From: Terriglobus aquaticus
Lineage (GTDB): Bacteria; Acidobacteriota; Terriglobia; Terriglobales; Acidobacteriaceae
DNA: 64,000 nt
Assembly: GCF_025685415.1 (NCBI RefSeq)
Contig: NZ_JAGSYB010000001.1
Location: forward strand, 310,001 to 374,000
Reading direction: 5' to 3'
A program made the translations under genes and the position numbers. This document shows positions 1 through 64,000 of the stretch, piece by piece. Every line of letters begins with the position of its first letter. The first letter of the stretch is position 1. Under the pieces are notes generated by a model. That model worked only from the letters and a program-made list of their open reading frames with translations, was not told the origin of the DNA and did not search any database.

Positions 1-102
1 GATTCGGTTCAGAACGCAGTTGCAATCACGACTGGCTGGTGTAAACAAGCACTTATCTAGTCAGGCCCTGTTTGGAGTTTTGTGTAGGTTTCATTACAGA
101 TT

Positions 103-133
103 TTGCGTTGCGCTTGAGGCACTCTGCTATACA
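103..133 (+). promoter_or_regulatory. candidate promoter of the OmpA-like gene
   Basis: A good -10-like hexamer TATACA lies at 128-133, and a weak -35-like TTGCGT lies at 103-108 with a long 19-nt spacer. It is placed about 85 nt upstream of the OmpA-like start, so transcripts would carry a leader. This is motif matching by eye only. Confidence 0.3.
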
Positions 134-143
134 CTTCAAGCGC
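110..143. repeat. 8-bp inverted repeat in the OmpA-gene leader
   Basis: GCGCTTGA at 110-117 and TCAAGCGC at 136-143 are exact inverted copies around the -10-like hexamer at 128-133. A partial direct copy of the right arm, CTTCAAGC, recurs at 145-152. It could be an operator overlapping the promoter or a leader hairpin; neither is demonstrated. Confidence 0.4.
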
Positions 144-218
144 GCTTCAAGCAAAGTGCGGGCTGCACTACAGAAAAGCCCGTGTTCATTGGCAAGTATT
201 TCCGCGGAGGTAATCTCG

Positions 219-1868
219 ATGTATTCTCAGCAGTTTCGCAAGCTAGGCCGGTGTGTACTGGCTGCAAGCGCAGTCAGTCTGGGCGCACTCAGCCTGGGTG
301 CGCAAACGACCACCGGTGCCGCACCTGCGCCCGCAGGTCCCAACCCGTCGCGTGTCGACCTGTTCGGTGGGTATTCCTACCTTGGGCCGCATGGCGTGGT
401 CAAGCCGGCCAACATCGGCTACGCGTCCGTTGACGAGGGCGCGATTGGAAGCGGTACGTACTGGTTCAACAAGTACGTTGGTGCTCAGCTCGAGTTCTCC
501 GCGCATCCCGGTGGTCGTAACGACGCAGCCTACTTCGCCTCGGGCGGTCTGGCTGTGCGCGCCCCCATGCAGTACTTCACGCTGTTTGCCCACGGCCTGG
601 CCGGTGGCGCACGCGTGGGTGGCCCCAACAACACCCCCGGCAATCCGTTCTACGTAGAGCCCTACCAGTGGGGACCGACCCTGACGGCCGGCGGCGGTAT
701 GGATTACGACCTGCCCAAGATCGGTGGCTTCCGCCTGGGTCTGCGTCTGTTCCAGGCTGACTATGTGTACTTCCACGAGGACTTCGGGCCTTACTTCCCG
801 GTTCCGACGAACCAGCAGAACGCGGGTATCCTCGGTGGCCGCGCGAACATCAACAACGCCCGTCTTTCCACGGGTCTGGTCCTGAAGTTCGGTTCCATCG
901 TGCCGCCGCCGCCGGTTACCTATGCCTGCGTCGTCAGCCCGACTTCTGCCTACGCGGGTGACCCGATTACCGTCACCGGTACGGCTGCGAACCTGAACCC
1001 CAAGAAGACCCCGACCTATAGCTGGACCTCTGACGGTGGCAAGATCACCGGCACCAGCAACGTCGCAAACATCGACACCACGGGCCTGAACGCCGGCACC
1101 TACAACGTGAAGGGCCATGTCAGCGAAGGCGCCAAGCCTGGCCAATTCGCGGACTGCACCGTGCCGTTCACGATCAACCCGCCGCAGCCGCCCACCATCA
1201 CCTGCTCGGCCTCGCCGTCGTCGGTGAACCCGGGTGACTCGTCCACCATCACCTCCATGGCGAACAGCCCGCAGGGCCGTCCGCTGACTTACAGCTACTC
1301 GGCGACCGCTGGTTCCATCTCTGGCACCACGTCGACCACGACGCTGTCCACTGTGGGCGCTGCGCCTGGCACCATCACCGTCACCTGCAACGTTGCGGAT
1401 GACAAGGGCCAGACCGCTTCCGCTACCACCACCGTCTCGATCACTGCACCGCCGGCGCCGGTTGTGGCCAGCACGCAGCAGCTCTGCACGATCAGCTTCA
1501 CCAACGACAAGCGCCGTCCGGCTCGTGTCGACAACGAAGCCAAGGCTTGCCTTGACCAGATCGCTCAGAACCTGAACCGTTCGGCTGACTCCAAGCTCGC
1601 TGTCACCGGCAACGGTAAGGGCAAGCTCGCTGCACAGCGCGCGGTCAACGAGAAGGAATACCTGACCCACGGTGAAGGCGGCGCTGGTATCGATCCGTCC
1701 CGCATCCAGGTCTACACCGGCACCACCGGCGACGACACGGTCACCAACACGCTGATTCCGGCAGGCGCAACCGCTGGCGACTACGGCACCCCGGTCGATG
1801 AGACCAAGGTGAAGGCGCAGTCCCGCACCGCGGCCGCCCCGGCTCACCACCGCCGTCACAAGAAGTAA
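219..1868 (+). CDS. OmpA-like outer-membrane protein with PKD/Ig-like domains
   Basis: The 549-aa protein starts at ATG 219, preceded at 8-nt spacing by GCGGAGG (204-210); an upstream in-frame ATG at 72 is less likely because the residues it adds do not look like protein. A signal peptide spans about residues 1-28. A membrane beta-barrel-like region (about 44-225) ends near the motif LVLKFG. Two PKD/Ig-like beta-sandwich repeats follow, each opening with a Cys-containing strand (YACVVSP and ITCSASP). A C-terminal region (about 415-520) resembles a diverged OmpA peptidoglycan-binding domain, and the tail ends in a His/Arg/Lys cluster. The probable role is a structural link between outer membrane and peptidoglycan. 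The gene stands alone and ends at a strong terminator. Confidence 0.8.
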   Translation: MYSQQFRKLGRCVLAASAVSLGALSLGAQTTTGAAPAPAGPNPSRVDLFGGYSYLGPHGVVKPANIGYASVDEGAIGSGTYWFNKYVGAQLEFSAHPGGRNDAAYFASGGLAVRAPMQYFTLFAHGLAGGARVGGPNNTPGNPFYVEPYQWGPTLTAGGGMDYDLPKIGGFRLGLRLFQADYVYFHEDFGPYFPVPTNQQNAGILGGRANINNARLSTGLVLKFGSIVPPPPVTYACVVSPTSAYAGDPITVTGTAANLNPKKTPTYSWTSDGGKITGTSNVANIDTTGLNAGTYNVKGHVSEGAKPGQFADCTVPFTINPPQPPTITCSASPSSVNPGDSSTITSMANSPQGRPLTYSYSATAGSISGTTSTTTLSTVGAAPGTITVTCNVADDKGQTASATTTVSITAPPAPVVASTQQLCTISFTNDKRRPARVDNEAKACLDQIAQNLNRSADSKLAVTGNGKGKLAAQRAVNEKEYLTHGEGGAGIDPSRIQVYTGTTGDDTVTNTLIPAGATAGDYGTPVDETKVKAQSRTAAAPAHHRRHKK

Positions 1869-1884
1869 CCCGCAGTACAACCGC

Positions 1885-1920
1885 AAAACGGCTGGCCATC
1901 AGGCCAGCCGTTTTCGTTTG
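1885..1920 (+). terminator. Rho-independent terminator after the OmpA-like gene
   Basis: A 13-bp perfect stem (1885-1897 with 1902-1914) has the loop ATCA and is followed by a T-rich tail. It begins 17 nt after the OmpA-like stop codon. Confidence 0.9.
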
Positions 1921-2080
1921 TTTGCGTGCTTCGTCTACTCATCCAGGAGCTACACCGGGCCGTTCTTCGCCCAGTCGCGCCCTGGGCAAGGTTGAATTGC
2001 AAAACGTGCCATCCTTGGTACCCATCGCGCCCTCCGTGGCTCCTAAAATCGAGAGAAAGCTCTCAACCCCAAGGAATCTC

Positions 2081-4174
2081 ATGAAGTCTTTGCTCCGCCT
2101 CTGCCTCTCGTGTTCGCTTGCCGTCTCCGCCTGCACGGCGGCCTTTGGCCAGGCAAGCTGGTTGCCCTTCGGTCCAGACGGCGGCGATGCCCGCGCCTTC
2201 GCCTCCGACCCAAGCGATCACAATCACGTGTACCTGGGCTCGCTCACCGGCACTATCTACGACACTCACGACGGCGGCCACACCTGGAATCGCCTGGCTC
2301 GCGTGGGCAAGCGCGACGACCTCGCTCTCGACAACATCATCGTCGACCCGAAGAACCCCAAGCACATCCTGGTCGGCGCCTGGGTGCTCGATCGCGCGGA
2401 CGGCGGCCTCTACGTCTCAGAAGACGGCGGCAAGACCTGGACTGCCAACGCACAGATGAAGGGCCACTCGGTACGCGCCATGACGATGGCTCCCAGCGAT
2501 CCGAACACCATCGTGATCGGCGCATTGGACGGCGTCTTCCGTACCACGGACGGCGGCAACGCCTGGACTCTCATCTCTCCTGCCGGCAACGGCGAGATTC
2601 ATGAGGTTGAGTCCATCGCGATCGACCCCAAAGATCCTCACGTCATCTATGCCGGTACATGGCATCTTCCCTGGAAGACGACAGACGGTGGCGAGCACTG
2701 GACCAGCATGCACCAGGGCATCATCGACGACTCCGACGTCTTCTCGATCATCGTTGACCCCAGCGACGCTGCGAAGGTCTACCTCTCCGCGTGCTCGGGC
2801 ATCTACCGCAGCACGGACGGGGGCGCGCAGTTCGCAAAGGTGCAGGGCATTCCCAGCTCCGCCCGGCGTACCCGTGTCCTGATGGAAGACGGCAAGCAGA
2901 CCAACGTCGTCTTTGCCGGCACAACGGAAGGTCTGTGGCGGACTGCGGACAGCGGCCACACCTTTGAGCGCAACGGCAATCCTTCGTGGATCATCAACGA
3001 CGTCAGCATCGATCCCACTGACAGCAATCACGTCCTGCTTGCAACGGATCGCACTGGTGTGTTGATCTCCACGGACGGCGGCAAGTCGTTCGAGCCTGCG
3101 AACAAGGGCTTCTCGTCGCGCCAGATCTCGGCGATCACGCAGGACCCCAAGAACGACTCCAAGCTGTACGTTGGTGTGCTCAACGACAAGGCAGCAGGCG
3201 GCGTCTTTGAGAGCGAAGACGGCGGCCAGAATTGGCAACAGGAAAGCGCGGGTCTGAACGGGGCAGATATTTTCTCCCTGGGGCACACGCCGGCGGGGAC
3301 TGTGCTTGCCGGAACCCGGCACGGCATCTACCGCCTAGTGGACACCACATGGAAGCCGTCCGGCCTCACCCTGGCGTTGCCTCCTGAGGAGGACGACCGC
3401 GCGGCCGCAACGGCTCCGAGGGCAGTTCGCAAGGCCTCTGCCGCGCGCGATAAGTCCGACAGCAACGCCGCAGCGGCAGGACGGACCCGCCAGCGCGCCT
3501 CCAGCGCTGCGCCGGTCAAGAGCGGCAAGCGCAGCCTGTCCGTCAGCTCAGCTCCCACCCGCAACGTTCCGCCTGAGGAAGCAACCACCGGCGTCTACGC
3601 GCTGGCCAACAACGCGGATCGCGTCTTTGCCGCAACCGAAGACGGCCTGCTCTACTCCGACAACGACGGCAAGAGCTGGAATCGCATCCGTTCGCTGAAC
3701 GGTGTGGGCTGGCGCTTTGTCTCGGCCGAGGGACAGCGCGTCGCGGTCGCGAACCTCAAGCAGATGTCGCTCTCGACGGACAAGGGCGCGACCTTCCACG
3801 CAGTCACGATCCCCACGGAGCTGACGCAGATCGCAGCGGTAGCCGTCGACAACAATGGCCACCTGTGGGCCGGCGGGCGTGAGGGTATCTACCTTTCGGA
3901 TGATGACGGCGCTACCTGGCACTCGCAGAAGGGCTTGTACGTTCCCAACATCAGCGGCATCTACTACGACGCCAAGAGCCAGCGGGTTCTGGTCACCTCA
4001 AACCAGCCCGGCACCATGGTCTTCGCGGTAAACGAGCCAGACATGACGGTCAAGTACTGGGAAACCGGCTGGCACCTGCGGCAGGCACGCTCGGTGGGCG
4101 ACCACCTGGTCGGCGTCACCGGTTACGACGGCATGGTGCTGGAGCCGAGGATGGTGGCTTCGCGCGAGAAGTAG
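2081..4174 (+). CDS. secreted BNR/Ycf48-type beta-propeller protein
   Basis: The 697-aa protein is read from ATG 2081, preceded by AAGGA; an in-frame ATG at 1922 would add an unlikely leader. A signal peptide covers about residues 1-25, ending near AFGQA. Many repeats of the form (S/T)xDGGxxW follow, as in HDGGHTW, EDGGKTW, TDGGNAW and DDGATWH, which are the Asp-box turns of sialidase/sortilin/Ycf48-type propellers. Two propeller blocks (about 26-425 and 500-690) are separated by a basic Ala/Ser/Arg-rich low-complexity linker (about 430-495). No glycosidase active-site set was recognised, so a binding or assembly role is more likely than catalysis. The substrate is unknown. Confidence 0.8.
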   Translation: MKSLLRLCLSCSLAVSACTAAFGQASWLPFGPDGGDARAFASDPSDHNHVYLGSLTGTIYDTHDGGHTWNRLARVGKRDDLALDNIIVDPKNPKHILVGAWVLDRADGGLYVSEDGGKTWTANAQMKGHSVRAMTMAPSDPNTIVIGALDGVFRTTDGGNAWTLISPAGNGEIHEVESIAIDPKDPHVIYAGTWHLPWKTTDGGEHWTSMHQGIIDDSDVFSIIVDPSDAAKVYLSACSGIYRSTDGGAQFAKVQGIPSSARRTRVLMEDGKQTNVVFAGTTEGLWRTADSGHTFERNGNPSWIINDVSIDPTDSNHVLLATDRTGVLISTDGGKSFEPANKGFSSRQISAITQDPKNDSKLYVGVLNDKAAGGVFESEDGGQNWQQESAGLNGADIFSLGHTPAGTVLAGTRHGIYRLVDTTWKPSGLTLALPPEEDDRAAATAPRAVRKASAARDKSDSNAAAAGRTRQRASSAAPVKSGKRSLSVSSAPTRNVPPEEATTGVYALANNADRVFAATEDGLLYSDNDGKSWNRIRSLNGVGWRFVSAEGQRVAVANLKQMSLSTDKGATFHAVTIPTELTQIAAVAVDNNGHLWAGGREGIYLSDDDGATWHSQKGLYVPNISGIYYDAKSQRVLVTSNQPGTMVFAVNEPDMTVKYWETGWHLRQARSVGDHLVGVTGYDGMVLEPRMVASREK

Positions 4175-4195
4175 CCCTGCGTCCTATCAACAATC

Positions 4196-4226
4196 AACGG
4201 CGAGCCGTGTACCGGCTCGCCGTTTC
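4196..4226 (+). terminator. terminator after the propeller gene
   Basis: A 12-bp stem (4196-4207 with 4213-4224) has a 5-nt loop and a short T tail, 21 nt after the stop codon. It separates this gene from mqnE. Confidence 0.85.
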
Positions 4227-4280
4227 GCGTCTACGGAAGTCCGCATCATCCGGTCGTTATCGCACGTCTAAACTAGTGCT

Positions 4281-5429
4281 ATGAACGAGTCGCCTACAGG
4301 CCGTCCCCGTCACGAGTTTCAAACGGACGACGCCGCGCTTTGGCCGATTGCGGACAAGGTGCTGCGCCAGGAGCGCCTGAACGCGGAAGACGGTCTTGCT
4401 CTCTACCGCTCGCCGGACATCCTCGCCGTGGGCTGGTTGGCCAACTTGGTTCGCGAGCGTCTGCACGGCAATCGCACCTACTTCAACGTCAATCGCCACA
4501 TCAACCCGACCAACGTGTGCGTTGCGTCGTGCCGCTTGTGTGCCTTTGGCCGCAAGAAGGGTGCAGACGGCACCTACACCATGGCTCTGGAAGAGGCCTG
4601 GACCTCTGCTGCCTCCGGGTACAGCGAGGCGGTGACAGAGTTCCACATCGTCGGCGGCCTTCATCCCGATCTGCCGTTCGAGTACTTCCTGGATCTGGTC
4701 AAAGGCCTGAAAGAGCGTTTTCCGCAGGTCCACATCAAGGCTTTCACCATGGTCGAGGTCGCTTTTCTCGCCAAGCGCGCGAAGCTCAGCATTCCGGAGA
4801 CTTTGGAGAAGATGAAGGCGGCAGGCGTAGACTCCTGCCCCGGCGGCGGAGCGGAGATCTTTGCGGACCGCGTGCGCCACATCATCTGCGATCACAAGAT
4901 CGACGGAAGCGAGTGGCTGGATACGGCGAAGATGGTCCATAAGGCAGGTCTGCGCTCCAACGCGACCATGCTTTACGGCCACATCGAGAACGAAGAAGAC
5001 CGGGTCGATCACATCCTCAAACTGCGCGCTGTCCAGGACGAGACCGGCGGATTCCAGACCTTTATCCCGCTCGCATTTCATCCGGAGAATACGGTGCTCG
5101 GCCACCTGCCGCGCACCACTGGGTTCGACGACATGCGCCAGATCGCGGTAGGCCGCTTGTTGCTCGACAACTTCTCGCACGTCAAGAGCTACTGGCAGAT
5201 GGTCACGCCCAAGATGGCGCAGATTTCTCTTCGCTTTGGTGCCGACGACATCGACGGCACCGTGGTGGAAGAGAAGATCTACCACGACGCTGGCGCAACA
5301 ACTCCACAGGGCATGCGCCGGGCAGAACTTGAGCGCCTGATCCGCGAGGCCGGACGCGAGCCATTCGAACGCGACACGCTCTACAACGCCGTAACTCGCA
5401 GCGAAGATTCGTTCACCATCGCCGTATAG
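4281..5429 (+). CDS. mqnE: aminofutalosine synthase, radical SAM
   Basis: The 382-aa product matches MqnE, which joins 3-[(1-carboxyvinyl)oxy]benzoate to SAM to give aminofutalosine in the futalosine route to menaquinone. The radical-SAM [4Fe-4S] motif is C80-x3-C84-x2-C87, within NVCVASCRLCAFGRKK. The upstream segment FNVNRHINPTN and the downstream VGGLHPDLPFEYF are typical of the MqnE/MqnC/CofH family. The length fits MqnE (about 370-390 aa). No other mqn gene is in the window. MqnC is the main alternative, but the N-terminal region favours MqnE. Confidence 0.9.
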   Translation: MNESPTGRPRHEFQTDDAALWPIADKVLRQERLNAEDGLALYRSPDILAVGWLANLVRERLHGNRTYFNVNRHINPTNVCVASCRLCAFGRKKGADGTYTMALEEAWTSAASGYSEAVTEFHIVGGLHPDLPFEYFLDLVKGLKERFPQVHIKAFTMVEVAFLAKRAKLSIPETLEKMKAAGVDSCPGGGAEIFADRVRHIICDHKIDGSEWLDTAKMVHKAGLRSNATMLYGHIENEEDRVDHILKLRAVQDETGGFQTFIPLAFHPENTVLGHLPRTTGFDDMRQIAVGRLLLDNFSHVKSYWQMVTPKMAQISLRFGADDIDGTVVEEKIYHDAGATTPQGMRRAELERLIREAGREPFERDTLYNAVTRSEDSFTIAV

Positions 5430-5442
5430 CATCGATAAAGTA

Positions 5443-5480
5443 GACAAACGCCGCGTGCCTTGCACGCGGCGTTGTCATTT
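5443..5480 (+). terminator. terminator after mqnE
   Basis: Inverted repeat arms (about 5445-5460 and 5461-5475) share a core of ten or more G/C-rich pairs with a one-base bulge and are followed by a short T-rich stretch. It lies 14 nt past the mqnE stop. Confidence 0.8.
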
Positions 5481-5549
5481 CGGTGATCCTGGGCCGGTCT
5501 ACACTCGCCGCCGTCCCGTCAAAGCGAGAAGTTCTATGCTGGAAGAGCG

Positions 5550-6725
5550 ATGCCTAAGATTGATCACCTGGAATGCTCCCGTTGCCACCACACTGAAGAC
5601 GCGGATTCGCCCAAGACACTTTGCCCAGTCTGTGCAGGCACCTTTTACGTCCGGTACGACCTGTCCCGCTTGAAGGGGACAGACCCGCAGAGTCAGATCG
5701 CTCCGGTGGACAGCATGTGGCGCTACGCTGCGGTTCTGCCCGATGCCGAGCCGGTCACGTTGCAGGAGGGCTGGACCCCCATGCTGCGCAGCCGCAGGTA
5801 CAGCAACCTGTGGCTTAAGGAAGAGGGCGCCAATCCTACCGGCACCTTCAAGGCGCGCGGCCTCTCGCTGGCCGTGACCATGGCTCGCCACTACGGCCTA
5901 AAGAAGCTGGCAGTGCCCAGCGCCGGCAATGCCGGTGGCGCGCTTGCCGCGTATGCCGCCGCCGCCGGAATGGAGGCCCACATCTTTATGCCGCAGGATG
6001 TGCCGATGGCAAATCAGGTGGAGTGCCTGGCCTATGGCGCCAAGATGACGCTCATCGATGGCCTGATCAGCGACTGCGCGAAGATCGTGGCCGAGCGCAA
6101 GGAGCGCGAAGGCTGGTTTGACGTATCCACGCTCAAGGAGCCGTACCGCGTGGAAGGCAAGAAGACGATGGGCTACGAGCTGGTGGAACAGCTTCACTGG
6201 ACCTATCCGGACGCCGTCTTCTATCCGACCGGCGGTGGTGTAGGGCTCATCGGCATGTGGAAAGCGTTCCAGGAGATGGAAGAACTCGGTTGGGTCTCGG
6301 GCAAGCGGCCAAAGATGATCGCCGTGCAGGCCGCCGGTTGCGAGCCGATGACGCGCGCCTACACCGAAGGCAAGGATGCGAGCGAGATGTTCCAGAACGC
6401 GCACACTCTGGCCAGCGGCCTGCGCGTTCCCAAGCCCTATGGCGACTACCTGATCCTGCAGGCCGTGCGCGAGTCCGGTGGCACCGTGATCTCGCAGACA
6501 GACGACCAAATCTTCCGCTCCATTCAGGATTGGGGGCGCAATGAGGGCATCCTGCTCAGCCCGGAAGGCGCCGCGGCGACCGCTGCCTATGATCGCCTCA
6601 TCGAGAACGGATTCCTCTCGCCAAACGACCGCGTCGTCATCTTCAACACGGGGTCCGGGAACAAGTACACCGACGTGATCGCAACCATGCAGCGCGGCCA
6701 CACGAATGCGGAGTTCCGCGCCTGA
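5550..6725 (+). CDS. thrC: threonine synthase
   Basis: The 391-aa PLP enzyme of fold type II converts O-phosphohomoserine to threonine. An N-terminal zinc-ribbon-like set C9/C12/C25/C28 is followed by the PLP-lysine motif NPTGTFKARG, with K101 as the expected Schiff-base lysine, and by a Gly-rich phosphate loop PTGGGVGLIGM. The later SAGNAGGA segment fits the family. The length matches the short class of bacterial/plant-like enzymes. The start ATG 5550 has GGAAGAG a few bases upstream. Its neighbours are unrelated and separated by terminators, so it is probably monocistronic. Confidence 0.9.
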   Translation: MPKIDHLECSRCHHTEDADSPKTLCPVCAGTFYVRYDLSRLKGTDPQSQIAPVDSMWRYAAVLPDAEPVTLQEGWTPMLRSRRYSNLWLKEEGANPTGTFKARGLSLAVTMARHYGLKKLAVPSAGNAGGALAAYAAAAGMEAHIFMPQDVPMANQVECLAYGAKMTLIDGLISDCAKIVAERKEREGWFDVSTLKEPYRVEGKKTMGYELVEQLHWTYPDAVFYPTGGGVGLIGMWKAFQEMEELGWVSGKRPKMIAVQAAGCEPMTRAYTEGKDASEMFQNAHTLASGLRVPKPYGDYLILQAVRESGGTVISQTDDQIFRSIQDWGRNEGILLSPEGAAATAAYDRLIENGFLSPNDRVVIFNTGSGNKYTDVIATMQRGHTNAEFRA

Positions 6726-6756
6726 CCACCCGTCGAGCGATTGAAGGTTGGCACAG

Positions 6757-6786
6757 ACAGGCTCGCCGTCATCCGGCGAGCTTTGT
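6757..6786 (+). terminator. terminator after thrC
   Basis: An 8-bp G/C-rich stem (6761-6768 with 6774-6781), extendable by two further pairs, is followed by TTTGT. It lies 35 nt beyond the thrC stop and just before the next start. Confidence 0.65.
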
Positions 6787-6802
6787 CGCATACCATGGCT
6801 CT

Positions 6803-7414
6803 ATGCCGATGCGATCTGCTCTGTTGTGCGCTGCTCTTGTTCTGCTTCCCTCAGTCACAGCAGCCCAGGTCGACGCCAAGCCGACGCCCGGAGCACCTGC
6901 GCCGGCGTCCACCGGCGTGCCTGTGCCTTTGCTGTCCCTGCAAACCCTGCAATTCCTGCAAGGCACCTGGACGGCGACGACGCGCGACGGACGGACTTCG
7001 CTCGGCACTTACAGCTTCGTCCCGGAGCTGAACGGCCACGTGCTCGCGAGGCAGAGCGTGGTCGATCCAAATTGCGACCCCAAAGGCCATGCCGCGTGCG
7101 GCCGGCGCGATTTGTTCTACATCTACCAGGAGTCCCCAGGCGCTCCCTTGCAGGCCATCAGTTTTGACAGCGAAGGTCACGTGATTCGCTACACGATCAC
7201 CTTGTCCGCGGAAGCATCGACTTCTACGCTCGGCCGGCGTGACTTCGTCGTGTTTGACTCCGACCCAACCCAGCTTGGCCCCCGCGTGCGTCTGCGGTAC
7301 GAGCACAACATCGATACGCAGACAGGCAGGGAAGTCCTGAACGGTGCGTTCGAACTGCTGCAGCCCGACGGTCACTACCTCCCCGTGCAGCAGTGGTACG
7401 GCACGCGTCAGTAG
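6803..7414 (+). CDS. secreted hypothetical protein, possibly lipocalin-like
   Basis: The 203-aa protein has a clear signal peptide (about 1-21, hydrophobic core ALLCAALVLLPSV). A Pro/Ala-rich spacer follows, then a compact beta-rich domain from about residue 52 beginning LQFLQGTWTATTRDG. The GTW near the start, alternating beta strands and the closing LQPDGHYLPVQQWYG recall DUF1579/lipocalin-like ligand-binding barrels, but I cannot assign a ligand. Two Cys (in DPNCDPKGHAACG) could form a disulfide after export. No operon partner is evident. Confidence 0.65.
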   Translation: MPMRSALLCAALVLLPSVTAAQVDAKPTPGAPAPASTGVPVPLLSLQTLQFLQGTWTATTRDGRTSLGTYSFVPELNGHVLARQSVVDPNCDPKGHAACGRRDLFYIYQESPGAPLQAISFDSEGHVIRYTITLSAEASTSTLGRRDFVVFDSDPTQLGPRVRLRYEHNIDTQTGREVLNGAFELLQPDGHYLPVQQWYGTRQ

Positions 7415-7517
7415 CTCTGAGTCACCGACGGGCACGCTTCTGTAACGCATCGCTTACCGACCGTGGGCACGCCCCTGCGTTGCCGTGACGATTCCCGCGC
7501 TGTAACCTTTTACAGGT

Positions 7518-8930
7518 ATGCAAGAGACCTATAACGGCGTGCGGCCGCCCGATGCCGGCCAGCCCATCCAGTACAGCAACGGCAGCTACACCGTCCCCAA
7601 TCATCCCATCGTTCCGTTCATCGAAGGGGACGGTTCCGGCCGCGATATCTGGAAGAACGCCCGTGCTGTGATGGATGCCGCGGTCGAACAGGCCTATGGT
7701 GGCAACCGCCGCGTAGAGTGGTTCGAGATCCTCGCCGGAGAAAAAGCGTACCGGCTGCACAATGACTGGCTGCCCCAGGACTCGGTTCAGGCCTGCATCG
7801 ACTACCGCGTCTCCATCAAGGGACCGCTGACCACGCCCGTTGGTGGCGGCATCCGTTCGCTGAACGTGACGCTCCGTCAAACCATGGATCTGTACCAGTG
7901 CGTGCGCCCGGTCCGCCACTACCCCGGTGTACCCAGCCCCATGAGCAATCCGGACGAAGTCGACGTCGTCATCTTCCGTGAGAACACGGAAGACATCTAT
8001 GCCGGCATCGAGTTCAAGGAAGGCTCCGCCGACGTCGCCCGACTGCGTGAGTTCGTCAATACCGAGCTGCTCGGCAACACCAAAAAGCGTTTGCGCGACG
8101 ACGCCGGCCTCGGCATCAAGCCGATCAGCGTACACGGCTCCAAGCGCCTGGTGCGCGCGGCCCTGCAGTACGCGGTGGACCGCGGTCGCAAGGTCGTCAC
8201 CATCGTGCACAAGGGCAACATCCAGAAGTTCACGGAAGGCGCCTTCCGCGAGTGGGGCTACGAAGTCGCGACCGAGGAGTTCCGCGACAAGGTCGTCACC
8301 GAGCGCGAGAGCTGGATCCTGGGCGCACTGGAGAAGGACGCGAACGCAACGCCCGAGTCCATCGCCGCCATCGTGGAGCCGGGCATCAGCTTTGCTCCGG
8401 CGAGCTTCGGCGAAAAGATCGTTGCCGAGGTGAAGTCTGTTCTCGCAAGCATCGGCAAGACACACGGCAATGGCGAATGGAAGCGGAAGATCCTCGTAAA
8501 TGACCGCATTTGCGATGCAATGTTTCAGGACCTGCTGCTGAAGCCGTCTGAGTACGACGTGCTGGCCACAACCAACCTGAACGGCGACTACCTCTCCGAC
8601 GCTGCCGCTGCGCAGGTGGGCGGTCTCGGCATCGCTCCGGGCGTCAACATCGGCGACGGCTTTGCGGTCTTCGAGGCCACACATGGTACCGCACCACGTC
8701 TCGCCGACCAGGACGTCGTGAACCCCGGCTCGGTCATTCTGTGCGGTGTTCTGCTCTTCCAGCACCTCGGCTGGAACGAGGCTGCCAAGCTGATTGAAGA
8801 CGCGATGGAACAGACGATTCAGCAGAAGTTTGTCACTGTCGACTTTGCGAAGGGCATGGAAGGCGCGACCACGGCGAAGACGAGCGAGTTCGCCGCACGC
8901 ATCATCCAGAACATGAAGGCCGCAGCCTAA
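7518..8930 (+). CDS. icd: NADP-dependent isocitrate dehydrogenase
   Basis: The 470-aa protein oxidatively decarboxylates isocitrate to 2-oxoglutarate in the TCA cycle. The substrate loop [16 protein letters not shown] is intact, with S114 at the position of the regulatory serine of E. coli Icd. [13 protein letters not shown] and the later [18 protein letters not shown] (metal/NADP region) also match the E. coli-type dimer. It is longer than E. coli Icd (416 aa), with extra residues around 265-310. Start ATG 7518 is preceded by ACAGG. The mqo start follows the icd stop with no gap, so the two are probably cotranscribed. Confidence 0.93.
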
Positions 8931-10424
8931 ATGGGAGCATCCGCGAACAACGCGACCACGCTTCCTGCAGAAACCGATGTACTCCTGGTGGGCGCGGGCG
9001 TCATGTCCGCCACCCTCGGCACGCTGCTCCAGATGCTTGCACCCGGCCTGCGGATCACCGTCGTTGAGTCCCTGGGCGAGGCAGCGGCCGAGAGTTCGGA
9101 TGCTTGGAACAACGCCGGTACCGGGCACGCTGCACTGTGCGAGCTGAACTACACGCCTGAGCAGCCGGACGGCTCCATTGCGATCGACCGTGCAATCAAG
9201 ATCAACGAGCAGTTCACGCAGTCACGCCAGTTCTGGGCCACCCTGGCCGATCGTGGTGAGATTGATCCCGACCAGTTCATCCATCGCACACCGCACATGA
9301 GCTTTGTCTCCGGTGCGAACGCCGTCAGCTTCCTTCGTCGGCGCTACGCGGCCATGCAGGGCAGCCCGGTCTTTGCTTCCATGGTCTACAGCGAGGACCC
9401 GGCGCAACTGCGCGAGTGGATCCCGCTGATGATGCGGGACCGCGCTACCTCAGAGCCGGTGGCCGCGACCAGGTCAGAGGAGGGAACCGACCTCGATTTC
9501 GGCGCCCTCACCCGCATGCTGCTGCAGCGGATCGCCAGTCATGGCGGCGAGACCTTCTTCCGCCACAAGCTGGTCGATCTCACTCATCTGCCGGACCGTC
9601 GCTGGTACACCCTCGTCAGGAACCTGGATACCGGCCGCGAGACCCGCATCACAACTCGCTTTGTGTTTCTGGGTGCGGGCGGCGGCGCTCTGCCGCTGCT
9701 GCAAAAGAGCGGCATTCCAGAGGGCCGCGGCTACGGCGGCTTCCCGGTGAGCGGTCAATGGCTGCGCTGCACCAATCGCGATGTCATCGAGCAGCACGCC
9801 GCGAAGGTCTACGGCAGGCCCGCGCTCGGCGCGCCACCAATGAGCGTTCCGCACCTGGATACGCGAATGATCCAGGGCAAGCGAGAACTGCTCTTCGGGC
9901 CCTTTGCCGGCTTCTCCACCAAGTTCCTCAAGAACGGTTCATTCGCCGACCTGCCGCGTTCCATCGGCACCGGCAACCTGGTCAGCATGCTTGGCGCCGG
10001 CGCAACCAACGTCCCGCTGACGAAGTACCTGATCGGGCAGGTCATGCAGTCCCAGAGCGATCGTGTGGACGCCTTGCGCGAGTTCGTTCCGACAGCGCGC
10101 GCCGAAGATTGGCGGCTCGAAATCGCCGGCCAGCGTGTCCAGATCATCAAGGGTGATCCGAAAAAAGGCGGCAAGCTCGAATTCGGCACGGAGATCATCC
10201 GCTCCGCCGACGGATCGCTTGCCGCCCTGCTGGGCGCGTCTCCTGGAGCCAGCACCGCGGTGTCCATCATGCTCGACCTCATCGGGAAAGGCTTGTCCGT
10301 AACGTCGGCCAGCGCGGATCGCCTGCGCGAGATCGTGCCGACCTACGGCAAGGCGGTGCACACCGACCCGGCGCTTGCCGCGCGTGTGCTCGAAGAAACT
10401 TCGAGATCGTTGCAGTTGCGGTAG
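8931..10424 (+). CDS. mqo: malate:quinone oxidoreductase
   Basis: The 497-aa FAD enzyme is membrane-associated and passes electrons from malate to quinone. The dinucleotide fold VLLVGAGVMSATLG begins near residue 17, and the family segments SSDAWNNAGTGHAALCELNYTP and GARTNVPLTKYL-like stretches (here GAGATNVPLTKYLIGQ) are present. Length fits Mqo (about 490-550 aa). Its start ATG directly abuts the icd stop (TAA/ATG), implying translational coupling. No NAD-malate dehydrogenase is seen in the window, though one may exist elsewhere. Confidence 0.93.
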   Translation: MGASANNATTLPAETDVLLVGAGVMSATLGTLLQMLAPGLRITVVESLGEAAAESSDAWNNAGTGHAALCELNYTPEQPDGSIAIDRAIKINEQFTQSRQFWATLADRGEIDPDQFIHRTPHMSFVSGANAVSFLRRRYAAMQGSPVFASMVYSEDPAQLREWIPLMMRDRATSEPVAATRSEEGTDLDFGALTRMLLQRIASHGGETFFRHKLVDLTHLPDRRWYTLVRNLDTGRETRITTRFVFLGAGGGALPLLQKSGIPEGRGYGGFPVSGQWLRCTNRDVIEQHAAKVYGRPALGAPPMSVPHLDTRMIQGKRELLFGPFAGFSTKFLKNGSFADLPRSIGTGNLVSMLGAGATNVPLTKYLIGQVMQSQSDRVDALREFVPTARAEDWRLEIAGQRVQIIKGDPKKGGKLEFGTEIIRSADGSLAALLGASPGASTAVSIMLDLIGKGLSVTSASADRLREIVPTYGKAVHTDPALAARVLEETSRSLQLR

Positions 10425-10493
10425 CTGGCGCTCTGCGCCCGAGCATCTTGTCACCCACAGCGAGCGTCCGTCTGCGCAGAGGTTTCCCGCAAC

Positions 10494-11501
10494 ATGGCAT
10501 CGAATCTCGTAGTCGTCGTGACTGGCGCTTCGGCAGGCCTGGGCCGCTCCATCGCCCACGCATACGCCAAGCAGGGCGCCAGCATCGGCCTGATCGCACG
10601 CAACCCTGAGGCGCTCCAAGCTGCCGCACAGGAATGCGAGGTGCTCGGCGGACGAGCGTTGGTGCTGCCGCTAGATGTGAGCGACGCCGACGCCGTGGAA
10701 GCTGCAGCAACCCGCGTCGAGAAGGAACTCGGGCCTATCTCGGTATGGGTCAACAACGCCATGGCCAGCGTCTTTTCGCCGGTCAAGGAAATGCACGCGG
10801 ACGAATACAAGCGGGTCACTGAAGTGACGTACCTGGGCTACGTGTACGGCACAATGAGCGCGCTGCGCCGCATGTTGCCCCGCGATCGCGGCACCATCGT
10901 ACAGGTTGGTTCCGCGCTGTCGTACCGCTCCATTCCGCTGCAATCGGCATACTGCGCAGCCAAGCACGCCATCAATGGCTTTACCGACTCGCTTCGCTGC
11001 GAGCTGCATCACGACAGCAGCAACGTGCGCCTTACCGCTGTCCACATGCCTGCCATGAACACGCCCCAGTTCGGCTGGGTGCGCAGCCGTCTACCCAACG
11101 TGGGCCAGCCGGTCCCTCCTATCTTCGACCCCGAACTGTGCGCACAGGTCGTCCTCAAGGCCGGTCTTGCCGCCCATCCGCAACGGGAATACTGGGTCGG
11201 CATGCCGACCGCAGCCGCTATCGTCGGCACCCGCTTCAGCCCAGGACTGTTGGACAGGTATCTCGGCAAAACCGGATACAAGTCGCAGCAGGTGCCTGAC
11301 AAGCCGCGACCGGCTGATTCTCCAGACAATCTCTTCCAGTACGTTCCGGGCACCCACCGCGCTCGCGGCACCTTCACAGACCGGTCAACGGACAGCAGTG
11401 CAGAGATCGGCTTCCTGCTGCATCGAAATAACGTACTCACGGCAGGTCTGGCCCTGCTTGCCATAGGCGGTACCATTCTGGCGAAGCGAGGGATCCGATG
11501 A
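10494..11501 (+). CDS. short-chain dehydrogenase with C-terminal membrane anchor
   Basis: The 335-aa SDR has the cofactor motif TGASAGLG (10-17), NNA near 87-89 and the catalytic set S140, Y153, K157 in AYCAAKHA. It is longer than a classical SDR (about 250 aa). The extra C-terminal part ends in a probable single membrane helix (about 312-330) and a basic tail. The substrate cannot be inferred. Its stop overlaps the start of the VKOR-like gene by 4 nt (ATGA), so the two products are made together and may share a quinone or thiol redox task at the membrane. Confidence 0.85.
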   Translation: MASNLVVVVTGASAGLGRSIAHAYAKQGASIGLIARNPEALQAAAQECEVLGGRALVLPLDVSDADAVEAAATRVEKELGPISVWVNNAMASVFSPVKEMHADEYKRVTEVTYLGYVYGTMSALRRMLPRDRGTIVQVGSALSYRSIPLQSAYCAAKHAINGFTDSLRCELHHDSSNVRLTAVHMPAMNTPQFGWVRSRLPNVGQPVPPIFDPELCAQVVLKAGLAAHPQREYWVGMPTAAAIVGTRFSPGLLDRYLGKTGYKSQQVPDKPRPADSPDNLFQYVPGTHRARGTFTDRSTDSSAEIGFLLHRNNVLTAGLALLAIGGTILAKRGIR

Positions 11502-11980
11502 ACGACCGGAACCGTGACACCCTTACCGGCTGCAAGACCCTAGACGCCGTGATGCTCGGCGCCTGTTGCGCCACTCTAGCAACACTGGTTCCCGTGGCGT
11601 TGAAACAGGCTGGCGCGCTCGATCATCTGCCTGATCCGCCGGTACGTCTTTTCGATTCCGACGGCATTACGCAATCGAAGACGGCGCATCCCCTAGGCGT
11701 TCCGGACAGCTTCCTTGGCCTGGCCAGCTTCGGCACCACACTTGCGCTCATGCTTCTGGCCAAACGCAATCGCAATGCGCGCACCCTGCTCGGCGGAAAG
11801 CTTGCCGCGGACGCGGCGTTTGCCAGCTTTAATTTAGTGCGTCAGGTGGTTGAGTTCCGCAAGCTCTGCTCCTGGTGTACCGGAACGGCACTCGCCGCAT
11901 TGACCATGTCTGCCGCAGGCAAGATGGTCATCGTGGATGCGGTGAGCGAGACACTAGCGGCCTTCGACTCCGAAAACTAG
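11498..11980 (+). CDS. VKOR-family-like membrane protein
   Basis: The 160-aa protein has four hydrophobic segments (about 17-37, 70-88, 98-115, 128-147). The second half carries a C124-S-W-C127 motif at a membrane edge, and the loop segment HPLGVPDSFLGLASFG resembles the vitamin K epoxide reductase family. Canonical bacterial VKORs also have a cysteine pair in the first extracytoplasmic loop. Here that loop (about 42-68) has no Cys; the only others are C12, C23 and C24. It is therefore a VKOR-like subgroup of unknown activity. It overlaps the SDR gene by 4 nt and ends at a strong terminator. Confidence 0.7.
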   Translation: MNDRNRDTLTGCKTLDAVMLGACCATLATLVPVALKQAGALDHLPDPPVRLFDSDGITQSKTAHPLGVPDSFLGLASFGTTLALMLLAKRNRNARTLLGGKLAADAAFASFNLVRQVVEFRKLCSWCTGTALAALTMSAAGKMVIVDAVSETLAAFDSEN

Positions 11981-11997
11981 TCTCGTATCCCAAATGC

Positions 11998-12032
11998 AGA
12001 AGAGCCGGCCCGGAGGCCGGCTCTTCTTGTTT
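11998..12032. terminator. bidirectional terminator between VKOR-like gene and cyclophilin
   Basis: A 13-bp perfect stem (11998-12010 with 12015-12027) has the loop CGGA and a T-rich right flank. It lies between two convergent genes and can serve both, although the T tail is better on the plus strand. Confidence 0.9.
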
Positions 12033-12042
12033 CGCTCAAAAT

Positions 12043-12567
12043 CTACTGAACGCGCTCGATCGTCACCGATTCCAGTGTGACCTGCTTCTTCGGCCTATCC
12101 ATGCCGTCACGTGCGACCTTGCTGATCTTCTCGACCACATCGTAGCCCTCGACCACTTCGCCGAAAATCGTGTGGCGACCGGTCAGCCAAGTGGTGGGCG
12201 CTACAGTGATAAAGAACTGCGATCCGTTCGTGTTCGGTCCGGCGTTGGCCATGGCCAGCTTGCCCGGCTCGGTGAAGCCGTGGCGAGATCCACGCGTCTC
12301 GTCCGCAAATTTATAGCCGGGGCCGCCCATGCCGGTGCCTTCCGGATCGCCGCCCTGGATCATAAAGTCTGGAATGACGCGGTGAAAGACCGTACCGTCA
12401 TACAGCTTGTCGCCCTTCTTCGAACGGCTCTCCCAACTCTTGGTACCTTCGGCCAGCCCGATGAAGTTCGCCACGGTTTCGGGTGCATCTGCCTCAAACA
12501 GGCGGCAAACGATCGTGCCCTCGGTGGTGTTGAAAACTGCGTAGGTGCCGGTTGTGCGTTCTGCCAT
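12043..12567 (-). CDS. cytoplasmic cyclophilin-type peptidyl-prolyl isomerase
   Basis: The 174-aa cyclophilin catalyses cis-trans isomerisation of proline peptide bonds. The active-site strand FHRVIPDFMIQGGDPEGTG and the later GSQFFITVAPT are present. There is no signal peptide, so it is cytosolic. The start ATG 12567 has AAGGAG 10 nt upstream. It lies 35 nt downstream of an exported paralogue in the same orientation, an arrangement giving one isomerase per compartment. Confidence 0.92.
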   Translation of the reverse strand: MAERTTGTYAVFNTTEGTIVCRLFEADAPETVANFIGLAEGTKSWESRSKKGDKLYDGTVFHRVIPDFMIQGGDPEGTGMGGPGYKFADETRGSRHGFTEPGKLAMANAGPNTNGSQFFITVAPTTWLTGRHTIFGEVVEGYDVVEKISKVARDGMDRPKKQVTLESVTIERVQ

Positions 12568-12602
12568 GATGGTACTTCTCCTTACGTGCTTCTGGTTCGA
12601 TG

Positions 12603-13382
12603 CTAGTTTGCGCCAGGCGCAGCCGGTGCCACGCCGATCTTCTCAGACCCGGGGAACTTCGGTTCAGGCGGCAACGGTTGCCCTTCCGGCACGATCGTGA
12701 TGCTTCGCACCACGACCGGTTCGAGGGGCTTGTCGTTTGCGTCCTTCTCTACTCGAGCAATGGTGCGGACCACCATCACGGAGTGAGCGTCACACTGGCC
12801 GAAGATGGTGTGCTTGCCATTCAGCTCTGGCACGGGCGCCTCGGTGATGAAGAACTGCGACCCACCCGTACCTGGCCCGGCGTTCGCCATCGCTAAACGA
12901 CCTTCGCGGTCAAACCGTAGTCCGGGCGCAAACTCGTCAGGGATGTAGTAGCCCGGGTCGCCACGGCCGGTGCCGGCGCGATCGCCGCCTTGGACCATGA
13001 AGTTTGCAATCACGCGGTGAAAGGTCGTGTTGTCATAGAACCGCACGTGCGTCATCTTCTGGCCGGTGGTCGGATCGGTAAAGTCCTTCGTTCCGTTCGC
13101 GAGGCCGATGAAGTTGGCGACGGTCAGCGGTGCCTGCTTCTGGAAGAACTGGCAGGTCAACCGGCCCATGCTGGTGTCGATGACCGCAGTCGGTCCGTTC
13201 GGCTCCGGAGGCGTCACAATGCCTTCGGTCGTCGACGGCGTATCTGGCAGGTCGTCGGCGGGCTTGGAAGTCTGCTGCGGCGGGGCTGCCGCGCCCGGAG
13301 CGGAAGCCGCGGGAGTGGACGTCTGCGCAGCCGCGGCAAGGGGCAGCATCACGGTGGCAAGCAGGGCAAAAAACGGCTTCAT
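12603..13382 (-). CDS. exported cyclophilin-type peptidyl-prolyl isomerase
   Basis: The 259-aa protein has a signal peptide (about 1-19, ending AAAAQ), then a low-complexity Ala/Pro/Thr-rich linker (about 20-62), then a cyclophilin domain with FHRVIANFMVQGGD and GSQFFITEAPVPELNGKHT. It is probably periplasmic and helps fold exported proteins. The domain is interrupted by a short insertion (TDPTTGQKMTHVRF) relative to the neighbouring cytosolic copy. It is likely cotranscribed with that copy, being upstream of it with a 35-nt gap. Confidence 0.9.
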   Translation of the reverse strand: MKPFFALLATVMLPLAAAAQTSTPAASAPGAAAPPQQTSKPADDLPDTPSTTEGIVTPPEPNGPTAVIDTSMGRLTCQFFQKQAPLTVANFIGLANGTKDFTDPTTGQKMTHVRFYDNTTFHRVIANFMVQGGDRAGTGRGDPGYYIPDEFAPGLRFDREGRLAMANAGPGTGGSQFFITEAPVPELNGKHTIFGQCDAHSVMVVRTIARVEKDANDKPLEPVVVRSITIVPEGQPLPPEPKFPGSEKIGVAPAAPGAN

Positions 13383-13419
13383 ACCATTTACAAGTTTACG
13401 CCCGCTTCGGCGGCGACAC

Positions 13420-14550
13420 TCACGCCTGCGCCTGGTCCAGCACGCGCAACAGGTTTTCCCCCAACATGCCGCGCAGCGCTTCCGGCTGCCAACCTCGCTC
13501 CAGCAGTCCCGCCGTAATCCGCGGCAGATCCGCTGCCGAATCTATGTCCACCGGCGCTGCCGGAATGCCGTCAAAGTCCGACCCGATCCCCACGTGCTCC
13601 GTTCCGCAAACACGCAGAATGTGGTCGAAATGATCGATCAACGACTGCAGTGGCGGACGCGGTGCCCGGTCCAGGAACGTATGCGCCAGTTCAATCTCCT
13701 CGCGGTAGGGCATCGGCTTGCCACGTTCCCGCCACAGTTCGCACAGGCGGGTCTCCGCGGCCGCGCGCTCGTCGTGCAGTGCGTTCCATTGCAGGCGGTG
13801 TGTCTCATCGACAAACGCCGCGTTGAAGTTGACCATCACCACGCCGCCCTTTGCTGCCACGGCCCGCAGCATGTCGTCCGTCAGGTTGCGGTAGCTGTTC
13901 GTCAGCGCTCGAGAAGATGAGTGCGACGCGATCACCGGCACGCGGCTCGTCTCCAGAACTTGCCAGAACGCAGCGTCCGAGACGTGCGAGACGTCCACCA
14001 GCATGCCCAGGCGATTCATCTCCTGAACCACTTCTTTGCCAAACGCCGTCAGGCCGTTGTGCCGGGGTACATGTTCGCCGCTCGAGTCGCACCAATCGTT
14101 GTGATTCGACCAGGTCAGCGTCATGTAGCGCACACCCCGGTTGAAAAACTCGCGCAATAGGTCGAGGCTGTTCGCAATGGAGTGGCCGCCCTCAATTCCG
14201 AGCAGAGCGGCAAACTTCCCCTGGTCCTTCGCCCGCCTCACCTCCGATGCTGTGCGGCAAAGGGTTAGCGCCTCCGAATGGGCTGCGATCTGGTCTTCCA
14301 TGCCTTGCAGCAACTGAAAGGTCCGCTCCACGAATCGGCCGGCCCACTGTGACGGCTCCGCCCAAAGCGCGAAGAACTCACCGTCCAGACCTCCCTCCCG
14401 CGCAGCAGCCGCGGAAAGCTGACCGCCCTTCAGGTCAGGCGAGGTCCATTGGAACCCTTCGTCCACAAACCGCTGCGGCGTATCCGCATGTCCATCAATC
14501 AGCAGGGAATCAGCATGTATTTCGTTTGCCAGCCGCAACCAGTCCGTCAT
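13420..14550 (-). CDS. M19 family membrane dipeptidase (renal dipeptidase-like)
   Basis: The 376-aa zinc peptidase is of the amidohydrolase superfamily. The first metal pair is H21 and D23 in LIDGHADTP. The bridging glutamate is E120 in LLGIEGGHS. The other metal histidines lie in LVDVSHVSD and IASHSSSRAL. The segment HVGIGSDFDGI near the C-terminus is typical. No signal peptide is seen, so despite the family name it is probably cytoplasmic, cleaving dipeptides including D-amino-acid-containing ones. The short gap to the exported cyclophilin (37 nt) permits cotranscription. Confidence 0.9.
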   Translation of the reverse strand: MTDWLRLANEIHADSLLIDGHADTPQRFVDEGFQWTSPDLKGGQLSAAAAREGGLDGEFFALWAEPSQWAGRFVERTFQLLQGMEDQIAAHSEALTLCRTASEVRRAKDQGKFAALLGIEGGHSIANSLDLLREFFNRGVRYMTLTWSNHNDWCDSSGEHVPRHNGLTAFGKEVVQEMNRLGMLVDVSHVSDAAFWQVLETSRVPVIASHSSSRALTNSYRNLTDDMLRAVAAKGGVVMVNFNAAFVDETHRLQWNALHDERAAAETRLCELWRERGKPMPYREEIELAHTFLDRAPRPPLQSLIDHFDHILRVCGTEHVGIGSDFDGIPAAPVDIDSAADLPRITAGLLERGWQPEALRGMLGENLLRVLDQAQA

Positions 14551-14669
14551 CAGCTTTCATGCTACCCGTAACCCGCAAAGACGTCGGTCATACGCCAAGC
14601 GGCGCGAAATCCGAAGTTCGGCAAACCTGCCTCTCACGCACCGCGTCTATCTGCGTGCGAGGTGAAGCT

Positions 14670-14888
14670 ATGAGCAGCAGCATGACAGGAAACGGCCAGG
14701 CAGGTGAGGGCGAGGGCATCGCGAAGGACAAGGTCAACACCGCAGACACGCCGGCCCGTCCTGGGGTGAACTCGCTCGAAACTCCGGAGGGCGGAAATCA
14801 ATCCCATATTGACCGTATTGCCGAGGATTCCGCGAAGCGGGGCATGAACCGTCAGGCCCACAACGACGGCGATCTCTTCACAAAGTAA
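14670..14888 (+). CDS. 72-aa hydrophilic hypothetical protein
   Basis: ATG 14670 follows GAGGTGA at 14659-14665, and the ORF ends before a strong terminator-like hairpin. The product is hydrophilic and Gly/Asn/Asp-rich, without Cys, and is predicted to be largely disordered; the segment IDRIAEDSAKRGMNRQAHND may be helical. I do not recognise the family. In-frame codons continue upstream to 14247, but that part is antisense to the dipeptidase gene and unlikely to be real. A stress-response or desiccation-type small protein is only a guess from composition. Confidence 0.55.
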   Translation: MSSSMTGNGQAGEGEGIAKDKVNTADTPARPGVNSLETPEGGNQSHIDRIAEDSAKRGMNRQAHNDGDLFTK

Positions 14889-14928
14889 CGGACTTTGCGG
14901 CAATATCGCCCCAAATGACTCAGAGAAG

Positions 14929-14960
14929 TGGAACGCCCCGCCGAGTGCGGGGCGTTTCCA
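14929..14960. terminator. bidirectional terminator
   Basis: A stem of about 10-11 bp (14930-14940 with 14948-14958) has a 7-nt loop. It separates the 72-aa ORF (plus) from the convergent GlcG/HbpS-like gene (minus). Confidence 0.8.
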
Positions 14961-14981
14961 GTTCAGCGATGCCGTAGGGAC

Positions 14982-15413
14982 TTAGGCTTCGAGCGCCTTC
15001 GCCGCGGCTTCCGCCACCGCCTGATCCTGCTTGCCGCTGCCGCCGCTTACACCTACCGCGCCGATCACCTGGCCGTTGCGTTTCAGCGGCACGCCGCCGG
15101 CAAAGATCATCACCTTGCCATTATTCGACGCGTGGATGCCGAAGAACTGGTCGCCACTCTGCGAGTTCTTGCCCAAGTCGCCCGTTTCAATGTCAAAAGC
15201 CCGCGACGTCCAGGCCTTTTTTTGCGCGATGTCGATGGAGCCGAGCCACGCGTTGGGCATGCGCTCAAATGCAAGCAGATTGCCGCCGTGATCTACCACG
15301 GCGATGTTCATTGGCTGCCCTTGCGCCTCCGCTTCCTTCTGGCCGGCGGCGATGATGGCGCGCGCCTCGGTGAGAGTTACGGACGACGCCGGCGAGGTTG
15401 CGGAAGTGCTCAT
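14982..15413 (-). CDS. GlcG/HbpS-like heme-binding family protein
   Basis: The 143-aa protein fits the GlcG/HbpS (DUF336) family throughout: LTEARAIIAAGQKEAEAQG, VVDHGGNLLAFERM, then AGGVPLKRNGQVIGAVGVSGG near the end. Some members bind heme or corrinoids and sense redox state, while others sit in glycolate operons. No glc genes are nearby. It lies about 100 nt downstream of sdhB in the same orientation, with CAGGAG before its ATG, so it may be a loosely attached last gene of the sdh unit. Confidence 0.85.
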   Translation of the reverse strand: MSTSATSPASSVTLTEARAIIAAGQKEAEAQGQPMNIAVVDHGGNLLAFERMPNAWLGSIDIAQKKAWTSRAFDIETGDLGKNSQSGDQFFGIHASNNGKVMIFAGGVPLKRNGQVIGAVGVSGGSGKQDQAVAEAAAKALEA

Positions 15414-15511
15414 GCTGTTCTCCTGCAGGGGTTACCTGCTCAATGGGTTTGGATGCGAGCCATTCTACGTTCAAGCCGCAGTAGCCGAGTAAAGAGAACG
15501 CGCGAGCAATC

Positions 15512-16519
15512 CTAGCGAACGAAGAAGTCCTTCACCTGCTGCACGATCACATCGCGGCTCACGTCGCTGATGGCCTCGGTCAAGGGCAATTGCTTGGGGC
15601 AGGCCTGCACGCAGTTCTGCGCATATCCGCACTCCTGCACGCCCCCGTCGCCGGCCAGCGCCCGCAGGCGCTCTTCCTTCAACTGCTTGCCGGCCGGGTC
15701 CAGGTTGAACAGCTTCACCTGCGCAATCGTCGCCGCGCCTACGAAGTTGGTCTGGTCGTTGAACTGCGGACAGACCTCCATGCAGATAGTGCAGCTGATG
15801 CAGTTCGACAACGGGTAGCGCTGTTCCTGGATCTGCGGGAACTGCTTCTCGCCGGGGCCCAGGTCGTACGAACCATCCGCGGGCACCCACGCCTTCACGG
15901 CTTTCAGGTTCTCAAACAGAACGCTGCGGTCTACCGCAAGGTCGCGCACCACGGGAAACTTCGACAGCGGTGCCAGCGAGATCACGCCGTCCTTCGTCTC
16001 CGCCATCAGCTTGTCGACCAGCGCGCTGCACGCCATGCGTGCCTTGCCGTTGATGAGCATGGCGCATGATCCGCAGATCTCCTCCAGGCAGTTCGCGTCG
16101 TAGCTGATTGGCGTGCTGGCCTTCCCGTCGGCGGTGGTGGGCTCCATCGCGATCTCGCCCAGGAGGCTGGTGATGTTCATGCCTTTGCGGTATGGGATTT
16201 CGAAGCGCTCCGTTACCGGCGCGGCGTCAGGATTGCTCTGGCGCTTGATGTCGACCTTGATCGTTCCTGCCATCTTCTTTGCTCCTCGCAGCGTTGCCAC
16301 CATCTGCCTGATCTCGTCCATAGCGGTGGGCTCCGGCTCTGAGCCCGCCACATTCACCATGGGGTCCAACTGTTTCGCGCGGTCCCGCACGGGGCGCAGA
16401 TCGCTCTCCAGCGTGCGGTCTTCCAGAAACGCATTCCACTCGCGCGCGTCCTGCCCGTTGCTCTGAACGAAGCGCTCCAGAACTCCGGCCACCCGCTCGC
16501 GTTCGCTTGTCTTAGCCAT
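15512..16519 (-). CDS. sdhB: succinate dehydrogenase iron-sulfur subunit, with N-terminal extension
   Basis: The electron-transfer subunit of complex II. From the internal ATG at 16273 the 253-aa product is a standard SdhB: [2Fe-2S] ligands in CLEEICGSCAM and a following ARMAC, then CISCTICMEVC and CGYAQNCVQACPK for the [4Fe-4S] and [3Fe-4S] centres. The frame stays open another 82 codons to ATG 16519, giving a 335-aa form. The internal ATG has a perfect GAGGAG (16282-16287) at 8-nt spacing. The upstream ATG overlaps the preceding gene's stop (ATGGCTAA). The extra segment has coding-like third positions and reads as helical, so it is either an extension, a separately initiated form, or a fused small gene. 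Confidence 0.9.
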   Translation of the reverse strand: MAKTSERERVAGVLERFVQSNGQDAREWNAFLEDRTLESDLRPVRDRAKQLDPMVNVAGSEPEPTAMDEIRQMVATLRGAKKMAGTIKVDIKRQSNPDAAPVTERFEIPYRKGMNITSLLGEIAMEPTTADGKASTPISYDANCLEEICGSCAMLINGKARMACSALVDKLMAETKDGVISLAPLSKFPVVRDLAVDRSVLFENLKAVKAWVPADGSYDLGPGEKQFPQIQEQRYPLSNCISCTICMEVCPQFNDQTNFVGAATIAQVKLFNLDPAGKQLKEERLRALAGDGGVQECGYAQNCVQACPKQLPLTEAISDVSRDVIVQQVKDFFVR

Positions 16520-16700
16520 CGTTCCTCTCATGCGTCTCGCGAGCTTCCACGTTGCCCGCTGAAGTGGTTACCGGATGCTCACCGCGCTCCCGAACTGCCT
16601 GCCGCCGCCCGTCGATCCACGCACCCAGCAGAACAAATCCGGCATACGCAACGATCACCATCACGGTGATCACGACTCCGAAGATGGTCAGCTTGTTCAT
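16512..16700 (-). CDS. 62-aa single-pass membrane protein of the sdh operon
   Basis: The ORF lies 27 nt after sdhA and its stop overlaps the upstream candidate start of sdhB by 8 nt. Residues about 6-27 (FGVVITVMVIVAYAGFVLLG) form one membrane helix. A polar tail (about 30-62) follows. It is not a recognisable SdhD, since the heme-binding histidines are absent and SdhC is already of the large, single-subunit type. A role in complex II assembly or stability is inferred from location only. Confidence 0.6.
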   Translation of the reverse strand: MNKLTIFGVVITVMVIVAYAGFVLLGAWIDGRRQAVRERGEHPVTTSAGNVEARETHERNDG

Positions 16701-16727
16701 TGCAGATCCCCTTCGGAGCCGAATCCG

Positions 16728-18509
16728 CTAGGCCGCGTCGTACCGCCGCGGCCGCGGCTTGATCCATTGGGTGTCTACTTCTTCGTAGCCGATGATGGGC
16801 TGGGCTGACTGCTGGTCGAAGCTGGCCATCGTCGTCTTCAGGAACTGCTCGTCGTTGCGCTCGGTGAAGTCCGGCTTGTAGTGCGCGCCGCGGCTCTCGT
16901 CGCGCTTCTCCGCACCCTGCACCATCACGCGGGCCAACTGCAGCATGTTGTACAGCTGCCGGGTGAACGCGAAGCTCGTGTTCGCCCAAGCGGACTTGTC
17001 GCTCAGGTTGATGTTGCGGTAGCGCTCCAGCAGCTCGACAATCTTTGCATCTGCCTCACGCAGGCCGCTGTTGTAGCGGATGATCGTGGCGTGCCGCGTC
17101 ATGGTCTCGCCCAGCTCACGCCAGATCTTGAACGGGTTCTCCGAACCGCTGTTGTGCAGCAGGATGTTGTTGTACTCGATCTGCCGAACCTTCTCCGCCG
17201 CGTGTCCGCCATCGCCCGGTGCAGACTGTAGCGACTTCGCGTACTGCATTGCGTTCGGACCGGCGGTGAAGCCGCCGTAGATGCAGCTCAGCAAGGAATT
17301 GGCGCCGAGGCGGTTCGCACCGTGAATGGAGTAGTCGGCCTCACCGGCAGCAAACACGCCGGGGATGTTCGTCATCTGGTCGAAGTCGACCCACAGACCG
17401 CCCATCGTGTAGTGAACGCCGGGGAAGATCTTCATTGGAACTTCGTGCGGATCGTCGCCGACGAACTTCTCATAGATCTCGAGAATGCCTTCGATCTTGC
17501 GCTCCAGCGTGGCGCGATCGATGTGCGAGACATCCAGGTACACCATCGCCTGACCGTCGATACCAAGATCGTGCTCGAAGACGACCTTGTGGATCGCGCG
17601 CGTGGCGATGTCGCGCGGCACCAGGTTGCCGTACTTGGGATACCACTCTTCCAGGAAGTACCAGCGGTCGGCCTCTGGGATGGTCTTTGCCGGGCGAGGA
17701 TCGCCCTTCTTCTTCGGCACCCAGACACGGCCGCCCTCGCCGCGCGCGGACTCGCTCATCAGGCGCAGCTTGTCCTCGCCGGGGATCGCGGTCGGGTGCA
17801 CCTGGATGAACTCGCCGTTTGCGTAGTACGCGCCCTGCTGGTACAGCGCCGACTGCGCGCTGCCGGTGCAGACGACCGAGTTCGTCGACTTACCAAAGAT
17901 GGCGCCGTTGCCGCCGGTGCAGATGATGATCGCGTCGGCAGGAAAGGTGACCACCTCCATCGAACGCAGGTTCAGCGCGCAGATGCCGCGGCACACGCCG
18001 TTCGCATCGAGCACGGCCGAGAGGAACTCCCAGCCCTCGTACTTCTTCACCTTGCCTTCGGATTCATAGCGGCGTACCTGCTCATCCAGCGCGTACAGCA
18101 GTTGCTGGCCGGTGGTCGCGCCCGCGAAGGCCGTACGGTGGTAAAGCGTTCCGCCGAAGCGGCGGAAATCCAGCAGACCTTCAGGCGTGCGGTTGAAGGG
18201 CACACCGTAGCGGTCCAAGAGGTCGATGATCGCGGGCCCCATCGCTGTCATGTTCTTCACGGGCGTTTGATTGGCCAGGAAGTCGCCACCGAAAACGGTG
18301 TCGTCAAAGTGCTTCAGGACGTCGTCGCCTTCACCCTTCAGGTTCTTGGCAGCGTTGATGCCGCCCTGCGCGCACACCGAGTGCGAGCGCTTCACCGGAA
18401 CGATAGAGAACAGGTCGACGTTGCCGCCGGCTTCGGCGATCTTGATCACGGCGGAAAGACCGGCAAGGCCTCCTCCGACGACGATAATTCTGGGTGTTGC
18501 TGCGGCCAT
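16728..18509 (-). CDS. sdhA: succinate dehydrogenase flavoprotein subunit
   Basis: The 593-aa catalytic subunit oxidises succinate to fumarate with covalently bound FAD. The dinucleotide motif VVGGGLAGLSA is at 10-20. The probable FAD-linking histidine is H43 in RSHSVCAQGG. The substrate-site segments include EFIQVHPTAIPG and LGANSLLSCIYGG. Length and sequence resemble the B. subtilis-type (menaquinone-linked) SdhA/FrdA. The ATG has GAGGAG 8-10 nt upstream. It sits 48 nt after sdhC. Confidence 0.95.
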   Translation of the reverse strand: MAAATPRIIVVGGGLAGLSAVIKIAEAGGNVDLFSIVPVKRSHSVCAQGGINAAKNLKGEGDDVLKHFDDTVFGGDFLANQTPVKNMTAMGPAIIDLLDRYGVPFNRTPEGLLDFRRFGGTLYHRTAFAGATTGQQLLYALDEQVRRYESEGKVKKYEGWEFLSAVLDANGVCRGICALNLRSMEVVTFPADAIIICTGGNGAIFGKSTNSVVCTGSAQSALYQQGAYYANGEFIQVHPTAIPGEDKLRLMSESARGEGGRVWVPKKKGDPRPAKTIPEADRWYFLEEWYPKYGNLVPRDIATRAIHKVVFEHDLGIDGQAMVYLDVSHIDRATLERKIEGILEIYEKFVGDDPHEVPMKIFPGVHYTMGGLWVDFDQMTNIPGVFAAGEADYSIHGANRLGANSLLSCIYGGFTAGPNAMQYAKSLQSAPGDGGHAAEKVRQIEYNNILLHNSGSENPFKIWRELGETMTRHATIIRYNSGLREADAKIVELLERYRNINLSDKSAWANTSFAFTRQLYNMLQLARVMVQGAEKRDESRGAHYKPDFTERNDEQFLKTTMASFDQQSAQPIIGYEEVDTQWIKPRPRRYDAA

Positions 18510-18557
18510 GTTCTGGCTCTCCTCAAGCGCGTGGAGCGCGAGTTCTGTTTGAGAAAT

Positions 18558-19400
18558 CTACTGTTGCGGTACCGGGTTAGGCTGCACCGGCTGACCGTTG
18601 CCGTCGTACTGCACGGGCGCACCCTGTTGTGCGGTGGGTGAGTACGGCACCGTCGGCATCACCACGCCATTCGGCTGTGCTGGCATCACGTCCACCGGCG
18701 AGTACGGCCGGGCATACGCAACCCAGAAGATCGAGACCAGGCCCATGGCGCACAGCACGGTTCCGACACCGGCGCACACGTACCCAAACTTCTTCCGCGC
18801 GCGGTCGCCCGGCGTGATGCCCCATTTTGCCGCGAACAGCCAGATGCCGTACGCGAAATGCCAGCATGTCGCGATCATTGCGATCACATAAATCGCCAAC
18901 ATCCATGGGTTCAGCAACTCGTACTGTACTTTCGCGTACGCCAGACCCGGGTGCTCCGGCAGGCTGACGCCAGCAAAGCGCTGCCGCCACACGTGCTGGA
19001 TGATGTACGCCAGCGCGATCAGCCCCGTGACGCGCTGCATGATGTAAGCCCAATTACCGGCCCAGGGGTAAACATTCACATTGCTGCGGCCGCGGAACGT
19101 GATGAACACCCCATAGAGCGAGTGATACAGCAGCGGAATGAAAATGAAGACCCATTCCAGCACGCGCACCAGCGGCAGGCCGTTCAGGAACTTGACTTGC
19201 TGTGCATACGCCAGCGGCCCGTTCACGATCTCGAAGTTCGAAATGATGTGCTCGACCAGGAACGCGCCGATGGGCACGATACCAGTCAGCGAGTGCAGCT
19301 TGCGCCACAGGAACGAGTGGCCCTGCCCGGCGCGCAGTGGCTGAACCCCGCGCTTGCGGGTGGAGTTATCCGGTGGTGCAAAGCCTGCAACTGCGCCCAT
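18558..19400 (-). CDS. sdhC: succinate dehydrogenase cytochrome b subunit
   Basis: The 280-aa membrane anchor starts at ATG 19400, preceded by AAAGGA at 6-nt spacing; an in-frame start at 19463 lacks such a site. It has five predicted membrane helices, as in the large di-heme cytochrome b558 type used with menaquinone. Histidines suited to heme ligation include those in LHSLTGIVP, FLVEHIISN, LYHSLYG, IQHVW and CWHFAYG. A Pro/Gln-rich cytoplasmic-like tail (about 235-280) has no assigned role. First gene of sdhC-sdhA-x-sdhB. Confidence 0.9.
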   Translation of the reverse strand: MGAVAGFAPPDNSTRKRGVQPLRAGQGHSFLWRKLHSLTGIVPIGAFLVEHIISNFEIVNGPLAYAQQVKFLNGLPLVRVLEWVFIFIPLLYHSLYGVFITFRGRSNVNVYPWAGNWAYIMQRVTGLIALAYIIQHVWRQRFAGVSLPEHPGLAYAKVQYELLNPWMLAIYVIAMIATCWHFAYGIWLFAAKWGITPGDRARKKFGYVCAGVGTVLCAMGLVSIFWVAYARPYSPVDVMPAQPNGVVMPTVPYSPTAQQGAPVQYDGNGQPVQPNPVPQQ

Positions 19401-19548
19401 GGAAGTCCTTTGCTGAAACGGAATGAGGTACTTCGAAGCGCATAGGCGCATCCGAAAAGGCACCTAGAGTATCGGATTGCGTGAAAAGCATCGTCAACGG
19501 GAAGATGTTGCTTGAGTGCGCTTATCGAAGCGTTCGTGCGGTGTGCGT

Positions 19549-20178
19549 TCAGCCCAGGGCAGGGTACTCAGCCAGCAATCTCCGTAGCGCTCGCCCGCGG
19601 TGCGAAAGCCGAAGCCGGTCCTCGGGCCCCACCTGCGCCATCGTGCACCCCATCTCCGGCACATAAAACAGAGGATCGTACCCGAATCCGCCGTCGCCTT
19701 CCGGGTCGTTCAGGACTTCGCCCTCCAGCGAACCTTCTGCCGTGGCTAGCACCTCGCCATCACGAGCCAGCGCCAGAACGCACCGGTACCGACCGCGGCG
19801 ATCCGTCTGCTCGAGCATGGCCAGCATGAGTGCCTCGTTGTTGGCCCGATCCGTGTCCCCATCCGCATCCTCACGGCCCAGGTCGGCCGCGAACCGCGCC
19901 GATCGCACGCCCGGACGACCCTCCAGCGCATCCACCTCCAGGCCTGAATCGTCTGCCAGCACCAGCAATCCGGGCGCACGCCGGGAGTAGTACTCGGCCT
20001 TCAGGCGGGCGTTGCCCTCAAAGCTGTCCTGATCCTCCTCCGGCGCGGGGATCGTGCTCAGGCCGGGGATCGTCTCGAATCGCACCTCGCCAGCACTCCC
20101 GGTGCCAGCCAGTCGCTCCGCCGCAAGCGCAAAATCCCGCAACTTGCCCGGATTCGTCGTCGCCACATACAGAACCAT
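19549..20178 (-). CDS. rdgB: XTP/dITP pyrophosphatase (HAM1/RdgB)
   Basis: The 209-aa enzyme hydrolyses non-canonical purine NTPs to keep them out of DNA. The N-terminal motif VATTNPGKLRDF and the later LADDSGLEVDALEGRPGVRSARFA are diagnostic, and GGFGYDPLFYVPEMG is the substrate loop. The start at ATG 20178 has GAGAGGGTGAG immediately upstream and gives the family N-terminus; the in-frame start at 20199 adds seven residues. It lies downstream of rpoN (42 nt) on the same strand. Confidence 0.93.
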   Translation of the reverse strand: MVLYVATTNPGKLRDFALAAERLAGTGSAGEVRFETIPGLSTIPAPEEDQDSFEGNARLKAEYYSRRAPGLLVLADDSGLEVDALEGRPGVRSARFAADLGREDADGDTDRANNEALMLAMLEQTDRRGRYRCVLALARDGEVLATAEGSLEGEVLNDPEGDGGFGYDPLFYVPEMGCTMAQVGPEDRLRLSHRGRALRRLLAEYPALG

Positions 20179-20220
20179 CTCACCCTCTCCGCCTCGCAAG
20201 CCGCATGCTGCGCGCCCGCC

Positions 20221-21738
20221 TTAGGTTCGCCGACGGCGCTGGTGGGTGCTCGGAATCTGCATGTCGTCGCGGTACTTCGCCACGGATCGCCGCGTCACCT
20301 GGATGCCTTGCTTCGCCAGTTCGGCGACCAGGGCATCGTCCGTCAGCGGCTTTGCCGGGTCTTCCTCTTCAATCAGCTTCTTTACTTTCTTTTTCAGCAG
20401 CATCAGGGGCAAATCGCCGCCCTCGGGCCCGTTCACGCCTTCGGTGAAAAAGAAGCGCAGCTCGTACACACCCTGCGGCGTATGCACGTATTTGTTGGAC
20501 ACGGCGCGGCTCACCGTGGACGGATGCACGCCGATCTCTTCCGCCACTTCCTTGATCATCATCGGCCGCAGCGCATCCACGCCACGCTCCAGGAAGTCGC
20601 CTTGCCTTCGCACAATCGCCTCACACGTGCGGACAATGGTGTTCTTGCGCTGTTCGATGTTCCGGAGCAATTGCACGGCAGACCGGTACCGCTCCTTCAC
20701 ATAGTCCTGCACTTCGCGGTCGGCGGTGCCTTGGCGCAGCATGCGGCGATAGCCCGCGTTCAGCCGCAACGCCGGCATGTCTTCCTCGTTCATCACCACG
20801 GCCCAGGCGTCTCCGCGGCGGGCAAAGGCCACGTCCGGCTCAATCAACCGCGTTTCATGGTGTTCAAACCGCTGTCCTGGGCGCGGGTCCAGCGTTCGTA
20901 TCACCGCAATGGCTGCCTGCGCTTGCTCGGGCGTGGCTCCCAGCAGGCGGCTCAATTCACGTATGTCCCGCTTCTGCAGCAGAGGCAGGAACTCCTGCAC
21001 AATCCGCATGGCCAGCCGGAGATGCAGATCTCGCGCGTCGGTTGACTCGTCACCGCCCTCTTCTTCCACCAGCGCCTGCAGATCGCGCAAGTGCATCGCG
21101 AGTTGCAGTTGCAGGCACTCGGCCAGGCTGCGCGCGCCTACGCCGATCGGGTCCAGCCCCTGTACGACCCCCAGCGCTTCACACGCCGCTTCGGTCGAGA
21201 TCGATAGATCACCTGACCCCGCGGTCAGCTCCTCCATCGAGGCAGTCAGATACCCGCTCTCTTCCAGGTTGCCGACGATCCACTCCGCCGCCGATCGTAC
21301 CTCCGGCCGTAACGACATCGAGCTCAGCTGCCACAGCAAGTGGTCGGTCAGCGTGCTCGGCTTGGTCAGGAAATGCTCAAAGGAGGGTGAATCGACATCC
21401 TCTGTCGAGACACCCCCACCCGTGCGATACCCGGGATCGAGGTAGTCCTGGAAGTAGCTTCCGAAATCGATCTCTTCGAAGGGGTCCTTCTCCGCGCGCT
21501 CCTGCTCGGCCGTCTTCTGCTCGGCAGACAGCTCGCGGTCGCCCTCACGGCCGGCCAGCTCATCCAGCGAAACTGACGTGTCGTCAATCTCTTCCAGCAG
21601 GGGGTTCTCCACCACCTCTGCGTTGATCATGTCCTTCAGTTCCAGCTTGTTCAAGGCCAGAACATTGACCATCTGCACCAGGCCTGGAGTGAGAACCTGG
21701 CGTTGAGAGACCCGCAGATGGAGCTTGGGCTGGAGCAG
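20221..21738 (-). CDS. rpoN: RNA polymerase sigma-54 factor, apparent CTG start
   Basis: Sigma-54 directs transcription from -24/-12 promoters together with AAA+ activators. From GTG 21678 the product lacks part of region I. In-frame codons upstream encode LLQPKLHLRVSQRQVLTPGL, which aligns with the conserved start of E. coli RpoN (LQLRLSQQLAMTPQL). No ATG, GTG or TTG lies between the upstream in-frame stop (21811-21813) and 21678. CTG at 21736-21738 sits 6 nt after AAAGGA (21745-21750), so initiation is probably at this CTG, giving 505 aa. A helix-turn-helix (KEVAEEIGVHPSTVSRAV) and the RpoN box RRSVAKYRDD near the C-terminus are intact. It follows lptB in the order also known from Proteobacteria. 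Confidence 0.93.
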   Translation of the reverse strand: MLQPKLHLRVSQRQVLTPGLVQMVNVLALNKLELKDMINAEVVENPLLEEIDDTSVSLDELAGREGDRELSAEQKTAEQERAEKDPFEEIDFGSYFQDYLDPGYRTGGGVSTEDVDSPSFEHFLTKPSTLTDHLLWQLSSMSLRPEVRSAAEWIVGNLEESGYLTASMEELTAGSGDLSISTEAACEALGVVQGLDPIGVGARSLAECLQLQLAMHLRDLQALVEEEGGDESTDARDLHLRLAMRIVQEFLPLLQKRDIRELSRLLGATPEQAQAAIAVIRTLDPRPGQRFEHHETRLIEPDVAFARRGDAWAVVMNEEDMPALRLNAGYRRMLRQGTADREVQDYVKERYRSAVQLLRNIEQRKNTIVRTCEAIVRRQGDFLERGVDALRPMMIKEVAEEIGVHPSTVSRAVSNKYVHTPQGVYELRFFFTEGVNGPEGGDLPLMLLKKKVKKLIEEEDPAKPLTDDALVAELAKQGIQVTRRSVAKYRDDMQIPSTHQRRRRT

Positions 21739-21744
21739 AACCGA

Positions 21745-21750
21745 TCCTTT
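21745..21750 (-). promoter_or_regulatory. ribosome binding site that decides the rpoN start
   Basis: On the minus strand this reads AAAGGA, 6 nt before the in-frame CTG at 21736-21738. It is the only strong Shine-Dalgarno sequence in frame-compatible position near the conserved N-terminus of RpoN. Confidence 0.6.
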
Positions 21751-21928
21751 TACAGCGCAACCGAGAGATTGGCAGTGAAGTTGCTTACTGAAGACGAGTG
21801 TACTGCGCTGTCAGTTGGTTCGCATGCCGGCGAGCCCACGGCTTTGCGGTCCCAATGGTTCCGTTTCAGGTCGCCGGCGACAGTCGCGCAGTACGCCGTG
21901 CCGCCCGGTCCGCGCTGCGTCCTGGCGC

Positions 21929-22654
21929 TTACATTTGGAAGTTGTTGCCCAGGTAAATGCGCTTCACTTCTGGATCTCGACCCAGTTCGCCCGGTGTCCC
22001 CTGGCGAAAGATCCGACCCTCCGCGATGATGTACGCCCGGTCTGTCACACTCAGCGTTTCGCGCACGTTGTGATCCGTAATCAGGACACCAATGCCCTGG
22101 TTCTTGAGAGAAAAGATGATCTCCTGCAAGTCCAGAACGGCAATGGGATCGATCCCGCTGAAGGGCTCATCCAGCAGGATGAACGATGGCTGGATGCACA
22201 GGCAGCGGGCAATCTCGACCCGTCGGCGTTCGCCACCGGACAGCGCATACCCCCGCGTTTCGCGGATGTGCGTCAGGTTCAACTGCTCCAACAGCTCGCC
22301 GGCGCGCGCGCGGCGCCGCTCCCAATTACCGGGTTGCGTCTCCAGGATGGCCAGGATGTTTTCTTCCACCGTCAGCTTGCGAAAGACTGACGGTTCCTGC
22401 GGCAGGTAACTGATCCCGTGATCGCGGGCGCGCAGGTACATGGGCAGCCGCGAGATGTCTTCCTTGTCCGCGAGAATGCGCCCGGCGTCCGGCCGGACCA
22501 AGCCGACAATCATGTAGAAGCTGGTGGTCTTTCCGGCGCCGTTCGGTCCCAATAGTCCGACCACCTCACCTTGCTCAATGCACAGGTCAACGCCGCGCAC
22601 TACCTGCCGGCCACCATAAGTCTTTGCGATACCTTCGGTCTGCAGTGTGCGCAT
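21929..22654 (-). CDS. lptB: LPS export ABC transporter ATPase
   Basis: The 241-aa ATPase powers extraction of lipopolysaccharide from the inner membrane with LptFG. Walker A is [10 protein letters not shown], the Q-loop region follows, the signature is [10 protein letters not shown], Walker B is [12 protein letters not shown] and the switch histidine is in [10 protein letters not shown]. Sequence and size (about 240 aa) are those of LptB rather than a generic importer ATPase. Its ATG overlaps the stop of the upstream LptC/A gene by 1 nt (TAATG), so the two are translationally coupled. Confidence 0.95.
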
Positions 22655-25146
22655 TACGGTGTGGGACGTGACTTTCTGCCGCCTGGTGAGCGCGCGGTCG
22701 AACCGGGCCCGTTCCCCTTCTCCGGCACATCCAGTTCCGTGTGCACGGGCGTGTTGGGCGCGCCGCTGACCTCCACTTGATTATCGCCTCTCCCCTGGCC
22801 CATGTGCAGCAGCAGTTGCGTTCCTGTCAGGATGCCCTGCATGGGATCCCGCACCACTGGCAACGCTCCCGGGCTGCCCGTCAGCACCGCATCGCGTGTG
22901 CTCGCCGTATACAGCAGGTGAGAGCCCGTTGCCACGCGCGCTCCCTGCTGCACCCGCACGTGGTCCTCCGCGGTCATGGACTGCACACCTCCGGCAAGCA
23001 TGCCCGGCGCCGAAGTGGCCGCGGTGGCCGCTGCGGGTTGCAGAATCGCCGTCGCGGTCTCGGCGGTGATCACGTCCTCTCCCTGCAGCACGCGAACGCC
23101 GCCGCGGAACTCGGCTGTACCGGGCTTTCCGGCAGCTCCGCCTCGATAAAGCAGGTCGCGGCTGAAGACCCGTGTCGGGATCTTGGAGGCGGCGTTTGCA
23201 TTGCCAGCCGCGGCGGGACCCCTGGATGCGGCTGACGCAGACGCCGGCAGCAACACGGTCCGGACGGGCGCTGCGCCACTGATCGCGCCGGGCCCAAACG
23301 CATGAAGAGTGTTGCTCTTCCGATCTGCTTCGATTGTGGGCGCTTCCACCTGTCCGTTGCTGCTCCAAAGCCGCGCGTCCGTGCCGCCACCCTGCAGCAG
23401 AACGACCCCCGTGCTGTGGGTCAGCCGAACCGACTCACCCACCAATTGCGTGGTGCCGCCTTCGCGCGTCGTCCGGTTTCCGCCGGAAGGGAACGTCGCT
23501 GCCACGCTTCCTCGAACGGAACCGGTTGCCTCGGCATCGCCAGTCTCCCGATGGATGGTCACCCGTTCCGCCGCAAGCTGCACACCGTTGCCGGAAACCC
23601 GCGGCGACCCAGTGAGTACCAGCACGTCGGTGGAGGCGTGGTATTCCGCCTGCGCACCCGTGGCATCAGTAGTCGAGGCCTCTTGTGCCGGTTCTCCTTT
23701 TTGCGCAGCCCTCGCGGGTTGCGTCTCGTGCAGCACAACGTGCCCACGTTGCACCAGGGAGTCCAGCTCCGCGCTCCCCGCGTCCTTACCTGCCGGACGG
23801 AACGTCGCGGTCAGTTCATCGCTGGAAGTCGTCCGCACCGCACCCGCTCCGTCATCCTGCACCAGGTGGGCGCCTCGGCTTGCCTCCACATCGTGCACCT
23901 GGGACCCGCGGGCACCTGGCACGGCGTGCGAGACCAGCTCGGGCGACGTCAGCTCCGTCGTCTCGACCTCTTCCGGATGCTTGCCAGGCTGCCGCACCAG
24001 CAGCCTCCCCGACCCCACTGCGTGCATCTCGCCCAGCGACACGTGAGCGCCGGCCGTACTCAGGAGCGTCGAGTCGATGGTGTTCCCCTCCAGCGTCCGC
24101 GTTCTGTCGGCCGCCTCGTTCTGCTGCAGATACGCGTGCCCAGCCAGCGACAGGTGGTCCGCCACACCGTTGCGAAAGCGAAGCACCGCCTTCTCCGCTG
24201 AGCCCTGGTTCTGCTCGTCCTGCAAGCGAACCCCGCCCTGCATGGTCACCAGCTCCAGCCGATTCTGGTCCGTCACGTCGGCGTGCAGTTCGGGTGCCTG
24301 TACGCGCTCTCCGGACGCGGTGTGCAGCACCACGCCGCCCGACGCGTCCACCTTTTGGAGCGTACCCGCGTGCTCATCCGGAGCGGAGCGTAGCGTCGCG
24401 ACCATGTGCGGTGCCTGCATCGAATCGGCACCCTGGGTCACGGTCGCATCCTGCAGGGTCGCCACGCGCGTGTTGCGGTTCAACTGCGCTGCCGCGGCAT
24501 CTATGCGCTGGGTCTGACGGTTCTCCGCGCTGTGCAGATGAACGTCGTGCTGCAGTGTGACCACGCCGGTGTCCATGTCGTAATCTGCGCCCACAGCCTC
24601 GCCCTGTGACGCTCCGTACTGGAAGCGAATCTGCTCCTTGGTCGAAGCGAGGCCAAGCTTCTGCAGAAAAACAAGACCCTTGCCCTGCATCGTCAGGCGC
24701 TTCGCATTCGCTGGCGCGTTGCTGCCCTCTGCGATGCCCACATCCAGCAGAGTCTCACCCATGGCACGAAGCACGCCGTTCTTCTGGTCGTACTCAAACT
24801 CGCCGCCACGAATACTGTCGGTCCGATTCGATCCCGCCGGTCCGTACAGCGTCACCGCCACGTCGCGCAGGGTGGTAATGCCGTTCTGGTGCTGAATCGC
24901 CTTCGAACCGTGGATCGTAAAGAGCGGACGCCCGTCTTTGCCGCTTCGCGAGATCGTAAACCCGTTCGCTTCCGACTTGATGTCGATGCCGAGCTGCTTA
25001 GGCAAGTTCAGCCGCGCCCGTAATGCACGATATCGCGCGTAGCCGATCAGCGATACCAGCAGCACCGTGAAGACGATCGCCAGGCCCAACAGCCAACGCC
25101 GCAGCCGCTGCACGCGCGAACGCGGCCTGCCGGTTCTGCCGCTCAC
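22654..25146 (-). CDS. LptC/LptA-type LPS transport fusion protein
   Basis: The 830-aa protein starts with an arginine-rich cytoplasmic end and one membrane helix (about 18-36), as in LptC. The remainder is a long series of beta-strand-rich OstA/LptA-type repeats in which segments like G(E/G)xxxYDxxxGVLxxxG recur (for example [59 protein letters not shown]). Typical LptC and LptA are each about 190 aa, so this is about twice their sum. The likely role is a membrane-anchored periplasmic bridge carrying LPS to the outer membrane. It is coupled to lptB. No LptF, LptG or LptD is in the window. Confidence 0.8.
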
Positions 25147-25212
25147 GCTCGTTGCGCCCGCCGATGCCGCATCCTGCAGCTATCTTCTCACCGGCGCATC
25201 CAACCTTGCAGC

Positions 25213-25842
25213 ATGTCCGATCAGCTCTATCTGAGTCTCTGGTTTCCGAACTTTCGCCTTGCCGCCCTGCCGGAAAAGCTTACGGCGGTTCTGGGTCAGT
25301 TTGCCCGCGTCTCCGGCGAATCCCGTGTCGCCGTAGCCAGCGCCCTTCCGCTTGACTGGCACGAATCGCCCGTCTTTCAGCGGATCTTCGTCAACGACGA
25401 CCGTTCGCAGGACAGCGACGACTCCCTCGCCGCCAACGCCGTCGCCGAGGCGACCGAGCAGTTGCACGACGATATGGCCTATGAGTTCGAGGTGAAATGG
25501 CAGCTCTGGCAGCCGGAGGCCGCAGCCGAAGGCTTCGACGCCACTTGGCGGCTTGAGCCTGCCACCGTGAAGGTGATCGGCTTCGGCCCGGAGTTCGACG
25601 ACGGTGCCTACGAGCAGAACGGCCATATCCGCGTCGACTTCGGCCTGGACACGCCCTGGGTTCAGGAGGACGAAGATGTGGACGAGACCGGGGCCGAGCG
25701 CATCAAGCAAAACGTTGAGAAGCTGCTGGCCTTCGTACTCTCCGTCGAGAAGCACTGCGGCATCAGCTCGCGCCTGCTGTGGACCGAAAGCGGAGAACCG
25801 CTGGCCGAAAAGCTCATCGCGCGTCTGCAGCGCTTGAACTAA
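25213..25842 (+). CDS. conserved-looking hypothetical cytoplasmic protein
   Basis: The 209-aa protein is acidic, with no signal peptide or membrane helix. Notable features are a Trp-rich stretch (KWQLWQPEAAAEGFDATWRLEP), a beta-rich middle (VKVIGFGPEFDDG) and a helical C-terminus (ERIKQNVEKLLAFVLSVEKHCG) resembling a small ligand- or partner-binding fold. I do not recognise a family. It lies between the divergent lptC/A start (66 nt away) and the convergent glyS end. Coding status is supported by length and protein-like composition. Confidence 0.6.
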   Translation: MSDQLYLSLWFPNFRLAALPEKLTAVLGQFARVSGESRVAVASALPLDWHESPVFQRIFVNDDRSQDSDDSLAANAVAEATEQLHDDMAYEFEVKWQLWQPEAAAEGFDATWRLEPATVKVIGFGPEFDDGAYEQNGHIRVDFGLDTPWVQEDEDVDETGAERIKQNVEKLLAFVLSVEKHCGISSRLLWTESGEPLAEKLIARLQRLN

Positions 25843-25913
25843 GCGGTGCGCTCAATCCGCAGTTGAGGAGACTGTGTCGGACCCCTCGCCTGCGAACCTC
25901 TCTCCCTTGGACC

Positions 25914-28001
25914 CTAGGCGCCCGTTACGATCTGCGAAAAGTCCGCGATGCGCGTGAACTCGGCCACGATCTGGCGCAGCAGGCCTAGCCGTGCCGCCCG
26001 TAACTCCGGCTCCGGCGCCATCACCATCACCTTGTCGAAGAAGGCATCCACCGCTGGCCGCATCTCCGCAATCGATCGCAGTGCGCCATCGTAGTTGCCC
26101 TGGCTACGCTCCATCTCGACCTGCGCCGCCCGTGTCTCCGCTTCCAAGGCAAGCTGCTTTTCGGCATCATGCGACAGCGCGGCCGCAGCATCCTCAGGCG
26201 AAGCGAAACGCTCGCCCTTTTGCTGCGCCTGCTCCACGATGTTGCGCATCCGTTTGAACGCCGCGCTGATCGCCGCAAAATCCTCGGTCTGCCGAGCCGA
26301 GCTCACCGCATCCACGCGATTCATCGCATCGCGAACGTCATCCGGAGCAGTCGCCATCACGGCATTCACCACGTCGTACGCGGCACCTCGAACCTCGCGC
26401 AGGTACCACTCCAACCGTTCCCGCAAAAAGGGAAGTGTGGCCGCCGCGTTCGGCCCCGCAGCCTCGACCACTTGCGTCAGCGTCAGTGGCAGTGTGCTTT
26501 CGGCCAGCATCTTGATCACGCCGTTCGCCGCGCGCCGCAACGCAAACGGGTCCTTCGATCCGGTAGGCTGCAGCCCCAGCCCGAACATGCCGCCGATCGT
26601 GTCCGCCTTGTCCGCCATGGAGAGCAGAACTCCCTCGAGCGTCCGCGGGATCTCGTCCTCCATCGACGCCGGCAGGTACTGGTCGTAGATCGCCATCGCC
26701 ACCGGCTCACCCAACCCCTGCGCGCGTGCATACAAGCCACCAACCACGCCCTGCAGCTCCGTGAACTCTTTGACCAGTTCACTCGTCAGGTCGGTCTTGC
26801 TCAACTGCGCAGCCGTGTCCAGCGCGCCGAGATCGATAGTCTTGCCGCCGCTCTTTGCAAGTGCACCAAGCTTCGTAGCCACAGCACGCACGCGTTCCGT
26901 CTTCGCTGCATAGCTGCCCAGGTCGCGCTGGAACGTCACCTTGTCCAGCAATGCGACGCGGTCCTGCAGGGGTGTGCGCTGGTCGAACTCGTAGAAGAAT
27001 CGGGCATCGTTGAAGCGCGCGCGAATCACGCGCTCGTTGCCATGCCGGATGATGCTCTGTGCGCGCTCGCTTACCTCGGTGTTCAGCACGGCCAGGAAGT
27101 GAGGCAACAGCTTGCCGTCTGTGCCCTCCAGCGCGAAGTAGTTCTGATGGTCGCGCATCACCGTCACCAGTACCTCTTCGGGCAGCGCAAGGTACTCCGG
27201 CTCAAAGCTGCCCAGGATCACCGACGGCCACTCCGTCAGGTGCGTGGTCTTGTCGACCAGCGCATGGTCTTCGCGCCAACGCGCGTTAGGGACTGTTCGC
27301 GTCACGTGATCAAGCGCCTTGCGAATGCGATGCCGCCGTTCCTCCACATTCGCCAGCACAGATGCGCTGCGCAACGTTTCGCCATAGCCAGCCGGCTGTG
27401 CAATGCGGACGGGCTCAGCCCCGTGCAGCACGCGATGACCGTAGGTCAGATTGCCTGCCGCGCGGCCGGCCCATTCGACCGGCACCACGGTCTCGTCCAG
27501 CAGCGCGACGATCCATTGCACCGGCCGGACGAACCGCTCCGGCTTACCCGGTCGCCAGTACATATTCTTCGCCCAGTAGATTGCAGCGATCTCGCGCGGT
27601 AACTCGGCGGCGATCACGTCTGCCGCAGGCTTGCCGGCGTGCTTCAGCGTCGCCGCGAGGTACTCACCCTTCGCGTTGGTCACGGTGCGCAGCTCTTCCA
27701 CGGCAACGCCCGCCTTCTTCGCGAAGGCATGTGCCGCGGCAGTCGGCGCTCCATCCTTGAACGCCGCCTTCACAGGAGGCCCGGTCAGTTCCTCTTCTGC
27801 ATCGGGCTGCTGTTGGGCCACGCCATGCACCAGCACTGCGAGCCGACGCGGTGTGGAGAAGCTCTCGATCGCCGCATCTTCCGCAATCAATCGCTCGCGG
27901 CCCAGCATCTCGCGCACTCGCAGCAGCAGCTCCGCCTCAGCGTCCGCCAGCATGCGCGCGGGCACCTCTTCCAGCCCAAGCTCAAACAGAAAATCAGCCA
28001 T
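25914..28001 (-). CDS. glyS: glycyl-tRNA synthetase beta subunit
   Basis: The 695-aa beta subunit carries tRNA recognition in the bacterial alpha2beta2 GlyRS. The N-terminus [16 protein letters not shown] is typical, followed by conserved stretches around KRIRWG-like [10 protein letters not shown] and [34 protein letters not shown]. An HD-like and an anticodon-binding-like C-terminal region complete it. Length fits (about 690 aa). Its start overlaps the end of glyQ by 8 nt, so the subunits are coupled in translation. Confidence 0.95.
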
Positions 28002-29004
28002 GCGCCACCTCCGTTGCAGCTTCGGCAGGTGGTGCGTTCAGAAACGCGAGTCTCTCACCTTGCGCGGCATAGGCCTTGGCAACGCCCACGATCAGGTTGC
28101 GAATGCGCGCCATCACGCCAACGCGCTCCGTCACGGAGATCGCGCCGCGCGCGTCCAGGTTGTTGAACAGGTGCGAACACTTCAGCGCCAGCTCATACGC
28201 GCCCAGAACAGGGAAGCGCTTCAGCCGCAGCGTGTCCGTCTCTTCGCCGAAGCCCTTCGCCGCTTCCAGGAGGGCAAGGCATTCCGCCTCATAGGTGTTC
28301 AGGTGCGCCCACAGCTTGTCTACGTCTGCGTAGTCGAAGCTGTACGCCGACAGTTGCTGCTCTTCAGGCGAGCGAATCTCGCCATAGGTCGTGACCTTGC
28401 CGGTGTCCGGCTCACGCGCCCACTCAATCTCGTAGATCGAGTCCACGTCCTGCAGGAACTGTGCCAGCCGCTCCAGGCCGTATGTAATCTCGCCGCTGAT
28501 GGGATCCAGGTCCAAGCCGCCGCACTGTTGAAAGTACGTGAACTGCGTGATCTCCTGGCCGTCCATCATCACCTGCCAGCCGACGCCCCATGCACCGCCA
28601 ACCGGCCACTCCCAGTTGTCTTCCTCGAACTTGATGTCGTGGTCTGCCAGCACAATGCCAATCGCTTCCAGGCTCTGCAGGTACAGGTCCTGGATGTTGG
28701 CCGGTGGCGGCTTCAGGATCACCTGCAACTGCGTGTGCTTGTATAGGCGATTCGGATTTTCGCCATAGCGGCCGTCGGCCGGCCTGCGCGAAGGCTGCGC
28801 ATACGCGATCCGCACCGGCTTGGGGCCCAGCACGCGCAAAAACGTGTCTGGGCTCATGGTTCCAGCGCCCACCTCGACATCAAACGGTTGCTGCAACACG
28901 CAGCCGCGCTCAGCCCAGAATCGCTGCAGCGCGAATAAGATTTCCTGAAAGGTAAGCGCCTGTTTCGGCGATCTGCCGTCCTGCGCTTGTACCGCGTTCG
29001 ACAT
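27994..29004 (-). CDS. glyQ: glycyl-tRNA synthetase alpha subunit
   Basis: The 336-aa class II aminoacylation subunit starts at ATG 29004, with AGGAG about 10 nt upstream; an in-frame start at 29049 adds 15 residues. It begins [32 protein letters not shown], with the motif [20 protein letters not shown], both highly conserved in GlyQ. Usual length is about 290-300 aa; the extra C-terminal residues (about 290-336) look polar and end in Ala/Glu-rich sequence. Cotranscribed with glyS. Confidence 0.95.
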
Positions 29005-29077
29005 GCGGAAGTGTGCTCCTGGTGGGTGTATGCCCAGTTTACCGGACACACACCTGCCAGAGTCACAAGGAGAGGAA

Positions 29078-31453
29078 CTACGCCGTTAGCGACGGCGGCG
29101 CCACGCGCGGATCGACGCCCAGCGTCATGTTCGGTTCGGCACCAAGTGTGAACTGCAGATGTCCGCCCTGCAGCTCCTCGTGCGTCACCCACAGGCGGTC
29201 AAGCACTTTGCCGTTCAGCTTCACCTGCTGGATGTACTGATCGGTCGGCGCGTTCCGCTTCGTCTCGATGACGAGTTCGCGGCCATTTGCCTGCCGCACC
29301 CGCGTCGAGTCGAACACGGGCGCAGTCAGAACATAGGTCGCGCTCACCGGGTCCACGGCGTACAGGCCCATCGCCGCCATCACGTACCACGCGGACATTT
29401 GCCCGCAGTCCTCGTTGCCGGCCAGGCCATCGAAGTCGTTGTGGTACAGCGTGTCCAGGATCTGGCGCGTCCGCATCTGCGTCTTCCACGGCTGGCCCGA
29501 GTACGTGTACAGGAACACGATCGCGTGGCTCGGCTCATTGCCGTGCACGTACTGCCCGATGTAGCCCGACATGTCCGACACATCTTCGTTGCTGACGCCA
29601 GGCTCCTGCACAAAGAGGGAATCGAGCTTCTTATTGAAGCTGTCCCGTCCGCCGAACGTCTCGATGTAGCCCTTCGCATCGTGCTGCACAAAGAAGGTCG
29701 TCTGCCAGGCGTTCGACTCGGTGTAGTCGCGGTATGCATGCTTCGTTCCGCGCGGAAAGTGGCCGGTCGCCTTCGGATCGAAGTTGGGCGTCCACTCGCC
29801 GTTGCTCATCTTGGCGCGAATGAACTGCGTCTTCGGATCGAACAGATTGCGGTAGTTCTGCGACCGCTTACGCTGGATCGCCGCATCTTCCGCGTGGCCG
29901 GTCGCCTCCGCAACGTGCGCGCAGGCCCAGTCGTTGTACATGTACTCCACAGCCTTGCTTACCGACTCGTTCATCTTGTCGGCGGGGATGTACCCCAGCG
30001 TGCGGTAGAAGTTCAGGCCCATGTAGTCGTCATCCATGTTGCGCTTGCGCATCACTGCGTAGGCGCGAGACCAGTCGATGCCCGGCACCTTCTTCGTGCA
30101 GGCCTCGGCCATCACGCTGGCGGAGTGATACCCGGTCATACAGAACGTCTCGCCACCCTGCAGCGGCCAGATCGGCATGCCGGCCGGGCTCTCTTCGGCC
30201 ATGCGCACCAGGCAGTTCACCATGGGTGCGACGCGCTCCTGCTGCCACAGTGTGAAGCTCGGGTGCAGCGCGCGGAAGGTGTCCCACAGCGAGTAGGTGC
30301 TGAAGTTGTGCTGGCCCGCGTCTACCGTATGCACCTTCTGATCCATGCCCCGGTACTGTCCGTTCACGTCGTCGGCCAGCGTTGGTGCGCACATCATGTG
30401 GTACATGGCGGTATAGAAGATCGTCTTGCGCTGCGTGTCGAAGCTGTCCACCTGAATGCGGGCTAGTTCCTTGTTCCACGCCGCCTTAGCGTTGGCGCGG
30501 ACGCCTTCAAAGTCAAACGCCGGCACTTCTGCCTTCACGTTTGCCAGCGCATTTTCCGCGCTCACCATGCTGATGCCGACCTTGACCAGCACCGGTCCGC
30601 TGGTGTCCGGATACACGGCTGCATGCAGCACGCGACCCTTTGCAGAAGTGCCGTCCACCGGCTTCAGATCGCTGTAGAGCTGCACCTTCTTGAAAGGCCG
30701 CTCGAACACCATGGCGAAGTAGATCTGCCGCGTCGGCGCCCACACGTGCATCACGCGGCCGCCGGTCACGGTGTCATTGCCGACCACGTTCACCTCGGCG
30801 CTGCCAACGCGGTTCTGCTTCAGATTTTCCGGCGTCAGCTCGCCGTTCTGCAAACCCTCGGTTTCCTCACATCCATGCAGCAGATCCACCAGCAGGTGCG
30901 CCGGATCTCCGCCCTGCGGGAAAGTGTACCGGTGCACGCCGACGCGCTCGGTCGTGGTCAACTCCGCCAACACGCCGCTGGCCAGCTTCACGGAGTAGAA
31001 GCCGGGCTCCGCATGTTCATCGGAATGCGAAAACCGCGTACGGTAGCCGGTGTCCGGCTGGTTCTTGTCCCCGGGCAGCAGCTTCACCTCGCCCAGCCTC
31101 GGAACAACAAGGAAGTCCAGCAGGTCCGCCGCTCCCGTTCCGCTCAGGTGCGTGTGGCTGAATCCCATAATCGACGTGTCTGTCGTGTAGTACCCGGAGC
31201 ACCAATCCCAGCCGTGGTTGCCCGTGTCCGGGCTCAACTGCACGGCGCCAAACGGTACCGTTGCTCCTGGATAGGTGTGGCCGTGACCACCCGTTCCGCA
31301 GAACAGGTTCACATACTTGGTCAGGTCCGCGCTTCCCTCCACGCCGGCTTTGTGCAGAGGCATGTGCCGTTCACGCTGCGCCTTTTGCGCCAGCAACGTG
31401 TTGCCAGCCGCCAGAGAACTCAATTGCAGAAACGTACGCCGGTTCAAGGTCAC
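29078..31453 (-). CDS. GH92 family alpha-mannosidase, Tat-exported
   Basis: The 791-aa enzyme starts with a twin-arginine signal, [14 protein letters not shown] (residues 4-17). The GH92 hallmark [29 protein letters not shown]-type block occurs near residue 50 ([17 protein letters not shown]), followed by [10 protein letters not shown] and, late in the protein, [20 protein letters not shown]92 enzymes are Ca-dependent exo-alpha-mannosidases cleaving alpha-1,2, 1,3 or other linkages in glycan or mannan chains; linkage cannot be told here. The upstream NagK-type kinase (103-nt gap, same strand) suggests a sugar-scavenging unit. Confidence 0.92.
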
Positions 31454-31556
31454 CCAGTACTCCTTCTTTCCTTCACTTCACTTCAAACTTTGCGCCACCC
31501 AGTATGAACGGAGCGCTACAGCTTTGCCCACCGCCATGTTTCAGGAGAGCCTCGTG

Positions 31557-32501
31557 CTAGCGCGACACAGCCTCATGTAGCGCGGCTTCAGGATTGGCTC
31601 GTGCGCGCCACAGCGCGCCCTGCACCGGCTCGATCACGTCCGGAAGCACGGCAATCGATGGGTACTCGGCGCGCAACGTCTCCACAATTGCTGACCGCAC
31701 CGGCTCCACGTACCGCAGCACCGAGCCGGCAAAGGCCACCGGCGGAGGTCCCGCGTACGCCTCGCCTTCCATGCGCCTGACCTTTGCAATGGCCAGCAGC
31801 GTGGTCTCGCCCAGGGCATGCCCTGTGTTTCGCAACACCTGTTGCGCCGCCACGTCGCCCTCACGCGCAGCTTCGCTCACCAGCGGCACCAGCTTGGTGA
31901 AGTCTGGCGGAGGCTGCATGTTCACATGCCCAACCATGTGCGGCAGGTCCACCTGCCAGAAGGCAGCGATGCGTTCCGTCAGCACCGTGTACTCCTCGGA
32001 GTCGATGGATCGGAAGGCGGCCCGAACCGCATCGCGCCCGATCGCATGGCCGGAGCCTTCGTCACTGACCGCCGGTCCCCATCCGCCCGCATTGGTCACC
32101 CGGCCGTCGGCGGTGCGAGCCGCCACATTCGACCCCGTTCCCGCCAACGCGAGCACACCACGGCCACCCTGGAACGCGGCATCCAGTGCGATCACCACAT
32201 CGCCCACCAGCAGCAGTTCGCCCCCCGTTCGCTCCGCAAAGGCCGTCGCCAGCCACTCCGAAACCAGAGGAACTGAGAAGCCCGCCGCACCGATGCACGT
32301 GCGAGTTACCTCACGCAGGCTCCGCCCACTTCGCCGCTCCAGGTCAGCGCAGGCGCCCTCCAGATTGGCCTCAGCCACGTCCGCGGCCACCCGCATCCGC
32401 TTAATGCTGCCACCTTGGGCGCGCGCGAGCTCCTGGTGCGCATCCGCCAGAACATAGGTCGTGGTAGTGCCACCCGCGTCCACGCCAAGATACAGCGGCA
32501 T
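31557..32501 (-). CDS. BadF/BadG/NagK-type sugar kinase
   Basis: The 314-aa ASKHA-fold kinase starts at ATG 32501, with AAGGA at 8-nt spacing; in-frame alternatives at 32510 and 32525 lack a usable site. The phosphate-binding loop LGVDAGGTTTTYVLAD is at the N-terminus. Later segments LALAGTGSNVAAR, GGWGPAVSDEGSGHAIGRDAV and VAFAGSVLRYVEPV match the N-acetylglucosamine kinase branch of the family. It probably phosphorylates an amino sugar or hexose; GlcNAc is the best guess. It lies just upstream of the exported GH92 enzyme. Confidence 0.8.
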   Translation of the reverse strand: MPLYLGVDAGGTTTTYVLADAHQELARAQGGSIKRMRVAADVAEANLEGACADLERRSGRSLREVTRTCIGAAGFSVPLVSEWLATAFAERTGGELLLVGDVVIALDAAFQGGRGVLALAGTGSNVAARTADGRVTNAGGWGPAVSDEGSGHAIGRDAVRAAFRSIDSEEYTVLTERIAAFWQVDLPHMVGHVNMQPPPDFTKLVPLVSEAAREGDVAAQQVLRNTGHALGETTLLAIAKVRRMEGEAYAGPPPVAFAGSVLRYVEPVRSAIVETLRAEYPSIAVLPDVIEPVQGALWRARANPEAALHEAVSR

Positions 32502-32577
32502 CCGTTCCATCCTTCGTTGTTGCAATCAGAAGTTCATGCTCGGCCGGGGCGCCTGCTCCAGCCCGCAGCAGCCTCGC

Positions 32578-32847
32578 CTACAGGTGAACGGTCCAGCCAA
32601 GCTGTTCCAGCTCGCGTTCCACATCCGCCAGCGCCAGCTCCAGCGCCGACCGCCGGTGCGGGCTGCTGGTCCGTTCCGACAGGATGCGTTCCCGCTGCAT
32701 CTGCAGTCCTTGCAGGCGCCGCTGCCGCTCCTGCTCTTCCTGCCGTTTGCCTGCTGGCGCCGCAGGCTCGGCCGCGTCCGCTGGTACGGCTCCGCCTGCC
32801 AGTTCCTGTTGTTCTTCCACGTTCTTGCTTTCCCAGCCTCGAGCCAT
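32578..32847 (-). CDS. small coiled-coil hypothetical protein
   Basis: An 89-aa product from ATG 32847 (or 92 aa from 32856). It is very rich in Glu, Gln, Arg and Ala. Residues about 35-60 (KRQEEQERQRRLQGLQMQRER) should form a coiled coil, and the end ELALADVERELEQLGW forms another helix. No family is recognised. It lies 76 nt upstream of the kinase start in the same orientation, so it may be the leader gene of the kinase-GH92 unit, and divergent from the RND gene. Confidence 0.55.
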   Translation of the reverse strand: MARGWESKNVEEQQELAGGAVPADAAEPAAPAGKRQEEQERQRRLQGLQMQRERILSERTSSPHRRSALELALADVERELEQLGWTVHL

Positions 32848-33046
32848 GCCGTTCATTCTATGCGCGGCAACGCGTCACCGTCGCATCTTTGGTGCAGGCT
32901 GGGGCATCATGGAGCTAGCACCTCCGGAACAAGCGATGTTCGGCGTTGGTGTGCGGTAACCGGAGCGGGCCAACACGGGTCGCGCGGCCACCGTACCGTC
33001 CGCTACGTCCTCTATCTCAGGTCCGGAACAACACAGGAGTCCCCGC

Positions 33047-36000
33047 ATGTGGATCGTGCAACTCGCGCTTCGGCGCCCCTACACGTTCGTGGTCATGTCG
33101 GTGCTGATCCTTGTGCTCGGCATCGTCTCCATCGAGACCATGTCGACCGACATCTTTCCGCCCATCGACATTCCGGTCGTCAGCGTCGTCTGGAGTTACA
33201 GCGGCACCAGCCCCGACGAAATGGAAAAGCGCTTCACCACCATCAGCGAGCGCTCCATGACCACCGCCGTGAACGACATCGAGCACATCGAGTCGCAGTC
33301 GGTCGCCGGCGTCTCCGTCATCAAGGTGTTCTTCCAGCCTGGCACCCGTATCGACGCCGCCGTCGCCCAGGTCACCGCCGTCAACCAGACCATCCTGCGC
33401 ATCCTGCCGCCCGGCACTACGCCGCCATTCATCCTGCAGTTCTCCGCGTCCAATGTCCCGATCCTGCAGGCGGTTCTGTCTTCGCCCAAACTCAGCGAAG
33501 CCGACCTGTACGATCTCGGCCTAAATTTCCTCCGCGTTCAGTTGGCCACGGTGCAGGGAGCTCAGGTTCCATCGCCCTACGGCGGCAAGGCTCGCCAGAT
33601 CATGGTCGACCTGGACCCGCAAGCTCTCTACAGCAAGGGTCTCTCGCCCAACGATGTGGTCAACGCTCTAACGGCGCAGAACCTGATCCTGCCCGCCGGC
33701 GACGCCAAGGTCGGAACCACCGATTACACCGTCCGCACCAACGCTTCGCCGCAGGTGGTTGGGCAACTGAACGACATCCCCGTCAAGCAGGTCAACGGCG
33801 CCACCATCTACATGCGCGACGTGGCCCAGGTGCATGAGGGCTTTGCCGTCCAGCAATCCATCGTGCGCGTCAACGGTCGGCGCTCCACGCTGATGACCAT
33901 CCTCAAGTCCAGCAACGCTTCCACGCTGGACATCGTGAAGCGGGTGCGCGCGCGCCTGCCCGCCATCATCGCGAACATGCCGCCACCCGCGCCAGAGATC
34001 AAGCTGCTCTTCGATCAGTCGGTCTTCGTGAAGGCGGCGCTGCAGGGTGTGGTGAAAGAGGCCGTGATCGCCGCCGGCCTCACCGCCATCATGATCCTGC
34101 TCTTCCTCGGATCGTGGCGCTCCACCGTCATCATCGCCATCTCTATCCCGCTGTCGATCCTGGTCTCGATCATCACGCTCAAGTTCCTGGGTCAGACGCT
34201 CAACACCATGACGCTCGGCGGCCTTGGCCTCGCCGTCGGCATCCTGGTCGACGACGCCACCGTTGAGATCGAGAACATTCACCGCAATCTCGGCATGGGC
34301 AAGCAGATTCAGCAGGCCATCCTCGACGGCGCGCAACAGATCGCCGTTCCAGCGTTTGTGTCGACGCTCTCCATCTGCATCGTCTTTGTGCCGGTCGTCT
34401 TCCTCTCCGGCGCGGCCAAGAGCCTCTTCACGCCGCTTGGCATGGCGGTCGTCTTCGCCATGCTTGCCAGCTACCTACTCTCGCGAACGCTGGTGCCCAC
34501 CATGGTCGACTTCCTCCTGAAGAAGGAAGTCGGCGTCTACAAACTGCTGGAAGCCGAGCACGAAGCGCACCATCTCTCGCCGGCCGAGCAGGAGGCCATG
34601 GAACGCGAGCGCCGTTCGCTCGGCTTTATCTGGCAGACCCACTTCGCCTTCAACCGCTTCTTTGAACGCCTGCGCACGCGTTACCAGCGCCTGCTTGAGT
34701 GGACACTCTGCCACTCCCGCTTTACGCTCACCTGCTTCGGCATCTTCCTGCTCATCTCCTTCTGCACGGTGCCGTTCATCGGCCGTGACTTCTTCCCGGA
34801 CGTCGACGCCGGCAGCTTCCGCCTGCACGTCCGCACGCCTCCCGGAACCCGCATCGAGCAGACCGAAGAAATCTTCAAGCAGGTCGAGTCGGTCATTCAG
34901 CAGACGATTCCCTCGAACGAGCTGAACACCATGATCGACAACATCGGTGTGCCCAACGGCTCGTTCAATCTCGCCTTCGGCGACGGCTCGCTCACCGACG
35001 TACAGGATGGCGAAATCCTCGTCTCGCTCAACGAAGACCACCACCCGACCGTGCAGTACCGCGAACGGCTGCGCAAGCTTCTGAACCAGAAGTTCCCGGA
35101 AGAGACCTTCTACTTTCAGGCTTCTGACATCGTGAATCAGATCCTCAACTTCGGCCTTCCGGCGCCGATCGACGTGCAGGTGAGCGGTCGCGTCGCAGCC
35201 GCCAACTTCGCCGCGGCCCAGGAACTGCGCAGGCAGATCTCCGCCGTGCCGGGAGCGGTCGACGTCCATGTGCACCAGGTGCTGTACTCGCCGGAACTCC
35301 GTGTCAACGTGGATCGCACCCGCGCCCAGGAGCTGAACCTGACGGAAGGCAGCGTCGCCAACAGCATGCTGTACTCGCTCGCTGGCTCAGGCACTGCCAG
35401 CCCCAACTACTGGCTCAACCCGGTCAACGGCGTCAACTACTCGGTCGTCGTTCAGGTGCCGCAGTACAAGATCAACTCGGTGGACGCGCTAAATGCCCTG
35501 CCCGTCTCGCCGGGCGGCGGCTCCGGTGTCGCCACGCCGGCCACCATCGGCGCTCCGCCGCAACCGCAGGCCCAGCTCCTGTCCAACGTGGCGCAAATCC
35601 AGCACGGCAGCTCGCCCGCTGTGACCAACCACTACAACGTGCAGCCGGTCTACGACGTGTACGTGAACCGCTCTGCACGGCGTGATCTGGGCGGCGTCGC
35701 TTCCGACATCCAGACCATCCTCAATCGCTTCCAGGCCTCGGGCAAACTGCCCAAGGGCGCAACCCTGACCATGCGCGGCCAGGTGAAGAGCATGAACGAC
35801 AGCTTTACCGGCCTCGGCCTCGGCATGCTCTTCGCCGTGGCACTGGTCTACCTGCTCATGGTGGTCAATTTCCAGAGCTGGCTTGACCCGTTCATCATCC
35901 TTATGGCCTTGCCCGGCGCAGCTTGCGGCATCCTCTGGATGCTCTTTCTCACCGGTACCACGTTCTCCGTGCCATCGCTCATGGGCGCCATCATGACCGT

Positions 36001-36349
36001 TGGCGTGGCTACTGCCAACTCCATCCTGATGGTCACCTTCGCCAACGACCAGCGTTCCGCCGGCTTGAACAGCGTGCAGGCCGCGGCGGCTGCTGGGTTC
36101 ACGCGCCTTCGCCCGGTTCTCATGACCGCGCTCGCCATGATCTTGGGCATGCTGCCCATGAGCCTGGGCATGGGCGAGGGCGGGGAACAGAACGCCCCGC
36201 TCGGCCGCGCCGTGATCGGCGGCCTCCTGGTCGCCACCGCCACCACCCTCATCATCGTGCCGATCTTCTACTCGCTGCTGCGCAAGGCTCCTCCGCTGGG
36301 GGCCGCCGCAGAGGCAGCGGAAGAACATGACGTATTGCAGGCCGTGTAA
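33047..36349 (+). CDS. RND-family multidrug efflux transporter (HAE1 type)
   Basis: The 1100-aa inner-membrane pump has 12 predicted helices in two halves, each with a large periplasmic loop. The proton-relay aspartates lie in GLAVGILVDDATVEIENIHRN (TM4). The TM10 region MTVGVATANSILMVTFAN and the GMLPMSLGMGEGGEQNAPLGRAVIGG block are family hallmarks. A charged cytoplasmic loop (about 485-555) separates the halves. ATG 33047 follows CAGGAG. It precedes its adaptor rather than following it, and no outer-membrane factor gene is nearby. Substrate unknown. Confidence 0.93.
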   Translation: MWIVQLALRRPYTFVVMSVLILVLGIVSIETMSTDIFPPIDIPVVSVVWSYSGTSPDEMEKRFTTISERSMTTAVNDIEHIESQSVAGVSVIKVFFQPGTRIDAAVAQVTAVNQTILRILPPGTTPPFILQFSASNVPILQAVLSSPKLSEADLYDLGLNFLRVQLATVQGAQVPSPYGGKARQIMVDLDPQALYSKGLSPNDVVNALTAQNLILPAGDAKVGTTDYTVRTNASPQVVGQLNDIPVKQVNGATIYMRDVAQVHEGFAVQQSIVRVNGRRSTLMTILKSSNASTLDIVKRVRARLPAIIANMPPPAPEIKLLFDQSVFVKAALQGVVKEAVIAAGLTAIMILLFLGSWRSTVIIAISIPLSILVSIITLKFLGQTLNTMTLGGLGLAVGILVDDATVEIENIHRNLGMGKQIQQAILDGAQQIAVPAFVSTLSICIVFVPVVFLSGAAKSLFTPLGMAVVFAMLASYLLSRTLVPTMVDFLLKKEVGVYKLLEAEHEAHHLSPAEQEAMERERRSLGFIWQTHFAFNRFFERLRTRYQRLLEWTLCHSRFTLTCFGIFLLISFCTVPFIGRDFFPDVDAGSFRLHVRTPPGTRIEQTEEIFKQVESVIQQTIPSNELNTMIDNIGVPNGSFNLAFGDGSLTDVQDGEILVSLNEDHHPTVQYRERLRKLLNQKFPEETFYFQASDIVNQILNFGLPAPIDVQVSGRVAAANFAAAQELRRQISAVPGAVDVHVHQVLYSPELRVNVDRTRAQELNLTEGSVANSMLYSLAGSGTASPNYWLNPVNGVNYSVVVQVPQYKINSVDALNALPVSPGGGSGVATPATIGAPPQPQAQLLSNVAQIQHGSSPAVTNHYNVQPVYDVYVNRSARRDLGGVASDIQTILNRFQASGKLPKGATLTMRGQVKSMNDSFTGLGLGMLFAVALVYLLMVVNFQSWLDPFIILMALPGAACGILWMLFLTGTTFSVPSLMGAIMTVGVATANSILMVTFANDQRSAGLNSVQAAAAAGFTRLRPVLMTALAMILGMLPMSLGMGEGGEQNAPLGRAVIGGLLVATATTLIIVPIFYSLLRKAPPLGAAAEAAEEHDVLQAV

Positions 36350-36420
36350 CCGTTTCGCTCACGTAGCCAAACCAGCAGGCTCCGAAGCCTGAATCCAAGC
36401 AAGGGACACTCGCACGACCC

Positions 36421-37683
36421 ATGGCACAGAACTTTATCGACGCCCCTTCCGAGCAGCAGCACGACCCGCGCACAACACCGGCCGATCCGGCTCCGCCGCA
36501 ACGCGGTACCGTGATCGCCGTCGCCGCGAGCTTCCTCCTGCTGGTGCTTGTCGGCATCGCCTTCCTTATTCCAAAGCTGCGCCATCGCGACGCTCTGGTC
36601 ACCGAGGCTCGCGAAACCATGGGTCCGCCAGAGGTCGATGTTGTGCGGGTGCAAACCGGCAGCGCGGAGTCCCGCCTGGAACTGCCCGGCACCGTGCAGG
36701 CCTTTGAGCAGACACCTATCTACGCACGCACCTCCGGCTATATCCGCAAGCGCTACGTGGATATCGGCGATCACGTTCGCGCCGGCCAGTTGCTGGCAAC
36801 CATCGAGGATCCGCAGACCGAGCAATCACTCCGTCAGGCCCAGGCATCCTTGCTTCAACTCAAGGCCCAACTGCTGCAGGCCCGCGCCAACGCGCACCTT
36901 ACTACGCTCAACAACCAGCGCTACGAGCAGCTTTATCAGCAGGGCGTCGTCTCCCGCGAATCCGCCGACCAGCAGGCCGCGCAGTCCGGTGCCAACGATG
37001 CCACCGTGCAAGCCGCCCAGGCCAACATCGCCGCCGGCGAGGCCAACGTCCGCTCGCTGCAGGAGCAGGCCGGCTTCTCCAAAGTCGTTGCACCCTTCAC
37101 TGGCACCATTCTCAGCCGCGGCATCGATAACGGCTCGCTCATCTCTGCCGGTTCCGCTACCTCCGTGACGCAGTTGTTCACCATCGGCCAGTCCGGCACG
37201 GTGCGCGTCTTTACCAACGTGCCGCAGGCTAGCGCCCCGGCCGTACTCACCGCGCGCACGGCGCAGGTGCAGTTCCGCGAGCTCCCTGGCCAGACCTTCA
37301 CGGGCACCATCGCCAGAACGTCGTCGTCCATCGATCCCAGCTCCCGCACCCTTCTTGCAGAAATCGACCTTCCCAATTCGGATGGCCGCATTCTTCCCGG
37401 CATGTTTGCGACCGTGCTCTTCAACACGCGCAGCACCACGCCGCCCCTGCTCATCCCGGCCAACGCGCTGCTGGTACGCTCCGCGGGGCCGCAGGCCTTT
37501 GTTGTCGATTCCAACCACATCGCGCATCTTCGGAACCTCACCCTGGGACGCGATTTTGGCGCATCCACAGAAGTTCTCAACGGCCTGCGTCCAGGCGATA
37601 TGGTCATCCTCTCGCCGGGCGACAATGTGACAGACGGCGCCAAGGTCGATCCGCACACGCCAGCGGCAGCCGCGGCCAGCTAA
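36421..37683 (+). CDS. RND efflux periplasmic adaptor (membrane fusion protein)
   Basis: The 420-aa adaptor has an N-terminal cytoplasmic stretch, one membrane helix (about 25-45), then the lipoyl/barrel segments EVDVVRVQTGSAESRLELPGTV and YARTSGYIRKRYVDIGDHVRAGQLLATI. A coiled-coil hairpin (about 135-200) rich in Gln and Ala follows, then FSKVVAPFTGTILSRGID and a C-terminal GLRPGDMVIL segment. It joins the RND pump to an outer-membrane channel and lies 71 nt downstream of the pump gene in the same operon. It lacks a lipobox. Confidence 0.92.
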   Translation: MAQNFIDAPSEQQHDPRTTPADPAPPQRGTVIAVAASFLLLVLVGIAFLIPKLRHRDALVTEARETMGPPEVDVVRVQTGSAESRLELPGTVQAFEQTPIYARTSGYIRKRYVDIGDHVRAGQLLATIEDPQTEQSLRQAQASLLQLKAQLLQARANAHLTTLNNQRYEQLYQQGVVSRESADQQAAQSGANDATVQAAQANIAAGEANVRSLQEQAGFSKVVAPFTGTILSRGIDNGSLISAGSATSVTQLFTIGQSGTVRVFTNVPQASAPAVLTARTAQVQFRELPGQTFTGTIARTSSSIDPSSRTLLAEIDLPNSDGRILPGMFATVLFNTRSTTPPLLIPANALLVRSAGPQAFVVDSNHIAHLRNLTLGRDFGASTEVLNGLRPGDMVILSPGDNVTDGAKVDPHTPAAAAAS

Positions 37684-37722
37684 CCCGCCCGGCGTACCAT
37701 CTTCCTCGGAGTCAAAGCGCGA

Positions 37723-38685
37723 GTGATGCAGGACAGCAACGAATCCGGAGACGTCGTCCGCCTGAGCGGACTGCGCAAGGTATATCGCGGGGCCAACGAA
37801 GTGGTCGCTCTGGATGGCATCGACCTCGTCGTCCCACAGGGCCGCATCTTTGGCTTGCTAGGGCCCAACGGTGCCGGCAAGACCACGACCATCTCCATTT
37901 GCACTACGCGCGCGCTACCTACCGCTGGAAATGCCCACATCGCGGGCGTCGACGTGGTGCGCAACGCCGCTGCGGCCCGCCGCTACATGGGCGTGGTGCC
38001 GCAGTACAACACTCTGGAACGCGCCTGCACCGTCGAGGAAAACATCTACTTTCACTGCCTCTACTTCGGCTTGGCCGCGGCCGACGCGAAGCAGCGCACG
38101 GCGCAATTGCTCGACCAGTTCCACCTCTCCGAGCGCGCCAAGGCCTACCCCAATCAGCTCTCCGGCGGCCTCGCCCAGCGCGTCCAGATCGCTCGTGCCA
38201 TCGCGCACCGCCCGCGCGTGCTCTTTCTTGACGAGCCCTCCGCAGGCCTCGATCCACAGAGCCGTCTCGCCATGTGGGAGGCGGTGCGCCGCCTGCACGA
38301 AGAGGGCATCACCGTCGTCCTAACTACGCACTACATGGAGGAGGCCGACGATCTTTGCGATCGGCTCGCCATTCTCGACCACGGTCGCATCCTGGTCCAG
38401 GACACGCCCGCCGCGCTGAAAGCCTCGCTTGGCGCGAGCACCGTCTATGAACTCGCCTTGCGCGAGGACGCCACTGCTCTACGCGAACAGCTTGGCAGCC
38501 TGCCGGGCGTCACCAGCGTGGAGCAAACGGCCACCGGCTTGCGCCTGCTCGGCACCGGGCAGGAAGGGCTGCTTCCGGAAGTGGTGCGCCGCGCCGGCAC
38601 CTTCGGGCTTCGCGACCTGCGCATCACAGAGCCCACGCTCGAAACCGTCTTCATCCGCCTCACCGGGCGCGAACTCCGCGAGTAG
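37723..38685 (+). CDS. ABC-2 type exporter ATPase (DrrA-like)
   Basis: The 320-aa ATPase has Walker A GPNGAGKT at 47-54, signature LSGGLAQRVQIARA, Walker B VLFLDEPSAGLDPQSR and switch LTTHYMEEADDL. It has the extended C-terminal domain of DrrA/NodI-type exporters. With the following permease it should form a drug, lipid or polysaccharide exporter. The gene starts 39 nt after the adaptor gene, so the RND and ABC systems are probably cotranscribed. The C-terminal region ends in a basic TGRELRE. Confidence 0.9.
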   Translation: MMQDSNESGDVVRLSGLRKVYRGANEVVALDGIDLVVPQGRIFGLLGPNGAGKTTTISICTTRALPTAGNAHIAGVDVVRNAAAARRYMGVVPQYNTLERACTVEENIYFHCLYFGLAAADAKQRTAQLLDQFHLSERAKAYPNQLSGGLAQRVQIARAIAHRPRVLFLDEPSAGLDPQSRLAMWEAVRRLHEEGITVVLTTHYMEEADDLCDRLAILDHGRILVQDTPAALKASLGASTVYELALREDATALREQLGSLPGVTSVEQTATGLRLLGTGQEGLLPEVVRRAGTFGLRDLRITEPTLETVFIRLTGRELRE

Positions 38686-38695
38686 AAAGGTCCGC

Positions 38696-39553
38696 ATGAG
38701 CACCGCCGCACCCACGCTTTCTGTACCCGTGTCCACCGGCAGCCAGTATGCCCGCGCTTTTGGGGGCATCCTGCTGCGCGACCTGCATGTGCTGCGCCGC
38801 GAGCTGGTTCCGTTCGTTATTCGCGTCTGCATGAATCCGCTGCTCTTCCTCTTCGTCTTCACCTACGTTCTGCCGCACATGAGCGGCGCGGCTGCCATGA
38901 ATCCGACTGCGCACATGGCCGAAGGAACGGGAGCAAACTTCTCCACGGTGCTCCTGCCCGGGCTCATGGCAGTGGGCATCATGTTCTCCGGCATAGCCGC
39001 GGTCGCGCTTCCTCTCGCGGTTGACTTTGGCTCCACGCGCGAAATCGACGACCGCGTCATGTGTCCTCTGCCGCACGCGTTTGTCGCCATTGAAAAGGTC
39101 GTCTTCTCGGCGATGCAATCTGTCGTCGCAGCCGCTATCGTCTTCCCGCTGGCGTACTACATCCCGTCCACGCCCGTGTCGGTCCACGTCACCAGTTGGC
39201 CTTACCTGATTGCGATCGTCATCTTGGCTTCGCTCACGGCGGGCGCGCTCGGCCTCGCCATCGGAACGGCGGTCAAGCCGCAGCAGATCGGCCTCATCTT
39301 CTCCGTGATTGTCATTCCGATCACGTTTCTCGGCTGCGTCTACTACCCGTGGGCCGCGCTGGTACACCTGCGCTGGCTGCAGTACCTGGTACTGATCAAC
39401 CCCATCGTCTACATGACCGAGGGTCTGCGCGCCTCGCTTACGCCTGCGCTGCCGCACATGAACCCGGCGGCGATCCTGGCCATGCTGTTGGTTTTCCTGG
39501 TGGGTCTCACCGCTGTGGGCGTGCGCGGCTTCCGTCGGCGGATCCTCAGCTAG
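38696..39553 (+). CDS. ABC-2 type exporter permease (DrrB-like)
   Basis: The 285-aa permease starts at ATG 38696, preceded by AGAAAGG (38684-38690); an in-frame start at 38429 would run through the ATPase gene in another frame. Six hydrophobic segments are visible, including PLLFLFVFTYVLPHM, LLPGLMAVGIMFSGIAAVALPLAVDF, IVILASLTAGALGLAIGTAV and IFSVIVIPITFLGCVYYPW. The ABC2 family motif region around GCVYYPW-A-L fits. Its TAG stop shares a CTAG with the stop of the convergent histidine kinase gene. Confidence 0.88.
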   Translation: MSTAAPTLSVPVSTGSQYARAFGGILLRDLHVLRRELVPFVIRVCMNPLLFLFVFTYVLPHMSGAAAMNPTAHMAEGTGANFSTVLLPGLMAVGIMFSGIAAVALPLAVDFGSTREIDDRVMCPLPHAFVAIEKVVFSAMQSVVAAAIVFPLAYYIPSTPVSVHVTSWPYLIAIVILASLTAGALGLAIGTAVKPQQIGLIFSVIVIPITFLGCVYYPWAALVHLRWLQYLVLINPIVYMTEGLRASLTPALPHMNPAAILAMLLVFLVGLTAVGVRGFRRRILS

Positions 39554-41478
39554 GCCGAGGCGCCTGCTTCACGAGGCGTGGCCTCTCCCGGGCGCGGCAT
39601 GCGCAAGATCACCGGCCCGCGCGGAACTCCGCCGTTGGGAAAGAACAGGCGAAACACCGTTCCGGTCGGCCGCTGCTGCACCAGTGCGATGGTCGTAGGC
39701 GCGACCGCAGCCCGGCTGCGTACCTGGATGGTGCCGCGATGCTTGCCCACGATCTCCGTGCTCACCCACAGTCCCAGTCCCGTCCCCGTCGCCTCTTTGG
39801 TCGTAAAGAACGGCTCGAAGATCCGTTTCCGGACCGCCTCCGTCATTCCCGTACCCGTGTCTGCGACGGTGATCCAAATCCCACCCTCGTCGCCTCGCGT
39901 TCCCCGCCGCACCCTCAGGTGCAGCGTGCCGCCGTGGGGCATCGCGTCCGCTGCATTGCCCACCAGGTTAGCCAGCAGTTGCCGCAGCTCGCCCGTATAC
40001 CCAAACACGACCACGTCTTCGGCGATGCGCTTGCGCACCTGAATACCCGCCGCGTGCAGTTTGCCCTGGTGCAGCACCAGCACCGATTTCAGCACGTCGG
40101 CGACGTGCGTGTCAGAGGGCAGGCTCGACTGCCGGTAGAAGCGTAGCGTCTGCTGTGTAATCTCCGACACCCGGCTCAGCTCCTGCTGGGCCATCGCCAC
40201 GTAGCTCTGCGAGTCCGGTGCCAACGTCTCATCCAGCGACAGCAGATACAGCAGGTTGGTGACGCTTTCCAATGGATTGTTGATCTCGTGGGCGATGGAG
40301 GCCGCCAGCCGTCCCGCCGCCGCCAGCTTCTCCGACCGTCGCAGCGCCTCTTCTGAAAGTAGGCGCTCCGTCACCTCGGTGACGATCACCCCAACCCACT
40401 GCACACCACCGTCGCGGTTGCTAATGGGATAGAACGTGTCGCGCCACGCGCGCTGCTCGCCAGGCCGCCCCGGCATTTCGCCCTTGATCTCACGATCGTG
40501 AACCGCTTCGCCTGTGCGGAAGACGTGATCGATCCAATGTTCCTTTTGCTCCGCGACGCTCAGCGAAGCCCCCGGTGGCATCAGGTCGCGGAGCCTTTTT
40601 CCACTGTGGGCCGCAACAGGCACGCCGTGCGTCTCTGCCAGGGTCTGGTTCACGCGCACGTACCGCATCTCGCGGTCAAAGAAGGCAAAACCTACTGGCG
40701 CTACGCTCAGCATCGAGTCCAGCAGCGCAAGCGTGTCCTGCGTGCTTCGGCGCTGCTGCTCCACCTCGCCCACCATCGCGTTCACGCCTTCGGTCAGCTC
40801 CGCAGTTTCACCCTCCCCGTGCACGGGCAAGGGAAACGCGGACAGATCAAGCGGGTTCGCTACGACACCCAGCGAAGCTCGCCGCAGCCGCCGTAGCGGC
40901 CGGGCTATGTCCGTCGACAGCGCCCAGATCAGCAGCAGGTTCCCCACCAGCGCGCATACCGCGTACAACCCTGCATACTTCAGCACTGCGCGGGGCGCGC
41001 GGTTGGAGGTGTAGACGTCCGGGTATGTCCAGATGATGCCGCGAACGTCACCGCGCACAAACGGCAGCACCGCAACCATGTGGCCGCCTTCCAGCGACAG
41101 CACCCGGTACCCCGGGTGAACCTTCAGGTCAAACAGCAGACCACGCTCTTCCGGCGATAAGTCGCTAGGCAGGGAGGGGTTACTCACCCGCAGCGTATTC
41201 CCGTTCTCGTCCGTGAGTCTGGCGCCGCGCAGCACCGTGGTAATCGCAACACTCCGGAACACGGAATCCAGTTGCCCGGCGTCGTGGTCCTCCATCGCCT
41301 CTCCGGCGAGCGACGCCAGCACGCCGGCCTGGCTCCGCAGCCGATCCGCGCTTCGCTGATCGTTCAGGGCCAGCTCCCGGCGCACGCCAAACAACAGGAA
41401 GCACGCAAACACCACCACCTGCGTCACAAGGGTGCCCGCGATAAACCGGCCCAGAATGGATCGCGGCATCACTCCCAT
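39550..41478 (-). CDS. orphan sensor histidine kinase with PAS domain
   Basis: The 642-aa membrane kinase has a first helix (about 10-32), an extracytoplasmic sensor domain (33-167), a second helix (168-187), a HAMP-like linker, and a PAS domain (about 250-370, with FAFFDREMRYVRVNQTLAE). The HisKA domain has H397 in SIAHEINNP, and the ATPase domain has NLVGNAADAM and VADTGTGM with a GTGLGLW loop. The 41478 ATG has GGAG 8 nt upstream. No response regulator is adjacent. It may sense envelope stress or efflux substrates, inferred only from the convergent efflux genes. Confidence 0.9.
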   Translation of the reverse strand: MGVMPRSILGRFIAGTLVTQVVVFACFLLFGVRRELALNDQRSADRLRSQAGVLASLAGEAMEDHDAGQLDSVFRSVAITTVLRGARLTDENGNTLRVSNPSLPSDLSPEERGLLFDLKVHPGYRVLSLEGGHMVAVLPFVRGDVRGIIWTYPDVYTSNRAPRAVLKYAGLYAVCALVGNLLLIWALSTDIARPLRRLRRASLGVVANPLDLSAFPLPVHGEGETAELTEGVNAMVGEVEQQRRSTQDTLALLDSMLSVAPVGFAFFDREMRYVRVNQTLAETHGVPVAAHSGKRLRDLMPPGASLSVAEQKEHWIDHVFRTGEAVHDREIKGEMPGRPGEQRAWRDTFYPISNRDGGVQWVGVIVTEVTERLLSEEALRRSEKLAAAGRLAASIAHEINNPLESVTNLLYLLSLDETLAPDSQSYVAMAQQELSRVSEITQQTLRFYRQSSLPSDTHVADVLKSVLVLHQGKLHAAGIQVRKRIAEDVVVFGYTGELRQLLANLVGNAADAMPHGGTLHLRVRRGTRGDEGGIWITVADTGTGMTEAVRKRIFEPFFTTKEATGTGLGLWVSTEIVGKHRGTIQVRSRAAVAPTTIALVQQRPTGTVFRLFFPNGGVPRGPVILRMPRPGEATPREAGASA

Positions 41479-41536
41479 GCCGTACGCTCCACCAACCCGG
41501 TAGGGCCTCGCTTACGGCCCTGTTTGGCCGGCCGCA

Positions 41537-42541
41537 TCAGGCAGCCATTCCTGCCGGTATTTTGGCCGAGAGATCCCGTGCGATCAGCGCTCCGTGAAAG
41601 CGCCCGTTCTCAATGAAGATCTCGTTTGTTCGCTCGCCCGCCACAATCACGCCAGCAAGATAAATGCCTCGAACGTTGGACTCCAACGTCTCAGGATTCA
41701 CCATCGGGCAGCGACCGTTGTCGGGGTCCAGGGTCACACCCATGCGTTCGATGAATCCAAAGTCAGGGTGGTACCCCGTCAGCGCAAAGACGAAGTCGTT
41801 CGGCACCGTCAGCGTTCCTTCCGGTGTCTGCAGCGTCACTTCATCCTCTCGGATCGACTGCACCGTGGAGTTGAAGTGGGCCCGGATCTCGCCGTTTTTG
41901 ATCCGGTTCTGGATGTCTGGCAGGATCCAGTACTTCACGTGGCGATGCATCTGCGGCCCCCGGTGCACCAGAGTCACCTTGGCGCCGTGCCTCCACAGGT
42001 CCAGCGCGGCAATCGCGGCAGAGTTCTTTCCGCCCACGACCAGCACCTCCAACCCGAAAAACGGGTGCGGCTCATTGTAGTAGTGGTGCACCTTCGACAG
42101 GTCCTCGCCCGGCACATCTAGGTAGTTCGGCAGGTCGTAGTACCCGGTTGAGACGATCAATTTGCGTGCGCTCAGATCACTCTTCCGGCCGAACCGATCC
42201 GTCACATGAACCCGGAAATCGCCGTCGCTGCCGCTCACGCCATCCACCCGGTGATACTGCCTCACGTCCAGCCGGTAGTGCTCTGCCACTTTCCGGTAGT
42301 ACTCCAACGCCTCGCTGCGGGTCGGCTTCTGATTCGGACTGGAGAAGGGCATGTTTCCGATCTCGAGGAGTTCGGGCGTCGTGAAGAATGTCATGTGGGC
42401 CGGGTAGTGGAACAGGGAATTGCACAAGCAGCCCTTATCTACCAGCACCACCCGTAACCCCGCATTCTGCGCGTCAATGGCGCATGCCAGCCCGGTGGGC
42501 CCCGCGCCGATCACCACAACGTCGAAAACACTTTCGGCCAT
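41537..42541 (-). CDS. YpdA-type bacillithiol disulfide reductase
   Basis: The 334-aa FAD/NAD(P)H flavoprotein starts with DVVVIGAGPTGLACAIDA. Family marks are GCLCNSLFHYPAHMTFFTTPELLEIG, LIVSTGYYDLPNYLDVPGEDLSKVHHYY and the second dinucleotide fold VLVVGGKNSAAIAALDL. It lacks the CxxC of thioredoxin reductases, but the cysteines of GCLC near residue 45 are present as in YpdA. Such enzymes reduce oxidised bacillithiol, a thiol used by Firmicutes and some Acidobacteriota. ATG 42541 is chosen because it gives the family N-terminus; ATG 42559 is upstream. Confidence 0.88.
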   Translation of the reverse strand: MAESVFDVVVIGAGPTGLACAIDAQNAGLRVVLVDKGCLCNSLFHYPAHMTFFTTPELLEIGNMPFSSPNQKPTRSEALEYYRKVAEHYRLDVRQYHRVDGVSGSDGDFRVHVTDRFGRKSDLSARKLIVSTGYYDLPNYLDVPGEDLSKVHHYYNEPHPFFGLEVLVVGGKNSAAIAALDLWRHGAKVTLVHRGPQMHRHVKYWILPDIQNRIKNGEIRAHFNSTVQSIREDEVTLQTPEGTLTVPNDFVFALTGYHPDFGFIERMGVTLDPDNGRCPMVNPETLESNVRGIYLAGVIVAGERTNEIFIENGRFHGALIARDLSAKIPAGMAA

Positions 42542-42681
42542 TCCTTCATTCCACCACACCCAGCCGCGCTCTTTCGGCGTTTCAGCTCACCAATGTGCGC
42601 CGTCTGCGGCTCACTGCATCCTGATTGCAGTGCATCGTTCGGCGGGCGATGGCATCTTGTTCAGGCGAGAGGTCTTTGGAA

Positions 42682-43290
42682 ATGCCTGATCTGGAACACG
42701 TGAAGCACGCCGTGACGCACCTGCCCGTCGAACGCACCATCCTGCATCGCTGGAGTCCACGCGCCTTCTCAGACAAGCCCGTCTCCGATCAAGACCTGCA
42801 GACCATCTTCACCGCAGGCGCATGGGCCGCGTCATCCCAGAACGAGCAGCCATGGCGCTTTCTGTTGGGGCGCAAGGGCGACCCCACCTACGAGAAGATC
42901 TTCAACTCCCTGGTTCCTGGCAACCAGCTTTGGGCCGGATCGGCGCCGGTTCTTTTCGCTGCATTTGCCAAGAAGACCTTCACCAAGGGCGGAGCTCCAA
43001 ACCGCACGGCGCTTCATGACGTAGGCGCGGCCTGCCAGAACATGGCGCTTGAGGCTACGGCCCTCGGTCTGCACATACACGGCATGGGTGGTTTCGACCC
43101 GGTCACCCTCACCGCTTACTTCGCGGTCCCAGCCGACTTCGAGCCCGCAGCCTGCTGGGCTCTGGGCTACCTGGGCGATCCCGCAAACCTGCCCGACAAA
43201 TACCAGGGTCTGGAGCAGGCTCCGCGTGAGCGGCGCCCCCTTTCCGATGTGGTCTTCGCGGAGCATTGGGAAGCGGCCGCAACACTCTAA
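42682..43290 (+). CDS. nitroreductase family protein
   Basis: The 202-aa FMN-dependent oxidoreductase starts at ATG 42682, with GAGAGG about 9 nt upstream; an in-frame ATG at 42625 adds an improbable leader. The N-terminal motif RWSPRAFSDKPVSDQDLQTIF holds the FMN phosphate residues, followed by AASSQNEQPWRFLLG and, later, GLHIHGMGGFDP. It probably reduces nitro, quinone or flavin substrates with NAD(P)H. Divergent from the YpdA-like gene, with 140 nt between their starts, so they may share redox regulation. Confidence 0.88.
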   Translation: MPDLEHVKHAVTHLPVERTILHRWSPRAFSDKPVSDQDLQTIFTAGAWAASSQNEQPWRFLLGRKGDPTYEKIFNSLVPGNQLWAGSAPVLFAAFAKKTFTKGGAPNRTALHDVGAACQNMALEATALGLHIHGMGGFDPVTLTAYFAVPADFEPAACWALGYLGDPANLPDKYQGLEQAPRERRPLSDVVFAEHWEAAATL

Positions 43291-43314
43291 CCGCGTGTGC
43301 TTTAGCATCGGCCC

Positions 43315-43632
43315 ATGCGGATTGTGCGCATTCTTCTGCTCGTGCTCCTGGCCTTCAGCGCCCTGTTCTTCGGGGCGCTGATCCGCTCGCGAACGTGGGG
43401 CAAGCGCTTTGTGGCGCTCCACCCCGGTGACACCCGGGCCACCGTTCTGCAGCGTGCCGGCCAGCCCTCGCGGACCATGCAGTGCGCCGCGCTGCCGGAA
43501 CCGCCGGACGGCTGCCAGACGGTGCTCGTCTACTCCGGCCCGCTCTCCACGATCATCCCGGAGTTCTGGCTGACGCCGCTGGACGCGAACGACCGGGTCC
43601 TCCGCGTGCTGCACACCACGCGCGCCGATTGA
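43315..43632 (+). CDS. small membrane-anchored BamE/SmpA-like protein
   Basis: The 105-aa protein has an N-terminal membrane helix or uncleaved signal (about 4-23). A compact domain follows with the motif LHPGDTRATVLQRAGQPSRT, which resembles the helix of SmpA/BamE-type folds (Gxxxx-V-xxx-GxP). Two Cys (C57, C67) could pair after export. BamE proper is a lipoprotein, and this one has no lipobox. It lies 25 nt after the nitroreductase, so cotranscription is possible. Function unknown. Confidence 0.6.
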   Translation: MRIVRILLLVLLAFSALFFGALIRSRTWGKRFVALHPGDTRATVLQRAGQPSRTMQCAALPEPPDGCQTVLVYSGPLSTIIPEFWLTPLDANDRVLRVLHTTRAD

Positions 43633-43651
43633 CGCGCCGCCGGGTCCGTAC

Positions 43652-45196
43652 CTAAGCGAAGATCGGCACGCCCGCCAGGCTGCCTTGTGCAATGCGCTGG
43701 GACCACTCCGCCGGACCGGTGGTATGTACGCTTGTCCCGTCCGCACTCACGGCTACGGTCACCGGCATGTCTTCCACGGTGAACTCGTAAATGGCCTCCA
43801 TGCCCAGATCCTCAAACGCTAAAACCCGCGACGCCTTGATCGCTTTCGACACCAGGTAAGCCGCTCCACCCACGGCCATCAGGTACACGGCACCGTTGTC
43901 GCGAATGGCTTCGATGGCCGCCTCGCCGCGCTCGCTCTTGCCCACCATACCCAGCAGGCCAGTGCGCTCCAGCATCAGCCGCGTGAACTTATCCATGCGC
44001 GTGGCAGTCGTAGGACCGGCCGGCCCAACGACCTCGTCGCGTACCGGGTCCACCGGCCCAACGTAGTAGATAAAGCGATTGCGGAAGTCCACCGGCAGCG
44101 CCTCGCCGCGCGCCAGCATGTCGGCCATGCGCTTGTGCGCCGCGTCGCGCCCGGTCAGCAGCTTTCCGCTCAGCAACACCACTTCGCCTGCTTTCCAGGT
44201 CGCAACCTCTCCCCGCGTTACCGAATCCAGGTTCACGCGCCGGGCGTTCGTGGGGTTATAGGTCAGCTCCGGCCAGTCACTCAGCGATGGCGGATCCAGC
44301 TTCGCCGGACCCGATCCGTTCAGCACAAAATGAGCATGCCGCGTCGCCGCGCAGTTTGGGATCATCGCCACCGGCAGATTGGCCGCGTGGGTCGGCGCGT
44401 CCAGAATCTTCACATCCAGCACGGTCGTCAGGCCACCCAGCCCCTGCGCACCAATGCCCAGCGCATTCACCTTGCGATAGAGCTCAATGCGCAGCTCCTC
44501 GGTCTTGTTTTGAGGCCCGCGCGCGATCAGTTCCTGCATGTCGATCGGGTCCATGAGCGCCTGCTTGGCCAGCAACATCGCCTTCTCGGCCGTGCCGCCG
44601 ATGCCGATCCCAAGCATGCCCGGCGGACACCACCCCGCACCCATCTGCGGCACCATCTTCAGCACCCAATCGAGGATGGAGTCCGACGGGTTTAGCATGG
44701 CGAACTTGGACTTGGCCTCGCTGCCGCCACCCTTCGCCGCAACCGTCACCTCAACCTCGTCGCCCGGAACCAAGTCCACGACGACAACACTGGGCGTGTT
44801 GTCTTTTGTGTTCTTGCGGCTGAAAGCCGGGTCGGCCAGCACACTCGCCCGCAGTGTATTGTCCGGGTCGTTGTACGCCCGGCGAACGCCCTCGTCGCAC
44901 ATCTGCTGCAGGCTCATCTGCGTGATCGCACCGCTCGCATCCACAAAGCGCACGCCCATGCCCACCTTCAGAAATACCGTCACGATGCCGGTGTCCTGAC
45001 AGATGGGCCGGTGTCCCTCGGCGCACATGCGGCTGTTAATCAGGATTTGCGCCATCGCATCCCGAGCCGCTTCCGACTGCTCCAACTCGTGCGCCCGGCT
45101 CAAACTCCGGATGTAATCGGTCGGGTGATAGTAGCTGATGAATTGCAGTGCGTCCGCAACGCTGGTGATGAAGTCGTTTTCCTGAATCTGCGCCAT
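43652..45196 (-). CDS. fumarate hydratase, class I
   Basis: The 514-aa iron-sulfur enzyme interconverts fumarate and malate. The alpha-type half (about 1-290) has CQDTGIVTVFLKVG and GIGIGGTAEKAML with later Cys residues for a [4Fe-4S] cluster. The beta-type half (about 300-510) has LLTGRDAAHKRMADML, FIYYVGPVDPVRDEVVGPAGPTTATRMDKF and the closing EAIYEFTVEDMPVTV. Fused class I fumarases are usually about 500-550 aa. A class II enzyme may exist elsewhere; this one is oxygen-sensitive in studied species. Confidence 0.92.
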   Translation of the reverse strand: MAQIQENDFITSVADALQFISYYHPTDYIRSLSRAHELEQSEAARDAMAQILINSRMCAEGHRPICQDTGIVTVFLKVGMGVRFVDASGAITQMSLQQMCDEGVRRAYNDPDNTLRASVLADPAFSRKNTKDNTPSVVVVDLVPGDEVEVTVAAKGGGSEAKSKFAMLNPSDSILDWVLKMVPQMGAGWCPPGMLGIGIGGTAEKAMLLAKQALMDPIDMQELIARGPQNKTEELRIELYRKVNALGIGAQGLGGLTTVLDVKILDAPTHAANLPVAMIPNCAATRHAHFVLNGSGPAKLDPPSLSDWPELTYNPTNARRVNLDSVTRGEVATWKAGEVVLLSGKLLTGRDAAHKRMADMLARGEALPVDFRNRFIYYVGPVDPVRDEVVGPAGPTTATRMDKFTRLMLERTGLLGMVGKSERGEAAIEAIRDNGAVYLMAVGGAAYLVSKAIKASRVLAFEDLGMEAIYEFTVEDMPVTVAVSADGTSVHTTGPAEWSQRIAQGSLAGVPIFA

Positions 45197-45223
45197 GTGT
45201 GCCTAAGCGCTATTGTAGAAGCC

Positions 45224-45637
45224 CTACCGGACCTGGGCGCCGATCTGCTGCAGCATGCCGAGCTGATCGGAGCTGCCCCATCTTTCGACCATCTTTCCAC
45301 CCTCAAATCGTGAGATTTGCATCCCGCGGAAGCGCACGCTTTTGCCCGTGGCCGGGATGCCCATCAGCGGACCCTGGTGCGTGCCCGTGAAGGTGTAGGC
45401 GAAGGCTATGGTATCCCCGTCCTGCACCAGGGTTTCGAGCCCCACGGCCATGTCGGGGAACGCGTCTCGCATTTCCGTGAAAAGGGCGCGATAGCCGTCC
45501 GGTCCGGGTACCTGCCCTGGGCCGGGATCGTGCTCCACGCAATCGGACGCAACCACATCGTTGAAGAGCTGGTATTCACCGGTGTTCACCGCTCTGGCGA
45601 ACGTTTCCAATGCTGCCGCACTCGCTTCCTTGCTCAT
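45224..45637 (-). CDS. SnoaL-like ester cyclase family protein
   Basis: The 137-aa NTF2-fold protein has the family pattern: ETFARAVNTGEYQLFNDVVASDCVEH, then GYRALFTEMRDAFPDMAVGLETLVQDGDTIAFAYTFTGTHQGPLMGIPATGK and a closing WGSSDQLGMLQQIG. The start has GGAGG 4-5 nt upstream. Such proteins act on varied small molecules, or may only bind ligands; the substrate cannot be inferred. It lies upstream of the fumarase gene (27 nt) and could be cotranscribed with it. Confidence 0.8.
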   Translation of the reverse strand: MSKEASAAALETFARAVNTGEYQLFNDVVASDCVEHDPGPGQVPGPDGYRALFTEMRDAFPDMAVGLETLVQDGDTIAFAYTFTGTHQGPLMGIPATGKSVRFRGMQISRFEGGKMVERWGSSDQLGMLQQIGAQVR

Positions 45638-45666
45638 TGTGCCTCCTGTGTTGGAACGTCTTCGCC

Positions 45667-45694
45667 CATCTTGCCTGACTTGGCCATCTTGCCA
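45667..45694. repeat. direct repeat CCATCTTGCC
   Basis: The 10-mer CCATCTTGCC occurs at 45666-45675 and again at 45684-45693, each followed by (T/A)GAC, with an 18-nt period. It lies upstream of the SnoaL-like gene start and downstream of the inositol-phosphate synthase. It could be a tandem operator; there are only two copies. Confidence 0.35.
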
Positions 45695-45821
45695 GACACT
45701 CGGCCAGCCTGCCTAATTTCGGCTTCTGAGATCTGCTACCCGCCTCCGAAGGCGGAGAAAGGCCGGCCAACGCCGATCTTTCCTGAATCTGCGAACTGTT
45801 CGTTTTCAGAGAGGACGCGTG

Positions 45822-47150
45822 TCATGCTTCAGCGAATTCAGCCTCCTCTTCCACTATCGCTGCCGTCGGATTCGCCAGAATCTGCCGCAATGTGCTCTTC
45901 AGCTTCGCCGCCTGCAGGAATAGATCGTGCTCGGGCCGGCCGCTATCCTTCACATCCGGAGCCTTGAAGTAAAAACTGAGCCAGTCCTGCACCCCTGCGT
46001 GCTTCAGCGAAGGCGTGCGCTGCGCCAGGTCCAGGAACAGGCAAAGATCCAGCGCCAGCGGAGCTGCCAAGATCGAATCGCGGCACAGGAAGTCCACCTT
46101 CAACTGCATCGGGTACCCCAGCCAGCCGAACAGGTCGATGCTGTCCCAGCCTTCCTTGTTGTCGCCGCGTGGTGGGTAGTAGTTGATCCGCACCTTGTGG
46201 AAGATGTCGCGGTACAGCTCGGGGTGTTTCTCCGGCTCCAGGATGTACTCCAGCACGCCCAGCTTCGACTCTTCCTTCGTCTTGAAGCTTTCGGGATCGT
46301 CCAGCACCTCGCCGTCCCGATTGCCAAGGATGTTGGTCGAATACCAGCCGTTAAGCCCCAGGGATCGCGCCTTCAGCGCCGGCGCCAGCACTGTCTTGAT
46401 AAGTGTCTGCCCGGTCTTAAAGTCTTTGCCGCAGATCGGCGCTCCCATCTGCTGCGACAACTCACGCAGGGCAGGAATGTCGGCCGTCAGGTTGGGCGCT
46501 CCATTCGCAAACGGCACTCCTTCTTTCAGCGCCGCCCACGCGTACAGCATCGAGGGCGAGATGCTCGGGTCGTTGTCCACCATGCCGCGCTCAAACGCAG
46601 CCAGCGTCTGGTGTACGTCCGTCTCCTTCAGGAAGATCTCCGTCGATCCGCACCAGATCATGACCTGCCGGTCCGTCTTCTGCTTGAAAGCGGCAATGTC
46701 ATTGCGGATCTGATTCGCCAGATCGCATTTGTTCCGCCCGGTTTTCACCGTCTTGCCGTTCAGCCGCTTCACATAGTGCTGGTCGAACACCGCTGGCATC
46801 GGTTCAATGCTCTCCAGAAACGGCTTGATCGACTCCAATTGCCACGGGTCCAGCACCTGCGCCGTGCGCGCCGCGTCGTACAGGTTGCCGCCGAAGATGT
46901 CCCACCCGGTGAAGACGAGGTCATCCAGCGCGGCTAGGGGCACGGCTTCCTTCACCGGTACGGTCGTCTCGCCCATCTTCAAGGTGTCCATTTGGGTCAG
47001 CGATCCGACAGGCTGAGCCAGCCCTCGCCGCACCGCGACCACGCCCGCAATCAGCGTGGTCGCCACCGCTCCCATGCCGGGAATCATGACTCCCAATTTG
47101 CCCTGCGCCGGTGCGATCTGATTGTCGTGCGGCGATGCCGTTCCACTCAT
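45822..47150 (-). CDS. ino1: myo-inositol-1-phosphate synthase
   Basis: The 442-aa NAD-dependent enzyme converts glucose 6-phosphate to inositol 1-phosphate. Family marks are GMGAVATTLIAGV (NAD site), DLVFTGWDIFGGNLYDAA, GAPNLTADIPAL, then GAPICGKDFKTGQTLIKTVLAP and GWYSTNILGNRDG, with the active-site lysines in the latter parts. The length fits bacterial/archaeal-type synthases of this branch. ATG 47150 follows GGGAG at 7-nt spacing. Divergently placed from a PfkB kinase. Confidence 0.92.
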   Translation of the reverse strand: MSGTASPHDNQIAPAQGKLGVMIPGMGAVATTLIAGVVAVRRGLAQPVGSLTQMDTLKMGETTVPVKEAVPLAALDDLVFTGWDIFGGNLYDAARTAQVLDPWQLESIKPFLESIEPMPAVFDQHYVKRLNGKTVKTGRNKCDLANQIRNDIAAFKQKTDRQVMIWCGSTEIFLKETDVHQTLAAFERGMVDNDPSISPSMLYAWAALKEGVPFANGAPNLTADIPALRELSQQMGAPICGKDFKTGQTLIKTVLAPALKARSLGLNGWYSTNILGNRDGEVLDDPESFKTKEESKLGVLEYILEPEKHPELYRDIFHKVRINYYPPRGDNKEGWDSIDLFGWLGYPMQLKVDFLCRDSILAAPLALDLCLFLDLAQRTPSLKHAGVQDWLSFYFKAPDVKDSGRPEHDLFLQAAKLKSTLRQILANPTAAIVEEEAEFAEA

Positions 47151-47251
47151 GTACTCACTCCCTGTTACGACTCCTCTCGTTTCGAAGCGCCGTTTCCAAG
47201 CTCACCGTAGACCGCTTCCGTTGTGGATGCAAATCTTTACGGAGCAATAAC

Positions 47252-47294
47252 TTACGTCTAATTTGGAGCGTTACCGCTAACGTAGCTTTACGTC
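47252..47294. promoter_or_regulatory. candidate operator region between ino1 and PfkB kinase genes
   Basis: CGTTACCGCTAACG at 47269-47282 is a 14-bp near-palindrome with a central CG and one mismatched pair, resembling operators of LacI/GalR-family repressors. It is flanked by direct copies of TTACGTC at 47252-47258 and 47288-47294. It sits about midway in the 177-nt divergent intergenic region, so it could control both genes. Confidence 0.4.
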
Positions 47295-47327
47295 ACCGCT
47301 GTCGCAGAAATTTCACAACCGCGTACC

Positions 47328-48293
47328 ATGGAGAGCGTGAAAAACGTGCCAGAGGTCGATTTGGTTGGCGTTGGCCTCAACGCGACCGACACCGTCATCT
47401 CGCTCTCGGCCTTCCCGGCGATCGGCGCCAAAATCGAGTTCGACGATCTGCACGTTCTGCCCGGCGGCCAGACCGCCACCGCGGTCGTTGCCTGCCAGAC
47501 GTGGGGCATGCGCACGCGCTACGTCGGCAAGCTGGGCGACGACCACGCCGCGCAGATGCACCACGAAGCCTTCGCCGCCGCCGGGGTTGAAGCGCGCATC
47601 CTTACCGCACCCAATACGACCAGCGCGCAATCCATCATCCTGGTCGATGGCAGTGGCGAACGCACCGTCCTTCTCAAGCGCGACGAGCGCACCAGCCTCG
47701 CTTCTACGGACCTAAAGCCCGAGTGGATTCAGACTGCGCGCGCCCTGCATGTGGACGGCTTCGACACAGCGGCCGCTACGTGCGCCGCCGCCTGGGCCCG
47801 CGAAGCCGGCACGCCTGTCATCGCCGATCTCGATGAGATTTATGCCGGTGTTCATGACCTCCTGCCGCTGATTGACTACCTCATCGTCAGCCGCGACTTC
47901 CCGCGTCGCCTTACCGGCGAGCGCTCGCTTGAGAAAGCCTTGCAGCGCATGCAGCAAGAGTATGGTTCCAGGCTGACCGCCGCGACACTCGGCCACGATG
48001 GCGTGCTCGCCTGGGACGGCACCCGCTTCCACTATCGACCCGCGTTCCTCGTTCCTGTGGTCGACACGACGGGCGCTGGCGACCTCTTCCATGCCGGCTT
48101 CATCTACGGCCTGATGCAGGGCTGGCCTCTGGACCGCCAGCTCGACTTCGCCTGCGCCGCCGCTGCTCTGAACTGCACGGCCGCGGGTGCGCGTGGCGGG
48201 ATCCAGGCAGTCGGCGCCATCGAAGCGCTGATGCAGGACGGCGATCGTTACCCCGCGGCTTACCCCGCGCCAAAACACACCGTGTTTGCATAG
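47328..48293 (+). CDS. PfkB-family carbohydrate kinase
   Basis: The 321-aa ribokinase-fold enzyme has the N-terminal signature VGVGLNATDTVISLSAFP and GGQTATAVVACQTWG. The C-terminal signature DTTGAGDLFHAGFIYGLM carries the catalytic Asp. The N-terminal Asn-Asp part differs from classical ribokinase. PfkB members act on sugars, nucleosides or inositol; with ino1 divergently adjacent, an inositol-related substrate is possible but unproven. Start ATG 47328 has no clear SD; GTG 47346 is an alternative. Confidence 0.85.
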   Translation: MESVKNVPEVDLVGVGLNATDTVISLSAFPAIGAKIEFDDLHVLPGGQTATAVVACQTWGMRTRYVGKLGDDHAAQMHHEAFAAAGVEARILTAPNTTSAQSIILVDGSGERTVLLKRDERTSLASTDLKPEWIQTARALHVDGFDTAAATCAAAWAREAGTPVIADLDEIYAGVHDLLPLIDYLIVSRDFPRRLTGERSLEKALQRMQQEYGSRLTAATLGHDGVLAWDGTRFHYRPAFLVPVVDTTGAGDLFHAGFIYGLMQGWPLDRQLDFACAAAALNCTAAGARGGIQAVGAIEALMQDGDRYPAAYPAPKHTVFA

Positions 48294-48426
48294 GCTCCGG
48301 AACCATCGCACCCCGCGCTATTCCGGGCAACCCGCTCCGATCCGGGCTGACCTGACGCCTGTGAAAGGTTGGCCTCCACCCATCCGCGATCCCGCATCCT
48401 AACCACACAGATGGAAGGGGGTCCGC

Positions 48427-48912
48427 ATGGATCTGGAAATTACTGGCAGGGGAACGACCGTCACGCAAGTTTTGCGGCAACAGGCAGAAGCTGGGCTGGA
48501 GCGTATTGAACGCATTCTTGGCCCCAAAAGCTCTGCCAAGGTGGTGCTCACCTGCGAGAAGAACCGCTGTGTCGTTGAAGTCGCCATCCACAATGTGCTG
48601 GGTGACCTTTCCTCCCGGTGCGAGGCCAAGGTGCCCATGCACCAGGAAGCGCAGGAGTTGGCGGCCGCACTGGCCGAGGCCCTGAACAAGGTCGAGTCGC
48701 AGGCCCTGAAATCCAAGAAGAAGATAGTGACGACTCGGCATCATCCGGAGCAGAACGCTCTGGGCTCCATTCGTCTGCAGAGCGATGACGACATCGACGT
48801 AGGCGACATCGATCCGGAATCGGAAAACTTGGGACAGAGCAAGACCGGAGTCGGCAAAGCGATCAACGCCGTGAACGACGGGGAACTGCACGAAGAGCAA
48901 CAGATCGCATAG
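48427..48912 (+). CDS. hpf: ribosome hibernation-promoting factor (RaiA/HPF)
   Basis: The 161-aa protein has the RaiA/HPF fold: MDLEITGRGTTVTQVLRQQAEAGLERIERIL at the start, then VVEVAIHNVLGDLSSRCEAKVPMHQEAQELAAALAEALNKVESQALKSKKK. HPF shuts idle ribosomes by binding the decoding centre. Short HPF is about 95-110 aa and long HPF about 180-200; this one has an acidic 55-residue tail (DDDIDVGDIDPESENLG and onward) instead of the long-form dimerisation domain. It is followed by rapZ. Confidence 0.88.
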   Translation: MDLEITGRGTTVTQVLRQQAEAGLERIERILGPKSSAKVVLTCEKNRCVVEVAIHNVLGDLSSRCEAKVPMHQEAQELAAALAEALNKVESQALKSKKKIVTTRHHPEQNALGSIRLQSDDDIDVGDIDPESENLGQSKTGVGKAINAVNDGELHEEQQIA

Positions 48913-48930
48913 ATCTTTACGCTGTTTACG

Positions 48931-48965
48931 AGAGAGCGCGGTCACGGCCGCGCTCTTCCGTTTCC
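48931..48965 (+). terminator. terminator-like hairpin after hpf
   Basis: A 9-bp stem (48933-48941 with 48948-48956) has a 6-nt loop and is followed by TCCGTTTCC. It lies 18 nt after the hpf stop. Two more stem-loops follow before rapZ. Confidence 0.7.
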
Positions 48966-48967
48966 GG

Positions 48968-49012
48968 GACGGTGAATCATTGCACCGTCAACTGCGTGGC
49001 CCTCCCACGCAG
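48968..49012 (+). other. two further stem-loops in the rapZ leader
   Basis: Stem 1 pairs 48968-48974 (GACGGTG) with 48983-48989 (CACCGTC) over an 8-nt loop. Stem 2 pairs 48992-48999 (CTGCGTGG) with 49005-49012 (CCACGCAG) over 5 nt. Neither has a T tail. They lie within 70 nt of the rapZ start and could be part of its mRNA leader or of a small RNA. Confidence 0.45.
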
Positions 49013-49036
49013 CGTGCAGGATGCTAGCATTTGCGC

Positions 49037-50011
49037 ATGCCGGGAGACCCAGAGCAGAACCTCTCACAGTTCAACGCGCAACCTGAGCCAGCCGCGGAGA
49101 CCGCTCCTGAGACTCCCGCTGCCGGCGAGCACAAGAGCCCAGCCACTCCCACCGCGCACACCCAGCAGCAACTCATCATCCTGACCGGCATGTCCGGAGC
49201 CGGCAAGCAGTCCGCTCTGCGCGCCTTTGAAGACCTTGGTTTCTACTCCGTAGACAACCTGCCGCTGGAACTCATCCCGCAGTTCGCCGAGCTCATCAGC
49301 AGCTCCAGCGAGATTCATCGCGCCGCGCTTGGCATCGACGTGCGCGAGGCGCAACTCGATCGCTTTCCGCAGATCTTGAAGCAGGTCCAGCCGCTGCTGC
49401 CCACCACCGTCCTCTTCCTCGACGCAGCCGACGATGTCCTCGTGCGCCGATATTCCGAAACACGTCGCCCGCATCCGCTCGGCCGCGACGAAGGCGTGCT
49501 CACGCAGATCTCCACCGAGCGTCGTCGCCTGGAAACCATCCGCAACGTCGCAGACGTTCTGCTGGACACCACGCGCTTCAACGTCCATGAACTGCGCGCT
49601 CACATCAACGCACAGTTCGGCCACGAGTCGCAGCAGCAGGCCATGCTGCTCTCCGTGATGAGTTTCGGCTTCAAGAACGGCGTTCCGCCTGAGGCCGATC
49701 TCCTGCTGGACGTGCGCTTCCTGCCCAACCCGCACTTTATTCCCGAGTTCCGCCATAAGACGGGGCAAGACGCCGGCGTCGCCGAGTACGTGAAGAGCTT
49801 TCCGCAGACCGGCGAGTTCCTCGACCGCACCACGGACATGCTGCTCTTTCTGCTGCCGCACTATGTCCACGAAGGAAAGAGCTACCTGACCATCGCCCTG
49901 GGATGCACCGGCGGGCAGCACCGCTCCGTAGCGCTGGCCGAAGAGCTGGCAAAGCGCTTGACCGCCGCAGACTATCGCGTGAAAACCTCGCATCGCGACA
50001 TGCCGCGCTAA
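49037..50011 (+). CDS. rapZ: RapZ/YvcJ family RNase adaptor/nucleotide-binding protein
   Basis: The 324-aa P-loop protein starts at ATG 49037 (TTG 49031 is just upstream). A 42-residue Pro/Glu/Ala-rich disordered N-terminus precedes ILTGMSGAGKQSALRAFEDLGFYSVDNLPLELI. The P-loop is G51-M-S-G-A-G-K-Q58, with Gln in place of the usual Ser/Thr after Lys. The C-terminal domain has FGFKNGVPPEADLLLDVRFLPNPHF and IALGCTGGQHRSVALAEELA. In E. coli RapZ controls GlmS through GlmZ RNA; here the partner is unknown. Confidence 0.9.
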   Translation: MPGDPEQNLSQFNAQPEPAAETAPETPAAGEHKSPATPTAHTQQQLIILTGMSGAGKQSALRAFEDLGFYSVDNLPLELIPQFAELISSSSEIHRAALGIDVREAQLDRFPQILKQVQPLLPTTVLFLDAADDVLVRRYSETRRPHPLGRDEGVLTQISTERRRLETIRNVADVLLDTTRFNVHELRAHINAQFGHESQQQAMLLSVMSFGFKNGVPPEADLLLDVRFLPNPHFIPEFRHKTGQDAGVAEYVKSFPQTGEFLDRTTDMLLFLLPHYVHEGKSYLTIALGCTGGQHRSVALAEELAKRLTAADYRVKTSHRDMPR

Positions 50012-50092
50012 AGGCAAGCCACGTCGAACCCGTCGGCTACTACAATCGAAACAAGTGTTCACGCACACAGGATCCCGCAGGATGGCTGGCGC

Positions 50093-51964
50093 ATGAGGCG
50101 CATCTGGCGGCTGTTTCTTTACCAGCGTCCCTACCTCTTCTACACGTTCTGCTCCATGTTGCTCATGGCGGTTGTGGGCGCCATGGCCGCGCTGCGCATC
50201 CTGCTCGTCAAGCCGATCTTCGACAACATCCTCAGCGCCGAGTCCTCTGACCGCAGCATCCTGCGCTTTCCCATTCCACATACCACGCATGCGCTCGATC
50301 TGCGCCCGTTTGTTCCGTCGTTTATGCACAACGCATGGACCACGGTAGCGTTCATCCTGGTCCTCTCGGCCTTTCTGAAAGCGGCCTGCGACTACGCCGG
50401 CACTTACCTGGTGAACTACGCCGGCTTCGGCATGGTCACCGATCTGCGCAACGACCTCTACAACGCGGTCCTGCGCCGCTCCACCGCGTTCTTCCAGCGC
50501 TATACCACCGGCGCCCTGCTTTCCACGCTCATCAACGACATCGAGCGCGTGCAGATCGCCATGTCGAGCGTCCTGTCCGACTTTCTGCAGCAGATCTTCA
50601 CCCTGCTCTTCACCGCAGCCATCGTGATCATCTACGGCGGCAACCTGGCATGGGTGCTGCTGTTCTTTGTGGTCATTGTGATCACCTCCGCGCGACGCAT
50701 CGGACGCCGCGTGCGCGTGACCACGCGGGGCGGTCAGGACAAACTCGCGGAAATCCAGAACATCCTCCACGAGACCCTCACCGGCAACCGCATCGTCAAG
50801 GCGTTCGGCATGGAGTTGTGGGAGATGGCGCGCTTCCGCCGTGCCGCGCGCCGCCTGTTCCGGGCGAATCTGCGCAGCATCGGCGTGCAGGCGCTGTCAT
50901 CGCCGCTTATGGACGCGCTTGCCTCCATCGCGATCGCGCTTCTGCTGAAACTCGGTCGCGACCGCATCGTTTCGCACCGCATGACGGCAGGCTCGTTCAT
51001 CACGTTCCTGATTGCCGTCTTCACTCTGTACGATCCGGTTCGCAAGCTGGCCATGTTCTACAACAACTTCCAGCAGGCCCTGGGCGCCAGCGAAAAGATC
51101 TTCCAGTTCCTCGACGAAGAAGATGAACTGCCTGAGTCTCCCTCGGCACATCGCCTGCAGGCATTCAAAGAGTCGATCCAGTTCCGCAACGTGGGCTTCT
51201 TCTACAAGGACGAGGAAGATCTCACGCCGCGTCCCGTTCTTCGCTCCATCGACCTCACCGTCCAGCGCGGTGAACTGATCGCCCTGGTGGGACCAAGCGG
51301 GTCAGGCAAATCCACCCTAGTGAACCTGATCCCCCGGTTCTTCGACCCAACATCCGGAACCATCCAGATCGACGGCCACGATCTCCGCGAGGTGAATGTG
51401 GGCAGCCTGCGCAGGCTGGTTGGTACGGTCACACAGGAAACGGTGCTGTTCAACGACACCGTCCGCAACAACATCGCGTACGGCCAGCCGAATGTGTCTC
51501 TCGACCGCGTTCAGGCCGCGGCGCGAGCCGCCTTGGCGGACGACTTCATCTCCGCCATGCCCGACGGCTACAACACGATCCTGGGCGAGCGTGGCCATCG
51601 CCTCTCCGGCGGCGAACGCCAGCGCATCGCCATCGCGCGCGCCCTGCTGAAAGACGCCCCCATCCTCATCCTCGACGAAGCCACCTCCGCGCTCGATGCA
51701 GAGAGTGAATCCCTGGTGCAGCAGGCCCTTGCGAATCTCATGCAGGACCGGACCGCGCTCGTCATCGCCCATCGTCTTTCCACAGTGCGCCGCGCTGATC
51801 GCATCCTTGTTCTGGAAGCCGGCGAAATCGTCGAGTGCGGCACCCACGCGGAACTCGTCAACGCCGGCGGTCTTTACCAGCGGCTGTATGAACTCCAATT
51901 CGATACCGGCGATGCGTCCGCGTCACCGGGGGAGAGCATGCCCCTGCAGCCGCTCAGCACCTGA
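50093..51964 (+). CDS. MsbA-like lipid exporter, ABC transporter with fused permease
   Basis: The 623-aa half-transporter has six membrane helices (about 1-320) followed by the ATPase. Walker A is GPSGSGKSTLVNLIPRFFD near residue 400, the signature LSGGERQRIAIARA near 505, and Walker B ILILDEATSALDAESE. The switch is AHRLSTVRRADRILVLE. MsbA flips lipid A or lipid-linked molecules; with lpt and lpx genes in the window, lipid A or a lipid is the likeliest cargo. A multidrug role cannot be excluded. Confidence 0.85.
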   Translation: MRRIWRLFLYQRPYLFYTFCSMLLMAVVGAMAALRILLVKPIFDNILSAESSDRSILRFPIPHTTHALDLRPFVPSFMHNAWTTVAFILVLSAFLKAACDYAGTYLVNYAGFGMVTDLRNDLYNAVLRRSTAFFQRYTTGALLSTLINDIERVQIAMSSVLSDFLQQIFTLLFTAAIVIIYGGNLAWVLLFFVVIVITSARRIGRRVRVTTRGGQDKLAEIQNILHETLTGNRIVKAFGMELWEMARFRRAARRLFRANLRSIGVQALSSPLMDALASIAIALLLKLGRDRIVSHRMTAGSFITFLIAVFTLYDPVRKLAMFYNNFQQALGASEKIFQFLDEEDELPESPSAHRLQAFKESIQFRNVGFFYKDEEDLTPRPVLRSIDLTVQRGELIALVGPSGSGKSTLVNLIPRFFDPTSGTIQIDGHDLREVNVGSLRRLVGTVTQETVLFNDTVRNNIAYGQPNVSLDRVQAAARAALADDFISAMPDGYNTILGERGHRLSGGERQRIAIARALLKDAPILILDEATSALDAESESLVQQALANLMQDRTALVIAHRLSTVRRADRILVLEAGEIVECGTHAELVNAGGLYQRLYELQFDTGDASASPGESMPLQPLST

Positions 51965-52059
51965 GGTTCATTTTGGAACGGAACGCTTCAACGGAAGGAC
52001 GCTCCTGCCACCTCCGTGTCACTCCAAAGCTGCGCTCCGCCAGCGTATAAACAAGAGCG

Positions 52060-52734
52060 ATGGCTGGCATTCTCTTCATCATCTCCGCCCCCAGCGGCTC
52101 CGGAAAATCCACCCTCGTCGACCAGTTGCGCCGCCTCGTGGAGGGGCTCGATTTTTCCGTTTCTTACACCACCCGCGCCCCGCGCGGATCCGAAACAGAC
52201 GGCCGCGAGTACCACTTTGTCTCTCGCGAGCGCTTTGAAGAGATGATCGCGGACGATGCGTTCCTGGAGTGGGCTGACGTCTTCGGGAATTACTATGGCA
52301 CCGCCCGCTCCGCGCTCGCGCTCGCCGCCGAACACCATCGCGATCTCCTGCTCGACATCGATGTGCAGGGCGCCATGCAGGTAATCGAGCGCATGCCTGA
52401 AGCCACTTCCATCTTCATCATGCCGCCCAGCCCTGCCGTGCTCGAAACGCGTCTGCGAAACCGCAGCATCGCGGAGCACATGACCGACGAAGCCGTCATT
52501 CAGCGGCGTTTGCAGCAGGCGCGTGGAGAGTTGGAGTGGTTGCGTCACTACCGCTACGCCATCGTCAATGACGTTCTGGACACGGCGGTGGCCGAGCTGC
52601 GCAGTGTGGTGCTGACCGCCCGGGGCGAAGCCGACGCCGACCTGCTCCGGGTAGCGCGCAGCTGCGAGACCCGGGAAGGCTCGATGCGGCTGGCCAACGC
52701 CCTCAGCACCTTCGCAATCGCCCAAACGGTGTAG
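52060..52734 (+). CDS. gmk: guanylate kinase
   Basis: The 224-aa enzyme phosphorylates GMP to GDP. The P-loop is ISAPSGSGKSTLVDQLRR near residue 10, followed by GMP-binding segments SVSYTTRAPRGSETDGREYHFVS and FLEWADVFGNYYGTA, then DIDVQGAMQV. A standard length. It is 95 nt after the MsbA-like gene and upstream of rpoZ, the same gmk-rpoZ order found in many bacteria. Confidence 0.95.
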   Translation: MAGILFIISAPSGSGKSTLVDQLRRLVEGLDFSVSYTTRAPRGSETDGREYHFVSRERFEEMIADDAFLEWADVFGNYYGTARSALALAAEHHRDLLLDIDVQGAMQVIERMPEATSIFIMPPSPAVLETRLRNRSIAEHMTDEAVIQRRLQQARGELEWLRHYRYAIVNDVLDTAVAELRSVVLTARGEADADLLRVARSCETREGSMRLANALSTFAIAQTV

Positions 52735-52849
52735 CGGGTCGGTACAAAAATAACGTCCACTGCCTGCGCCATTTCGCGCTCTTTGGAGTAGAGTAGCGGC
52801 AAGCAGCTACTCATTTTCCCCAACGCACGCGGTTGCATAGGAGTGCATC

Positions 52850-53059
52850 ATGCAGATGGACGACTCATTGCTGAATAAGTACAGCCTCGTCAAAGGGGCG
52901 GCACGTCGCGCGCGCCAGTTGCAGAATGGCGCAACACCGCTCATCGCCACGACCAGCATGAAGGCATGCCGGGTCGCGCAGGACGAGATCCGCACCGGCC
53001 AGGTGCGCTTCGTCGTTCCGCAGCGACCGGAGCGGGCACAGCCGACGATCCACATCTAA
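52850..53059 (+). CDS. rpoZ: RNA polymerase omega subunit
   Basis: The 69-aa omega subunit helps assemble RNA polymerase. The core NKYSLVKGAARRARQLQNGATPLI is typical of omega, and the C-terminal half is short and ends in VPQRPERAQPTIHI. The start ATG 52850 has AGGAG at 6-nt spacing. It lies downstream of gmk and upstream of a uracil-DNA glycosylase rather than coaBC. Confidence 0.9.
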   Translation: MQMDDSLLNKYSLVKGAARRARQLQNGATPLIATTSMKACRVAQDEIRTGQVRFVVPQRPERAQPTIHI

Positions 53060-53068
53060 CTACCCACC

Positions 53069-53090
53069 CGGCGAGCGGAACCGCTCGCCG
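53069..53090. repeat. 10-bp inverted repeat between rpoZ and the glycosylase gene
   Basis: CGGCGAGCGG (53069-53078) and CCGCTCGCCG (53081-53090) are inverted copies around a 2-nt centre. There is no T tail, so termination is uncertain; it may be a hairpin or a protein site. Confidence 0.5.
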
Positions 53091-53103
53091 CTACAATCGC
53101 GCT

Positions 53104-54219
53104 ATGTCCACCGTCTCGCGTGAACCGTCCGCCCCCTTGCCGCACCCGGACGACCTTCGCGCCTATGTGGACTACCTGCGCGACCTGGGCGTCTACGATC
53201 TGATCGCGCAATCCGAAGCTTCCTCGCCGGATGCCGCGATCGCCGCTTGGCAGGAGACTCACCTGCGCGCGGCTCCTGACGGGGCAGCGAGCACGGTCGT
53301 TCGCACAGACGCTGCTTCACCGAGACCTCCGATTTCAGGGCAGGGAACCGTCGCGCGCCCTATCGCCCCGGCACGGCCGCCGCAACCTGCACCGGCAAGG
53401 CCGCCTGTGCTCAGTCCGTTCGATCAGGCGCAGCAACGCCGGGTTGCGCCTACGCCTTCTGCCCAGCGCCAAAGCTCCGGTCCGGCCATTCAGATCACGC
53501 CGCCCACAGCCGCAGGCGCGGCACCCGGACCCGCCGCTGCGCCCCCCTTGGCTGGCGTTCCGTCGGCGCTCACTCCAGACATGCCCGCACCCACACCGTT
53601 CAACCAACTGGCGCCGCTGCCGTCCGCGCGCGTCGCTCCTGCTGACAAGCCGGTGGCACTCACCGCTCTGCGCGAGTTCATCGGCGACTGCACCCGTTGT
53701 CCGCTTGCCTACGCCGGCCGCCACAGCATCGTCTTCGCCGATGGCGATCCGAATGCCCGCCTCATGTTCATCGGCGAAGGCCCCGGTGCGGACGAGGACG
53801 AGCAGGGACTGCCCTTCGTCGGCAAGGCCGGCCAGCTCCTCAACAACATGATCTCTGCCATGGGCCTCAAGCGCGAGCAGGTCTACATCGCCAACATCGT
53901 GAAGTGCCGTCCGCCCAAGAACCGCGTCCCAGAGCCGGTGGAGGCGAACACCTGCTCGCAGTTTCTCCTGCAACAGATTGACATCGTGCAGCCGGAGGTG
54001 ATCGTCGCGCTCGGCGGCACCGCCGCCACCTACCTGCTTGGCGTCAAGCAGTCGCTAACGTCCTTGCGCGGCCAGTGGTTTGACGTGCGCGGCGCGAAGT
54101 GCGCAGTCACTTACCATCCCGCCTTCCTCCTGCGTGACCCGCGCCAAAAGGGCGAAGCCTGGAAAGACCTGCAGCGCGTGATGGCAGAACTCAACCTGGC
54201 ACCGCCCGCCCGTACCTAG
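53104..54219 (+). CDS. family 4 uracil-DNA glycosylase with long N-terminal extension
   Basis: The 371-aa protein starts at ATG 53104; longer in-frame starts run back through rpoZ. The catalytic domain begins near 184, with the iron-sulfur ligands in DCTRCPLAY, the active-site segment FIGEGPGADEDEQGLPFVGKAGQLLNNM, KCRPPKNRVPEPVEANTC and the closing TYHPAFLLRDPRQK. It excises uracil from DNA. The N-terminal 180 residues are an Arg-Asp helical piece (about 17-45) and a Pro/Ala-rich linker of unknown role. It lies between rpoZ and priA. Confidence 0.88.
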   Translation: MSTVSREPSAPLPHPDDLRAYVDYLRDLGVYDLIAQSEASSPDAAIAAWQETHLRAAPDGAASTVVRTDAASPRPPISGQGTVARPIAPARPPQPAPARPPVLSPFDQAQQRRVAPTPSAQRQSSGPAIQITPPTAAGAAPGPAAAPPLAGVPSALTPDMPAPTPFNQLAPLPSARVAPADKPVALTALREFIGDCTRCPLAYAGRHSIVFADGDPNARLMFIGEGPGADEDEQGLPFVGKAGQLLNNMISAMGLKREQVYIANIVKCRPPKNRVPEPVEANTCSQFLLQQIDIVQPEVIVALGGTAATYLLGVKQSLTSLRGQWFDVRGAKCAVTYHPAFLLRDPRQKGEAWKDLQRVMAELNLAPPART

Positions 54220-54238
54220 TGGCGCGGTGCTCCGCGCG

Positions 54239-54478
54239 TCAGGCGTCCAGCTTGCCCGCATAGCGCTGCTGCACATGCTGGCTTACGTAGGTGCTTAGCC
54301 CGCGTCCGGCCATCGCCCGCTCCCGCATCGCGCGCACGTGCGCTGCACCCGGCCTGTCGTGCGTGTACAGGTATACGCTGCCGTCGCTGAATCGCAGCGC
54401 GATGGCATCCGGCAGCAAGGCAAACGCGCGCACACCGGTCTCCCGACCTCTCCCGTAGCTTCGCCACTCGATCTGCAC
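54239..54478 (-). CDS. KTSC-like small conserved domain protein
   Basis: The 79-aa product starts at GTG 54478. The pattern AIALRFSDGSVYLYTHDRPGAAHVRAMRERAMAGRGLSTYV and the closing QQRYAGKL resembles the KTSC domain (a short beta-hairpin plus helix often near lysyl-tRNA synthetase C-termini or as standalone proteins). Its role is unknown. It runs antisense to its neighbours, filling the space between the glycosylase end and priA start. Confidence 0.6.
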   Translation of the reverse strand: MQIEWRSYGRGRETGVRAFALLPDAIALRFSDGSVYLYTHDRPGAAHVRAMRERAMAGRGLSTYVSQHVQQRYAGKLDA

Positions 54479-54509
54479 ACCGTATCGGATGCACGCCTAA
54501 ACTAAAGGC

Positions 54510-57077
54510 GTGGCGCGCTTCGTGGATGTGGCCCTGCCCGTGCCACTGGACCAGACCTTTACCTACCTGACGGACGGCCGGGAGCCGCAAGTTGGCGCGC
54601 GCGTGCTTGTGCCGTTCAGCGGCCAGCGGCTCATGGGTGTGGTCCTGCGTGCGCATGACGAGGAGCCCACCACCGGCTTCGAACTCAAGGCCATCCAGCA
54701 GGTGCTCGACGACACAGCCCTGCTGCCGCCGGAACTTCTGCGCCTCGCCCACTGGATCGCTCAGTACTACGTCGCGCCGCTCGGCGAGGTCCTGCGAGGC
54801 ATGCTCCCGCTCAGCGCCGAGGTCCGCCGCACCTGGCTCTATCGCATCACCGACACCGGCCGCAAAATCCTGCACGAGGGGGCAGAGAAGGGGAGCAGCC
54901 GCCGCTCGCGGCTCAGCCCGGAAGACCAGAACCGCGAGTACGCCGTGCTCAACCGCCTCGAGTCCGGCGAGCCCACGCGCATGGCCACCCTGCGTTCCGC
55001 CACAGGCGCGAGCAAGGCTTTGCTGGAGGGCATGGTCCGCAAGGGCTGGCTCGCTCGGGAGGCCGAAGCCGCTGAACGCGACGCCGCGCGCACCGAGCGC
55101 GTCATCGTCACCGTTCCAGACGTTCGCCTCCCCAAACTCAACGACAACCAACTCGCCATTCTCGCCGAAATGGCTGGTGCTGGCGGCGAGCTGTCTGCGG
55201 CCGCGCTGCGCCGCAACCTGCGCGAGCGCACCGCGATAAACGCCGACGGCGCGCTCGTTCCCGCTCCGATCCCGGACTCCACTGTCGCGACCCTTATCCG
55301 TCGCGGCATCCTGCGCGCGGAAGAGCGGCCTCTCAGCTTCCACCTCGGCGGCGTGCACGCACCCGGCAAGAAGCATGCGCACGAGCACACTCTCAATCCC
55401 GGCCAGCAGGCTGCATTCGAAGCCATCCATGCCGCGATGCAGCGTGCGGCCGCCCCAGCCCAGCAGCCGGCAGATGCAAGCCCCGCTGGCTTCGCTCCGA
55501 TGCTTCTCTTCGGCGTAACCGGCAGCGGCAAGACCGCCGTTTACGCGGCCGCCATGCGCTCCGCGCTCGACCTCGGCCGCTCGGCGCTCCTGCTCGTTCC
55601 GGAGATCGGCCTTACTCCATCCATGGCCGGCCAGATGCACGCCGCCTTCGGGCACGACGTCGCCCTGCTGCACTCGCAGCTCACGCCCGACGAGCGCGCC
55701 GAGCAATGGCACCGCATCCGCCGTAGTGAAGCGCGCGTCATCATCGGAACGCGCTCTGCCGTCTTCGCGCCCATCGCGAACCTCGGCCTCATCCTTGTCG
55801 ACGAGGAGCATGACGGCAGCTACAAGCAGGAGGAGACACCGCGCTACCACGCCCGTGACGTCGCCGTGATGCGTGCCAAGCTGCTCGGCATCCCCATCGT
55901 CCTCGGCTCCGCCACACCGTCGCTCGAAAGCTGGCACAACGCCGAGCGCAACCGTTACCGGCTCCTGCGCATGGACGAGCGCGTTGGCAACCGCCCTCTT
56001 CCACCGGTCGAACTGGTCGACATGCGCGAGGAGTTCCGTCAGACCGGCGAAGACGCGCTCTTCTCCCGCGAACTCATCACCGAAACGCGAGCCACGCTTA
56101 ACCGAGGCGAGCAGGCCATCATCCTGCTCAACCGGCGCGGCTACTCCTACGTGGTCATGTGCCGCTCCTGTGGCGAGCGCATCGAGTGCGAGAACTGCGC
56201 CATTGCCATGACCCACCATCGCCCCGCCGCCAACAGCGACCTGCACGCTCATGCGGGCGAGCGCCTGGAGTGCCACTACTGCGGCGCGCTCCGCCGTGTT
56301 CCGCAGAAATGCCCGCACTGCCAAAGCGAGCACCTCTACTTCTACGGCGCCGGATCACAGCAGGGCGAAGAACGCCTGCAGGCCATCTTTCCCGAGGCAC
56401 GCATCGGCCGCATGGACCGCGACACGGTGCGCGGCCGCGCCGACATGGAGCACCTGCTCCATCGTCTGCACGCCGGCGAAATCAACCTGCTTGTCGGCAC
56501 CCAGATGATCGCGAAAGGCCACGACATCCACGGCGTCACCACCGTCGGAGTTGTCGGCTGCGATCACGCGCTCGGCCTGCCGGACTTCCGCGCCGCGGAA
56601 CGTGTCTTCCAACTGATTACGCAGGTGAGTGGCCGCGCCGGCCGCGGCGACGCTCCCGGCCGGGTCATCGTGCAAACCTTCCACCCCGACCACTACGCCA
56701 TGCGCTTCGCCGCCATGCACGACTACGTGGGCTTTGCGGACAAGGAGAAGCAGTTCCGCCGACCGTTCCTCTACCCGCCCTTCGGCGTTCTCACGAACGT
56801 GCTCACGCTCTCGGAAACCATGGGCGAAGCCAGCGAATGGGCGCACCGCCTTGGCCAGCACCTGCACAGCGCGGCAAACCCCGGCGTTCGAGTTCTTGGC
56901 CCCGCGCCTGCGCCTGTCTCTCGCCTCAAGCGCATCTTCCGGTTCCACATCCTGCTCAAGGCAGACACGCGCCAACACATGCAGGCAGCACTGCGCCGCC
57001 TGCTTCACTTCGCAGACAGGGAAGGTGTGCCTCGCCGCAACCTCGTCATCGATGTCGATGCGATCAGCCTGTCGTAG
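54510..57077 (+). CDS. priA: primosomal protein N' (replication restart helicase)
   Basis: The 855-aa helicase reloads the replisome at stalled forks. The N-terminal DNA-binding domain opens ARFVDVALPVPLDQTFTYL. Helicase motifs include GVTGSGKTAVYAAAM (near 334), the DEEH box LVDEEHDGSYKQEETPRYHARDVA (near 430) and GSATPSLES. A zinc domain (about 550-610) has CRSCGERIECENC and CHYCG...CPHCQ pairs. GTQMIAKGHD and VSGRAGRGD follow. It is longer than E. coli PriA (732 aa), partly from an extended segment before motif I. The start is GTG. Confidence 0.93.
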   Translation: MARFVDVALPVPLDQTFTYLTDGREPQVGARVLVPFSGQRLMGVVLRAHDEEPTTGFELKAIQQVLDDTALLPPELLRLAHWIAQYYVAPLGEVLRGMLPLSAEVRRTWLYRITDTGRKILHEGAEKGSSRRSRLSPEDQNREYAVLNRLESGEPTRMATLRSATGASKALLEGMVRKGWLAREAEAAERDAARTERVIVTVPDVRLPKLNDNQLAILAEMAGAGGELSAAALRRNLRERTAINADGALVPAPIPDSTVATLIRRGILRAEERPLSFHLGGVHAPGKKHAHEHTLNPGQQAAFEAIHAAMQRAAAPAQQPADASPAGFAPMLLFGVTGSGKTAVYAAAMRSALDLGRSALLLVPEIGLTPSMAGQMHAAFGHDVALLHSQLTPDERAEQWHRIRRSEARVIIGTRSAVFAPIANLGLILVDEEHDGSYKQEETPRYHARDVAVMRAKLLGIPIVLGSATPSLESWHNAERNRYRLLRMDERVGNRPLPPVELVDMREEFRQTGEDALFSRELITETRATLNRGEQAIILLNRRGYSYVVMCRSCGERIECENCAIAMTHHRPAANSDLHAHAGERLECHYCGALRRVPQKCPHCQSEHLYFYGAGSQQGEERLQAIFPEARIGRMDRDTVRGRADMEHLLHRLHAGEINLLVGTQMIAKGHDIHGVTTVGVVGCDHALGLPDFRAAERVFQLITQVSGRAGRGDAPGRVIVQTFHPDHYAMRFAAMHDYVGFADKEKQFRRPFLYPPFGVLTNVLTLSETMGEASEWAHRLGQHLHSAANPGVRVLGPAPAPVSRLKRIFRFHILLKADTRQHMQAALRRLLHFADREGVPRRNLVIDVDAISLS

Positions 57078-57116
57078 CAGCTCTTTGCAGCGGCGGCTCG
57101 CCTGGCGAGCCCGAAG

Positions 57117-57425
57117 CTATTCGTCGTCCTCGGAACCGTCGTCTGCCGAACCGGCAACTCCGTCCAGGGCTTGCAACTCGCGGCCCGGCTTGAACCGCAC
57201 CGCGCGGCCGGGCTCAATCGAGACCTCGCGACCGGTCCTCGGATTGCGGCCGATGCCCGTCTTTCTGGGCCGGTTGGAAAACACGCCAAATCCGCGCAGT
57301 TCGATGCGTTCTCCGTCCACGAGCGCACGTTTCATGCTGCGGAACACAGCCTCCACGGCCTGCTCCGCTCGCACCCGCGGAACGCCGCGGTCGACCACTC
57401 GCTGCACCAGGTCCTGCTTGATCAC
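57117..57425 (-). CDS. HU/IHF family DNA-binding protein
   Basis: The 102-aa nucleoid protein starts at GTG 57425, preceded by GGAGG at 10-nt spacing. It begins MIKQDLVQRVVDRGVPRVRAEQAVEAVFRSM and has the arm motif FGVFSNRPRKTGIGRNPRTGREVSIEPGRAVRFKPG. The acidic tail (SADDGSEDDE) is longer than in E. coli HU. It binds DNA as a dimer. HU and IHF cannot be told apart with certainty here. It runs opposite to dcd. Confidence 0.92.
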   Translation of the reverse strand: MIKQDLVQRVVDRGVPRVRAEQAVEAVFRSMKRALVDGERIELRGFGVFSNRPRKTGIGRNPRTGREVSIEPGRAVRFKPGRELQALDGVAGSADDGSEDDE

Positions 57426-57473
57426 TGTGTCGCGTCCTCCGGCCGCCCGTAGTCGGCCAGTGCCCTTGATGGT

Positions 57474-57487
57474 AGGAACCTGTTCCT
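57474..57487. promoter_or_regulatory. palindrome upstream of the HU-like gene
   Basis: AGGAAC and GTTCCT (57474-57479 and 57482-57487) form a perfect 6-bp inverted repeat with a 2-nt centre, in the divergent region between the HU-like gene and dcd. It could be a repressor site, but no family can be named. Confidence 0.3.
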
Positions 57488-57603
57488 GTCATGTCAATGT
57501 GGAAGGGAAGCCTCATTCAATGCACCCTGACGTAAGATGAAGCGAACCCACTCAACCTTGAACCCTGCGCGGCAATCCCGCACAGGCTTTACCTTGGAGC
57601 AGC

Positions 57604-58158
57604 ATGTCCATCAAGAGCGATAAATGGATTCGCGAACAGGCGCAGCAGCACGGCATGATCGAGCCATTCAGCGAAAAGCAGGTGCGCTCCGGCTGCATCT
57701 CCTACGGTTTGTCTTCCTACGGGTACGACCTCCGGGTTTCCAACGAATTCAAGATCTTTACCAACGTCAACAGCGCGATCATCGATCCCAAAGCCTTTGA
57801 CGAGCGCTCCTTTGTCACCGTAGAGGCAGACAGCGTCATCGTCCCGCCCAACTCCTTCGCTCTGGCCCGGTCCATCGAATACTTCCGCATTCCGCGTGAT
57901 GTGCTGACGATCTGCGTCGGCAAGTCTACCTACGCACGCTGCGGCATCATCGTAAACGTGACGCCGTTCGAGCCCGAGTGGGAGGGCTTCGTCACACTGG
58001 AAATCTCCAACACCACACCGCTGCCGGCGCGCGTCTACGCCAACGAAGGCCTGTGCCAGATTCTCTTCTTCCAGTCCGACGAGCCGTGCGAGGTAAGCTA
58101 CGCCGATCGCGCCGGCAAGTACCAGGGCCAGGTCGGCATCGTGTTGCCAAAGCTGTGA
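57604..58158 (+). CDS. dcd: dCTP deaminase
   Basis: The 184-aa enzyme deaminates dCTP to dUTP for dTMP synthesis. Key segments are [24 protein letters not shown], then [57 protein letters not shown] with the catalytic Glu in the [12 protein letters not shown] part. A CAGCAG/GGAGC-rich site precedes the ATG. Its stop overlaps the GTG start of the next gene by 3 nt. Confidence 0.95.
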
Positions 58159-58775
58159 GTGCCACGCTCGAACGCCTGCGTATCGGCGTCATCCTCGCAG
58201 ACCCGCTTCGGTTCGAGGGGCTCGTCGCGCTCTTCGGCGACACGGCAGACCTCCTTCCCATGCTGCCGACCGATGCTGTCCGGCGCTCGGACCTTTCCCT
58301 CCTCATTCTCGAAGCGAGTGAGGAGCTTTTTGCCCTGCTGGCGGCCTTTCGCCGTGCCCGCGCCGGCTTGCGCATCCTCGTGCTCGGCGAAAGCGCCGAC
58401 CCGGCTTACATCTCCCGCGTGGTTGCCGCCGGCGCCAAGGGCTACATGCCCCGCAACGCGACCGTCGCCGAGATGCAGATGGCCATTCAGGTCGTCGCGG
58501 ACGGTTCCATCTGGGCACCTCGGAAAGTTCTGGCAGGCCTGATCGACACCCTGTCCACAACGGAGCCGGTGCGTCAGAGGGTGCAGTTCACCCCCCGTGA
58601 GCGCGAAGTGCTGCAGCTTCTGGTGCTTGGCAGTCCGGACCGTGACATCGCCGGCGCCCTTGGTCTCAGCGTGCGAACTGTGCAGGGAATGGTCCGCGCT
58701 CTCTTGAAACGAGTCGGCGTCAGCAACCGGGTAGCGCTGACGGTCTATGTCATGGAAAAACACCTTATTTCCTAG
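58155..58775 (+). CDS. LuxR-type regulator with pseudo-receiver domain
   Basis: The 206-aa protein starts at GTG 58155, overlapping the dcd stop. The N-terminal 120 residues follow a receiver fold ([14 protein letters not shown]...[17 protein letters not shown]), but the expected phospho-Asp position is I51 in [10 protein letters not shown], so it is not likely to be phosphorylated normally. The C-terminal [47 protein letters not shown] is a good NarL/FixJ type. It may regulate nearby genes by protein contact, not by a two-component signal. Confidence 0.85.
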
Positions 58776-59002
58776 TTACGCATCAGTAAACCCGGAGGGT
58801 TACGGAACCCGGCTGCGGTCCGTAACTTGTTGCACCTCAAACCTCGGCGCATCCTAGATTCACGTAACACAGACCTGGGAGAAGAGGGGCTGTGGCGCAT
58901 CGGGCCAACCGGTACGCTTCAGCCCCATTTTTTTGTCTGTGCGCCCGCATCCAACTTTGTGCCTTTTCGCCACATCACAAAGAAACGTGCTGGGTGCGTA
59001 AC
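58775..59002. repeat. four GTTACG/CGTAAC motifs plus a hairpin in the intergenic region
   Basis: GTTACG or its complement CGTAAC occurs at 58775-58780, 58799-58804 (within GTTACGGA), 58821-58826 and 58863-58868, with another CGTAAC at 58997-59002. GTTACGGA (58799-58806) and TCCGTAAC (58819-58826) pair as a hairpin or operator. This 252-nt stretch between the regulator and SYLF genes holds no other recognised gene. Confidence 0.45.
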
Positions 59003-59027
59003 GCGTCGAGGCACAAACGGAGGAACA

Positions 59028-59717
59028 ATGAAGCAGTTTGCGACCTGGATGTGTGTCGGTCTGATGACGCTTGGGACCGTGTCCCAGGCGGTTGCACAAG
59101 ACAAGGCGAAATTGGACGAGCGTCTTACGAATTCCAAGAACGTGCTGGACGAAATCATGGCGACCCCGGACAAGGCGATCCCGAATCAGATCCTGTCCCA
59201 GGCGAAGTGCGTTGTGGTCATCCCGGCGTATAAGAAGGGTGCCTTCGTGGTCGGCGCGCAGTACGGCAAGGGTGTTGCCACCTGCCGCACGCCTAAGGGC
59301 TGGAGCGCTCCCGTGTTCGTCAAGCTCACCGGCGGCAGCTTCGGCTTCCAGATCGGTGGACAGTCCACAGATCTGGTTCTGGTTGCGACCAACCAGGGTG
59401 GTCTGCAGCACATGCTCCAGAACAAGTTCAAGATCGGTGGCGATGCCGCAGCTTCCGCAGGCCCAGTAGGCCGCAATGCCCAGGCTGGAACCGATTGGAA
59501 GTTGAACGCCGAGTTCCTTACCTGGTCGCGTTCCAAGGGCCTCTTTGCCGGCATCGACCTTGACGGCACCGTGCTGGACGACGATTCCGACGATATGCGT
59601 GGCTTCTACGGTGCGGATCAGCCCTTCAAGACCGTGCTGACCGGTGGTGTCCCCACTCCCGATGCAGCCAAGCCCTTCGTGCGTACCGTGGCCAAGTACT
59701 TCGTGGCCACCAAGTAG
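59028..59717 (+). CDS. exported SYLF domain (Ysc84-like) lipid-binding protein
   Basis: The 229-aa protein has a signal peptide (about 1-23, ending AVAQ) and a SYLF domain across the rest: LDERLTNSKNVLDEIMATPDKAIPNQIL, CVVVIPAYKKGAFVVGAQYGKGVATCR, then TDLVLVATNQGGLQHMLQNKFKIGGDAAASAGPVGRNAQAG. ATG 59028 has GGAGG 4-5 nt upstream; an in-frame start at 58827 is less likely. SYLF domains bind phosphoinositides or acidic lipids in eukaryotes; bacterial function is unclear. A good terminator follows. Confidence 0.88.
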   Translation: MKQFATWMCVGLMTLGTVSQAVAQDKAKLDERLTNSKNVLDEIMATPDKAIPNQILSQAKCVVVIPAYKKGAFVVGAQYGKGVATCRTPKGWSAPVFVKLTGGSFGFQIGGQSTDLVLVATNQGGLQHMLQNKFKIGGDAAASAGPVGRNAQAGTDWKLNAEFLTWSRSKGLFAGIDLDGTVLDDDSDDMRGFYGADQPFKTVLTGGVPTPDAAKPFVRTVAKYFVATK

Positions 59718-59741
59718 TTCTCGCGCTCGCGGCAGAATGCA

Positions 59742-59773
59742 GGAAGCCCGCCGACCCCGGCGGGCTTCTGTGC
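59742..59773 (+). terminator. terminator after the SYLF gene
   Basis: An 11-bp stem (59743-59753 with 59758-59768) has the loop ACCC and a short T-containing tail. It lies 26 nt after the stop. Confidence 0.8.
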
Positions 59774-59793
59774 GTTCGCTACACTGACAATCG

Positions 59794-60729
59794 TTGGCAG
59801 CCCAGATTCCCAACCGAACCGTGAGCCTGCGGCACCGCCTCGAATACGCGGTGCTCCGGGGATTGCTCGCTCTGCTGGCGGCGCTGCCCCGCAGTTCGGC
59901 TCGGGCCCTCGGTGCGGCGTTTGCGCAGATGCTCGGGAGCCGTCTGCGTGGGCTCCGCCGGTCTGCGCTCCGCAATCTCAGCATCGCATTTCCGCTCATG
60001 CCGCTCGAACAGGCAGACCGCCTCCTGCACCGCATGTATCGCAATCTGGGTTGGCTCTTAGCGGAGTTCGCCCACATGCCCCGGTACACCGCGGAGTTTG
60101 TGCGAGACGAACTGATCCGGTACGAGGGGCTCGAACACTACGACTCCGCGATGAAGCGGGGCCGCGGCGTCCTCGTCCTGACCGGTCACCTGGGAGCGTG
60201 GGAGCTGTCCAGCTTTGCCCATTCGCTGCTCGGCCGGCCCATGAGCATGGTGATCCGCCGCCTGGATAACCCCCTGGTGGACGAGTACGTCAACCGTATC
60301 CGCTGCATGCACGGCAACCGGATCCTGCACAAAGACGATTTTGCGAGGGCGCTGCTGCGCTCCATGCATGCCGGCGAGGCCGTCGGCATCCTTATGGACA
60401 CCAACATGACGCCGCCCCAGGGTGTCTTTGTCCCGTTCTTCGGGGAACTCGCCTGTACTGCGTCGGGCGCGGCGCGTGTGGCCCAGAAGACCGGAGCGGC
60501 CGTGCTGCCCGGCTTCCTGCTCTGGCACGACGACGAGCAACGTTATGTCCTCCACTTCGGCCCGCCACTCGACTTGCAGGACACGGGCGATACTGAGGCG
60601 GACGCCGTCGCTAATACCGCCCTCTTCGCCCGCGTTACCGAAGACTACATCCGCCAGTACCCGGATCAGTGGCTCTGGCTGCACCGCCGCTGGAAGACCC
60701 GCCCGCCGGGCGAACCAAAGATCTACTGA
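59794..60729 (+). CDS. LpxL/HtrB-type lysophospholipid/lipid A acyltransferase
   Basis: The 311-aa protein has an N-terminal hydrophobic stretch (about 15-40) and the acyltransferase block RGVLVLTGHLGAWELSSFAHSLLGRPMSMVIR, whose HxxxxE-like motif is HLGAWE. Later VGILMDTNMTPPQGVFVPFFGELACTASGAARVAQKTGAAVLPGF and YPDQWLWLHRRWKTRP are LpxL/LpxM marks. It adds a secondary acyl chain to lipid A or a related lipid. The start is TTG 59794 or GTG 59821; neither has a good SD. The lpxD gene follows, fitting a lipid A role. Confidence 0.85.
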   Translation: MAAQIPNRTVSLRHRLEYAVLRGLLALLAALPRSSARALGAAFAQMLGSRLRGLRRSALRNLSIAFPLMPLEQADRLLHRMYRNLGWLLAEFAHMPRYTAEFVRDELIRYEGLEHYDSAMKRGRGVLVLTGHLGAWELSSFAHSLLGRPMSMVIRRLDNPLVDEYVNRIRCMHGNRILHKDDFARALLRSMHAGEAVGILMDTNMTPPQGVFVPFFGELACTASGAARVAQKTGAAVLPGFLLWHDDEQRYVLHFGPPLDLQDTGDTEADAVANTALFARVTEDYIRQYPDQWLWLHRRWKTRPPGEPKIY

Positions 60730-60823
60730 AGAGCCCTGCAGGCTGGCCGGCTCGTCGGGTCAGCTTGCGTGCCGCCTTTCGTCAAGGCCTCACGAGCCCA
60801 CTCCGGACCTCTATGTTTGCGAG

Positions 60824-60865
60824 ACATTGTCATTCGCCGCAAACATTGTCATCCTGAGCAGAGCC
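60824..60865. repeat. possible dispersed-repeat remnant (ACATTGTCAT / TGTCATCCTGAGC)
   Basis: ACATTGTCAT occurs at 60824-60833 and 60843-60852; the second copy runs on into TGTCATCCTGAGC. The latter string is like a dispersed intergenic repeat that I recall from acidobacterial genomes. Only this region in the window shows it, and it may be a decayed copy. Confidence 0.35.
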
Positions 60866-60914
60866 AAAAACTGCTCTCTTTCTGGAGCAGTAATCGCTTC
60901 AGAATCGGAACCGA

Positions 60915-61847
60915 ATGCCAACACTGCACGAACTGTATGACTGGATCGCAGAGGCCGGCCCGGCGCAGCCTGCCTCATCCCTAGCGGCACCCGTGAACGT
61001 CCAGCGCGTAACCAGTCTGGTCGACGCCACCGCGAACGCCGCCGTCTTCGCCAGTGATGCCGCGACGCTTCAACAAGCGATTGCGACAGAAGCCGCGCTC
61101 ATCTTCGCGCCGATTGGCTCGTCCGCGGATGACGACCGCGTGCTCCCGGTCCGAGACCCGCGGCTCGCCTTCACCTTGCTTGCGCACCGCCTGCGCCGCA
61201 CCCCTGCGCTCGGCACCCACCTTACCGCGTCCATCGATCCGGGCGCCGAACTCGCGGCTGACGTCGAGATCGGTCCTGGCGCTGTGGTCGCTGCTGGCGT
61301 GCGCATCGGGGCAGGCTCGCGCATCGGCGCGCGCGTCGTCCTGGAGCGGGGAATCACTCTGGGTGAGCGCGTCACCGTGCAGTCCGGTGCGGTCCTCGGC
61401 TCCTATGGCTTCGGCTACGCGCGGCGACCCTCCGGAAGCTACCTTCTGTTCCCGCAGCAGGGCACACTCGTCATCGAGGACGACGTCGAGATTGGCGCAA
61501 ACAGCACCATAGACCGCGGCGCGTTGGGCGAGACCCGCATCGGCGCGGGCACCAAGATCGACAATCTCGTCCACATCGGTCACAACTGCCGCATCGGACG
61601 CAACGTCATCCTCGCCGCACAAACCGGCATCAGTGGTTCGACCGTGGTGGAAGACGGTGCCATCCTGGGAGGCCAGGTCGGAATCGGCGAGCACGCCACC
61701 GTGGGTCCGGGCGTCATCCTGGGCGGCGGTGCCGGTGTCCTCAGCGGCAAAAAGCTGTTCGGAGCGGGGCAGGTCTTCTGGGGGCGTCCCGCGCAGCCAC
61801 TGCGACAGTACCTGCGCGACCTCGCCCGCCTTCGCAAAGGCGCTTGA
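60915..61847 (+). CDS. lpxD: UDP-3-O-(3-hydroxyacyl)glucosamine N-acyltransferase
   Basis: The 310-aa enzyme adds the second acyl chain in lipid A synthesis, using acyl-ACP. A small N-terminal domain (about 1-100) precedes a left-handed beta-helix of hexapeptide repeats, such as [28 protein letters not shown]. The catalytic region has [47 protein letters not shown], with the likely catalytic His in HIGHN. It lies after the LpxL-like gene. Confidence 0.93.
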
Positions 61848-61862
61848 AAGGCGAGCCATCAA

Positions 61863-61897
61863 CTGCGAAAAGCCCGGCATCTCCGGGCTTTTCGCAT
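61863..61897. terminator. bidirectional terminator between lpxD and the lipoprotein gene
   Basis: A 13-bp perfect stem (61865-61877 with 61883-61895) has the loop CATCT. Both genes end here, so it can serve both strands. Confidence 0.88.
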
Positions 61898-61911
61898 GAA
61901 CCACTCGGGCG

Positions 61912-63393
61912 CTAGTTCGCTACGTTTGTGGAGGCGTCCATGTATCCCACGTCGATCGCGGTTCCCTGAACCGTGATGTCGGTGTTGTCCAGCTCAGAGC
62001 TGTCTGCCGTGTGGAAGGCATGCACCTGGCCACCATACGCCGTGTAGATCTTGTGCTGCCCTTCGACCCAGCAGATTCCGGTCAGGCTGCCGTAGTAGTA
62101 CGGGTCCAGGTTCTCGTTGGGGTTCGGCACCGTCGGGCTTCCACCCGGCGTCACGTTCGGAACCACATTCGCCGTCTTCGCAGACGTGTTGAACACGCTA
62201 AGGCAGTTGTAGTTCTGGCCTTTGGCCTGCCGCTCGCCGCTCGCGCAGTTCTGCGACCCGATCCACAGGGTGTTGTCATCCGCGAAGAGCATCTTGGTGT
62301 GCGTGCCATCGCTGATGCTGTAGGTCCCGCTGGGTGCGGTCGCGCCACTCGGCAGAACCGAAAGCACGCCGCTGAAGTACCCGTCGCTCAGCAATTGCTG
62401 GCCCGCCACATACACGGTGCTGCCATCGGAGATCGCGGCCGTGGCACCGGGCACATTCACCGTCTGCACGATCGGCGTGGTGTAGGTCGCACTGGTCGGG
62501 TACGCATCCGTGCGCAGGCTGGCGGTGTTCGCGAAGTGGATCGCCGGCTGTGCGTCCGTTCCGGTACCGCCGCATTCCCGTCCGCAGCTCAGAATGTAAG
62601 CCTGCGATCCATCGGGCGAGAAATACGCGTATTGCGGACGATGGAAGGCCGGCTCGCTGATGGTGCCGTTTGCCTGCGACGATCCCACCGGGAGAACGCA
62701 GTACACAGGCAGGTTCAGCGGCTGGCAGTCCACCGCGCCGGCTGGCGGAGTCTGTCCTGTATTCAGGCGCAGCAAGCGGTACACATTATCCGTGTTGCGC
62801 GTCATGATCAGCACCACGGTGTGCGCCGGGTTCACCGCTACCCGGTAGGCTCCCGGCAACGAGAAGTTGTACTGAACACCCGCTCCCAGGTCGTCCACCA
62901 GGAACAGACCAGAGGTCTCCTCGGCGGCGTATGCAAAGGCCCGGTCGGACGGCACAAACAACGAAGTGGGCAGCGTAGCAAACACGCTGGATGCTAGAGT
63001 CGCGCTGGTGAAGGCCTCGGTCGCGTAGCTGATGGTGCCTACGCTCCTGTCGTTGGCGAAGACGACACCGATCTGCTGCTCCGGGTAGTTGAACAACTGC
63101 AGCGGCAACCCGGTCGTGCTGAAGCCGCCAATGGGGAACGTGCTGTTCGGCTGGTACACGTTGAACCGGATGTCGCGCTGCGCATCGATGATCTGCGCCG
63201 CTCCGCTCGTGAGCGCACTGCTGTTGCCCAGCACTACCAGCACGCGCTCCGTCAGCTTCGATGGCGGGATTGCCCTGCCGGCGTAGTTGTACTGGGTGGT
63301 GTGGTACGGATTGTCACCGCAACCGGCGACCAGGGCGGTAGCGGCAAGCAGCAGAAGGGCGGCAAGCCACCGCGCGGACACAAACTTTTTCAA
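61912..63393 (-). CDS. lipoprotein with YncE-like beta-propeller repeats
   Basis: A 493-aa lipoprotein with start TTG 63393, which has GAGG 9 nt upstream and gives a perfect lipoprotein signal peptide: MKKF, hydrophobic core, then lipobox LVAGC with the lipidated C25. A longer in-frame start (63513) gives an unlikely leader. The rest is beta-rich with repeats like AYFSPDGSQAYILSCG, AFAYAAEETSGLFLVDD and NPAHTVVLIMTRNTDNVYRLLRLN, as in 7-bladed YncE/WD40-like propellers. It is probably anchored in the outer or inner membrane facing the periplasm. Function unknown. Confidence 0.8.
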   Translation of the reverse strand: MKKFVSARWLAALLLLAATALVAGCGDNPYHTTQYNYAGRAIPPSKLTERVLVVLGNSSALTSGAAQIIDAQRDIRFNVYQPNSTFPIGGFSTTGLPLQLFNYPEQQIGVVFANDRSVGTISYATEAFTSATLASSVFATLPTSLFVPSDRAFAYAAEETSGLFLVDDLGAGVQYNFSLPGAYRVAVNPAHTVVLIMTRNTDNVYRLLRLNTGQTPPAGAVDCQPLNLPVYCVLPVGSSQANGTISEPAFHRPQYAYFSPDGSQAYILSCGRECGGTGTDAQPAIHFANTASLRTDAYPTSATYTTPIVQTVNVPGATAAISDGSTVYVAGQQLLSDGYFSGVLSVLPSGATAPSGTYSISDGTHTKMLFADDNTLWIGSQNCASGERQAKGQNYNCLSVFNTSAKTANVVPNVTPGGSPTVPNPNENLDPYYYGSLTGICWVEGQHKIYTAYGGQVHAFHTADSSELDNTDITVQGTAIDVGYMDASTNVAN

Positions 63394-63587
63394 CAGAACA
63401 GACCTCAATGCAGCGCGGCGCACAGCGGCTCGCAGATGGCAAAAGTATACCAAGCAGCACCGCTCTCCCCGCCTCGGGATGGCGGTTAGACGCACGGGCG
63501 ACGCACACGACACCCGATCCGGGCTTTTGCCGTGCAGGTATTCTTAAAGGCAGAGCCAGTGGCGAGTCAGCCTCCGGCTGCGCCTGC

Positions 63588-64000
63588 ATGAGCTCACCTT
63601 TGTCAGCCAATTCAAACTCCAGGGAAACGGATCCGTTCCGCGCCCGCCTCGCCTCCGGCAAGCCGTTGCTGTGCGACGGCGCCATGGGCACCATGTTCTA
63701 TGCGCGCGGCGTCTTCATCAATCGCTGCTACGACGAGTTGAACCTCTCCGAGCCGCAACTGGTCCGCGACTTGCACGAGGAATACCTGGCGGCCGGTGCG
63801 GAGGTGATCGAGACCAACACCTTTGGCGCCAACTCCGTTCGCCTGAAGCGCTTCGACCTGCAGTCAAAGGTGGCGCAGATCAACACCGCCGGCGTCCACT
63901 TGGCCCGTGCCGCCGCAGATCTGTATCGCGAAAAGCACGCGCACCAAGCGCTGGTAGCCGGTTCCATCGGCCCTCTCGGTGCCCCTGCCGGTTCGTTGAA
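63588..64000 (+). CDS. homocysteine S-methyltransferase domain protein, 5' part (cut by window end)
   Basis: The reading frame runs open from ATG 63588 to the window edge, giving 137 codons. FRARLASGKPLLCDGAMGTMFYARG and the segments INRCYDELNLSEPQLVRDLHEEYLAAGAEVIETNTFGANSVRLKRF and VAGSIGPLGAP are the N-terminal domain of homocysteine methyltransferases. The YARGVFINRCYDELN string resembles the bifunctional homocysteine methyltransferase/methylenetetrahydrofolate reductase type (YitJ-like) more than MetH, but the missing 3' part decides this. Confidence 0.85.
   Translation, partial: MSSPLSANSNSRETDPFRARLASGKPLLCDGAMGTMFYARGVFINRCYDELNLSEPQLVRDLHEEYLAAGAEVIETNTFGANSVRLKRFDLQSKVAQINTAGVHLARAAADLYREKHAHQALVAGSIGPLGAPAGSL

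Follow-up and report, generated by a model that had tools for sequence, protein, structure and literature searches.

Our analysis of a 64,000-nucleotide stretch of DNA from Terriglobus aquaticus (hereafter the window) indicates that rpoN, the gene for sigma-54, very probably starts at a CTG codon (21738-21736, minus strand) positioned by a Shine-Dalgarno (SD) sequence, and that this start would represent one state of an older weak-start arrangement. Directly readable in the sequences are the absence of a canonical start, the coding constraint, the conservation of weak starts, the strength of the SD and, apparently, two origins of CTG; initiation at the CTG itself is what we infer. A CTG start had been proposed in a preliminary description of this DNA, and it now draws support from the coverage of the activator-interacting domain (AID), from divergence by codon position, from SD pairing and spacing, and from the presence of CTG in three other species. 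The features concerned are the following.

20221-21738, minus strand: coding sequence of rpoN (sigma-54), 505 aa when read from CTG, with profile matches
21676-21678, minus strand: first in-frame GTG, the start under annotation limited to GTG, TTG and ATG, giving 485 aa
21736-21738, minus strand: CTG, the inferred start codon, 6 nt after AAAGGA; CTG likewise in L212, L213 and L214
21739-21741, minus strand: GTT, a rival start; most congeners have their TTG or GTG start at this aligned position
21745-21750, minus strand: Shine-Dalgarno sequence AAAGGA, with a duplex of -5.6 kcal/mol with the anti-SD
21811-21813, minus strand: in-frame TGA upstream, beyond which no start can lie, from reading of the frame
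21929-22654, minus strand: lptB-like ABC ATPase, the upstream neighbour, an open reading frame with an ATG start, used as start-codon control

The rpoN reading frame and its 5' end

The gene at 20221-21738 (minus strand) is the sole Sigma54_DBD match found by profile search in a genome of 99.99% completeness and 2 contigs. Read from CTG, the protein has the three Pfam domains AID (PF00309, 49.2 bits, covering positions 1-46 of 46), CBD (core-binding, PF04963, 177.1 bits) and DBD (DNA-binding, PF04552, 193.8 bits), all above cut-off, and it matches the NCBIfam model TIGR02395 with 380.6 bits (cut-off 277.35), the other NCBIfam sigma-54 models all being under their own cut-offs. Read from GTG 21678, the AID is cut to positions 17-46 and, with 22.4 bits, does not reach the cut-off of 23.8, so that of the two starts compared only CTG gives a complete AID. 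Region I of sigma-54 keeps RNA polymerase closed as long as no activator acts, and the loss of 20 of its residues under a GTG start, as had been predicted, is borne out by the length (485 versus 505 aa) and by the truncated AID. For the enhancer-binding ATPase partners of sigma-54, the genome has eight PF00158 matches of at least 137.8 bits and four more at 21-31 bits. Because a control search with this family was positive in 14 of 14 genomes, some of them without an rpoN match, the family alone is not specific and the weight lies on the high scores; from these eight matches, sigma-54 seems to be in use in T. aquaticus.

Rereading the frame, we found, as the preliminary description had it, no ATG, GTG or TTG between the TGA at 21813-21811 and the GTG at 21678-21676 (minus strand). 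Its coordinates for the SD also hold, with AAAGGA at 21750-21745, the spacer TCGGTT of 6 nt and then CTG at 21738-21736. In a comparison with 17 congeners, the divergence per site at codon positions 1, 2 and 3 is 0.188, 0.038 and 0.541, respectively, over the 20 codons between CTG and GTG, and 0.771, 0.755 and 0.693 over codons -20 to -2 before CTG; the former stretch thus diverges as coding sequence and the one upstream of it as unconstrained sequence. This divergence, together with an AID that is complete from CTG, agrees with the earlier assignment of the codons upstream of GTG 21678 to region I. The claim that the E. coli protein begins at the same distance stands within one residue, the window protein reaching 1 residue further out than E. 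coli RpoN.

Weak start codons at rpoN in three related genera

We collected 215 loci, which gave 171 distinct start regions; L215 (G348), whose match has no N terminus, was left out. As many loci repeat genomes of our G series, tallies count one locus per G genome, and the codon tallied is the canonical one nearest the conserved start. In 15 of the 93 genomes of the three genera, codons -1 and 0 are both canonical and the earlier was scored; in-frame ATG codons lying further upstream in 4 of the 93 (-6, -10, -22 and -29), or slightly downstream in L158 (+1) and L011 (+5), were not counted as starts. The genera are g1, which includes Terriglobus roseus and T. albidus; g50, which includes Edaphobacter lichenicola and a record named Granulicella rosea; and g80, which includes Granulicella mallensis and G. 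paludicola, and for which 28 genomes were searched and 27 were usable. Our search gave no rpoN match in G404 (g50) or G009 (g1), and g50 may have more members, since genomes were drawn evenly from the larger family. The 31 genomes from other genera of the family come from the better matches, about 270 further family genomes lying outside the tally.

ATG is absent from the homologous rpoN start in 92 of these 93 genomes. The starts are TTG in 12, GTG in 5 and CTG in 1 (the window) of the 18 genomes of g1; GTG in 35, TTG in 12 and ATG in 1 of the 48 of g50; and TTG in 18, GTG in 6 and CTG in 3 of the 27 of g80. Among the 31 genomes examined from other genera of the family, rpoN starts with ATG in 30 and with TTG in one, and ATG is found in all nine genomes from other families of the class. 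The single ATG start of the three genera (L127, at codon -1) has kept its SD (-7.2 kcal/mol) and is perhaps a natural reversion. The single TTG start outside them (L188, whose start region is that of L065) lies at codon 0 and possibly comes from a misbinned contig. A record titled 'Verrucomicrobia bacterium' (L072) carries a Granulicella-like rpoN locus, and its title looks mislabelled. ATG at the CTG codon in relatives would, along with a resequencing correction in the window, have counted against the proposal of the preliminary description, and none of the 18 g1 genomes has it; the start of congeners is TTG or GTG and in most lies one codon before. The codon before CTG in the window is GTT (21741-21739), and since most congeners have their start there, both the GTT and the CTG codons matter.

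CTG occupies the rpoN start in 4 of the 93 genomes, one of which (L212) is uncertain. The three other than the window (L212, L213 and L214), all Granulicella-like, read AAA CTG, with GAGG 6 or 7 nt before the CTG. L214 is the strongest case: an in-frame TAG lies two codons before CTG and therefore leaves AAA and CTG as the sole possible starts of the full protein. In L213, which shares its start region with Granulicella paludicola DSM 22464 (L092), the frame upstream of CTG reaches a stop after 30 codons without any canonical start. The weakest case, L212, may not initiate at CTG: it has in-frame GTG codons at -4, -17 and -25, the first overlapping the SD site by one base.

A tree was made of 101 RpoN proteins by a quick method, with the first six codons left out and with SH-aLRT as its only support measure; on it, CTG requires two changes, once within Terriglobus and once in the Granulicella-like clade. 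Two Terriglobus with TTG share a starred set with the window, and a starred clade amid TTG and GTG genomes holds the three Granulicella-like CTG genomes. From this tree, CTG appears to have arisen at least two times at rpoN, and both origins would stay if L212 were omitted. Over the 93 genomes the tree requires at least 12 start-codon changes, one of which involves ATG; separate counts give 7 for starts at -1 and 4 for those at 0, all these parsimony counts being minima without direction.

Shine-Dalgarno pairing and control genes

SD strength was taken as the best duplex upstream of the start with the anti-SD, with a threshold of -4 kcal/mol; the genome has a single copy of the 14-base string expected at the 3' end of 16S. 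The median is -6.8 kcal/mol for CTG starts (4 of 4 at or below -4), -7.35 for TTG (42 of 42) and -6.55 for GTG (96% of 46). ATG starts of the outgroup have a median of -3.95 kcal/mol, half of 30 being at or below -4, those elsewhere in the class -3.3 (44% of 9), and a control 60 nt upstream -2.6 (35% of 133). By these medians, therefore, weak rpoN codons accompany strong SDs here. The aligned SD spacing in the window is 4 nt for CTG in the AAAGGAGG frame and 1 nt for GTT. In the 74 genomes with a single candidate, spacing is 3 nt in 5, 4 nt in 7 and 6-12 nt in 57, a spacing of 1 nt occurs in none and two were scored at -2. A spacing of 4 nt is at the short end of this range and counts against CTG. 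Folding of six rpoN leaders revealed no common structure by eye.

Other genes of the same genomes served as controls. For the upstream neighbour (21929-22654), presumably lptB given its sequence and the lptB-rpoN gene order, 42 of the 46 in-clade named loci that could be resolved (2 others could not) have an ATG no more than 4 codons from the aligned start. In 30 clade genomes priA has 25 GTG starts, one of them with an ATG two codons upstream, and 5 ATG starts, and rpoN in the same 30 starts with TTG in 18, GTG in 10 and CTG in 2. As priA too keeps a non-ATG start, conserved weak starts are not peculiar to rpoN. At priA (window 54510, plus strand; L217-L246) the five ATG cases all belong to one genus, and the window has no real SD pairing. 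infC has a conserved ATT or ATC start (Ile-Pro-Pro) in all 30 clade genomes examined (L277-L306), mostly behind GGAGG, and 15 of the 30 have no canonical in-frame start upstream of it; that of T. aquaticus (L307) is ATT, likewise with no canonical start upstream. Because of infC, starts sensitive to initiation fidelity seem to be in use in this clade. As a further start control, rdgB gave no match in 80 named loci. A large gene at 31447 (minus strand) with a twin-arginine-like N terminus seems to have a TTG start with a strong SD; it is, we assume, glycosidase-like, and was left out as a control since that family has many paralogues.

Interpretation and comparison with known systems

In the mechanism that we propose, the initiator tRNA would read CTG as fMet, the AAAGGA would place the ribosome, and a full sigma-54 of 505 aa with a complete region I would result, in a yield lowered by weak pairing at the first codon position. 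In the older state, common to the three genera, the ATG of related genera would have gone and initiation would have settled 1 or 2 codons further downstream, at GTG, TTG or CTG, the strong SD bringing the ribosome to a weak start. A CTG start is a rare claim, since CUG gives 0.86% of the output of AUG and makes up 0.024% of bacterial starts, according to work cited in the excerpted text of PMC11497404.

One alternative is that translation starts at GTT 21741-21739, the homologue of the congeners' TTG or GTG start. The alignment speaks for it, as does sigR, for which, of the 34 Streptomyces species in the excerpts of PMC5472188, 32 have GTC and 2 have GTT, the GTT having been proposed by conservation; we nevertheless consider it improbable, because GTT would have an aligned SD spacing found in none of the 74 single-candidate genomes, and because L212-L214 have AAA in its place with CTG next again. 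A sequencing or assembly error hiding a canonical start at the GTT or CTG codon would need a difference of just one base, at 21739 or 21738, in the one genome of the species that was read. This is more improbable still: that genome is 99.99% complete in 2 contigs, the CTG state recurs in three other genomes, one of them in a single contig, and the error rate, which we estimate at about 1e-5 per base, is below the frequency of CTG (4 of 93). The least probable is that translation from GTG 21678 gives the real product or a second one, a shorter sigma-54 that lacks the beginning of region I and is partly free of activators. That GTG is canonical and the frame is open after it; the median SD pairing at its place across the clade is -6.1 kcal/mol, with 59% of the 93 genomes at or below -4, so that pairing alone cannot exclude an internal start in relatives; and removal of region I leads to activator bypass in vitro. 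Yet the same source (PMC4551910, in its excerpted text) has little bypass in vivo; pairing in the window is only -3.7 kcal/mol, as against -5.6 at CTG; the place has GTG in 62, ATG in 9 and no start in 22 of the 93 genomes; and the AID would be truncated to below its cut-off and the 20 codons before GTG are under protein constraint. We also considered a dual product of long and short sigma-54 and put it low, as the window has no SD-like pairing there and the +20 start is not conserved.

With CTG as the start, its meaning can still be read in two ways. We infer that the CTG start keeps sigma-54 output low and that low output was selected, and the span of weak starts over three genera makes limited sigma-54 more plausible than one codon would. 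The weak starts could instead be functionless drift, tolerated through the strong SD, an account that rivals the regulatory part only and to which we give considerable weight, if somewhat less than even. It fits with priA, likewise GTG in 25 of 30, and with the general compensatory trend in the excerpts of PMC5622118, where GUG and UUG starts have stronger SDs, because of which a weak start with a strong SD need not mean regulation. Against drift, at least 12 changes include one with ATG, whereas 245 of 320 switching GUG/UUG starts go to AUG by our sum of the counts in those excerpts; at that share, at most 1 of 11 changes involving ATG has a binomial probability of about 4e-6, a comparison that is indicative only because its baseline comes from other taxa with shorter branches. 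Returning to the regulatory reading, we tentatively suggest, while regarding it as doubtful, that sigma-54 output in the three genera could be set at translation initiation, with ATG lost and kept away, and that two lineages could have moved to CTG and so made the whole sigma-54 regulon depend on IF3 and the fidelity of initiation, as sigR does in Streptomyces. Starts that are not ATG, GTG or TTG are discriminated against by IF3 (PMC5472188, excerpted text); CTG versions of rpoN would then be repressed by it, and IF3 perhaps gates the rpoN CTG.

Among CTG starts, rare as they are, few have a demonstrated importance; in the present case a single global regulator seems to have reached CTG twice. 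The natural series of ATG, GTG, TTG and CTG offers a test of whether the start codon tunes a sigma factor, and annotation from ATG, GTG and TTG alone would trim 20 region I residues from RpoN. In the titles and abstract openings of those papers that were listed from the open-licence literature we found no rpoN CTG start, no sigma-54 GTG or TTG start and no Terriglobus sigma-54 start, and that literature yielded no paper on CUG starts with Acidobacteria.

The closest precedent is Streptomyces sigR, whose GTC start is conserved with a strong ribosome-binding site and repressed by IF3, and which is over-produced from a canonical start codon (PMC5472188, excerpted text). rpoN appears to resemble sigR in anatomy: in both, a sigma-factor gene has a non-canonical start that follows a strong ribosome-binding site and that canonical-only prediction would miss. 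As to conservation in relatives, the homologous rpoN start is not ATG in 92 of the 93 genomes, and it is CTG in 4, one of them uncertain. Unlike sigR, which has GTC and an anti-sigma partner, rpoN encodes sigma-54 and has CTG, with TTG or GTG in relatives and apparently two origins of CTG. infC, the gene for IF3, whose ATT and ATC starts are described in the same excerpts, resembles rpoN in combining, in these very genomes, a non-canonical start with a strong SD; it is autoregulated through its product, whereas rpoN would be a target only. The GUG- and UUG-start genes with compensating SDs in the excerpts of PMC5622118 also combine a weak start with a strong SD, but they switch mostly to AUG, and at rpoN 1 of at least 12 changes involves ATG. 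rpoN would thus join the known genes with a non-canonical start, what is new being that CTG recurs and that ATG is almost absent in three genera.
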